Virus record (IMG/VR): IMGVR_UViG_3300011115_000331
Location: 1-33,788 of that record
Source: a virus
DNA: 33,788 bases
Reading direction: 5' to 3' (one strand)
In this document: positions 1-33,788 of the stretch, piece after piece
Layout: the number at the start of each line of letters is the position of its first letter
How positions within the stretch are numbered: the first letter of the stretch is position 1
Made by a program: the position numbers and the translations under genes
The notes under the pieces: model-generated
The model's input: only the letters and a program-made list of their open reading frames with translations
Told to the model about the DNA's origin: nothing
Databases searched by the model: none

Positions 1-129
1 CAGCAATACAGGCACAATAACGGTGTTTTTAGGCTATGGAAGTACGTCAGCAGAAGCTACAAACAATGCTGTTGTCGTGACAAGCTCACAAACAGCGTTT
101 CCTCTGTTGCCGAGTACGGATGAAATTTT
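1..129. repeat. Terminal direct repeat (contig overlap), left copy
   Basis: Bases 1-129 match 33660-33788 at a constant offset of 33,659. Bases 4-129 are identical, and base 3 is G here but T at 33662. This is what a circular, or circularly permuted, genome looks like when linearised by an assembler, so the unit length is 33,659 bp. The gene crossing the joint reads through in frame, which supports true circular continuity. A physical short terminal repeat cannot be excluded, but it would have to lie inside a coding gene. Confidence 0.9.
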
Positions 130-214
130 GACATTTGTGCCAAATGCTTATTTCACAGCTATCAGTGCTAGTGGAACTGCAACAATTTACATCACGCCGG
201 GTGACGGTCTGTAA
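1..214 (+). CDS. Small beta-rich virion protein, 3' part (gene split by the circle joint)
   Basis: This is the downstream part of the gene that starts at 33544. Joined across the overlap it encodes 109 residues. Reading frame 2 is open from the first base to the TAA at 212-214. The protein is rich in Thr, Ser, Ala and Val with alternating hydrophobic residues, as in small beta-sandwich tail or decoration proteins. It ends in ITPGDGL. The protein at 9236-9589 ends in FTPGEGL and looks like a paralogue. The fibre gene at 224 follows after a GGAG ribosome site. Function is unknown; a virion accessory role is inferred from context. Confidence 0.7.
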   Translation, partial: SNTGTITVFLGYGSTSAEATNNAVVVTSSQTAFPLLPSTDEILTFVPNAYFTAISASGTATIYITPGDGL

Positions 215-223
215 GGAGCAATT

Positions 224-1267
224 ATGCTAAAGGTAGCTGGCGGCGGTGGAGGTGGAGGTAACGGTACAGGCACGGTAACCCAAGTTAGTACGGGAACTGG
301 CTTAACCGGTGGACCAATTACGACCAGCGGAACGATAAGTTTAGCAAATACGGCTGTTACTGCTGGAATTTACGGTAACAACACAACCGTTGCTCAAATT
401 ACGATTGATGCTCAAGGTCGAATTACAGCGGCTTCTAACGTTGGCATTACTACAGGCGGCACAGGAACGGTTACGCAGGTTGGTACGGGTACAGGTTTAA
501 CTGGCGGTCCTATAACGTCTACCGGCACAATTTCATTAGCCAATACAGCCGTTTCTGCTGCTGCTTATGGCTCTGCCACACAAGTAGGCACGTTTACAGT
601 TGACGCTCAAGGCCGACTAACTACTGCTGCTAATGCGGCTATCAATATAGCGGTAGCGAATGTTTCTGGTGCTGTAGCTAATACAGTCAATGTTCTTGCT
701 GGCACAGGTTTGTCTGGTGGTGGGGCACTAACAGCTAACGTCACTGTCAACCTTGCTAACACGGCTGTAACGGCAGGAAACTACGGAAGTGCCACTCAGG
801 TAGCCGCCATTACAATTGACGCGCAGGGACGCATTACAGCGGCCTCTAATGTGACCGTTAGTGGTGGCGGTGGCGGCACAGGCAACGTGGTGACCAATGT
901 TGTGACGGTCACTGCTGGCACCGATATTTCTTGGACCAATGCGACCAGCGTTGTTTTATCGTGGATTAACAATTTAAGCAATGTTGTTACGTGGACGAAT
1001 ACGGCGTATGCGGTCAACAACAACAATGCAACTATTCTGGTCAATTATCCTGCTGCCCCGTTTGGCGTTGTATTACCGTTGGCTAATACGGTGGTCGGAC
1101 AGCAATACCAGATTAAGAAGATTGATAGTTCGTCTAATGCGGTAACAGTTAGTACGACATCTTCACAAACTATTGATGGCAACTTAACGTATACGTTAGC
1201 AACGATATACAAGAGCGTTACCTTGCAATCAGATGGCTCTAATTACTACATTTTTGCGGCTGTTTAA
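224..1267 (+). CDS. Tail fibre protein with three tandem repeats
   Basis: Encodes 347 residues; TAAGGAG lies just before the ATG. The N-terminus has a run of seven glycines. Three repeats of about 65 residues follow (roughly residues 14-79, 80-145 and 166-235). Each runs from TGTGLTGG through a SLANTAV segment to DAQGR(I/L)T. Such repeats are typical of trimeric phage fibre shafts. A motif with evenly spaced Trp residues (W-x-N) sits near residues 233-260. The C-terminal 80 residues look like a compact beta head ending in SDGSNYYIF. It is probably part of the receptor-binding apparatus together with the fibre and adhesin genes upstream across the joint. Confidence 0.8.
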   Translation: MLKVAGGGGGGGNGTGTVTQVSTGTGLTGGPITTSGTISLANTAVTAGIYGNNTTVAQITIDAQGRITAASNVGITTGGTGTVTQVGTGTGLTGGPITSTGTISLANTAVSAAAYGSATQVGTFTVDAQGRLTTAANAAINIAVANVSGAVANTVNVLAGTGLSGGGALTANVTVNLANTAVTAGNYGSATQVAAITIDAQGRITAASNVTVSGGGGGTGNVVTNVVTVTAGTDISWTNATSVVLSWINNLSNVVTWTNTAYAVNNNNATILVNYPAAPFGVVLPLANTVVGQQYQIKKIDSSSNAVTVSTTSSQTIDGNLTYTLATIYKSVTLQSDGSNYYIFAAV

Positions 1268-1269
1268 AA

Positions 1270-1491
1270 ATGGATGGACAATCTTTGTTTAATTTAGTGG
1301 TTGGTGTTGCTGCGTTCTTCGGTGGCTGGACGCTAAACAACATTACACGGATGCTTAATCGTATAGATGACGATATTCGTGAGATACCGCACATATATGT
1401 AAGCAAAGATGATTACAAGACAGACATTGCTGAGATTAAAGGAATGTTAGGCAAGATATTTGACCGCTTAGAGAACAAGGCAGACAAATAA
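1270..1491 (+). CDS. Small membrane protein with cytoplasmic coiled tail (XhlA-like holin candidate)
   Basis: Encodes 73 residues. An N-terminal hydrophobic segment (about residues 6-24, LFNLVVGVAAFFGGWTL) is followed by a charged amphipathic tail containing YVSKDDYKTDIAEIKGML and ending in DRLENKADK. This resembles small phage membrane proteins of the hemolysin XhlA or accessory-holin type, which have one membrane helix and a helical tail. It starts two bases after the fibre stop, and its TAA overlaps the next ATG. A lysis role is possible but the main lysis genes lie at 9.6-10.2 kb. A virion or membrane-anchoring role cannot be excluded. Confidence 0.6.
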   Translation: MDGQSLFNLVVGVAAFFGGWTLNNITRMLNRIDDDIREIPHIYVSKDDYKTDIAEIKGMLGKIFDRLENKADK

Positions 1492-1841
1492 TGAACATGG
1501 AAACATTATCCACTGTTGAATTTGGGAATAATGATTCTCTAGGTGAGTTTTTGTTTGAAAACGGGCTGCAACATAAGCTATTTCAAGAAATATTAATGGA
1601 TGCTGGCATTTCGGTGCCTGTTTACCCATTAATTGATGCTGATACAGGAAATCTAGATGACTGGTTATTGGCCCATCAGGTCGAACATCAGGCGTTTGCT
1701 GGCTTCTTAGATTTGAATAATCCGTTCAATATGTTGGACGTTGACTTTAATAATGAGCCAGATTTCTATGATTGGATAGCTACACATTTGTACATTCATG
1801 AACAAATTGTTGCTGCCCTAGGAATTTCTGAGGTCAATTAA
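1491..1841 (+). CDS. Conserved phage protein of unknown function, acidic
   Basis: Encodes 116 residues and is strongly acidic. Two halves resemble each other: each has an acidic D-W/D-F pair before a hydrophobic-His segment (DDWLLAHQVEHQAF, and FYDWIATHLYIHEQIVAALG). Proteins of this style occur in other short-tailed phages next to ejection-protein genes, but I know of no function. The ATG overlaps the stop of the upstream membrane-protein gene, so the two are translationally coupled. The internal duplication and His/Asp/Glu richness could suit metal binding or a helical bundle; this is speculation. Confidence 0.6.
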   Translation: MNMETLSTVEFGNNDSLGEFLFENGLQHKLFQEILMDAGISVPVYPLIDADTGNLDDWLLAHQVEHQAFAGFLDLNNPFNMLDVDFNNEPDFYDWIATHLYIHEQIVAALGISEVN

Positions 1842-1844
1842 AAA

Positions 1845-2333
1845 ATGCTCCCCACCCCCCAAAAAAATCAGGTTTCCGAGTTTCAAAAAAACCAACCTGT
1901 AATGCAGCAGGTCAATAAACAACGTTCTAAAGCAGAGCGTATGGACCCGATTGAAATTTTGGAATACTCAGCAGACGGGGATAAAGAATTAGCTACAAGG
2001 ACCTACAACAAATTAACTCAATTAGTTAATAACGACCCTAATTTTAGAATAATGAGGGCTAATAACAGTTTATTTATATACAACAATCTTAAAAACGGAA
2101 GCATTTCTTTAGCTTTAGAAACGGCTGATTCTCCAAGAGTTTTTATCGACAGCCTTAAACAATTTAGATTAGCAATGAAAGTGGCTGGATTTAAAACAGC
2201 AATTTTTGAAATTGATAATCCTCAAATTATAAAAGCTGCAAAAATGGCTGGCATTGATTTAAAAATTGAACCAAGTGGAACCATGTTAGATGACGGTGTA
2301 ACTCCGGGTTTAATTGGTATAGGAGAATTTTAA
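1845..2333 (+). CDS. Hypothetical protein, possibly acetyltransferase-like fold
   Basis: Encodes 162 residues. The first 35 residues are polar and Gln/Lys-rich and look disordered. The rest alternates strands and helices (FRIMRANNSLFIYNNL, then a helix with FRLAMKVAGFKTAIFE, then IIKAAKMAGIDLKIE). This recalls the end of GNAT-like domains, but I see no clear acetyl-CoA loop. It is the first gene of a block of coupled genes for large internal-type proteins: its stop TAA overlaps the ATG of the next gene. It may be a small internal virion protein or a helper for ejection proteins. The ATG follows a poly-A/C-rich stretch without an obvious ribosome site. Confidence 0.55.
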   Translation: MLPTPQKNQVSEFQKNQPVMQQVNKQRSKAERMDPIEILEYSADGDKELATRTYNKLTQLVNNDPNFRIMRANNSLFIYNNLKNGSISLALETADSPRVFIDSLKQFRLAMKVAGFKTAIFEIDNPQIIKAAKMAGIDLKIEPSGTMLDDGVTPGLIGIGEF

Positions 2334-3799
2334 TGGCTAAAGCAGTCAAGTCAGTTGCAAGAGCAGTTAGCGGGGCAGTTAAAACTGTTACAAAAGCTGT
2401 TACTTCAGTTGCTCAAGCGGCTGTAAGCGTTGTTGAAAAAGTTACTAATAAAGTTGTTGATGTTGCTACCAATATAATTCAAAACCCCTTACCAGTGCTT
2501 GAGACAATTGCATTGACGTATGCGCTTGGACCTGCGGGTCTTGCAATGGGTACATCTATTGGCATTACTACGACAACAATGGCGGCGGCTGTATCTTCCG
2601 CGACTGTAACGGCAGCCAACGGAGGAGATGTAAAACAAGTAGCAACTGCTGCTTTGGCAACGTATGTATCTGCTAATCCGGGATTAAGTGGACAAGAAAA
2701 AATTGTAGCGTCTGGTGCTATTCAATTAGCTTCTGGAGCAAAACCAGAAGATGTTATTAGAAATGTTATTGCTAGTACGGCGTCTAATACAATACTTCCA
2801 ACTGTATTAAAAGATTTAAACGCAACAATTGCTAAAGAGTTTCCAGATGCAATTCAACAGACTGTAAAAAGCGCATTTATTAATGCTGAAAGACAAGCTG
2901 TTGCAGCCGCTATTACTGGTCAAGATGCTTCACGGGCTGCGTTAGCTGGTTTTGCTGGCGGTGCTGTTTCTGACCTTGCCCAATGGGGTGCAGCAGTAGC
3001 TGCTCCAAAAATGGAAGATGTAAATTCAAAGTCTATTGGTATAGCTGCTGGCGAATACGCTCAATATAAAGTAGCTGGATATTCTGATGAGCAAGCGTTA
3101 AACAAAGCGGTTCAAGGTGTTTTTTCTATTCAAACACAAGCAGCAGCAAAAGCAGAATTAGCAAAAAAAACCGCCGGATTAAGCGGGGAGCAAGTAATGG
3201 CTGCTCTAAATTACAGCCAAGCTGGACAAGCTACAGGATTAGATACTGGAAAAAAACTTACTGAACAATTTTCCACAGGTTCTGGATACACCAAAGAAGC
3301 ACCTATTGGTGCAAGTTTAAGTGTTTTATCTACCCCAGACCTCCCCGGTGCTAGACCAAGGGACCCTACTGCGTCCCGTGATGTTGGTGGTCAACTTCCT
3401 GAGCAATACTCAACAAAAAAAGAATCTTTGCCGGGTGGGACAACGTCAGCAACATCAGGAGAAGAATTATCTCTTTTGGGAACGAATTCATTTACTCCAG
3501 AAAATATTGCTCCTCCTCCAAAAGAAGATAAAACGCCAGAACAATTACGCAGAGATACAATTTTATTATCGTTAATAAACAAGAATTTTGATTCAGGTGG
3601 CGGTGGTGGAACCAGAACAACAAGAACAACAAGAACAGCTCCTACTACGCAAGGACAAGGTTCCGTTGGAACATCAGCGTTAGCGCAAGCATTACGTATT
3701 GGTGATGTAGGCGCACCGATATTTGGCAGAGATGAAGAAGGTAAAAAGGCTGGATGGAATCTTGAATCATTACGTTATATGGGTAACGCAGGAGAATAG
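2333..3799 (+). CDS. Putative internal virion / ejection protein, Ala-Val-rich
   Basis: Encodes 488 residues. The N-terminal 60 residues are a Lys/Val/Ala heptad-like helix (repeated KAVxSVAxAV units). A hydrophobic Gly/Ala/Thr stretch follows (about residues 58-100) that could insert in a membrane. The middle is Ala-rich and helical. The C-terminal third is low-complexity Pro/Ser/Thr/Gly, including a GGGGGTRTTRTTRT segment. This composition and its place among three similar large genes fit podoviral ejection proteins such as those of P22 or T7 (analogy only; no sequence relation visible). The start overlaps the upstream stop. Confidence 0.6.
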   Translation: MAKAVKSVARAVSGAVKTVTKAVTSVAQAAVSVVEKVTNKVVDVATNIIQNPLPVLETIALTYALGPAGLAMGTSIGITTTTMAAAVSSATVTAANGGDVKQVATAALATYVSANPGLSGQEKIVASGAIQLASGAKPEDVIRNVIASTASNTILPTVLKDLNATIAKEFPDAIQQTVKSAFINAERQAVAAAITGQDASRAALAGFAGGAVSDLAQWGAAVAAPKMEDVNSKSIGIAAGEYAQYKVAGYSDEQALNKAVQGVFSIQTQAAAKAELAKKTAGLSGEQVMAALNYSQAGQATGLDTGKKLTEQFSTGSGYTKEAPIGASLSVLSTPDLPGARPRDPTASRDVGGQLPEQYSTKKESLPGGTTSATSGEELSLLGTNSFTPENIAPPPKEDKTPEQLRRDTILLSLINKNFDSGGGGGTRTTRTTRTAPTTQGQGSVGTSALAQALRIGDVGAPIFGRDEEGKKAGWNLESLRYMGNAGE

Positions 3800-3801
3800 A
3801 A

Positions 3802-4893
3802 ATGACTAAAAAACTAGCACGGCTATTACGGGCCGATATTCAAGAAACCAGCGATTTAAAATCAATTGCTGCAATGCTTGCCGGTAAAGGGCGTGGTGGT
3901 GACACCTTGTTAGCTCACATAACGCCAAAAGAAGTTGGCTTATTGAAAGAAGCTGGCGGTGCCGGAACAGTCAATCCTGATACGGGCTTGTTAGAGTTTT
4001 ACGATTGGACAGGTACTGGCGGTGTTGTTAGTGGCTATGACGGTGGAGGTGGAGGCTATACTACCGTTGGTGATAGCTATTACGATTCTTTACCTGCGGC
4101 AACTCCGGGTGTCTACGGAAAAGATGCAAGTAGTGACTATTATCAAGTCGCTCCAGAAACTTATACAACTGTTCCTTCGTATGATTATGCCGGTCAAGGT
4201 GGTTATGCTAATGTTCCCGATGTTCCTGTTGTTGCTCCCGCTGCTGCACGTACATACGCAAATGAACCTTATGAACAAGGATTTGTCGGCTCTGATGCGT
4301 TAGCCGCTGGCATTAGTCCAATGCCTCAACCTCCAGCTAGTGATTCTTTACTTAAAAAGTATATTGGTGACCCATTAAAAGATTTAAAAGCATCGACAGG
4401 ATTAAGTCTTAATGACCTTCTGCGTATTGGTGGTGCTGGTGCTGGCGCACTGGTTGGTAGAAGACAAAATCAACAAGCAGCGAAACAAATACAACAAGCT
4501 ACGCAAGAGCAAAAGAATTTAGGTTTGCCGTATCAAGAGCGAGGCAGAAACCTCATGCGTTCTGCTGAGAGTGGAGAGCTAACGCCGCAAGGACAGCAAG
4601 CACTTGAGGCAGCAAGAGCGCAAGCAGCCCAAAACATTTCTAAAACTGGTGGTGTTGGCGTAGCTCAAGCTCAAGCGCAGATAGAAGCGTTGCGTCAAAA
4701 CTTGTTACAAAACCAGTATAACTTTGGTTTACAGGTTTCTCAGATTGGCGACCAAATTACCTTGGGTGCTATTAGAACGGGTATGCAGCTTGACCAACAG
4801 CTTAATCAATCTAGCCAACAGTTTTATACGCAGTTGGCTCAAATTGCTGGTGGCGGCACTTATGGCTATGGCTCACCACAACCTAGAGGTTAA
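3802..4893 (+). CDS. Putative internal virion protein, Tyr/Gly linker and Gln-rich helix
   Basis: Encodes 363 residues. The N-terminal domain (about residues 1-70) contains LLAHITPKEVGLLKEAGG followed by GTVNPDTGLLEFYDW, a segment I have seen in phage internal proteins with no known activity. Residues 70-165 form a Tyr/Gly/Pro-rich, probably disordered linker. Residues 200-340 are a long Gln/Ala-rich helix (QQAAKQIQQATQEQKNLG and later), probably coiled coil. Flanked on both sides by other long helical proteins in one coupled run, it is inferred to be an ejected or internal core protein. It lacks any recognisable catalytic motif. Confidence 0.6.
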   Translation: MTKKLARLLRADIQETSDLKSIAAMLAGKGRGGDTLLAHITPKEVGLLKEAGGAGTVNPDTGLLEFYDWTGTGGVVSGYDGGGGGYTTVGDSYYDSLPAATPGVYGKDASSDYYQVAPETYTTVPSYDYAGQGGYANVPDVPVVAPAAARTYANEPYEQGFVGSDALAAGISPMPQPPASDSLLKKYIGDPLKDLKASTGLSLNDLLRIGGAGAGALVGRRQNQQAAKQIQQATQEQKNLGLPYQERGRNLMRSAESGELTPQGQQALEAARAQAAQNISKTGGVGVAQAQAQIEALRQNLLQNQYNFGLQVSQIGDQITLGAIRTGMQLDQQLNQSSQQFYTQLAQIAGGGTYGYGSPQPRG

Positions 4894-4895
4894 TA

Positions 4896-6446
4896 ATGGC
4901 TGACCCAAATACACCGGAAATACCGGAAATTAAACAACGTAAAACTTACTCGGTTCCTCCAACTCCTATTCTTGCCGGATTAAAAGGAGAAGTTGGAAAT
5001 ATTCCGGGAATGTCAGGTGCTCCAACGTATGAAGAACGTGCAAAACTTCTTCCAAAATCTTCAGATGTTGCTGCTGAAGAAGCTCGTGTTTTAGGCCATC
5101 AAAATCAATTAAGCGAAGATATTGGACTTGCTCAACAAGCTGAAAAACAATATTTGGCTGAGTCTCAGGCTTTTATTGCAAGTCAAACCCGTGAACAAGC
5201 TCAAGATATTGAGGCAGGATTAGAACTTGTTCGTGAAAAATTTCCTTATCCAGAATTTAAGCCTACGCAAGAAAATATGCAAAGTCTTGCTACCTTGTTT
5301 AGTTTGGTTGGCGTGATTGGTGTTGCTATGGGTGGCGAAGGAAAGATGTCTGCAATGGGTTCATTAAACGCCATGACAGGAATGATGAAGGGTTGGCAGC
5401 AAGGCCGTAAAGATTTGTGGGAAAAAGAAAAATTAACATTTGATAAAAATATGGCTAAAACTAAAGCCATTCTTGATGATGCTTACAAAGATGCTGACCG
5501 TGCTTACAAGACAATGGCTTACAACCGTGAAGAAGCGATGGCTCTGGCTAATCAGTCAGCGGCTAAACTTGGCGGTCAAGTAGGAAAACAAATGTTACAA
5601 AAACAAGGTCTTGGAAATTATCTTGAATTACTTAAAAGTCTTAAAAAAGATTTAAAAGAAACCGAACATTTAGCTTCTCAAGAACGCATAGTAGAAAAAA
5701 GACTAGAAGAACAAAAAGCCGCAATGGAAGCAAGATTTGCTCACACAGAAAAAATGGCTAAAGACCGTTCTGAGGACCAGATGAAACGGTTATTGATGAC
5801 ATTGAGTCAGCAAAGAGATTTGCTTGATAAACGTCTTGAGGAACAAGGAAGAAGAAGAACTAACGAAGACCGTAAGAACGACAAAGAAGCAATGGTAATG
5901 ACACAAGGTGTTAGAAGCATTGAGAACCTGCAACGTCAATTACGTGACCCTGAAATTCGTACTGGCCTGACTTCTAAGTTAGCTCCGTTATTGCAAAAAA
6001 TTAACTCGCTTTCAAATGCTGAAGATTTTGAAACTGCTGTTAATAGAGAGCTTACCGGTAATGACAAGACAACATTGTTCTTAAAAGATGCGTTGTTAGA
6101 AACGTATGCTATTGAGCGTGCAGCTAAAGGTGGTCAGCGTTTGACTGTTCAAGATATGAAGATGGTAGGTCCTGTTCTTGACCCAACTAACTACAAGCCA
6201 GAAACTTACAACGCTTTATTAGAGCAGCGTAGAAATGTTCTGTACAACAATTTGCAGGATATGGGATTAACTATTCCTGAAATTCAGCAGAGGTCTAAAC
6301 AACAACCATACGTTCCTTATGGCGGTGATACTTCTGCTCCCGCTAAAGAAATTAGTCCACAAGATAAGCAAGCGTTAGATTGGGCAAATGCTAATCCTAA
6401 AGACCCAAGGTCAGCTCAAATTAAAAAAAGGTTAGGAGTTCAATAA
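4896..6446 (+). CDS. Putative internal virion protein, long coiled coil with hydrophobic segment
   Basis: Encodes 516 residues. Long charged helices (about residues 60-120 and 170-330, with many E, K, R, Q and L in heptad spacing) flank a hydrophobic Gly/Met segment near residues 128-155 (LFSLVGVIGVAMGG and following). A helical C-terminal domain contains TVQDMKMVGPVLDP. Such long helices with one membrane-compatible stretch are typical of podoviral ejection proteins that form a conduit through the envelope. The stop TAA overlaps the ATG of the next, largest gene. No peptidoglycan hydrolase motif is visible. Confidence 0.6.
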   Translation: MADPNTPEIPEIKQRKTYSVPPTPILAGLKGEVGNIPGMSGAPTYEERAKLLPKSSDVAAEEARVLGHQNQLSEDIGLAQQAEKQYLAESQAFIASQTREQAQDIEAGLELVREKFPYPEFKPTQENMQSLATLFSLVGVIGVAMGGEGKMSAMGSLNAMTGMMKGWQQGRKDLWEKEKLTFDKNMAKTKAILDDAYKDADRAYKTMAYNREEAMALANQSAAKLGGQVGKQMLQKQGLGNYLELLKSLKKDLKETEHLASQERIVEKRLEEQKAAMEARFAHTEKMAKDRSEDQMKRLLMTLSQQRDLLDKRLEEQGRRRTNEDRKNDKEAMVMTQGVRSIENLQRQLRDPEIRTGLTSKLAPLLQKINSLSNAEDFETAVNRELTGNDKTTLFLKDALLETYAIERAAKGGQRLTVQDMKMVGPVLDPTNYKPETYNALLEQRRNVLYNNLQDMGLTIPEIQQRSKQQPYVPYGGDTSAPAKEISPQDKQALDWANANPKDPRSAQIKKRLGVQ

Positions 6447-8554
6447 TGGCTTTTGACCCTGATAAATACTTAGCTGAACCAGAACCCTCAACTGGTTTTG
6501 ACCCTGATGCTTATTTGTCTAAAAAATCAGCACCTGCTTCTAAAGCAGAGCCATCTCAGTTTGAGCAAGTTGGTGAGTTTTTTAAAGGCGCAACATTGCC
6601 AGTTGCCGGTGCGGTTCAATCCATTCCTTATGAACCGTTGCAACGCAAAGCTGCTGAGTATGTTAAAGGCGTTGAGTCCAAGCCTGAGTACATTGCTCCC
6701 GGCGGCACTATTGGCGCACGAACACTAGGCAAGGGTATTGGAACTTTAGGTTTTGGAGCTGTACCTTTAGGTAAAGCATTTGATATTACCGCTGCACTTC
6801 CTGCTATTCCTAAAATTTTATCTAGGACATTAGCTGGCACGGCTGGCGGTGCGTTGGCTGGTTCTGTTATGGAGGAAGCTCCAACCGTAGAGGAAATAGG
6901 TCCGAGAAAGTTACAGGCGGCAAAAACAGGTGCTATTACTGGAGCAATCATTACTCCTGCTTTATCTGGCATTGGCAGTCTTAGTAAAGGTGCCTATGAC
7001 CTTGTAATGAGAGCAAAGGGTAGGTCTGTTCAAGAAGCTATTGATGCTCTTAAAAACGTTGTTACTAAAGAAGCTGACGAAGCTCGACAGTTTCTAACTC
7101 AAAAAAGTTATGAGGCTGAGAAAGTTGCTCGGTCAGAAGTTTCTACAGCCAAAGACATTACAGAAGCAAGATACGCTACTCGTTCTAAATTAACCAAAGA
7201 TTTGGATAGCGCCAAGAAAGAAACTGAAACTTCTTTAAAAGGTTTAAGTAATAACCGTCAGTCAGACGAAAACCTTGGAAAGTTTATTCAAAATTCTGGC
7301 AAAAAGAATATTGAATCTATTCGTGCAACAACAACAAAAGAAGCCATTAGAGATATTAAAGACCCTGCTTTTGAAAGAGCTAGAGGTCGTGCCGCTTCTG
7401 GCGATACGTTATCAACTAATCCAGATAGCGCACCAATTTTAAAAGAAATTGTTTCTGATATTGAGCAGCAAATTGCTGACGTTCCGGGAAGATTTAGGGG
7501 TGAATTAGAAGGTCGCATTGATGACATTATTGGGAAAAAGATTCCTTTGTCATCTAATGAATTACGTGTTGAGCAATTAAGAGAATCTAGTATTCCGGGA
7601 TACATCGCTCAAAAATTCAAACGTGAGCCTTTAACGCTTCATCAGGCTGAATTTTTACGTCGGTGGGCTAAAGACCCAATTTTGCGTAAAGACACGGGTT
7701 TTGGTTCTTTAGATGCTACTCGTATGGCAGGAACGGGTAACAGAATTGAACAGGCAATGACAGCTTATGAGCCTGATGTTGGTCGTTACATTCAAACCTA
7801 CAAAACCGGAAAAGAAGCTGAACGTGTTGCTGCCGGTGGACGTCGCGGAGAAGGTTTGACAGAGCAAGTAGCAAAAACAGAGGATGAAATTCTGTTTTCT
7901 AGCAAGCCTCAACAAGTCACTTCTTATTACTTAGACGGAACCAGAGAGTCAGCTAACAAGTTAATTCGTTTGGTTGGCGGCAAAACCCCTGAGTTAGTTA
8001 ATCGCGTCAAATCTAATGTTAGGGAAAAGATTGAAGGCATGACCGCAGAAAAGACTGCTGAGTTTGCGGCTAAAAACCAAGGTTTATTTCAAGCGTTTCC
8101 TGAAGTTGGTCAAGCTGTTAATAAAGTGGTTCAGTCTCGTCAGGCACAACAACGCTTGGAGTCAATGTTAGGTAAGGCTGCTGGCAAAGGTGGGCGTCTT
8201 GAGCAAGCCTTGGGAACTGAGATTACGTCTGCTGAAAAGCTGGCTAAACAAGTTGAGTCTGGAAAGCAAGCTGCTGCTCCTTATCAACAATTCCTTGAAA
8301 AATTTGAGGGTGCTAAAGGTGAAGAAGTATTCACTGAAAGCAAAAAAATTGTTGATAAATTAAGAAAAGATGGAATTGTTGAACCAGCAAAATATCAAGA
8401 AATGCTGTCTCAAATCAGGGATATTGAACAAAAATACGGCGCAAGTGACGAAGCTAAGAAACGGGTTAAAACAGTCTTGTATGTTGGTTTGGTTGGCTTT
8501 GGTGGGTACAAGGCTTACAGAGGAGCAACAGATTATTTGGGATTAGGACAGTAA
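6446..8554 (+). CDS. Largest putative ejection protein
   Basis: Encodes 702 residues. The N-terminus carries two copies of a short FDPDxYL motif (residues 3-9 and 18-24). A Gly/Ala/Pro-rich region (about residues 85-190) contains several segments that could insert in membranes, including LAGTAGGALAGSVM and GAITGAIITPALSGIG. The central part is a long charged helix (residues 200-330). The C-terminus ends in a hydrophobic VLYVGLVGFGGYKAY segment. It is the last of four consecutive large genes, all coupled or nearly so. The organisation matches DNA-ejection protein clusters in short-tailed phages, but no sequence-specific homologue can be named. Confidence 0.6.
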   Translation: MAFDPDKYLAEPEPSTGFDPDAYLSKKSAPASKAEPSQFEQVGEFFKGATLPVAGAVQSIPYEPLQRKAAEYVKGVESKPEYIAPGGTIGARTLGKGIGTLGFGAVPLGKAFDITAALPAIPKILSRTLAGTAGGALAGSVMEEAPTVEEIGPRKLQAAKTGAITGAIITPALSGIGSLSKGAYDLVMRAKGRSVQEAIDALKNVVTKEADEARQFLTQKSYEAEKVARSEVSTAKDITEARYATRSKLTKDLDSAKKETETSLKGLSNNRQSDENLGKFIQNSGKKNIESIRATTTKEAIRDIKDPAFERARGRAASGDTLSTNPDSAPILKEIVSDIEQQIADVPGRFRGELEGRIDDIIGKKIPLSSNELRVEQLRESSIPGYIAQKFKREPLTLHQAEFLRRWAKDPILRKDTGFGSLDATRMAGTGNRIEQAMTAYEPDVGRYIQTYKTGKEAERVAAGGRRGEGLTEQVAKTEDEILFSSKPQQVTSYYLDGTRESANKLIRLVGGKTPELVNRVKSNVREKIEGMTAEKTAEFAAKNQGLFQAFPEVGQAVNKVVQSRQAQQRLESMLGKAAGKGGRLEQALGTEITSAEKLAKQVESGKQAAAPYQQFLEKFEGAKGEEVFTESKKIVDKLRKDGIVEPAKYQEMLSQIRDIEQKYGASDEAKKRVKTVLYVGLVGFGGYKAYRGATDYLGLGQ

Positions 8555-8763
8555 TGGCTAAGAAACAAAAGGGGATAAATCCAGAACTTGAGAACGCTAT
8601 TGCTCAAATGCTGGTTGCGGTAATGAGTGACCCAATGGCATCCATTACGGACAAGACAAAGGTACTGGATAGGGCATTAAAGCTAGAGGCAATTAAGCTC
8701 AAGCTGTCGGATGATGAGTGGGGTTCTGGCTTTGGTATGGACGATGAGGACGATAAGGATTAG
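8554..8763 (+). CDS. Small acidic-tailed hypothetical protein
   Basis: Encodes 69 residues. A helical core (NPELENAIAQMLVAVMSDP, then KTKVLDRALKLEAIKLKL) is followed by a very acidic C-terminus ending DDEDDKD. The ATG overlaps the stop of the large ejection-type gene, and GGATTAGGA serves as a weak ribosome site. Proteins of this shape are common between ejection and lysis genes of short-tailed phages. The role is unknown. A DNA-mimic-like tail or a chaperone for an internal protein are possibilities without direct support. Confidence 0.6.
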   Translation: MAKKQKGINPELENAIAQMLVAVMSDPMASITDKTKVLDRALKLEAIKLKLSDDEWGSGFGMDDEDDKD

Positions 8764-8794
8764 ACTGTGAATCTCTTTTATTTAGGGGATAAAT

Positions 8795-9022
8795 ATGGAC
8801 GGAATCCAAGTCGTTACTATTGCGCTCAAAGTCATCTCAGACCGCTTGATTACAATTTTGGCGTTGATAGCCTCAAGTGTGATGTGTGGTTGGACAATGT
8901 GGAACCCAGTGTGGGAACGGGTATCAACTCTAGCGATATTCGTAATATTCAGTTACCTTTTGGTAAAAACGAAAGAAAGGAATAATGATGAAAGACCCAA
9001 GGGATTTGGAACGCAAGAGTAG
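8795..9022 (+). CDS. Small two-helix membrane protein, holin-like
   Basis: Encodes 75 residues. AGGGGATAAAT stands before the ATG, a strong ribosome site and the reason for preferring this frame to an overlapping one. Two membrane segments are predicted: about residues 17-35 (RLITILALIASSVMCGWTM) and 43-58 (VSTLAIFVIFSYLLVK). A charged tail (TKERNNDERPKG) follows. This is class II holin topology. It lies upstream of the second holin-like gene and the endolysin, so it may be a holin, antiholin or membrane modulator. Its end overlaps the next gene by 38 bases. Confidence 0.65.
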   Translation: MDGIQVVTIALKVISDRLITILALIASSVMCGWTMWNPVWERVSTLAIFVIFSYLLVKTKERNNDERPKGFGTQE

Positions 9023-9236
9023 TGTTCCGCAAGGCGGCGATAACCTGAACTGGTCACAAAAGTGGTCTAAACCAACCCGCCCACAAAACCCATCTGACAA
9101 TACGCAAGGCGGTCAACCCAAATGGGAAACCGGCACGATGCCTAAAGGTGGCTATCGTTCTGTCTTCTGTTTTGAAGACGGCAATTATTCAACCAAAATC
9201 AGTAAGACATCTGGTGGCGGTAAAAAGGTGTACTAA
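8985..9236 (+). CDS. Small hydrophilic hypothetical protein
   Basis: Encodes 83 residues rich in Lys, Pro, Gly, Asn, Ser and Gln, probably largely disordered. The end is more ordered (GYRSVFCFEDGNYSTKISK). The ATG is preceded by AAAGGAATA. A second ATG follows directly, and either could be used. It overlaps the upstream membrane-protein gene, and its TAA overlaps the next ATG, so the group is one coupled operon. No family recognised; it may be a minor virion protein. Confidence 0.6.
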   Translation: MMKDPRDLERKSSVPQGGDNLNWSQKWSKPTRPQNPSDNTQGGQPKWETGTMPKGGYRSVFCFEDGNYSTKISKTSGGGKKVY

Positions 9237-9589
9237 TGGCTAATAACATACCGTTCCAAGCGCAGGGTAAGACGTATAAAGCTAATGTAACGACGGCTAG
9301 TCAGCGCATTACTATTTATGCTGATAGTCCTTGCAATCAGCTTTTAGTAGCTAACCATCAGCCAACTGGCGGTGCTGGAGAACCTGTTTACTTTGTCGTT
9401 AGCTCAAACGCATCGGTTACTGTTACGTTGCCAGCCAATAACAGCCCTCAATATGCGTTAGTTTCTGTTCCGGCGTCTATTAAGGCTTTCACGATACCGT
9501 ACCAGTTCAGTAACGCAACACCGATGTACATTGCCTTTATTGGTGAGGCTGCATCTGAGTGCTACTTTACTCCCGGAGAAGGACTATGA
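9236..9589 (+). CDS. Small beta-rich virion-type protein, paralogue of the joint-spanning gene
   Basis: Encodes 117 residues with alternating hydrophobic and Thr/Ser residues predicted as beta strands (ITIYADSP, VYFVVSSNASVTVTLP). The C-terminus, with aromatic residues then FTPGEGL, matches the ITPGDGL end of the gene spanning the circle joint, suggesting gene duplication. It starts on the stop of the upstream gene, and its TGA overlaps the holin ATG. I infer a decoration, tail or fibre-accessory protein. Its place within the lysis cassette is unusual for a structural gene. Confidence 0.6.
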   Translation: MANNIPFQAQGKTYKANVTTASQRITIYADSPCNQLLVANHQPTGGAGEPVYFVVSSNASVTVTLPANNSPQYALVSVPASIKAFTIPYQFSNATPMYIAFIGEAASECYFTPGEGL

Positions 9590-9753
9590 GAGATTACTTC
9601 TTAGCTAGAGCAAAAGAACCGTCTACATGGCGTGGTGCCATCCTGTTTCTGACAGCTATTGGTGTGCCATTGGCTCCACAACTTCAGGAAGCCATCATTT
9701 CTGCTGGCCTTGGCATTGTTGGCTTGATTGGTGTGGTTACTGCTGACAAATGA
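9586..9753 (+). CDS. Holin (small two-segment membrane protein)
   Basis: Encodes 55 residues from the ATG at 9586, which sits in ATGA overlapping the upstream stop, with GGAGAAGGA as ribosome site. The protein opens with a charged segment ending in EPSTWRG, typical of a known group of small phage holins. Two hydrophobic stretches follow: AILFLTAIGVPLAP and AIISAGLGIVGLIGVVT. It ends in DK. It would form the membrane lesion that releases the endolysin encoded immediately downstream in an ATGA overlap. Size and position support the call; timing control cannot be seen. Confidence 0.72.
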   Translation: MRDYFLARAKEPSTWRGAILFLTAIGVPLAPQLQEAIISAGLGIVGLIGVVTADK

Positions 9754-10169
9754 TAAACAGCCGCAGTCTTGATGACCTTCTACCGGCGGTTAAAGAACGT
9801 GTAGAGCGTTTTATAGCCTCTACCAAGACTGAGGGAATTGATTTACTGGTCACTAGCACTTATAGGGACAATGAAAGCCAGAACGCTCTTTACGCGCAGG
9901 GTAGAACGACTGCGGGAAGGATTGTCACCAACGCAAAGGCTGGTCAGTCTTTCCATAATTACCGTTGCGCTGTTGATGTTGTTCCTATTGTCAATGGTAA
10001 GCCAGCTTGGAACGTCAAGGATGAGGTTTGGCAGACGATTGGCAAACTTGGGAAAGCACAGGGTTTAGAGTGGGCAGGGGATTGGAAACGGTTTAAGGAG
10101 TACCCACACTTTCAGTACACGGGTGGGTTGAACTTAGCTCAGTTACAGAGGGGAGTAAAAATTGTCTAA
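9750..10169 (+). CDS. Endolysin, M15-type L-Ala-D-Glu / D-Ala-D-Ala peptidase
   Basis: Encodes 139 residues, close to the usual size of VanY/T5-type single-domain endolysins. The zinc-binding pattern is visible: TSTYRDNESQNALYAQGRT (residues 35-53), SFH69NYRCAVD76, then YPH120FQ. H69, D76 and H120 are the expected metal ligands; an acidic residue near D111-E117 would be the catalytic base. It hydrolyses peptidoglycan stem peptides at the end of infection. No signal peptide is seen, so it needs the holin encoded directly upstream. Start ATG overlaps the holin stop. Confidence 0.88.
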   Translation: MINSRSLDDLLPAVKERVERFIASTKTEGIDLLVTSTYRDNESQNALYAQGRTTAGRIVTNAKAGQSFHNYRCAVDVVPIVNGKPAWNVKDEVWQTIGKLGKAQGLEWAGDWKRFKEYPHFQYTGGLNLAQLQRGVKIV

Positions 10170-10386
10170 AGACACTAACCTATCTGTAGGCAGGGGTGAG
10201 AAGCTCTCTGTCAAGGCTGGCGGTGGTTTAACAGCCAAGGGTAGACGCAAATACAACCGTGCTACCGGCAGTAAACTTAAAGCCCCAACCAAATCAGGAC
10301 CAAGACACAAGTCTTTCTGTGCAAGGTCTAAGAGCTGGAAGGGTGTACGTGGCAAGGCAGCTAGACGTCGTTGGGGGTGCAGATGA
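10162..10386 (+). CDS. Small basic conserved phage protein (DUF6321-like)
   Basis: Encodes 74 residues and is very rich in Lys, Arg and Gly. It begins at TTG 10162, eight bases before the endolysin frame ends, with GAGGGGAG as ribosome site. The pattern GGGLTAKGRRKYNRATGS...LKAP...KSFCARSKSW and a final RRRWGC matches what I remember of a widespread phage family (DUF6321), whose activity is unknown. The charge suggests nucleic-acid binding. The stop overlaps the next ATG, and both small basic genes end the rightward arm. Confidence 0.65.
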   Translation: MSKDTNLSVGRGEKLSVKAGGGLTAKGRRKYNRATGSKLKAPTKSGPRHKSFCARSKSWKGVRGKAARRRWGCR

Positions 10387-10535
10387 GTGACGGTTTATAC
10401 GCAAACATTCATGCCAAGCGCAGACGCATTAAGCGCGGTTCTGGTGAGCGCATGAGAGCTATTGGTAGCAAGGGTGCCCCGACAGCAGCAGCGTTCAGGA
10501 AGTCTAAAAAGACAGCTAGAAAAGGCCGTCGATAA
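10383..10535 (+). CDS. 50-residue basic protein (last gene of the rightward arm)
   Basis: Encodes 50 residues, starting in an ATGA overlap with the stop of the upstream basic gene. It reads MSDGLYANIHAKRRRIKRGS, continues through SKGAPTAAAFRKSKKTA and ends KGRR. The LYANIHAKRRRI and GAPT-AF motifs are familiar from many short phage proteins near lysis or head genes; function is unknown. Its highly positive charge suggests DNA or RNA binding. It is followed after 10 bases by the convergent terminator region. Confidence 0.7.
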   Translation: MSDGLYANIHAKRRRIKRGSGERMRAIGSKGAPTAAAFRKSKKTARKGRR

Positions 10536-10545
10536 CCGTTCCCAT

Positions 10546-10604
10546 CCCCCAAAGAAAACTCTATGTTGCAGCGCAGCATAGAATAACTTTACAGTGGGGG
10601 TGTT
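10546..10604. terminator. Convergent bidirectional terminator between the two arms
   Basis: A core hairpin CTATGTTGC-AGC-GCAGCATAG (10561-10581, one T-G wobble) lies between the rightward arm (ends 10535) and the leftward arm (ends 10613). On the minus strand it is followed directly by AGTTTTCTTT, a good intrinsic terminator. On the plus strand an outer pairing of CCCCC (about 10547-10551) with GGGGG (about 10595-10599) is followed by TGTTTTAA. Both strands could therefore terminate here. Confidence 0.6.
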
Positions 10605-10612
10605 TTAACTTA

Positions 10613-10966
10613 TCAATCAAAGTCAGCGACTAGGTACCATTCGGTTATGTAGTCTTTGAATTCGATTAATCCCTTGCCAGATTGAGTGTAGCTGCCGTCC
10701 GGCAGAATCCTCCAGAAACGCTCTACACGCATTCCGTTGTCTGTATCGCCAGAAACCACTAACACCGTGGTCTTAGGAAGCCCTGAGAGGGCTTTTAAGA
10801 GGATTTCTTGGCCTTTGCTTATCTTTTCCCCGTCTCGCTTCCATTCGCCGAACAGGAAGTGTCCCTTACGTTCTAGGACCATATCCAAGTTAGATGGCAA
10901 AACCCTGCCAAGCAGACCTGACAGCTCCCCAAAATCAACATGGGGAGCGTATTTGTCCCTCATCAT
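10613..10966 (-). CDS. Putative PD-(D/E)XK-type nuclease
   Basis: Encodes 117 residues and is the last gene of the leftward arm. D28 (SNLDMVLERKGHF), E41-W-K43 (LFGEWKRDG) and Q53 (KGQEILL) reproduce the D...ExK...Q pattern of the small PD-(D/E)XK endonuclease fold (VRR-NUC or Holliday-resolvase-like size). A hydrophobic strand follows (TTVLVVSGD). It could process DNA branches or degrade host DNA. The ATG at 10966 overlaps the upstream glycosyltransferase stop; ATG 10963 is an alternative start. The assignment rests on the motif only, not on recognition of the family. Confidence 0.55.
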   Translation of the reverse strand: MMRDKYAPHVDFGELSGLLGRVLPSNLDMVLERKGHFLFGEWKRDGEKISKGQEILLKALSGLPKTTVLVVSGDTDNGMRVERFWRILPDGSYTQSGKGLIEFKDYITEWYLVADFD

Positions 10967-11706
10967 GGGGTTTGTAGCAATCTGCCCTCAAAAGCATAAG
11001 TGCCAACGTGAGCAAGGCTTACCCAAGGGGCTGCCCATACTGTTTTACCGATTTTGCGTGCTTTCTTGCAAAAGTCGTAGTCCTCAGAAAGCAAGATATT
11101 AGACTCTGGCTCAATTTGCGTCGCAAAGAACTCGTTTATCGTCTCTCCATTGCCCGGATTGTTCAAATCCAACACATTATTGAGATATGTCGGCACATTT
11201 CCGATTAAATCTTCAAATACTTGACGCTTAATCAGCATAAAACCCGTGCCACCGTTCCAAATCTCTACTGGCTGGTTAATTGGCACCGTTACCTCGGTCT
11301 GGTAATCCACCAGATTGACTACAAACGCCCCCGTATGGTGTTTTAGCTGGTCATCCGTTACACCGGCATTAATAGCGTTACGAACGGTCTGCCAGTTGAT
11401 TTCTTTTTTTGGGTAAATGCCGCAAATGATGTCCTTGTCGGACTCCATCATAGGAATAATGTCATTGGGATTAAAGTGAATATCCGCATCAATAAACATC
11501 ATGTGTGTAGCGTCAGACTTCAGAAAATGACTAGCCAGTAAGTTTCTAGCCCGTTGAATCAAGGATTCGTTAAACAGGTAAGAAAAGCTCAGATTAATGC
11601 CAGCATCTTTGCATAGTGTTTGAAGCTGCAAGCAGGACTGCGTGTAGAAGCCAAAGCACATTCCACCATACATAGGGCTTGCCACAAAGATATGTTTATT
11701 AGACAT
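10963..11706 (-). CDS. Glycosyltransferase-like protein, GT-A fold
   Basis: Encodes 247 residues. The N-terminus HIFVASPMYGG is a Rossmann-like start. ESLIQRARNLLASHFL leads to HMMFIDADIHFNP, with a D-x-D pair (D73, D75) as in GT-A nucleotide-sugar enzymes. W-N-G-G-T-G-F-M-L (about residues 150) and LSEDYDFCKKARKIG match acceptor-site features of the fold. It would transfer a sugar to DNA, virion protein or a cell-surface target; the target is unknown. It sits between a nuclease-like gene and the HNH gene, with 8-base overlap upstream. GGTGG precedes the ATG. Confidence 0.72.
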   Translation of the reverse strand: MSNKHIFVASPMYGGMCFGFYTQSCLQLQTLCKDAGINLSFSYLFNESLIQRARNLLASHFLKSDATHMMFIDADIHFNPNDIIPMMESDKDIICGIYPKKEINWQTVRNAINAGVTDDQLKHHTGAFVVNLVDYQTEVTVPINQPVEIWNGGTGFMLIKRQVFEDLIGNVPTYLNNVLDLNNPGNGETINEFFATQIEPESNILLSEDYDFCKKARKIGKTVWAAPWVSLAHVGTYAFEGRLLQTP

Positions 11707-12163
11707 GATTCCACCGCTTTCCTTGTTTAATTAAATTGATTGCGCCTCGTGTAACTTCATATTGCTTTGCTATATCAAAATCGTTTATTCCTATGGACAA
11801 AAAATATTTAATGTCCTTGACTTCTTCCTCTGTTAACTTTGCCATTGGATTGCGTTGACCTCTGGTGCTTCTTCCTTTGCTTGCCATGTCTTGAAGGTTT
11901 TGTTTTTGAGTGCCGAGAAATAAATGAGCAGGATTGACGCAGTACACGTTGTCGCATGAATGACAAACATTCATACCTTCTGGTATTAGTCCGACAAAAA
12001 CCTCATAAGACGCTCTGTGTGCAAGATGTTTACGGTTATGCGAAATAAGCTCACCGTAACCTCTAACCTGCGTTGCGCCCATCCAAATCCAGCATCCAGC
12101 TTCAGGTATTTTTTCAACCTTGCTTTCTATACGTTCTTTGGTTATGTCTAACTTTGTCTGCAT
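11699..12163 (-). CDS. HNH endonuclease with C-terminal helix-turn-helix
   Basis: Encodes 154 residues. GCWIWMGATQVRGYGEL, AHRASYEVFVG, then C67-H68-S-C70-D71 and C75-V-N77-P-A-H80-L form the classic HNH_3 homing-type fold with zinc-binding Cys residues. A helix-turn-helix follows (residues 110-150, EEEVKDIKYF to GAINLIKQGKRW). Such free-standing enzymes cut DNA and spread by homing. It interrupts the recombination cluster between rusA and the glycosyltransferase, and its ATG is preceded by AAGGGATAAC. It could also aid packaging or recombination, but homing is the simplest reading. Confidence 0.88.
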   Translation of the reverse strand: MQTKLDITKERIESKVEKIPEAGCWIWMGATQVRGYGELISHNRKHLAHRASYEVFVGLIPEGMNVCHSCDNVYCVNPAHLFLGTQKQNLQDMASKGRSTRGQRNPMAKLTEEEVKDIKYFLSIGINDFDIAKQYEVTRGAINLIKQGKRWNHV

Positions 12164-12183
12164 TGTTATCCCTTATGAATTAG

Positions 12184-12206
12184 TGGGGCTACTGGAAACG
12201 ATGCCC
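12184..12206. other. Hairpin upstream of the HNH gene
   Basis: GGGGC (12184-12188) pairs with GCCCC (12202-12206) around a 13-base loop in the spacer between rusA and the HNH gene. It lacks a T tract on the minus strand, so it is a weak terminator at best. It may mark the edge of the inserted HNH gene or shield its ribosome site. Confidence 0.35.
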
Positions 12207-12227
12207 CGTACCGTTCCTAACCTGTCC

Positions 12228-12611
12228 TCAGAGGGACTCGCCTTCCAGATAGCGGGGGTCTGGCAATTCTTCAATTAGCACCCGAATAAGGCCACCCTTG
12301 ATTTGTTCTCCGCGAATCATCTCAATGTGGTCTACCTGAAAATCATCATCGAAAACACCAGCATCTTGTAAGCTGTCTAGGACGGCTTTAATCCTGTTGT
12401 CGATGTCAATTTTCCTTTTATCTCTAGGGCGCAAAATCATTGTAATTTTCAATTTACGAGTCCCAAATTTAGGAATGTTCTTTTCAATGATGTAGTCCTG
12501 CACTGCTATTTTGAATTGCCGTCCATTCTTTGAAAGAACAGTTCTCCCTCTCCAACTTCGCCAGTACGTATTCATACTTGGCGGGAACGGCAACTCAAGC
12601 CATGCGTGCAT
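12228..12611 (-). CDS. rusA: RusA-type Holliday junction resolvase
   Basis: Encodes 127 residues from the ATG at 12611, in a TAATG overlap with the upstream stop; a TTG six bases earlier is less likely. The LPFPPSMNTYWR opening, KRKIDID motif and AVLDSLQDAGVFDDD are diagnostic for RusA. Catalytic aspartates D69, D71 and D90 correspond to D70, D72 and D91 of the E. coli enzyme. It cuts four-way junctions, probably clearing branches made by the exonuclease/annealing pair before packaging. Length is normal and all key residues are present. Confidence 0.92.
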   Translation of the reverse strand: MHAWLELPFPPSMNTYWRSWRGRTVLSKNGRQFKIAVQDYIIEKNIPKFGTRKLKITMILRPRDKRKIDIDNRIKAVLDSLQDAGVFDDDFQVDHIEMIRGEQIKGGLIRVLIEELPDPRYLEGESL

Positions 12612-12892
12612 TACCAAGGAATGTCGCCAGCCATCTTATTCTTTGGCGTGACTTCTTTTGGATACTGAGCGTCCTTCTGCTTATCTTTCCAATCAGGGTC
12701 AGTTACCTTGATGTTAAAGTATTCGCCATGTGGACCGTTGTTCTTCCAGATACCGAAGTTCACTATCTGACCTTTAACACACAGGGTGCCTTTTAAATCA
12801 GGGTCAGTATCCTTTTGTTTGTATTTGTTGTGCGTAATACGCCCCTTTAGTTCTTGGGGAATAAACTTTGTGTATTCTTTTGCTTCACTCAT
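12611..12892 (-). CDS. Hypothetical protein of the recombination cluster, possible OB-like fold
   Basis: Encodes 93 residues starting at 12892, where AAGGAACCAATA precedes the ATG; the longer open frame upstream overlaps the RecT-like gene and is not needed. The core KGTLCVKGQIVNFGIWKNNG followed by EYFNIKV has a beta pattern like single-strand-binding or DUF736-type proteins. The C-terminus is Lys/Pro-rich. Lying between recT-like and rusA, it may be a single-stranded DNA binding helper; this is inference from place and fold impression. Confidence 0.55.
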   Translation of the reverse strand: MSEAKEYTKFIPQELKGRITHNKYKQKDTDPDLKGTLCVKGQIVNFGIWKNNGPHGEYFNIKVTDPDWKDKQKDAQYPKEVTPKNKMAGDIPW

Positions 12893-12953
12893 TATTGGTT
12901 CCTTAATTTTAGGTAAAAATGCCCCTAGACTTTGGGGCTGTCCATGCCGGAAA

Positions 12954-13766
12954 TTACTCAATAGGGTCCTCCAGACTTGCAAAGGTATCGACGCCTTGTT
13001 TAGCTGCCGTAAATTGAGCTTTAGTTACGTTATCCATGCGTTTAACCGTCTCAGAGTTAGCTGCTTCCCAAGTTTTCCGCTTATTCGCTTTTATTTCTTT
13101 GTCTAACTTAGGAGATACTTCAATAGCGTCAAGCATGTCTACATAGCGTTCAATGTAGTCTTTCCAATCGGTGCAATTAGCGTACACAGAACCGTCTGGC
13201 AAGAATAGCTGGTACTCCGTTACCTGTTCCTCAATAATGACTTCTGCGGGACCCATGTCTTTCGGCTCTGCGACTGTAGGTGCTTTCGGTAAGGGCTTAA
13301 AGTCTTCCGTTTCTTCGTCGGTATAGACACCGGATACAACACCGGGGAACACCGTTCTGACACCTTCCGAGATACATCTAGACCGAAGCATCGCTCTAGG
13401 ATAGTTTCTCCAGTTGTCTTTCCTAGTAAGCCCGATTCTCTCAGCCATCGCGTATGTCCAAGTGACAGCAACAGTCCCACCAGCGGGGTGAGAAAAATTA
13501 CCAGTGACTCTTTCATCGGTGTATTCCTCCCATTTAACGCTGCCGCCAGCAGTTTGAAAACGAGCAAGCACAGCATCAGCTTTCAGTGCTGGCCTTCCTT
13601 GAATGATGTGATAATCACGCGCTGCAATAGCAGGGTGAGAACCCTCTGCTTGCGCTATCAACATCAAAGCAAGTGCTTCCTCTTTTTTCTTAATTCCAAA
13701 CAATCCGCTATCTACTACAGCAGATGCCATTTTTTCCATATCTTGATACGGTACTAATGCAGTCAT
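12954..13766 (-). CDS. RecT-family single-strand annealing protein
   Basis: Encodes 270 residues. The block RPALKADAVLARFQTAGG, then WEEYTD...FSHPAGGTVAVTWT, AERIGLTRKDNWRNYPRAML and RSRCISEGVRTVFPG is characteristic of phage RecT-like proteins (residues 55-155). The C-terminal 110 residues are more variable and helical. It anneals complementary strands exposed by the YqaJ exonuclease encoded two genes upstream. The ATG lies in a TAATG overlap with the small gene before it. The annealing protein plus exonuclease is the only clear replication/recombination machinery in the genome. Confidence 0.85.
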   Translation of the reverse strand: MTALVPYQDMEKMASAVVDSGLFGIKKKEEALALMLIAQAEGSHPAIAARDYHIIQGRPALKADAVLARFQTAGGSVKWEEYTDERVTGNFSHPAGGTVAVTWTYAMAERIGLTRKDNWRNYPRAMLRSRCISEGVRTVFPGVVSGVYTDEETEDFKPLPKAPTVAEPKDMGPAEVIIEEQVTEYQLFLPDGSVYANCTDWKDYIERYVDMLDAIEVSPKLDKEIKANKRKTWEAANSETVKRMDNVTKAQFTAAKQGVDTFASLEDPIE

Positions 13767-13948
13767 TATTCGTCCCTCGCTTTCATCAATGCGTCTGCGT
13801 ATGCGTATGCAGCTTTTGCCGCATCTTCAGGAATTTTTCCTTCGCACCATGTATTTGTAAGAAAAGCAGCAGCAAAGTAATCACGCAAGGTCATACCGCT
13901 TTCTTGCGTACCTGTTTTAGGATTGTGTCCACTAGGAAATGCGTACAT
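13766..13948 (-). CDS. Small conserved phage protein between exonuclease and annealing genes
   Basis: Encodes 60 residues from the ATG at 13948, which has GAGGTGACT before it; an upstream in-frame ATG would run 143 bases into the exonuclease gene. ESGMTLRDYFAAAFL, then AAKAAYAYADALMKAR is a pattern seen in many short phage and prophage proteins of unknown function. Predicted all helical. Placement inside the exonuclease/RecT pair suggests a link with recombination, but position alone cannot prove it. Confidence 0.7.
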   Translation of the reverse strand: MYAFPSGHNPKTGTQESGMTLRDYFAAAFLTNTWCEGKIPEDAAKAAYAYADALMKARDE

Positions 13949-13955
13949 AGTCACC

Positions 13956-14858
13956 TCACTTGAGTAAGAAGCGGCGAGAACCTGCCGTTTCCGCGACAAA
14001 CTTTTCGTAGATGTCGGGGTGTTGGGCTTGGAATAACTTAGCGTCGAATCGTTTGCTGCCTTTGCTGTTTTTCCACGTAGCGAGAACTTTTCCATCAAAA
14101 GATACTAGCTCAGATGACCATTGCATATGATTCTGGATAGCAGTAAGCAGGTGTTCTTCTTTTTCCTCTAGCCGCTTGATTTCTTCCTTAACAAACTTGA
14201 GTGCTTCAGCGGCTTTCTCAATAGGCTGGATGGCGACAATGCTTGTACCCTTGTCTTGCGCGTATACAAGTTTCGTTTGTTCCGTTGTCTCCGGCTCAAG
14301 AGGTGTCTTGGTTGAGACGGCAGCCCAAAACCTTGCCATATCTTTGATAAGAGATTCCTTCTGTGCGTCCGTAATCGAAAACTCGAAGACTTCAAAGTTC
14401 TGCCCTCCAAAGAGAACGGCAAGGCAAATTCTCTCGACATTGTGGCAAGCTGCCTCGTGAATAAGCTGTGCCATATCAGCTGGCGGGATGATATTCGCTT
14501 CCGAATCAAACTTGTTGCGAACATTCGCGTTGTAATTCTTTGCTTCAACCAATGTTTTACCATCCGCAGAGATGAAATCGAAATGTGATTTAAGCCATTG
14601 CTCTTTCGGATGTGTAAGCGCATAGTCAGCGTCCTTTAGTTCAATCTTTAATTTGTCTTGGGCTAGTTTGCCGATTAATGGCTGCATAACATGACCCATC
14701 TGGACAGCTTCAACCTGAGACAGGTCTGGACGTTCTTTCAGTCCTAGCTTCTCTAATACAGCTTCATTACCGCGACCGTTGGCTGCTTTACGGCTGTCGC
14801 CCGACCACCAAGCAGAATTACGGACTTCGGGTGCAAAATCAGATTGTGCGTTAGCCAT
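13956..14858 (-). CDS. YqaJ-family (lambda-exonuclease-like) recombinase nuclease
   Basis: Encodes 300 residues. RNSAWWSGDSRKAANGRG and MGHVMQPLIGKL open the fold. D94 (SHFDFISADG) with E105-A-K107 (TLVEAKNYN) forms the PD-(D/E)XK active site. ADMAQLIHEAACHNVERICLA holds the following helix. A coiled coil (EEIKRLEEKEEHLL) precedes a small C-terminal domain. It degrades one strand of duplex DNA 5' to 3' and supplies single strands to the annealing protein downstream. AGGAGG precedes the ATG, inside the end of the upstream gene. Confidence 0.88.
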   Translation of the reverse strand: MANAQSDFAPEVRNSAWWSGDSRKAANGRGNEAVLEKLGLKERPDLSQVEAVQMGHVMQPLIGKLAQDKLKIELKDADYALTHPKEQWLKSHFDFISADGKTLVEAKNYNANVRNKFDSEANIIPPADMAQLIHEAACHNVERICLAVLFGGQNFEVFEFSITDAQKESLIKDMARFWAAVSTKTPLEPETTEQTKLVYAQDKGTSIVAIQPIEKAAEALKFVKEEIKRLEEKEEHLLTAIQNHMQWSSELVSFDGKVLATWKNSKGSKRFDAKLFQAQHPDIYEKFVAETAGSRRFLLK

Positions 14859-14859
14859 A

Positions 14860-15222
14860 TTAAAAACCTCCTGCTATGTTGTTTAATGCTTCTGAAGAAT
14901 AATAAAGAGATTCAGTAAGAGATTTAGAAATATTGACTAATCTTTTGTAAGTTATTTCTTTATCTCTAATTTCATCATCATGACGTTTAACTTTTTCATC
15001 AAGGTCTTCAATTACCAGCTCTAATTTTGCAATAAGTACACGCGCTTCATCATTTTTTGCCCATAGTTCATTACATTTAGATTCCCATGAGCGTTTATGT
15101 CTATTTGATTCTTCCAATTTACTAGCAAGAGAAGAAATGCGACTTTTATAGGCGGCAATATCTTCATCCTTTACTTTTGCAGGACGGACTCTGACCTTCT
15201 TTGGTGTTTGTTCTGTAGCCAT
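14860..15222 (-). CDS. Coiled-coil hypothetical protein
   Basis: Encodes 120 residues. A basic N-terminus (KKVRVRPAKVKDED) leads into a long heptad-patterned helix (about residues 25-95, RISSLASKLEESNRHKRSW to LVIEDLDEKVKRHDDEIRD). The end is hydrophobic (YYSSEALNNIAGGF). The start overlaps the upstream stop by one base, and the ribosome site of the exonuclease lies in its last codons. No enzyme motif. It could be a structural partner of the recombination proteins or a host-takeover factor; no evidence separates these. Confidence 0.65.
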   Translation of the reverse strand: MATEQTPKKVRVRPAKVKDEDIAAYKSRISSLASKLEESNRHKRSWESKCNELWAKNDEARVLIAKLELVIEDLDEKVKRHDDEIRDKEITYKRLVNISKSLTESLYYSSEALNNIAGGF

Positions 15223-15479
15223 TATTTATCTCCACAAGTTAGGAATAGTAATTCTGCGAATAATTTAATAATCTTGTCCTGCTTATCTACTTCTGCTTCC
15301 AACATTGCTACTTGGTCTTGCAACTGCATATTTTCACTAAACAACTTCTGTAAATTTTGTTCATGCCATTGTTCATCTTCTTTTTTTTGGAGCATGGCTT
15401 CTACTTTTTCATAAGACTCAAAAGGTCGGGTAAGGTCTTCTACGCTTATCTGGCCTAGGCTCTCGGTTCGGATGCTCAT
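15222..15479 (-). CDS. Coiled-coil hypothetical protein
   Basis: Encodes 85 residues. After a 20-residue lead (RTESLGQISVEDLTRPF), one long amphipathic helix runs from about residue 22 to 78, with LQDQVAMLEAEVDKQDKIIKL in heptad register. It ends LFLTCGDK. AAGGGAGAA lies before the ATG inside the end of the upstream gene. It is adjacent to another coiled-coil protein, and the two might form a hetero-coil. Function unknown. Confidence 0.65.
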   Translation of the reverse strand: MSIRTESLGQISVEDLTRPFESYEKVEAMLQKKEDEQWHEQNLQKLFSENMQLQDQVAMLEAEVDKQDKIIKLFAELLFLTCGDK

Positions 15480-15709
15480 TGGGTTTCTCCCTTGATGTTA
15501 GGAAATTGTGTGTCTGGAAATAGTGCAGCAAGGTCATAGATGACAGGCTCCATTGCTTCAAACAGAATGCCTTCAGCACATGCGCGAGAATCTAAACGCA
15601 TAATTGAGCAAAATTCTGACTTAATGCCGCCCTCAACTGGGTCAATGCCGTTGGATGGATGAAAACAGGAACGTGCTTTGTAATGCTTGCAGTCAATGCA
15701 AAGTTTCAT
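15476..15709 (-). CDS. Cys-rich small protein, putative metal binding
   Basis: Encodes 77 residues. C4-x2-C7 near the N-terminus (MKLCIDCKHYKARSCFHPSN) is followed by SCF, EFC and RAC Cys residues, a spacing that suits a small zinc-binding domain of the kind common in phage early proteins. The C-terminal half is acidic/hydrophobic (FEAMEPVIYDLAALFPD). AAAGGGGTAAC precedes the ATG, and a good promoter lies about 40 bases upstream, making this the first gene of the second leftward operon. Confidence 0.65.
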   Translation of the reverse strand: MKLCIDCKHYKARSCFHPSNGIDPVEGGIKSEFCSIMRLDSRACAEGILFEAMEPVIYDLAALFPDTQFPNIKGETQ

Positions 15710-15745
15710 AGTTACCCCTTTAGATGGTTAGGAAATACAGGTACT

Positions 15746-15775
15746 ACTATATAGATTAGATAGATTATATGTCAA
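15746..15775 (-). promoter_or_regulatory. Sigma70-like promoter for the recombination operon
   Basis: On the minus strand TTGACA (15770-15775) matches the -35 consensus fully. It is followed after 18 bases by TATAGT (15746-15751), or after 16 by TATATA. Transcription would begin near 15740 and run leftward into the Cys-rich gene at 15709 and the exonuclease/RecT/rusA genes. The element overlaps the last codons of the gene at 15765-15965. Confidence 0.68.
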
Positions 15776-15965
15776 GATATTTGTGGTTATCCTCCTTCTT
15801 TATGTTGTTGTTGCACATGGTACAAATGGGCAAACCGTGTTTTTGGGTTGAAACAATGTATTTAGACTTTTTCATACCGCCAGTTGCGTACATTTTGCAG
15901 AATGAATTAGTACCGTTCCAATAATGTGCGCTACCTGTTAGCGTCTTTCTGACTAGATATTTCAT
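15765..15965 (-). CDS. Small Cys-containing hypothetical protein
   Basis: Encodes 66 residues. TGSAHYWNGTNSFCKMYATGGM and GLPICTMCNNNI suggest a compact zinc-binding or Cys-stabilised fold, a style I recognise from short phage proteins without known function. The ribosome site is weak (CGGGACTATAAACA). It lies alone between the GC-rich gap and the second leftward promoter, whose -35 box falls in its last codons, so it belongs to the transcript from further upstream or has its own weak promoter. Confidence 0.55.
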   Translation of the reverse strand: MKYLVRKTLTGSAHYWNGTNSFCKMYATGGMKKSKYIVSTQKHGLPICTMCNNNIKKEDNHKYLDI

Positions 15966-16216
15966 TGTTTATAGTCCCGTTCACCAAAAGACCCCCCTAC
16001 CCCAAACCGAAAAGGGTAGAGAGAGAAGGTTCACCGCCCATTTGGGCATCGTCATGCTACGGATTGGATACCGTACGCCCCTCGGCTTGACGATTCGACC
16101 AGCCGACCGGATTATTCGGGAACTGCCCCCTAGCTAACTTCAGCATACCGGCTACGCTTTTCTCCCGCGCCACCACGTTTAGGTGCTTGCTATCGTGCGG
16201 GGTACGGTCTAGACGC
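15966..16216. other. GC-richer intergenic stretch without a confirmed gene
   Basis: This is the longest stretch with no convincing gene, and it is visibly richer in G and C than its flanks. It holds short hairpins: GCCC-ATTT-GGGC near 16037-16048, and TCGGCT/AGCCGA near 16082-16106. On the minus strand one frame stays open for more than 50 codons up to a TAG at about 16061 but lacks a convincing start and ribosome site. It could be a structured RNA, a decayed gene or a replication/regulatory site. No tRNA cloverleaf was found on either strand. Confidence 0.4.
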
Positions 16217-16296
16217 AAAAAAGCCCTCAAGTTTTGGCTCTCATACGTGTAACGGCACGCTCCTAAAAAGGTAGAGAACCAAAGCTAAAGGGCTTT
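16217..16296 (-). terminator. Intrinsic terminator of the first leftward operon
   Basis: On the minus strand a 23-base arm (16296-16274) pairs with a second arm (16242-16220) with three mismatches and one wobble, and six T residues follow (16222-16217). This is a strong rho-independent terminator placed 58 bases after the last small gene. The 31-base loop is unusually long and contains TGCCGTTACA, able to pair with a matching sequence upstream of the stem. Confidence 0.65.
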
Positions 16297-16318
16297 AGGT
16301 TTTGTCAATGCCGTTACA
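16248..16318 (-). repeat. 10-bp inverted repeat interleaved with the terminator stem
   Basis: TGTAACGGCA at 16248-16257 and TGCCGTTACA at 16309-16318 are perfect inverted copies. The first lies in the loop of the terminator stem and the second outside it, so pairing both would give an H-type pseudoknot in the transcript. This arrangement suggests a structured RNA or a controlled terminator rather than a plain one. Confidence 0.55.
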
Positions 16319-16354
16319 AAGACAACCCGAAGTTACCTGCGCGGGGGGCAAATG

Positions 16355-16468
16355 TCAATCAGGTGGCGTTAAAAAAGTCCACAGAAGCCATGCAACAATT
16401 GTCAGCAACATAACGCCCATGCCCATAAATATCCCCGATATTAATAATGTGAAAATAGCTGTAAGCAT
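16355..16468 (-). CDS. 37-residue membrane peptide
   Basis: Encodes 37 residues, too short for usual gene calls. Almost the whole chain is hydrophobic (LTAIFTLLISGIFMGMGVML, then LTIVAWLLWTFL), ending TPPD. One or two membrane passes are likely. The ATG lies in a TAATG overlap with the stop of the upstream 43-residue gene, so translation is coupled. Possible roles include superinfection exclusion or membrane targeting of a partner, without direct evidence. Confidence 0.6.
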   Translation of the reverse strand: MLTAIFTLLISGIFMGMGVMLLTIVAWLLWTFLTPPD

Positions 16469-16599
16469 TATTTGACCCTGAAAAGTTCTTTTATATCTGC
16501 TACGTAGCATTTCCAATGGTAAATAATGTTAGGTGCATCACTGTAGTAAATCTCACCTAGTTTTAATTTGATGCTGCATCGATAGCAACGTAGACTCAT
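16468..16599 (-). CDS. 43-residue Cys-containing peptide
   Basis: Encodes 43 residues: MSLRCYRCSIKLKLGEIYYS, then APNIIYHWKCYV. C5-x2-C8 and H28-x2-C31 together form a likely zinc knuckle, as in very small phage regulatory proteins. AAGGGGGCAGTC precedes the ATG, which overlaps the upstream stop (ATGA). The following membrane-peptide ATG overlaps its TAA. The tight coupling on both sides supports a real gene. Confidence 0.6.
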   Translation of the reverse strand: MSLRCYRCSIKLKLGEIYYSDAPNIIYHWKCYVADIKELFRVK

Positions 16600-16793
16600 G
16601 ACTGCCCCCTTGCGCGTATAGCGTTTGCTGCTTCAATGTATGTTTTGGAATTGAACGCAATCTCAGCACACGCTTCGCGCTCTGCTGCTATCAGTCGCCC
16701 AAGGTCGTCTGAATTTGCAATGAACACCCCTTCGGTAGCCGTTTCTGGTATGCCAGCCTCCCGAGCCATGCGGATAATGTCGTCGCGTGTCAT
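16596..16793 (-). CDS. Small conserved phage protein
   Basis: Encodes 65 residues. MTRDDIIRMAREAG at the start and an AAEREACAEIA helix in the middle form a very common short phage protein, usually unannotated in function. GGAGGCTAAAAA precedes the ATG, inside the end of the upstream gene. It ends in RARGQS with a stop overlapping the next ATG. It may interact with host proteins early in infection, but this is unproven. Confidence 0.7.
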   Translation of the reverse strand: MTRDDIIRMAREAGIPETATEGVFIANSDDLGRLIAAEREACAEIAFNSKTYIEAANAIRARGQS

Positions 16794-17035
16794 TTTTTAG
16801 CCTCCGCTTCAGCCTTGATTTCAGCCAACGGACGCCAGCCGAATCGTCGCCAAGTCTTAGTTACATCAGTTTGGCTACTGGGTGTCCATTCTCGACCGTC
16901 TAATAGGCCCGTAGCGGGTTTTAAATAGGCCGCTGATACTTCGACATCGGATAGACGCTCGACAGGCTTAAAAGGCCTGTAATCCAAGTCCATATTTTCT
17001 TGTTCAATAATTAGTGATTGTTTAACTTTTCCCAT
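16790..17035 (-). CDS. Conserved hypothetical phage protein
   Basis: Encodes 81 residues. The central PATGLLDGREWTPSSQTDVT followed by WRRFGWRP is a motif I recognise from short proteins in many phages of proteobacteria, without known activity. Two Trp residues and the Arg cluster suggest a compact binding module. GGGAAAAG-like sequence within the start region and coupling to the next gene (4-base overlap) place it in the same small-gene operon. Confidence 0.65.
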   Translation of the reverse strand: MGKVKQSLIIEQENMDLDYRPFKPVERLSDVEVSAAYLKPATGLLDGREWTPSSQTDVTKTWRRFGWRPLAEIKAEAEAKK

Positions 17036-17037
17036 TA

Positions 17038-17220
17038 TTAAGCCTCCGATAAGTCAAGTTCAAATTCGCACCATAAAACACGTGCTAAATTGTAAATATG
17101 GTTATTCGCTTCAACTGATTCGACGCCGTACTCATTTAACACCATCTCAAAATCTGATTCATGATTGTGCATAATGTCAGTGAGAATAGTTGCCAGTGCA
17201 TCTTTTAATGATTCATTCAT
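17038..17220 (-). CDS. Small acidic hypothetical protein
   Basis: Encodes 60 residues, acidic and mostly helical (LKDALATILTDIMHNHES, YNLARVLWCEFELDLSEA). AAAGGGGTTTATT gives a good ribosome site before the ATG. It lies two bases upstream of the next gene in the leftward operon. No family or motif recognised. Small acidic early proteins are often inhibitors of host factors, but there is no direct support here. Confidence 0.6.
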   Translation of the reverse strand: MNESLKDALATILTDIMHNHESDFEMVLNEYGVESVEANNHIYNLARVLWCEFELDLSEA

Positions 17221-17250
17221 AATAAACCCCTTTAAAAACGATTAGGAAAG

Positions 17251-17300
17251 CCCGTAGGGCGATTAAATAGGGTTGCCAATAGTAAGACAACCCTAAGTAG
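17251..17300 (-). other. Two hairpins between early genes
   Basis: GCCC-GTA-GGGC (about 17250-17260) and AGGGTTG/CAACCCT (about 17270-17295) lie between the gene ending at 17311 and the start at 17220. On the minus strand the first is followed by TTTCCTAATCG. They could be a leaky terminator or an mRNA processing/stability site that sets expression of the downstream genes. Confidence 0.4.
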
Positions 17301-17310
17301 AGAAAACGTC

Positions 17311-17526
17311 TCAGATTGGCATTTTGTCTGCCATACCTGCAATCTCATTCTTTTTAACGTCCCTGCCTAAAAAGCTAATGAAGGCGTATTGCAACGACCC
17401 TTTAACGTCATTAGACCAAACACTAAACCAGCGTTCATTGCCTTTATCGTCGATAAGTTGCCAGTCAGTTGTGCCATGTAAATAGGCCTTTACACAATTT
17501 TTACCATCAGCGTGAAATGCAATCAT
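17311..17526 (-). CDS. Small hypothetical protein
   Basis: Encodes 71 residues from the ATG at 17526, with GGGGG eight bases upstream; a longer frame reads into the membrane peptide gene and is rejected. It contains TTDWQLIDDKGNERWFSVWS and a C-terminal FLGRDVKKNEIAGMADKM. Predicted mixed alpha/beta. Its MIAFH start echoes MIAIH in the gene at 17879, perhaps by chance. Function unknown. Confidence 0.62.
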   Translation of the reverse strand: MIAFHADGKNCVKAYLHGTTDWQLIDDKGNERWFSVWSNDVKGSLQYAFISFLGRDVKKNEIAGMADKMPI

Positions 17527-17537
17527 AAAACCCCCAA

Positions 17538-17624
17538 TTAGAAAGAAAGCAAAAGAATAAGAAAACCCCAAAAGACTAGAAAACCGATTAAACCCATTAA
17601 TAATTCAGCAAATGATTTAGGCAT
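17538..17624 (-). CDS. 28-residue single-helix membrane peptide
   Basis: Encodes 28 residues: a short start (MPKSFAELL) then one hydrophobic helix (MGLIGFLVFWGFLILLLSF). CGAGGG stands about eight bases before the ATG, inside the last codons of the upstream gene. Its stop is followed by the ribosome site of the next gene. Together with the 37-residue peptide at 16355 it makes two tiny membrane peptides in one early operon. Confidence 0.55.
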   Translation of the reverse strand: MPKSFAELLMGLIGFLVFWGFLILLLSF

Positions 17625-17627
17625 GAT

Positions 17628-17879
17628 TTAAACCCTCGAATGGTCAAAACAGAACACATAACCCTTGCCGTCGGCAGAATCACCAAACCGCATGTTGTCC
17701 AGATTCCAATCTAGTTTGTGCTTTTCTACAAGTGCTTTGACAGCTTGAAAGTGTGCTTGTTCGTATGATTCGGCGTATGGATAAGCGATAACCGCTTCAA
17801 AACCGCTGGCAGTGAATGCCTTAATACGAGTGCCGCGAGTGTTAGTAACTGGCAAGCATTTAGTGTGAATTGCAATCAT
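17628..17879 (-). CDS. Conserved small phage protein
   Basis: Encodes 83 residues from the ATG at 17879, with AAGGGG before it; an earlier in-frame ATG would start inside the leader. CLPVTNTRGTRIKAFTASG, then AVIAYPYAESYEQAHFQAVK and GKGYVFCFDHSRV is a pattern I know from small proteins of many phages and some plasmids, with no assigned activity. It looks like a compact alpha/beta domain with a conserved Thr-Arg-Gly-x-Arg loop, possibly binding nucleic acid. Confidence 0.7.
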   Translation of the reverse strand: MIAIHTKCLPVTNTRGTRIKAFTASGFEAVIAYPYAESYEQAHFQAVKALVEKHKLDWNLDNMRFGDSADGKGYVFCFDHSRV

Positions 17880-17939
17880 GGTAAGCCCCTTGTTAGGAAA
17901 GGTTAGGAATAGCCAGTTACGCACTGGCAAGCGGTTTAA

Positions 17940-18080
17940 TCAGAATTCGTTGGTAAGTATCTCAATTGCTTTTCTATCATCCCGATTTTGTAAAGCCTCA
18001 ACTAGATTTTCATTTTCTAAGGCAACGTAAGGGTCAATAAGCAATTTCAAGCAAAGTGCAGCGAATTCGGTCTTAGTCAT
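17940..18080 (-). CDS. 46-residue acidic hypothetical protein
   Basis: Encodes 46 residues from the ATG at 18080, preceded by AAGGGGG; the longer frame upstream overlaps the preceding gene without need. It is helical and acidic (MTKTEFAALCLKLLIDPYVA, ALQNRDDRKAIEILTNEF). A GCCAGT/ACTGGC hairpin follows the stop (about 17920-17936). No family recognised. Confidence 0.6.
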   Translation of the reverse strand: MTKTEFAALCLKLLIDPYVALENENLVEALQNRDDRKAIEILTNEF

Positions 18081-18090
18081 AGTGTCCCCC

Positions 18091-18372
18091 TTATGCAATG
18101 TAATTAGTAGCAATGTGATGACGTTTTGAGTCATAGCCTGCAGGTTTACGTTGATTGCCAGTAAGAAAAAAGGTAACCGAAAACCCTTTATTTGCTTCAA
18201 ATTGGTTTTCTTGGATTAGCTTTTGTTTGATTGCCTGCACTTGCCCTGCTAAGTCATCAAGCGTACCGTTAAAGTTTTCACGGTAAATTGTTTGCATTGG
18301 TTCTGTAAAGACCATGTTTCCACGCTTTTCAGACTTGTTTGCTAACACGATAAATTCGTATGTTTTAGCCAT
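18091..18372 (-). CDS. First early leftward gene, hypothetical
   Basis: Encodes 93 residues from the ATG at 18372, with TAAGGTG upstream and the leftward promoter 46 bases away. It carries MAKTYEFIVLANKSEKRGNM, a helical middle (DDLAGQVQAIKQKLIQEN) and a C-terminal FSVTFFLTGNQRKPAGYDSK. As the first gene after the strongest leftward promoter it is likely expressed early and abundantly. No family recognised. A host-takeover or DNA-binding role would fit but is unproven. Confidence 0.65.
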   Translation of the reverse strand: MAKTYEFIVLANKSEKRGNMVFTEPMQTIYRENFNGTLDDLAGQVQAIKQKLIQENQFEANKGFSVTFFLTGNQRKPAGYDSKRHHIATNYIA

Positions 18373-18417
18373 TGTTTTCACCTTAGGAATTGGTTTAATC
18401 AAGTGTTGCTAGTACCT

Positions 18418-18445
18418 ATTATATAGACGATAGGGGTTATGTGAA
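18418..18445 (-). promoter_or_regulatory. Leftward early promoter
   Basis: On the minus strand TTCACA (18440-18445) and TATAAT (18418-18423) are spaced by 16 bases, giving 11 of 12 consensus matches to sigma70 boxes. Start of transcription would be near 18411, about 40 bases before the first small gene. It directs the run of early genes ending at the terminator near 16217. Confidence 0.75.
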
Positions 18446-18519
18446 CTGCTTTGTATATATTTATATTTAAAAGATAGCCTTTGTATTTATAAAAGATAGT
18501 ATAAAAATATCATAGTAAC

Positions 18520-18543
18520 TATATACATATATATATGTATATA
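18520..18543. repeat. 24-bp perfect palindrome
   Basis: TATATACATATA followed by its exact reverse complement. Every base from 18520 pairs with its partner up to 18543, with a C/G pair at 18526/18537 breaking the simple AT run. It is directly joined to the next palindrome. Confidence 0.75.
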
Positions 18544-18562
18544 TGTATGTATTACATACATA
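18542..18562. repeat. 21-bp palindrome with single central base
   Basis: Arms TATGTATGTA and TACATACATA around one T. It overlaps the previous palindrome by two bases. The pair could form cruciforms or bind a dimeric protein. Confidence 0.75.
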
Positions 18563-18717
18563 GTATACAAATACTGTAAGTGATATATATTAAGCATGCC
18601 TATTATTTAAGCGGATATGCTGGGAGATTGTTAACTCTCACCCCTCTTAGATTTAACAATTCAGAAGGGGCACATGGGGCAGCAACTAACCTGATTAGAC
18701 TGCTTACAGATGGCATC

Positions 18718-18903
18718 CTACCGGCTTGCAATGGCAGGTTCTGGACTCTGGGCATGGGCAGGTAACTCTAAGCTGATGACACGCTGCACGATGGCTTTTC
18801 GATTGGCCTCAGGGGGCTTGGAGTGAGTGCTCCATTCATCTTTCCCCCCAAAAAAAATATGTGTTTTTCTGTGGTTCTGATATTCTTTATTTTGAATCGT
18901 CAT
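18718..18903 (-). CDS. Small hypothetical protein in the control region
   Basis: Encodes 61 residues. AAGGAG stands eight bases before the ATG, one of the best ribosome sites in the genome, which supports a real gene. The chain is basic at the start (MTIQNKEYQNHRKTHIFFGG) and has a proline-rich end (LPAHAQSPEPAIASR). No fold or family recognised. It lies upstream of the main leftward promoter and is read toward the AT-rich region. It could be a regulator or origin-associated factor, which would fit its location only. A 37-codon frame follows directly after its TAG with no separate ribosome site. Confidence 0.5.
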   Translation of the reverse strand: MTIQNKEYQNHRKTHIFFGGKDEWSTHSKPPEANRKAIVQRVISLELPAHAQSPEPAIASR

Positions 18904-18962
18904 GATTCTCCTTCTGTGTTGGCTACGCTCTATCGCTTGGGTGTAGTCATTTTGCCCATCTC

Positions 18963-18991
18963 TTGTAGGTGGGTTTTTTTTCGTCTATAGT
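18963..18991 (+). promoter_or_regulatory. Candidate rightward promoter
   Basis: TTGTAG (18963-18968) and TATAGT (18986-18991) are separated by 17 bases, with the -10 box good and the -35 weak. A T tract fills the spacer. Transcription would begin about 20 bases before the first rightward gene at 19018. Confidence 0.5.
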
Positions 18992-19017
18992 GTGTATATT
19001 GGTTATGAGGGATAGAT

Positions 19018-19230
19018 ATGATTAACTTAGAAGTAGAGAAGTCAGTGCCGTTGCCGGAGGGCAAGAAGCGGTATCCCTACAAGGAGATGGATATTGGGGA
19101 CAGCTTCTTTGTCGATGCTGGCAAGTTGCAGGTGGTGTGTAATGCCAATTACAGGGCATCCAAGCGGTTAGGGATGCAGTTCATAGCGAGGAAAGAAGTT
19201 GAGGGGGTGAGGGTATGGAGAACTGCATAG
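19018..19230 (+). CDS. Small conserved phage protein (DUF7303-like)
   Basis: Encodes 70 residues. LPEGKKRYPYKEMDIGDSFF, then VVCNANYRASKRLGMQFIAR and EGVRVWRTA match what I remember of a common phage family (DUF7303); the fold looks like a small mixed alpha/beta DNA-binding domain, but function is not known. TGAGGGATAGAT precedes the ATG. It is the first rightward gene after the control region and could act as a regulator of late expression; this is inference. Confidence 0.68.
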   Translation: MINLEVEKSVPLPEGKKRYPYKEMDIGDSFFVDAGKLQVVCNANYRASKRLGMQFIARKEVEGVRVWRTA

Positions 19231-19493
19231 AGGCGTCTACGGAGCGTAACGACATAAAGGGCATCGTAGATAATACATTTGATGCAATACACAAGCTCAA
19301 AGAGTTAGAGGCTAGATTGCATCATTTGAAGTATTCGTTAGAGATGATGAGCATTTCACATGAAACAAAGAAAGAGTGGGTACCTTTATCTGATAAAGCA
19401 AAATTACATTTTGTTCTAAGCTCAAAAAGCTGGACTGTTATGGAATTAATACAGGCGGTGGAAATAGAGTGTTGGGAGAAAAACGGTGGATGA
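19215..19493 (+). CDS. Small helical hypothetical protein
   Basis: Encodes 92 residues. Predicted helical throughout, with KLKELEARLHHLKYSLEMM suggesting a coiled coil. It ends SSKSWTVMELIQAVEIECW. GAGGGTGAGGG supports the ATG, 16 bases before the end of the upstream gene. No family recognised. It belongs to a string of small overlapping genes before the terminase, several of which may be packaging or regulatory accessories. Confidence 0.6.
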   Translation: MENCIEASTERNDIKGIVDNTFDAIHKLKELEARLHHLKYSLEMMSISHETKKEWVPLSDKAKLHFVLSSKSWTVMELIQAVEIECWEKNGG

Positions 19494-19689
19494 CGAATTA
19501 GAAGTACCAAGAGAAGAAGATTCTGGTGTATTGAAGTTTAATGTTGACATGACGGTCGATACATTCTTTGACCAATACATTCTCTGGCGGCTTACAGACG
19601 TATTGCGGTATGAGGAAGACCCAAGGGTTCGTCGTGCTTGCCATGAGCTGATAGCCTATATGAAAACACCGGAGAGTAACGATGACTGA
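19486..19689 (+). CDS. Small acidic hypothetical protein
   Basis: Encodes 67 residues with a GTG start (19486) supported by GGGAG eight bases upstream. It overlaps the previous gene by 8 bases and the next by 8. An acidic lead (DDELEVPREEDSG) precedes a helical core (FFDQYILWRLTDVLRYE, RRACHELIAYMKTPE). No family recognised. The dense overlap supports coupling with its neighbours. Confidence 0.6.
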   Translation: MDDELEVPREEDSGVLKFNVDMTVDTFFDQYILWRLTDVLRYEEDPRVRRACHELIAYMKTPESNDD

Positions 19690-19888
19690 AGCAATAAACA
19701 ACTTAATGCCTCTAGCGATGGAGGATGTTAAGAAAGCCTACATGGAGAAGGTCTACACGATGAGCCATGCCGAGCTGTTCCATGAATTGATGCGGGTGCA
19801 TACCGAGTCAGCTAAGTTGTTGCGGGATGCTAACGATGAGGCTGCACGATTAAAGGATGCCCTTGAACGCCTCAGTACCATCAACTGA
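19682..19888 (+). CDS. Small helical hypothetical protein
   Basis: Encodes 68 residues, predicted as two or three helices (AMEDVKKAYMEKVYTMSHAE, then ESAKLLRDANDEAARLKDAL) with a coiled-coil end. GGAGAGTAACG precedes the ATG. The small size and helical build would suit a terminase-partner or regulatory role near the packaging genes, but no signature supports either. Confidence 0.6.
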   Translation: MTEAINNLMPLAMEDVKKAYMEKVYTMSHAELFHELMRVHTESAKLLRDANDEAARLKDALERLSTIN

Positions 19889-20189
19889 TAAGTACGCAGA
19901 AGAACTTCTGCTTTCTCGAACCATCTTGAAAAATGAGATGGTCAAGGCTAACCGTGCTTACAGTCCAGACGAAAAGAAAGAATTGCTACAGTCTTGGAAA
20001 AATCAATATAGCCCGGAACTAGTCAATGAGCTATTGCGTGTAGCCAAGAATCCAGAAGCAAGATACCGTATTGCGAACTGGAACTTAGCCAACTTTGAAG
20101 GGGATAGAATTGCAAAATCCATCAGTAGCAGTAGTAACAATAACGTCAAACCGAAAAGAGTTAAAGAAAACCATACAAAGTATAAATGA
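19857..20189 (+). CDS. Hypothetical protein upstream of terminase, small-terminase candidate
   Basis: Encodes 110 residues. The helical core RAYSPDEKKELLQSWKNQYS, then VNELLRVAKNPEARYRIANW precedes a Ser/Asn/Lys-rich tail. Basic, helical and encoded shortly before the large terminase subunit, it could be a small terminase. No helix-turn-helix is obvious and the DNA-binding protein after the terminase is a rival. The ATG (19857) has only AAAGG directly before it, so the start is uncertain; TTG 19863 is an alternative. It overlaps the glycosyltransferase start. Confidence 0.5.
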   Translation: MPLNASVPSTDKYAEELLLSRTILKNEMVKANRAYSPDEKKELLQSWKNQYSPELVNELLRVAKNPEARYRIANWNLANFEGDRIAKSISSSSNNNVKPKRVKENHTKYK

Positions 20190-20832
20190 GCAGACGTACC
20201 CGTGTTCTCATTACCTATTCACTGATGGCATAGTTAGTTTTGATACATACCTTGAGTTAGCTAAGACGCACCGTTCTGACAAACGCTTTGTGTCTTATTG
20301 GGACAGACGTACAGGCAATAACGGCAATCACTTAATCGCTGCTTGCACTAGCTTAGTAACTGAAGACATTGTGATGGTCTTAGCTGACGATGATTGGTAC
20401 AAGCCTAACCATGTTGAAAGCCTTGTGAACATTATTAAAGACGGCAATGATTGGGCATATAGCTTTCGTTCTGTTTACGACAAGGATGAAAACTATTTGT
20501 TTGATGACTTGTGTGAGTCGTTAGGCGAGGAGCATTGGACGTGGAATATGGAAGGCCATCATTTTGCTGAGACAGGCTCAGTTGCGATGAAGACAGAGTG
20601 TTATAGAAACTTAGCCAACATCTATAACTTTAAGGAGTGGGGAACCGATAGAATCTTTTATCAAAACGCACGACAACTGTACCCCAAGTTTAAGGGAAGT
20701 AAGCAGCACACTATGTGCTTTCGTCTTGGCGGCAATCCCGGCTCAGTAACCAAAGAGTTTTTAGAATACGGCAATCAATTCCTAATGGACAAATACAACG
20801 GACAATTGCCTTGGGTAACCAATGAAATTTAA
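20110..20832 (+). CDS. Glycosyltransferase family 2-like protein
   Basis: Encodes 240 residues from TTG 20110, with AAGGGGA six bases upstream; another in-frame TTG at 20095 lacks such a site. PSVAVVTITSNRKELKKTIQ is the classic GT2 start and IVMVLADDDWYKPNHVE (D92-D94) the nucleotide-sugar/metal motif. The end has an FKEWGTDRIFYQNA acceptor-like segment. It ends 11 bases inside the terminase gene. The substrate is unknown; it may modify virion proteins or phage DNA. This is the second sugar-transfer gene in the genome and does not resemble the one at 10963-11706. Confidence 0.78.
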   Translation: MQNPSVAVVTITSNRKELKKTIQSINEQTYPCSHYLFTDGIVSFDTYLELAKTHRSDKRFVSYWDRRTGNNGNHLIAACTSLVTEDIVMVLADDDWYKPNHVESLVNIIKDGNDWAYSFRSVYDKDENYLFDDLCESLGEEHWTWNMEGHHFAETGSVAMKTECYRNLANIYNFKEWGTDRIFYQNARQLYPKFKGSKQHTMCFRLGGNPGSVTKEFLEYGNQFLMDKYNGQLPWVTNEI

Positions 20833-22582
20833 TCTTAAACAGTTTTATGCCTTCTGCTCTGAGTTAAAGATTGAAACCAAAGAGCAGGGCTTACGGAAGA
20901 TGGATAACCTTCTAGGAACTCAGACATACGTTATGGATGAGATTTCTTCTGGCTTAGAAAGCGGTGTCCATTTTTTTGTTATTTTAAAAGGCCGTCAGTT
21001 AGGTATTACGACTATCAGCCTAGCCTTAGACCTTTACTGGCACTACATCAATGCGGGGTTAAATGGAACACTTGTCACAGACACCGAAGAAAACCGAGAT
21101 ATGTTCCGAGGAACGCTCGGCAGTTACATGGATGGTTTACCTAAAGAGTTCAAAATACCCATACTTGCACATAATCGAAACTCGCTGGCCCTCAAGAACC
21201 GCAGCCGTATCTTTTATCAAGTCGCTGGGCTTAGGGCGAAAGGAAGCCTTGGTCGTGGCAAGGGCATCACATTCCTTCACGGCACAGAGACGTCTTCGTG
21301 GGGCGATGAAGAAGGACTAGCATCCTTGCTGGCCTCGCTTGCAGAAACTAATCCTAAACGCCTCTACATATTCGAGTCCACTGCTCGCGGATTTAATATG
21401 TTCCACGATATGTACGTGACAGCTAAGAGAGCGAGAACTCAGAAAGCAATATTCTGCGGCTGGTGGCGCAATGAGTTTTATTCTGCCGCTCCAGAGACTG
21501 ACGTCTACAAAGTCTATTGGGACGGCAAACTAACTCCCGAAGAAAAAGAGTGGACGCGAGATATTAAGAAGCTCTACAACTTTGAAATTAATTCGCGCCA
21601 GATGGCGTGGTGGCGCTGGAAAATGTTGGAAGGCATTAAGGATGATTCCTTGATGTATCAAGAGTTCCCGCCGACCGAAGACTATGCGTTCGTCATGACG
21701 GGTACTAGCTTCTTCTCCAACTCGCGGTGTACTGACGCCATGAAGATTGCTAAGAAGATTGACTGCGACCATTACCGTTATGCGATGGGTGTGAACTTTC
21801 AAGACACGGAAGTGTTGAAGTCCACTGAGCGTCTGTCAACATTAAAGGTTTGGGAGGACCCCATTGACACGGCTTATTACGTTATCGGTGCAGACCCTGC
21901 TTATGGTTCTTCTGATTGGGCTGATAGGTTCTGCATTCAAGTCTTCCGTTGTTACTCTGACGGAATGGAACAGGTGGCAGAGTTTGCGACCTCTGAACTT
22001 AATACGTACCAGTTTGCATGGGTTATCGCGCATCTTGCTGGAGCCTACAAGAACTCGACGCTTAATCTTGAAGTTAATGGGCCGGGACAGGCTGTTCTAA
22101 ATGAGATTAAGAACTTACGACGTCAAGCTGCCAGCATGGGCAACGCTATGGGCAAGAGTCTGATGGACGTCTACGGGTCCATGTCAAACTACATCTGGCG
22201 GCGTAATGACACAATGGGCGGTATTTCTAACTCATTAGGCTGGCTAACAACGGCGGCAACTAAAGAGCGAATGATGAGTTACACCAAAGACTTGTTTGAG
22301 CGTCAAATGTTAGACGTCTATTCGGTGGACACTATCGAGGAAATGAAGACCATCATTCGGGACGGGGCATCTATCGAAGCCTCTGGTCGCAATAAGGATG
22401 ACCGAGTAATGGCAATGGCCTTGGCGTGCGCTGCTTTTTCAGAACAAGTCCAGCCGCAGCTTATTCAGCGCAAGTTGAGCCGTAAGGTTTCCAGAGAGCT
22501 AGAACAAAAGACACCAGAACAACTCTCTGTCGGCAAGGGTGTGTCCAATTACTTGAAGGCTATCGGCGTCTATGGAAACTAA
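20822..22582 (+). CDS. terL: Terminase large subunit
   Basis: Encodes 586 residues, the normal size. ATPase: KGRQLGITT (residues 56-64) is a Walker A variant, GITFLHGTETSSWGDEEG holds the Walker B/acidic region, and FESTARG (about 195) is the coupling motif. Nuclease: GADPAYGSSDWADRF (about residues 355-369) starts the RNase H-like domain, with later acidic residues at NLEVNGPG and NKDDRVMAMALA. It cuts concatemeric DNA and powers packaging through the portal encoded downstream. The start overlaps the glycosyltransferase by 11 bases; the stop overlaps the next gene. Confidence 0.93.
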   Translation: MKFNLKQFYAFCSELKIETKEQGLRKMDNLLGTQTYVMDEISSGLESGVHFFVILKGRQLGITTISLALDLYWHYINAGLNGTLVTDTEENRDMFRGTLGSYMDGLPKEFKIPILAHNRNSLALKNRSRIFYQVAGLRAKGSLGRGKGITFLHGTETSSWGDEEGLASLLASLAETNPKRLYIFESTARGFNMFHDMYVTAKRARTQKAIFCGWWRNEFYSAAPETDVYKVYWDGKLTPEEKEWTRDIKKLYNFEINSRQMAWWRWKMLEGIKDDSLMYQEFPPTEDYAFVMTGTSFFSNSRCTDAMKIAKKIDCDHYRYAMGVNFQDTEVLKSTERLSTLKVWEDPIDTAYYVIGADPAYGSSDWADRFCIQVFRCYSDGMEQVAEFATSELNTYQFAWVIAHLAGAYKNSTLNLEVNGPGQAVLNEIKNLRRQAASMGNAMGKSLMDVYGSMSNYIWRRNDTMGGISNSLGWLTTAATKERMMSYTKDLFERQMLDVYSVDTIEEMKTIIRDGASIEASGRNKDDRVMAMALACAAFSEQVQPQLIQRKLSRKVSRELEQKTPEQLSVGKGVSNYLKAIGVYGN

Positions 22583-22979
22583 CGTTTTAACCAAGAAAGA
22601 ACTAATGACGCAGATGCGTCGGTTCATTCGGGATAAGGAACGTGGCATCTCCATGAAACTTTTTGCCGACTTGTGTGGGGTCAACAAGGCACACCTGTTA
22701 GACGTCTTTTGGTATCGTTCTGAACCATTGACCGAATATATCCAGCGCAGAGTCGATAAAGGCTACAAAGCATGGCAGCGCGGCGAGGTAGCCATTATGC
22801 AATTGCGTAACCGCAGCAAATATATTGAATACCGCAGAGAAGCTAAACCGAGAATACTACCCACTACTGGCCTACAAATGATTAATGGGAAGATAGGGAT
22901 TAGATTGGGTATGAGGAATATAGACGATTATTCGCAACCACCATTATTTGAAGGGGATAACAATGGCAGTTCTACATGA
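22572..22979 (+). CDS. Putative DNA-binding protein with helix-turn-helix
   Basis: Encodes 135 residues; the ATG lies in the last codons of the terminase. RDKERGISMKLFADLCGVNK followed by HLLDVFWYRSEPLTEYIQRR forms a plausible helix-turn-helix (residues 18-55). A basic tail follows (EYRREAKPRILP), then an acidic end. It sits between the terminase and portal, so it is either the small terminase or a late regulator. The helix-turn-helix with basic tail suits a packaging-site recognition protein, but the position after terL is not the usual order. Confidence 0.6.
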   Translation: METNVLTKKELMTQMRRFIRDKERGISMKLFADLCGVNKAHLLDVFWYRSEPLTEYIQRRVDKGYKAWQRGEVAIMQLRNRSKYIEYRREAKPRILPTTGLQMINGKIGIRLGMRNIDDYSQPPLFEGDNNGSST

Positions 22980-23460
22980 CTACAAATGTCCAAGGCACGG
23001 GTACTTTGAGAGCAGAAAAGCTCAATGCCCTATGAAAGATTGCGTTGATGAGGTCGCAATTGTTTATTTGCAGCCTGTTGGGTTGGTTTCAGACGGCACA
23101 AAGAAGAACGACAAGACAATTAAGCAGTTAGCGATGGATTTTGACATGACAAACATAAAATCCACCCGCGAAGGGGAGAATCAGTCCGGTTTCTTTACTA
23201 GAAAGAACAAAACGTCCAAAAAGCAGCTTGAGAAGGAAGCAGCTATCGCTTCTCAGCGTCCAAGAGAGCCAAGGCCGGGTGATGCCGCCATTTGGGGCGG
23301 GGATAACCGTTATAGCTTGGGAAATGTAATAAAAGGCGGTGCTGTACGCTCAGTTATGGGAGAATCGGTTGGTATGAACCCAAGAGACGCCGGAAACTTG
23401 ACAGGACCCAAGGCGGCGAGTTATATAGCTGACCATGAAAACCTTCAAGTGAAGTCCTAA
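22963..23460 (+). CDS. FmdB-like zinc-ribbon protein
   Basis: Encodes 165 residues from ATG 22963, with AAGGGGATAAC upstream; an earlier in-frame start only adds five residues. The N-terminus DYKC-P-R-HGYFES plus C-P-M-K-D-C is an FmdB-type zinc ribbon. The rest is Lys/Arg/Gly-rich and unstructured-looking, ending in an AASYIADHENLQVKS tail. Proteins like this commonly sit between terminase and portal genes of short-tailed phages; a head-assembly or packaging role is inferred. Its TAA is directly followed by the portal ATG. Confidence 0.7.
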   Translation: MAVLHDYKCPRHGYFESRKAQCPMKDCVDEVAIVYLQPVGLVSDGTKKNDKTIKQLAMDFDMTNIKSTREGENQSGFFTRKNKTSKKQLEKEAAIASQRPREPRPGDAAIWGGDNRYSLGNVIKGGAVRSVMGESVGMNPRDAGNLTGPKAASYIADHENLQVKS

Positions 23461-25083
23461 ATGCGGATACCAACTAAAGACCTAGAGCGTGAGTTCTTCT
23501 ACCGCGACTTAATCGAAAAGTGCATGGTGTCTTTGGCAGAGCGCAAAGGTGATTACGCCTCCCTGCGCTCTTGGTTTTTGTTCGGTGCTGGTGCCAATGA
23601 AAATCCCGCCTTATTCAACAAGATTTATCCCCACATTGACCAGCTAACGTCGTTTCTCTATTCAGCAGAAACTACACGCTTCTCTATCAATGTCGGGGCA
23701 GCAGTGCCCGGTCAAGAACACATTAAGATTCCAAGGTTGACCCTAGCTCTAAATGATGAGTGGCTAAACTCTAATGCTGACCAAGTATTCTCCTCTGCTT
23801 TGACGTGGGCGTTAGTCTTTAATTCCACCTTCATCAAGCTAGTGGTCAACAATGGTATCCACCCCTACATGGTGGAACCAAGTTCAATGGGTGTCTTGCG
23901 TGAAGACGTAACCTACGCAGACAGACAAGAAGCAATAGTCCAAACCTATTACATTACGAAATCCGATTTATACAATCGATTGTATAGCCACCCGAAAAGG
24001 GAAAGCATCGTCAAACGTATTCAGACATCCATGAATACCAAAACTGAGGATATGCCAGAAGGTCTTGACCGCATTATTCTCTCTCAGTCGAACCCCACCA
24101 TCTACGGTAACGTCAACCTAGACTTGACCGGAACCAACCGCTACAAAGCCCGTGTTGCTGAAGACACCGTGAAGATGTATGAGTTGTGGGTGTGGAATGA
24201 TGAGACACAAGATTACCAAGTGGTCACGATGGCTGACCCTGACATCTTCATCTATGACCGTCCGGGTGCCTCAGTATTCTTAAAAGGCGAACTGCCGTTT
24301 ATTCAAATTTGCCCTAATCCGCAGTTTGATTATTTTTGGGGTCAGAGTGAAGTTGCTCGTCTGAATTTGCTGCAAGCCATACGAAACAATCGTATGACAG
24401 AGATTTTAGAACTGTTGTCTAAGCAAGTCTCTCCTCCCAAAGTCTTCTCTGGCTTTATGGGCATAACAGATGAAAAAGCCTTTGCGTTTGACCGTCCGGG
24501 TTCGTTTGTCTCAAGCGATATGCCTAATGCGAAGGTGGATTCAATTGCACCTGAGATGCCAGCAACATTATTTGAGGTCATCCATGAAATTGACGCAATG
24601 TTTGCAGAAGCATCTGGAATATCAAGTGTTCTGTCTGGTCGTGGTGAGCAAGGTGTACGCTCCGCTGGTCATGCTTCTCAGTTGGCCCGTCTTGGAAGTT
24701 CTCGCGCAAAGAAACGTGCCCTAATCGTTGAAGACAGCTTAGAAAAAGTAGCAACGCTCTACTTGAAGTTGATGCAAGCCTACGACAATACGCATTTTAT
24801 GGATGAAGAAGGCAATAAGTTTATTGCTGAACAATTCACCAAAGATTTTGTCGTGAAAGTGGACGCTCACTCCAACAGCCCAATATTTACCGAAGATATG
24901 CGTCAGTTGGCGTTCAATCTGTTTAAAGCACAGGCTATCGACAAGGAATCTTTACTTGACTTGCTTGAACCGCCAATGAAACAATTGTTAATAGATAAAT
25001 TGAAAAAGCGCGAGAAGATGCAAGCGCAACAACCTCAAGCAAAGCCTGAAGGTAAACCTGATTTGAAAGCAGTGGAGGGATAA
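23461..25083 (+). CDS. Portal protein
   Basis: Encodes 540 residues. LIEKCMVSLAERKGDYASLR opens the domain. Typical portal features follow: PHIDQLTSFLYSAETTRFSI, a WALVFNSTFIKLVVN crown region, FIQICPNPQFDYFWGQSEVA and LNLLQAIRNNRMTEI as the conserved wing-stem helix. The C-terminus is Lys/Gln/Pro-rich. It forms the dodecameric ring through which terminase pumps DNA. The large size and order after terminase match podoviral portals. Start follows the upstream stop directly; the stop overlaps the next ATG by one base. Confidence 0.88.
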   Translation: MRIPTKDLEREFFYRDLIEKCMVSLAERKGDYASLRSWFLFGAGANENPALFNKIYPHIDQLTSFLYSAETTRFSINVGAAVPGQEHIKIPRLTLALNDEWLNSNADQVFSSALTWALVFNSTFIKLVVNNGIHPYMVEPSSMGVLREDVTYADRQEAIVQTYYITKSDLYNRLYSHPKRESIVKRIQTSMNTKTEDMPEGLDRIILSQSNPTIYGNVNLDLTGTNRYKARVAEDTVKMYELWVWNDETQDYQVVTMADPDIFIYDRPGASVFLKGELPFIQICPNPQFDYFWGQSEVARLNLLQAIRNNRMTEILELLSKQVSPPKVFSGFMGITDEKAFAFDRPGSFVSSDMPNAKVDSIAPEMPATLFEVIHEIDAMFAEASGISSVLSGRGEQGVRSAGHASQLARLGSSRAKKRALIVEDSLEKVATLYLKLMQAYDNTHFMDEEGNKFIAEQFTKDFVVKVDAHSNSPIFTEDMRQLAFNLFKAQAIDKESLLDLLEPPMKQLLIDKLKKREKMQAQQPQAKPEGKPDLKAVEG

Positions 25084-25247
25084 TGGCAACTAAACCTGAT
25101 TACTCGCCAAAAGCAGACCAGCCGAGAGTACAGACCGGCGAATTGAAAAGGACCGAGGCTGCGCCATCTATGCAGTATCGGGTGTCGGGCATAAAGTCTT
25201 TTAATCCCCGTCAAGCAAGAAAGACGGGCCGTATGGGTGAACGATAG
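25083..25247 (+). CDS. 54-residue basic protein
   Basis: Encodes 54 residues: MATKPDYSPKADQPRVQTGE, a middle LKRTEAAPSMQYRVSG and a basic end FNPRQARKTGRMGER. The ATG overlaps the portal stop (TAATG). No clear structure and strongly positive. Being the first of three consecutive small basic ORFs, it may help package or condense DNA or bind the portal. The other two are much shorter. Confidence 0.6.
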   Translation: MATKPDYSPKADQPRVQTGELKRTEAAPSMQYRVSGIKSFNPRQARKTGRMGER

Positions 25248-25256
25248 GAGTACATC

Positions 25257-25298
25257 ATGTACAAAAAAATGAAGCGTGGTCGTAAGACCCGTCGTTAA
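25257..25298 (+). CDS. 13-residue Arg/Lys-rich peptide ORF
   Basis: Reads MYKKMKRGRKTRR. AGGAG lies six bases before the ATG, a good ribosome site for such a short frame, and a second tiny basic ORF follows. Nine of 13 residues are Lys or Arg. It resembles in charge and size the DNA-condensing J peptide of microviruses, but that is only an analogy. Translation needs checking. Confidence 0.45.
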   Translation: MYKKMKRGRKTRR

Positions 25299-25365
25299 TT
25301 CCCGCAAGGGATGAGGTATGGCTGACTTCCTCTTTTAAGTTGGCCGCTGCTTATTGGAGAACACC

Positions 25366-25407
25366 ATGGCACGCATGAAACGTAAAGGCCGTAAAGGTCG
25401 CAAGTAA
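25366..25407 (+). CDS. Second 13-residue Arg/Lys-rich peptide ORF
   Basis: Reads MARMKRKGRKGRK, again nine Lys/Arg of 13. TTGGAGAACACC precedes the ATG with normal spacing. Both tiny ORFs share the M-K-R-x-x-R/K pattern and length, suggesting duplication of one peptide gene. A five-residue neutral frame lies between them. The hairpins and promoter before the scaffold genes follow. Confidence 0.45.
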   Translation: MARMKRKGRKGRK

Positions 25408-25412
25408 TTAGT

Positions 25413-25454
25413 CCCTTGTGGATTAATCCCAAGGGGGAGGGGAAATACTCCCCC
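25413..25454 (+). other. Overlapping hairpins before the capsid operon
   Basis: CCCTTG/CAAGGG (25413-25418 with 25430-25435) encloses GGA-TTAA-TCC, a tight tetraloop stem. GGGGGAG/CTCCCCC (25433-25439 with 25448-25454) forms a second stem that shares three bases with the first, so they exclude each other. No T tract follows. It may be a processing or attenuation site just before the promoter at 25457. Confidence 0.55.
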
Positions 25455-25456
25455 AC

Positions 25457-25484
25457 TTGACATTTGCTGATAGTCTGGTCTAAT
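25457..25484 (+). promoter_or_regulatory. Promoter for head genes
   Basis: TTGACA (25457-25462), 16-base spacer, TCTAAT (25479-25484): 11 of 12 consensus positions. The start point would lie near 25491, just before the first scaffold-like gene at 25514. It would raise expression of scaffold and capsid genes above the packaging genes upstream. Confidence 0.7.
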
Positions 25485-25513
25485 CGCGTCTAGTTCGACG
25501 ATAGAGGTTATTT

Positions 25514-26014
25514 ATGAGCGTACCACCCGATAAGTTAATGGAATTGATTGGCAAGCAGCAAGGCAACCCTGCTGAAGCCCCGCCTCCTGACACCACCGCA
25601 ATGTCTGACCCGTCTACGGCTCCTATGTCGGCACCGATGTCGACACCAGAACCCAAGATGGGAAATCGTGAAGGTGCGCTAGTCAACATTTCAATGGCAA
25701 TGGATTTGATTGAACAAGCCTTGCCAAGTTTAGGCAGTGAATCCGTTGAAGGCCAAAAAGCATTAAACGCTATTCGTGCGTTGAGTGGTTTGATTGGCCC
25801 TCGCAAACAAAAAACAAACGAACTCCAGCAATCTGAGATTATCCAGATGCTACAGAACTTGCCGCAAGCCGGTGGCGCAACACCTGAAGGCCGTGCAATG
25901 TCGCAAGCTCCTATGGTCCCGAACCTCCCGCCAATGCCCGGAGCAGCACCTTCTCCGATGAGTATGCCCGGTGCTGGTGGTGGCGGTGCTTCACCCCAAC
26001 CCACTCCAATGTAA
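25514..26014 (+). CDS. Head-assembly protein, Pro/Met-rich
   Basis: Encodes 166 residues. The ends are low-complexity Pro/Met/Ser/Ala/Gly (EAPPPDTTAMSDPSTAP; a tail rich in PMSMPGAGGGG). A central helical part (NISMAMDLIEQALPSLG, KALNAIRALSGLIGPRK) carries the ordered core. GAGGTTATTT precedes the ATG, directly after the promoter. Placement before the scaffold-like gene and capsid suggests a head-morphogenesis role such as an auxiliary scaffold; no family named. Confidence 0.6.
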   Translation: MSVPPDKLMELIGKQQGNPAEAPPPDTTAMSDPSTAPMSAPMSTPEPKMGNREGALVNISMAMDLIEQALPSLGSESVEGQKALNAIRALSGLIGPRKQKTNELQQSEIIQMLQNLPQAGGATPEGRAMSQAPMVPNLPPMPGAAPSPMSMPGAGGGGASPQPTPM

Positions 26015-26023
26015 GGAATTATT

Positions 26024-26209
26024 ATGGACCTGTTTAAACCAAGAGGTGCCAATAGCCCTCGCCGTCCTACCGACAACAACCAGCAAAACGGTGTTGTAAC
26101 GAACCCTCCCCGCTATGAACCATTTGGCGGTCTTAATGCTGCTGGCAAAATTGGTAGCAAAAATAAGATGGGTGTTCAAAAACCCGGTGACGGTAAAAAA
26201 GTAATCTAA
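26024..26209 (+). CDS. 61-residue hydrophilic basic protein
   Basis: Encodes 61 residues rich in Asn, Pro, Gly, Lys and Arg (MDLFKPRGANSPRRPTDNNQ; end GSKNKMGVQKPGDGKKV). Probably disordered. AAGGAATTATT precedes the ATG. It lies between two head-assembly genes and could be a small internal head protein. A similar style of protein is common in this position in short-tailed phages, without known role. Confidence 0.55.
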   Translation: MDLFKPRGANSPRRPTDNNQQNGVVTNPPRYEPFGGLNAAGKIGSKNKMGVQKPGDGKKVI

Positions 26210-26227
26210 CTTTGTTAGGGGATAAAA

Positions 26228-26758
26228 ATGAGTCTTGAAGATATGTCTTTTGAACAGCGCGACCAATTAGCGTTGTTAATGCGTGAACTTTCCGATAATC
26301 CGGCAACCAGAAAAGATGTTCTGCGTTTGACAAAACAAATCAAACCAGATTTAGTCATTCCTGAACTGGATATTGAAAATAACACTAAATCATACGTTGA
26401 TAAGCTAGAACAGCGGCTTATGGAGCGTGATGCAAAAGACAGAGAGCAAGACGCTGTACGTGACCTTGAATCACGCCGTAACAAGCTGATGAAAAAAGGT
26501 TTTGTGCAAAGCGAAGACGATATTCACGAAGTGGAGAAAATTATGCTGGAAAAAGGCATAACTAACCACGAATCGGCAGCGGAATACTGGCAGTGGATGA
26601 AACAATCCGCTACACCAACGCCAACAGGTTACAACCCGTCAGCCGTTAGTAAGTTCGACCTAGGTAAATACTATAAGAACCCTGTCGGTGCAGCTAGAGA
26701 CGAAGCATCAAAAGCACTCCAAGAGTTGCGTCAAAACAGACGCCCTATTGGATTTTAA
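26228..26758 (+). CDS. Putative scaffolding protein
   Basis: Encodes 176 residues. Long charged helices (LEQRLMERDAKDREQDAVRD, ESRRNKLMKKGFVQSEDD) flank a Pro-containing start (KQIKPDLVIPELD). The end is basic (ALQELRQNRRPIGF), as in P22-type scaffolds whose C-terminal basic helix binds coat protein. It lies immediately before the major capsid gene. GGGGATAAAA precedes the ATG. No sequence-specific family named, so the call rests on fold style and place. Confidence 0.68.
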   Translation: MSLEDMSFEQRDQLALLMRELSDNPATRKDVLRLTKQIKPDLVIPELDIENNTKSYVDKLEQRLMERDAKDREQDAVRDLESRRNKLMKKGFVQSEDDIHEVEKIMLEKGITNHESAAEYWQWMKQSATPTPTGYNPSAVSKFDLGKYYKNPVGAARDEASKALQELRQNRRPIGF

Positions 26759-26792
26759 TTTAGTAGGGGATAAAGTTTTTTAGGAGATAACC

Positions 26793-27794
26793 ATGCCTAT
26801 TGGTGGCGGTATCATTCCAGCAACAGGTAGTACGCAATATACCGAGTTGACTTACGTCACACGGCGTGCGTTCATTCCGAAGCTGGTAGTTCAACTATAT
26901 AATTCGACTCCGCTAATGGCGGCTCTGATTGCTAACTCGCAACAGGCTTCCGGTGGTGTTTCTTCCGTAACCGTTCCCGTTCAAGGCGCACAGTTTGTGA
27001 ACGCACAATGGTCTGATTACTCTGGTTCGTTTAACCAGCCATCAGTCCAGCAAGGTGCTTTCAACGCTGAATTCGACCTGAAGCTGATGATTGCTCCAGT
27101 ACCGTTCCTCGGTATGGAAGGTGCAGTTCAGCAAGACGCTGCAATCATTCCATTGATTGAAGCTCGTATGAACGATGCGACTAACGTGATGATGGATGCA
27201 ATGGCAACTGCCTTGTACACCAACACATCTAACACGCAACAGTTTACTGGCTTGCCAGCGGCTGTTTCGGCTTCCGGCACTTACGGCAATATTAGCCGTT
27301 CGGCGTATAGCTGGTGGCAGTCAAAGTCGTACTCAGCAGGTAACGTAAACCCAACTCGTCAAAACATCCTGCAATACATTTCTGGTACTGTTAAAAACGG
27401 TGCTGAAGTGCCTTCATTTGGTGTTTGCGGTTTTGGTACATGGACTCTGTTGGCTCAAGACTTTGTTGGTCAAGAGCAATATGTCATTACTCCGGGTTCC
27501 GGCTTTGACAGCGACTCCAACGGCCCACAAGCAGCTTTCCGTGCTTTGATGGTTGCTGGCGTACCTATTTATCCTGACCCCTACTGTCCAGAAGGTACGG
27601 TTTACTTCCTGAACACCAACTACCTGTCGCTTTATATCCATGAGCAAGGTTCGTTCGTATTTACTGGATTTGAATCGACTTTACCTAACTGGCAGATTGG
27701 TTATGTTGGTGCTGTATTGATGATTGCTGAGTTGGTTTCAACTAAGCCTAAGTCGATGTCAGTGGTGTCGGGTTACAACTCTCTCAGCATATAA
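26793..27794 (+). CDS. Major capsid protein
   Basis: Encodes 333 residues, a typical HK97-fold coat size. RRAFIPKLVVQLYNSTPLMA, FNAEFDLKLMIAPVPFLG and EARMNDATNVMMDAMATALY provide the expected N-arm, spine helix and P-domain pattern. PIYPDPYCPEGTVYFLNTNY is the E-loop/P-domain strand with the usual aromatic residues. It forms the icosahedral shell around DNA. AGGAGATAACC before the ATG is strong, as needed for the most abundant protein. No N-terminal prohead protease site is visible. Confidence 0.88.
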   Translation: MPIGGGIIPATGSTQYTELTYVTRRAFIPKLVVQLYNSTPLMAALIANSQQASGGVSSVTVPVQGAQFVNAQWSDYSGSFNQPSVQQGAFNAEFDLKLMIAPVPFLGMEGAVQQDAAIIPLIEARMNDATNVMMDAMATALYTNTSNTQQFTGLPAAVSASGTYGNISRSAYSWWQSKSYSAGNVNPTRQNILQYISGTVKNGAEVPSFGVCGFGTWTLLAQDFVGQEQYVITPGSGFDSDSNGPQAAFRALMVAGVPIYPDPYCPEGTVYFLNTNYLSLYIHEQGSFVFTGFESTLPNWQIGYVGAVLMIAELVSTKPKSMSVVSGYNSLSI

Positions 27795-27804
27795 GGAGCT
27801 AACC

Positions 27805-28128
27805 ATGTCACTAAGTACCAATAAAATCATCCTTTCGGGCGCAGCAACCAACACCGCTGGTGCCTATTTTCTGACCACTACTATTAGCGCAGTTAGCACA
27901 GGTAATGGCACAGTTATTCCAGCCGGTGTTTATTTGATGTTCCCAACAGCAAATACATCTATTTTGGCTTTCAACGGTACGGCAAATGCAACATTGATGG
28001 CAGCAAACACAGGCGGCGTTATTATTTCTGACGGCGTTAATGTATTTGCTAAATCAACTGGAACAGAAACCGTTACCTTGTTGGCGACTAATGGCGGTCA
28101 AGCTGTTAGTAGCACGTTTGCATCGTAA
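27805..28128 (+). CDS. Small beta-rich head or decoration protein
   Basis: Encodes 107 residues from ATG 27805 with AAGGAG upstream; a longer frame overlaps the capsid gene and is rejected. Ala/Thr/Asn-rich with strand-like alternation (IIPAGVYLMF-like segments, GVIISDGVNVFAK). Directly after the capsid gene, so probably a capsid decoration or head-stabilising protein. No family named. Its composition resembles the small beta proteins at the circle joint and at 9236. Confidence 0.62.
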   Translation: MSLSTNKIILSGAATNTAGAYFLTTTISAVSTGNGTVIPAGVYLMFPTANTSILAFNGTANATLMAANTGGVIISDGVNVFAKSTGTETVTLLATNGGQAVSSTFAS

Positions 28129-28137
28129 GGGGGCAAA

Positions 28138-28584
28138 ATGGCTAACTCTGATTCTGTCGGTCAACTATATCTTGACTCATTTGGTCAGGGGCGTATTGCC
28201 ACTATTACAGCAACCAAGTTAAATACGTCGGGCAATGCTATTGTTGCCCTTCCTTTTCTTGGCGGTGGTCTGACAAAAGGAAATTCGACAACTACGTCTG
28301 GCGACGTAATCATCCGTAGAATTACGGTATGTAACCCGTCAGGTAGTGTAGCTTCTGCAAATATTTCTATTTCGTCTACCTCCGATGGAGCAAATCTAGT
28401 TACTGCAAACACAGTGCTATCTAGCATTAGTGGCGTAGTAACTTTTCAAGATATTGCTATAACTGGTGGTAATGTCCTTGTTTCTGGTTTTAACAGCCAA
28501 GCCTTGTTTGTCAACATAAATACTGTCAGCGGCAATGACAATACCGTTGATATTCGGGTTTATGGCGATGTTGTGAGCTTCTAA
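28138..28584 (+). CDS. Beta-rich virion protein
   Basis: Encodes 148 residues with an AAGGGGG ribosome site. Strand-rich and Ser/Val/Asn/Thr-rich (VIIRRITVCNPSGSVASANI, FQDIAITGGNVLVSG), consistent with an immunoglobulin-like or jelly-roll fold. It lies in the head-completion cluster between the small decoration-type protein and the adaptor. Probably a head decoration or neck-associated protein; no specific family identified. Confidence 0.6.
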   Translation: MANSDSVGQLYLDSFGQGRIATITATKLNTSGNAIVALPFLGGGLTKGNSTTTSGDVIIRRITVCNPSGSVASANISISSTSDGANLVTANTVLSSISGVVTFQDIAITGGNVLVSGFNSQALFVNINTVSGNDNTVDIRVYGDVVSF

Positions 28585-28586
28585 CT

Positions 28587-28919
28587 ATGCAAACCGTCTA
28601 TGTGACAAACAAATGGGAAAAACCCATAACCTTCAGCTACAACTACATCTCCTATACGTTTCCAGTAGGCGAAAGTGTAGAGGTGCCGCTGGAGGCTGTT
28701 TGTCACATATTCGGGCATGGTGACCCTGATAAAGAACCGTATATGGCGCGGTTGGCTATGATTCAGACTAAGGCAGATATTCCCTCTGGATTAAAAATCC
28801 TTGAGAAAATTCTAATTACAGACCAGCCGCCAAAAAAAGTCCACTCGTTATCCCCGGTGGTTGAAAGAGTACCCTTGCCTTCTAAAGAGGCAGGGGGAAA
28901 AGTCAATATAGCAGCTTAA
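28587..28919 (+). CDS. Conserved head-neck associated phage protein
   Basis: Encodes 110 residues. TVYVTNKWEKPITFSYNYIS, YTFPVGESVEVPLEAVCHIF and DPDKEPYMARLAM match what I recognise as a short protein present in many phages and prophages near capsid and adaptor genes, with no known activity. A beta-domain with a helical end is likely. The ATG follows three bases after the upstream gene, with a weak ribosome site, so coupling is likely. Confidence 0.65.
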   Translation: MQTVYVTNKWEKPITFSYNYISYTFPVGESVEVPLEAVCHIFGHGDPDKEPYMARLAMIQTKADIPSGLKILEKILITDQPPKKVHSLSPVVERVPLPSKEAGGKVNIAA

Positions 28920-28931
28920 TATGGACCGTAA

Positions 28932-29777
28932 ATGGCGCAGACACTGCAAAGCTACATTACTGCTGTCAGATACCTGTTGCACGATGCAAACGCAAACTTT
29001 TACACCAACAGTCAGCTAACTGACTACATCAATGGTGCGAGAGCGCGTGTTGTTCGTGATACAGGGTGTCTCCGCACGGTCCAAACAAGTCAAGTACCTT
29101 GTACCCCGGTGGCTGGTGGAAGAAACCCTGTTATTTGGTCATCCGGCTTAACTGTAAGTGCGGGTGATTATGTATTTTCCAATATCTATATTTATGCGGT
29201 AACTGTCGGCGGTGTTTTGGGGAACAACCCTAATTATCCATCGTCAACCGACATTTACCCGCCAAGTACACCGTTTACCAGCGGCACGGCTACAGTTCAG
29301 TACGCCGGTCCCTCAGAATTAATTAATTATTCCTGTTTGCCGTCTGGAGTTTTGACTCTGGACGTCATCAACATTAACCTCTATTGGGGAAATTCCAGAA
29401 TACCGTTGCGGTATATGCCTTGGACTGACTTTAACGCACAACTGCGTTACTGGCAAAACCGTATCGGGACACCGGTTGCTTACAGCATTTATGGGCAATC
29501 TCAAATCTATATTGGACCCGTTCCTGACATAGCTTACGTAATTGATTTAGATACGGTTCTCTTGCCAACAGATTTAGTGAATCTGTCTGATGCGGATAAT
29601 ATTAACGAACCGTTTTCTTCTACAGTTAAGTTTTATGCTGCTTACCTTGCTAAATATTATGAACAGTCGTTTGGCGAGGCTGAGATTTATTTAGGTCAGT
29701 ACAAGCAACAAATTCAAGCGGTTCAGGCGTCCATTTACACCCGGAGACTGCCTGACCCTTACTCTAGAGCGTACTAG
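28932..29777 (+). CDS. Head-tail adaptor protein (gp4/gp11-like role)
   Basis: Encodes 281 residues. The N-terminal MAQTLQSYITAVRYLLHDAN and SQLTDYINGARARVVRDTGC form the helical adaptor core seen in podoviral head-tail joining proteins. A beta-rich middle follows, then a C-terminal helix (EPFSSTVKFYAAYLAKYYEQ). It should attach to the portal and carry the nozzle protein encoded immediately downstream. Place, size and fold support the call; no sequence family is certain. Confidence 0.72.
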   Translation: MAQTLQSYITAVRYLLHDANANFYTNSQLTDYINGARARVVRDTGCLRTVQTSQVPCTPVAGGRNPVIWSSGLTVSAGDYVFSNIYIYAVTVGGVLGNNPNYPSSTDIYPPSTPFTSGTATVQYAGPSELINYSCLPSGVLTLDVININLYWGNSRIPLRYMPWTDFNAQLRYWQNRIGTPVAYSIYGQSQIYIGPVPDIAYVIDLDTVLLPTDLVNLSDADNINEPFSSTVKFYAAYLAKYYEQSFGEAEIYLGQYKQQIQAVQASIYTRRLPDPYSRAY

Positions 29778-29780
29778 GTC

Positions 29781-31757
29781 ATGGCTGCCGCAGAACAAAA
29801 GAAATCGTATGAAGTCGTTAAAAACTTTCGTGGAATAAACACGAAAGCTAACCGCACGGCTATTGGTGACGATGAGTTTTTTTGGCTTGAGAACGCCATG
29901 CCAGTGGGATACGCCAACTTAAAAATTACGCCTACTTTTGACAATGTGGGCAGCATTACGTTTTCAAATACGGTTGTTAATTTCTTCTCAGCAAACATTG
30001 GCTTAGATGATTATTTGATAGCGTTTGAAAATAACGGTAGTTGCGAGTACGTCAATCTGACAACCAATACCAAAGGAACGCTAGCATCTGCTGGCACGTT
30101 CTCTACTAGCGGCATGAACATTAGCCAATGGAAAAACGAACGTGTTTTAATTAGTGACCCGGCTAAAGGATATTTTACGTGGGATGGAACTAACTTAGTT
30201 TCTATTGGTTCTGTTGGTTCTATTGGTATTGTTAGCGGAGGGTCAGGATATACGTCTGCTCCTGCTGTAATTATTTCTGCTCCAAATCAAACGGGAGGAA
30301 TACAGGCAACTGCTGCTGCTACTATTTCTGCTAATGCTGTTTCTTCTATTTTTTTATTAGAGGCTGGTTCTGGATATACGTCTTCCCCAACAATAACATT
30401 TAATGGTGGCGCTGGTTCAGGAGCTAATGCGGTAGCGTCTATTACAACATTTGTTCAAAACACTGTATCTGTTTTTGTGACAAGCGGTGGAACAGGATAT
30501 ACGTCTAATCCTAATGTAGCTATTTCAGGTGGCGGCGGTACTAATGCAGCAGGTCAAGCTATTACTAGCGGAAACATTGTGACGCAAGTAATTATGACTA
30601 ATGTAGGGTCTGGATATACCAACTCATCAAATATTACAGTCACTTTTTCCGGCGGCGGTGGAAGTAATGCAACGGCTAAAGCTATTATTAATAGCGAAAC
30701 CAATTCAGGTATTCAGTCGTTTTCTGGACGGGTTTGGATTTCTAGCGGAAGAACTGTTTATTACTCAGCCGCTGGCTCATACAGTGACTTTGTAACGGTG
30801 TCGGCTGGTACGGTAGTTCTTACTGATGCTACATTACATGGAAACATTATTCAGCTATTGTCGGCTAATAACTTTTTGTATATTTTTGGTGACGATAGCA
30901 TTAACGTGTTTTCTGATGTTCGAGTAACGTCAACTGGCGCGACATTGTTTACAAATACTAACGTCAGCGCGTCCGTAGGCACAAAGCTAGCGTATGCTAT
31001 TTTCCCGTATTTTCGTTCTGTGTTGTTTATGAATGACTACGGTGTTTATGCGCTAGTAGGCTCAACAACATCTAAAATATCGGACTCGTTAGACGGTATA
31101 TTTCCTAACGTGGATTTTATAACTGGAAATGTTAGCGGTGGTCAGGTTCTTCTAAACAACATTTTGTGTGCTGCATTTAATTTTAGGTATACAGGTGGTT
31201 TAGGAACATCAAGTAGCACAAGATACATACAAGCTATTTTCTTTGAGAAGAAATGGTTTTTTACTAGCGCAGGTAACAATTTAAAGTTTGTTACTTCTGT
31301 GCCGGTAGGTGGAAAAATTACGTTGTATGGAACAGACGGAAATTCGTGCATAAAGATGTATGCAAACACAACTGCAAGTATTAATAGTTACGTGCAAACG
31401 TCTTTAAATCCGATGAAAGACCCAATTAGGACTAAACAGGCTTTAAAAGTTGGAATTGAGGCAACGCTAACCAATTCTTCATTTATTAGCGTTTCAGTTG
31501 ATTCGGAAACTGGCTCTAGTCCTGTTGTGGATTTGGGCCAAACAGTAAATTGGATAAATAATTTTTCTAGCATTATTCCGTGGACTAACAATAGTTCAAC
31601 AGTAATTAATTGGACTACTGGTTCTACAGGCTACACGTTGTACAAAACAGATGCCAAGCAATATGGCAAATACTTGGGTATGACCGTGACATCAACCAAT
31701 CCCGGCGTTGTGTACAACGGTTTTGAATATGAACATGAATTGAGAGTGAGGTTCTAA
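29781..31757 (+). CDS. Nozzle/stabilisation-type tail protein with inserted repeats
   Basis: Encodes 658 residues. The start YEVVKNFRGINTKANRTAIG and WLENAMPVGYANLKITPTFD match podoviral nozzle proteins (T7 gp12 / P22 gp10 role). A beta-propeller-like part (WDG, WKNERVLISDP, FSGRVWISSGRTVYYSA) is interrupted at about residues 147-310 by four repeats of roughly 40 residues, each with GSGYT or GTGYT. The C-terminus has a W-x-N-N repeat like that in the fibre gene at 224. It should plug and extend the tail and probably anchor fibres. Confidence 0.7.
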   Translation: MAAAEQKKSYEVVKNFRGINTKANRTAIGDDEFFWLENAMPVGYANLKITPTFDNVGSITFSNTVVNFFSANIGLDDYLIAFENNGSCEYVNLTTNTKGTLASAGTFSTSGMNISQWKNERVLISDPAKGYFTWDGTNLVSIGSVGSIGIVSGGSGYTSAPAVIISAPNQTGGIQATAAATISANAVSSIFLLEAGSGYTSSPTITFNGGAGSGANAVASITTFVQNTVSVFVTSGGTGYTSNPNVAISGGGGTNAAGQAITSGNIVTQVIMTNVGSGYTNSSNITVTFSGGGGSNATAKAIINSETNSGIQSFSGRVWISSGRTVYYSAAGSYSDFVTVSAGTVVLTDATLHGNIIQLLSANNFLYIFGDDSINVFSDVRVTSTGATLFTNTNVSASVGTKLAYAIFPYFRSVLFMNDYGVYALVGSTTSKISDSLDGIFPNVDFITGNVSGGQVLLNNILCAAFNFRYTGGLGTSSSTRYIQAIFFEKKWFFTSAGNNLKFVTSVPVGGKITLYGTDGNSCIKMYANTTASINSYVQTSLNPMKDPIRTKQALKVGIEATLTNSSFISVSVDSETGSSPVVDLGQTVNWINNFSSIIPWTNNSSTVINWTTGSTGYTLYKTDAKQYGKYLGMTVTSTNPGVVYNGFEYEHELRVRF

Positions 31758-31758
31758 A

Positions 31759-32292
31759 ATGGCTGTCCCAAATACTTTTGCAAACGCAACTACTTCAATA
31801 CCGTTATCTCAGCTTGATACGAACTTTGCTACAGCTATCACGCTTGGTAACACGGCTGTTCAGCTTGGTAATACCGTTACTACGTTAAATAATATGACGT
31901 TTCCAAACGTCACTATTACTAGTGGTAGTGTTACAAATGCAACCATGACTAATGGTACTTATACCAATTACACGGAAAGTGTAGTTGCTATAGGCACTGT
32001 TACAAGTACAAATACGCTTGCGCTGACTAACGGCACAGTCCAGACAGCTACTCTGACAGCTTCTACTGCTTGCACATTTACGATGCCAACAGCTACGGCT
32101 GGAAAATCATTTGTTCTTTTGCTAAAGCAAGCGGCATCTACTGGTAACGGTTCTGCGACATTTACTGGCGTTAAATGGGGTGCTGCTGGTGCGCCAACCA
32201 TTACTGCTACAGCCGGAAAAATGGATATTTTGACTTTTATCAGTGACGGCACAAACTGGTACGGTTCAATTGCTCAAGGCTACACACCGTAA
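31759..32292 (+). CDS. Fibre-associated protein, beta-rich
   Basis: Encodes 177 residues. MAVPNTFANATTSIPLSQLD followed by FATAITLGNTAVQLGNTV is a familiar opening of phage fibre or base proteins. A Thr-rich beta-helix-like middle follows (TSGSVTNATMTNGTYTN), and the end FISDGTNWYGSIAQGY looks like a small head domain. It is likely a tail-fibre component that attaches to the nozzle and interacts with the glycine-rich adhesin downstream. Confidence 0.7.
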   Translation: MAVPNTFANATTSIPLSQLDTNFATAITLGNTAVQLGNTVTTLNNMTFPNVTITSGSVTNATMTNGTYTNYTESVVAIGTVTSTNTLALTNGTVQTATLTASTACTFTMPTATAGKSFVLLLKQAASTGNGSATFTGVKWGAAGAPTITATAGKMDILTFISDGTNWYGSIAQGYTP

Positions 32293-32301
32293 GAGGTAAA
32301 T

Positions 32302-33177
32302 ATGTTTGCTTATACTAAATTGATGCAAGCAATGGCTGGTGGATTAATTGCCCCTACTGCTGTTGAATACTTGGTCGTTGCTGGCGGCGGTGGTTCTGGT
32401 GGTCACGCTAATAATGACAAGGCTGGTGCTGGTGGTGGAGCTGGTGGATATAGAACTGCATCAGGATTTTCTGTAGCTAGTGGAACTTCATATACGGTAA
32501 CTGTTGGCGGCTCAGGTGCTGGTGGTGGTTCTTCATCTCAAGGAGGTAACGGAAGCCAGTCAGTTTTTTCAACGATTACTTCTACTGGTGGCGGTGGTGG
32601 TGGTGCTGGTGTTGGAGGTCTTGGTCCGGGTGTTCCGTGGGATGGTCTAAGTGGCGGTTCTGGTGGCGGTGCTACTAGAAATGGCGTTGGAGGAACAGGT
32701 ACATCAGGTCAAGGAAATGCTGGTGGTAATGGTGGAGCATCAGATTCTGGTGCTGGTGGCGGTGGAGCTGGAGGCGCTGGAACTGATTCTTCATCTGGCT
32801 CTGGGGCAAATGGTGGAAATGGCACAACAGCCTCATCTGCATTAGGAGGTGGCACTTACGCTGGCGGTGGCGGTGGTGGTGGTAATTCTAGTAGTGGTGG
32901 TAGTGGTGGCTCTGGTGGTGGCGGTGCTGGCGGCGCAACAAATGCTGATGGAACTCCCGGAGGAACTAATACTGGCGGCGGTGGTGGCGGTCCAGGTGGT
33001 GGCGCAAATGCTGCTAGAAATGGTGTAGCTGGCGGTTCTGGCATTGTTATTATTAGTTATCCATCCACAAATGCTGATTTAGCTTCTATTGGTGCTGGTT
33101 TAACTTATACAAAAACTACATCAGGTGGCAATACTATTTATACGTTTACTGCTGGTACTGGCAGCATTTCATGGTGA
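32302..33177 (+). CDS. Glycine-rich adhesin (tail tip protein)
   Basis: Encodes 291 residues. YLVVAGGGGSGG starts a Gly-rich domain (about residues 28-245) of the Gly_rich_2 (PF21722) type, with many GG runs, consistent with packed polyglycine II helices as in adhesin tips of some tailed phages. The chain then reads GGSGIVIISYPS and a beta end (LTYTKTTSGGNTIYTFTAG). It probably binds the host surface. GAGGTAAAT precedes the ATG. Composition and codon repetition make it a likely site of rapid variation. Confidence 0.8.
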   Translation: MFAYTKLMQAMAGGLIAPTAVEYLVVAGGGGSGGHANNDKAGAGGGAGGYRTASGFSVASGTSYTVTVGGSGAGGGSSSQGGNGSQSVFSTITSTGGGGGGAGVGGLGPGVPWDGLSGGSGGGATRNGVGGTGTSGQGNAGGNGGASDSGAGGGGAGGAGTDSSSGSGANGGNGTTASSALGGGTYAGGGGGGGNSSSGGSGGSGGGGAGGATNADGTPGGTNTGGGGGGPGGGANAARNGVAGGSGIVIISYPSTNADLASIGAGLTYTKTTSGGNTIYTFTAGTGSISW

Positions 33178-33182
33178 TTGAT

Positions 33183-33554
33183 ATGGCTCATTACGCATTT
33201 TTAGATAGTAATAATGTAGTTACAGAAGTAATAACAGGAAACCATGAAGATGAGGGCGGCATTGATTGGGAAGTTTGGTATGGGGATTTTCGAGGTCAAG
33301 TATGCAAGCGTACTAGTTACAATACTAGAGGTAATGTTCACGCTAATGGCGGCGTTCCGTTTCGCGGCAATTATGCTGGTATAGGTTATATCTACCGCGA
33401 AGATATAGATGCGTTTGTGCCTCCGCAGCCATTTCAAAGTTGGACGTTAAACGCTAATTTTGTTTGGCAAGCTCCAGTTGATATGCCAAACGACAATCAA
33501 ATATATAACTGGAACGAATCCAATCAAGCATGGGAGGTAATAAGTGGGACTTAA
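33183..33554 (+). CDS. Small conserved tail-region protein
   Basis: Encodes 123 residues from ATG 33183, which gives the typical MAHYAFLDSNNVVTEVI start of this common phage family; an ATG at 33171 would overlap the upstream stop and add four residues. DWEVWYGDFRGQVCKRTSYN and PFRGNYAGIGYIYREDIDAF are conserved in such proteins, with no activity assigned. It lies next to fibre and adhesin genes, suggesting a virion or fibre-assembly role. The stop overlaps the following GTG-started gene by 11 bases. Confidence 0.72.
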   Translation: MAHYAFLDSNNVVTEVITGNHEDEGGIDWEVWYGDFRGQVCKRTSYNTRGNVHANGGVPFRGNYAGIGYIYREDIDAFVPPQPFQSWTLNANFVWQAPVDMPNDNQIYNWNESNQAWEVISGT

Positions 33555-33788
33555 TGCGTTCACAAAAACGGGAAACACTATTACGTTTACGGCTAACGTA
33601 GCAGCTCCTACGCCTGTTCAATGCGTTTCTACAACACTTGGCGGCAACCAGTACCGTGTCATCAATACAGGCACAATAACGGTGTTTTTAGGCTATGGAA
33701 GTACGTCAGCAGAAGCTACAAACAATGCTGTTGTCGTGACAAGCTCACAAACAGCGTTTCCTCTGTTGCCGAGTACGGATGAAATTTT
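33544..33788 (+). CDS. Small beta-rich virion protein, 5' part (continues at position 1)
   Basis: GTG at 33544, with GGGAGGT about seven bases upstream, opens a frame that runs off the window end and continues at base 130 of the left end, finishing at 214. The full product is 109 residues, beginning MGLNAFTKTGNTITFTANVA. The one difference in the overlap makes residue 40 Ile here and Ser in the left copy. The beta-rich sequence with TPGDGL end marks it as paralogous to the protein at 9236-9589. A fibre-accessory role is inferred from its neighbours. Confidence 0.72.
   Translation, partial: MGLNAFTKTGNTITFTANVAAPTPVQCVSTTLGGNQYRVINTGTITVFLGYGSTSAEATNNAVVVTSSQTAFPLLPSTDEI
33660..33788. repeat. 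Terminal direct repeat (contig overlap), right copy
   Basis: Identical to 1-129 except T at 33662 against G at base 3. See the left copy for interpretation. The variant changes one codon from AGC (left) to ATC (right), so it could be a population polymorphism or a read-edge error. Confidence 0.9.

Follow-up and report, generated by a model that had tools for sequence, protein, structure and literature searches.

What are two open reading frames of 13 codons, each rich in arginine and lysine codons, doing between the portal and capsid genes of a tailed phage? The locus belongs to an IMG/VR virus record from an uncultured tailed phage, and the whole stretch of DNA that was analysed (33,788 nt) is referred to here as the window. 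The two ends of the window overlap by 129 nt (positions 1-129 and 33660-33788; 99% identity, with few differing bases), which indicates a near-complete genome, circular or permuted. A large terminase, a portal protein and a tailed-phage major head protein are all encoded in it. The portal of the window was not found in any isolate of the phage collection.

Two basic mini-genes behind the portal gene

The gene order of the region is portal, peptides, genes for proteins of 166, 61 and 176 aa, and capsid. The original prediction had placed the two frames between portal and capsid genes, and this placement is supported by PHROGs, by Pfam SU10_portal and by phrog_9953. The features of the region are as follows.

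23461..25083, plus strand: portal protein gene (PHROGs; Pfam SU10_portal, E-value: 1e-9), to which the peptide genes remain linked
25083..25247, plus strand: 54-codon gene 5' of mini-gene 1, without a family match
25246..25250, plus strand: putative Shine-Dalgarno site AGGAG of peptide 1 (from sequence; kept in relatives), overlapping the stop of the 54-codon gene
25257..25298, plus strand: predicted mini-gene 1, MYKKMKRGRKTRR, 13 aa with 8 K/R (in-frame dN/dS; relatives)
25300..25311, plus strand: predicted hairpin P1, UCCC-GCAA-GGGA (alignment by eye; fold), with a GNRA-type loop in many relatives
25313..25345, plus strand: predicted H-type RNA pseudoknot (covariation)
25354..25359, plus strand: putative Shine-Dalgarno site TTGGAG of peptide 2 (from sequence; kept in relatives)
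25366..25407, plus strand: predicted mini-gene 2, MARMKRKGRKGRK, 13 aa with 8 K/R (in-frame dN/dS; relatives)
25457..25484, plus strand: promoter-like TTGACA-16-TCTAAT, 5' of the genes leading to the capsid (by eye and position)
26793..27794, plus strand: major capsid protein gene (phrog_9953, E-value: 3e-33)

Both frames, with their starts and ribosome sites, lie exactly where the original prediction had put them, although the nine Lys/Arg residues that it claimed for each peptide must be corrected to eight of 13. The basic gene that it described upstream is present, but its 54-residue product is only moderately basic (12 K/R, 5 D/E). Neither window peptide contains an acidic residue; their C-terminal residues are R (peptide 1) and K (peptide 2). 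AGGAG and TTGGAG are both 6 nt upstream of their respective ATG. When both strands of the window were scanned for ATG-started frames of 9-25 codons that follow a Shine-Dalgarno site and have a K/R content of at least 60%, exactly two matches were found, the two mini-genes, versus none in 60 dinucleotide-preserving shuffles. Elsewhere in the window, a 74-codon basic protein (10162-10386) matches DUF6321 (Pfam PF19846, E-value: 5e-13).

A portal search of IMG/VR gave 481 relatives, of which the best 80 were taken; with further queries added, the comparison set consists of 97 distinct loci with a portal identity of about 72-100%. Peptide 2 is present in 96 of the 97, and the one locus without it (L136) stops after 285 nt, so that all loci reaching far enough carry it. 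Both peptides are found in at least 82 of the 97 (the scoring filter missed a few). One locus (L055) has three peptide genes. Peptide 1 is absent in L066, L071, L164 and L169 and is thus dispensable in those relatives. Frame-breaking changes, which would have counted against the original prediction, were looked for in close relatives and not found: both frame and ribosome site are preserved, as is the approximate length, while the spacer varies in length. By the Nei-Gojobori method, in-frame dN/dS is 0.19 for peptide 1 and 0.25 for peptide 2, compared with 1.6-2.0 and 2.1-2.6, respectively, when the same alignment blocks are shifted by one or two bases; in the close clade, the in-frame values are 0.05 and 0.24. 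Codon choice in the peptide genes drifts synonymously. Chance open reading frames are ruled out by the in-frame dN/dS and the shuffle scan, and 25257-25298 and 25366-25407 are almost certainly protein-coding mini-genes under purifying selection.

The genes were expected to escape ordinary gene calling, and they do: in MW202753 and MW202825, two deposited relatives, both peptides are encoded, yet no CDS is annotated on either one. In being short and missed by ordinary annotation, the mini-genes are like the genes collected in phage small-gene catalogues and reviews. The same two records carry annotated minus-strand hypothetical ORFs over the peptide/pseudoknot region (MW202753.1 4740-5038 and MW202825.1 25683-25943), and these look spurious.

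The arginine codons of peptide 2 are CGC or CGT in 109 of 109 cases (distinct sequences), compared with 91 of 165 in other window genes, and its stop codon is TAA in 82 of 82. Judged by its codons, peptide 2 has the profile of a highly expressed gene, and the capsid gene is similar. Short, cationic products with a high-expression codon profile could be directed against the host, as antimicrobial-like peptides, a lysis aid or a shut-off factor. However, the peptides lack a hydrophobic face, which makes membrane activity unlikely, and the persistent link with the portal over great divergence (described below) fits morphogenesis better; a host-directed role is very improbable.

Directly 5' of the TTGACA-16-TCTAAT site is a G+C-rich hairpin (window 25433-25484 for the pair; hairpin from the fold), and the hairpin and promoter-like pair recurs in relatives, ahead of the 166-codon gene. 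This predicted promoter-like site behind a hairpin suggests that the peptide genes end the portal transcript. The hairpin and predicted promoter may separate the portal transcript from the capsid transcript.

An RNA pseudoknot ahead of peptide 2

The original prediction was right to flag this locus, but it overlooked the conserved pseudoknot in the spacer and how deeply the locus is conserved. In aligned relatives, the spacer (25299-25365 in the window) consists of a hairpin, S1, a three-base loop (mostly U-N-U), S2, a short loop and the ribosome site. In S1, 25313-25316 pairs with 25329-25332 (GAGG/CCUC); in S2, 25320-25327 pairs with 25338-25345 (GGCUGACU/AGUUGGCC). Ordinary minimum free energy folding, which cannot represent pseudoknots, returned an extended S2 stem.

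The pairing is supported by covariation. Among 60 distinct sequences there are 63 double-sided cells versus 18 in shuffles, a value reached by none of 500 shuffles, and the pseudoknot register is 92% paired versus 42-65% for slid registers. There are 21 distinct S2 helices, in which an average of 6.5 of 7 positions pair when both partners come from one phage, versus 4.4 of 7 when they are taken across phages; none of 20000 permutations was as high, although the permutation numbers ignore relatedness. The stronger argument is that S2 has been replaced completely in some relatives (UCUGCUC/GAGUAGA in L118, GGGCGCA/UGUGCCC in L132 and GCCGCUC/GAGUGGC in L144). One common subgroup has two internal S2 mismatches (GGCUUCC/GGUCGCC). 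In Rfam 15, the only match from the window is weak, attributable to chance and located elsewhere on the opposite strand, and nothing reaches the gathering score in ten relatives. Taken from the alignment, the spacer before peptide 2 very probably forms a conserved H-type RNA pseudoknot.

The end of the pseudoknot is 18-26 nt before the peptide 2 ATG, a near-constant distance. The pseudoknot accompanies peptide 2 both where peptide 1 is missing (L066 and L071) and where a gene has been inserted before it (L023). The extra gene of L023 has approximately 50 codons, encodes a basic C-terminus and lies between peptide 1 and the pseudoknot, with the pseudoknot and peptide 2 intact. Outside the comparison set, the pseudoknot is still found at a portal identity of about 37-42% (L368, L370, L371 and L373, and, by eye, L378-L380, L383-L385, L389 and L393). 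In L370, L371 and L373, the promoter-like site, of TTGAC type and identified by eye, is not ahead of the 166-codon gene but directly 5' of the pseudoknot, which would then be the 5' leader of the peptide mRNA.

Other readings of the spacer were rejected. Frameshifting or stop-codon readthrough through the pseudoknot was dismissed because the spacer between peptides 1 and 2, which is 66-82 nt in nearly all loci, occurs in all three phases. A micro-ORF in the spacer (MADFLF, ATG at 25318) was rejected because its start codon depends on the free middle base of loop L1, which is G in 69, A in 27, T in 12 and C in 6 of 114 distinct cores. Matches to the RNA pattern without the portal/capsid family (L198, L207, L209, L212, others, and L238) contain no basic ORF and appear to be chance matches.

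A leader pseudoknot is also found in T4 gene 32, where a nucleic-acid-binding protein uses it to repress the mRNA that encodes it (PMC535899). The present arrangement appears to be similar in that an H-type pseudoknot is 5' of a phage ribosome site, with a product that probably binds nucleic acid. The two differ in spacing, as the T4 pseudoknot is further upstream with more than 40 nt of unstructured UUAAA-repeat tract between, whereas here the distance is 18-26 nt and no UUAAA or UAAA repeats are present between the pseudoknot and the peptide 2 start. They also differ in product: that of gene 32 is a single-stranded DNA-binding protein (SSB), that of the mini-gene a 10-22-residue polycation.

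Conservation in distant lineages

IMG/VR was scanned with two degenerate DNA patterns that match the peptide; one, which included the ribosome site, gave 70 contigs and the other (RxxRRHKRK-stop) gave 22. All 92 pattern-matched contigs carry a portal or capsid homologue of the window, with portals of as little as 26-31% identity (L382, L390, L391, L394 and L396; L381, 32%). As these matches had been selected by the peptide, a deep lineage was then sampled by portal alone, with 21 loci that include the portal end. A peptide gene is on the portal strand in 18 of the 21 (for example, MKRKHKRGRRRGRRK or MARRHRRGRRR), starting 100-491 nt 3' of the portal in 17 of the 18 and 1,890 nt 3' in L421. L411 ends before the site at which its neighbours carry the gene, and in L415 and L416 no such gene with a ribosome site was found. 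In the deep lineage, pN/pS is 0.33 in frame versus 1.4 out of frame, from only five distinct sequences.

Overall, 78 distinct peptides of 10-22 residues contain no Asp or Glu, with K/R/H making up about 58-79% on average. Across these sequences, charge is kept more than sequence. A query with the 22-aa form gave no Pfam or NCBIfam match, at a length at which such searches have very low power (the 13-aa forms fall short of the 20-residue minimum), and a PDB search with the same form returned noise only. The mini-genes are absent from the regions read in phages with related head or terminase proteins, namely SU10, Mx9, BUCT555, ppBjS10J-1, Hydrogenobaculum phage 1, Microcystis phage Mwe-JY13 and Vibrio phage 1.205.O.

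Several distant loci vary the arrangement. On one distant branch (L370 at 4530, L373 at 1369 and L371 at 2030), a second basic peptide follows peptide 2 rather than preceding it; those of L370 and L373 end in Tyr (MAGRRGAKRPRRY and MAGRPRGARVKRRTKRY). L377 has a tandem pair of near-identical peptides. L376 (CAISKC010000485.1), a contig of 3.6 kb assigned to a Legionella MAG bin, carries the portal, the 54-codon gene, both peptides and the pseudoknot. Its place in that bin is possibly a host hint or possibly a binning error, and is too little for naming a host.

Attenuators typically show short ORFs next to a structured RNA, and translation of the small ORFs could in principle control downstream genes with the pseudoknot as part of the attenuator. 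Against this, an intrinsic terminator follows the peptide gene within about 90-125 nt of its start codon in 11 of 11 deep-lineage loci tested (the deep lineage, not the clade of the window), which makes a leader-peptide role unlikely. The terminase and capsid genes that neighbour the L394 peptide gene lie on the opposite strand, the RNA in the window precedes rather than follows peptide 2, and codon choice drifts synonymously. Taken together with these observations, control by leader peptides is extremely unlikely.

L394 also shows how closely the peptide gene follows the portal, as it still adjoins that gene when terminase and capsid genes face the other way. The order in L412 (portal, peptide, terminator, proteins of 153, 70 and 180 aa, capsid) matches that of the window. 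The constant presence of the portal next door, together with the position of the L412 peptide ahead of scaffold-like genes, would suit an assembly cofactor, that is, peptides that leave the DNA uncoated and help in procapsid assembly or the start of packaging by binding to acidic surfaces on the portal, on scaffold-like proteins or on terminase. A protein partner should, however, conserve particular residues, whereas both sequence and length (10-22 residues) drift freely at constant charge. This role is unlikely. Drift of this kind fits a counter-ion rather than a lock-and-key ligand, although charge that is independent of sequence is also compatible with RNA or protein binding. That peptide genes are kept at portals only about 30% alike suggests, as far as sequence comparison can, that a tailed phage produces a minimal peptide of its own for neutralising DNA.

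A proposed role on packaged DNA

The best of several readings, to which we give a probability of roughly one half, is that the mini-gene products are DNA-binding late polycations, with peptide 2 under the control of the pseudoknot. The proposed model is as follows. Both mini-genes would be translated, as their selection, ribosome sites and codon use indicate, and position and codon use point to late, abundant expression with the head genes. The resulting polycations of 10-22 residues would, from their composition, bind the phosphate backbone of the phage DNA and neutralise its charge during or after packaging, as a gene-encoded stand-in for polyamines. At +8 to +9 per peptide, thousands of copies would be needed to neutralise a notable part of approximately 34 kb of DNA. 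The pseudoknot would control translation of peptide 2, given its near-fixed distance from the start codon and the T4 gene 32 precedent. Free peptide could plausibly bind the pseudoknot, such that an excess over DNA would shut off its own synthesis, as gp32 does.

The action proposed for the peptides is likened to that of microvirus J, adenovirus mu and baculovirus P6.9. Adenovirus mu is a small protamine-like viral core polycation. P6.9 is likewise a small protamine-like polycation, which condenses the dsDNA genome of baculoviruses for encapsidation (PMC6163548). The mini-gene products appear similar to these core proteins in being small polycations, and their composition fits; unlike them, P6.9/mu-type proteins are larger or precursor-derived and come from eukaryotic viruses.

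The likeness to the microvirus J peptide, drawn in the original prediction, holds in part. J of phiX174 and its gokushovirus counterpart VP8 of SpV4 are Arg/Lys-rich and are proposed to bind genome DNA (PMC11281519, PMC13386984); VP8 of SpV4 has 38 residues, and J/VP8 is anchored in the capsid by a C-terminal hydrophobic residue. Like them, the mini-gene peptides are short, Arg/Lys-rich, without acidic residues and encoded with structural genes. Unlike the longer J/VP8, they have 10-22 residues, and those of the window have no C-terminal hydrophobic or aromatic residue of the kind buried in the capsid protein; Tyr ends occur in some second peptides of distant relatives (L370 and L373). The viruses differ as well, J/VP8 belonging to small ssDNA viruses with a T=1 capsid of a single jelly-roll protein and the mini-genes to a tailed phage with portal and terminase. 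Because the C-terminal anchor is missing and the virus is of a different kind, the sequences do not support placing the peptides in the J family. The analogy of a polycation acting on DNA nevertheless seems to be the best functional reading. The literature searched, a partial coverage, gave no direct report of such basic peptides or of protamine-like core proteins in tailed phages, and the text of a small-gene review does not contain 'capsid', 'packag' or 'basic' (PMC11323111).

The composition of the peptides suits RNA binding equally well, and a structured RNA adjoins the peptide gene. The peptides might thus act on RNA or the ribosome, either as arginine-rich RNA-binding regulators with the nearby pseudoknot as their main target or as ribosome-associated mini-proteins, resembling very small basic ribosomal proteins, that shift late translation. 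The linkage across great divergence, however, is to portal and capsid genes. In the deepest lineage the peptide is kept although no clear equivalent of the pseudoknot was seen, and the role of the peptide thus does not depend on the RNA. The families that the 22-aa form failed to match include ribosomal ones, again at very low power for such a length. Action on RNA or the ribosome is doubtful.

Neutralisation of packaged tailed-phage DNA is generally attributed to host polyamines and metal ions. If the DNA-binding reading is true, a gene-encoded polycation in a large uncultured phage group would change this picture and make DNA condensation in capsids accessible to genetics. Mini-genes encoding 10-22 residues would rank among the shortest genes kept by selection, and genes of 10-16 codons can persist over very deep divergence and yet go unannotated. 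The covarying phage RNA element is new to Rfam, and peptide and pseudoknot together are small enough for complete testing in vitro. More tentatively, a family-level group of uncultured tailed phages may put its own polycation on packaged dsDNA and regulate it with a leader pseudoknot of a new class, sensitive to free peptide, a "phage protamine with an RNA switch".
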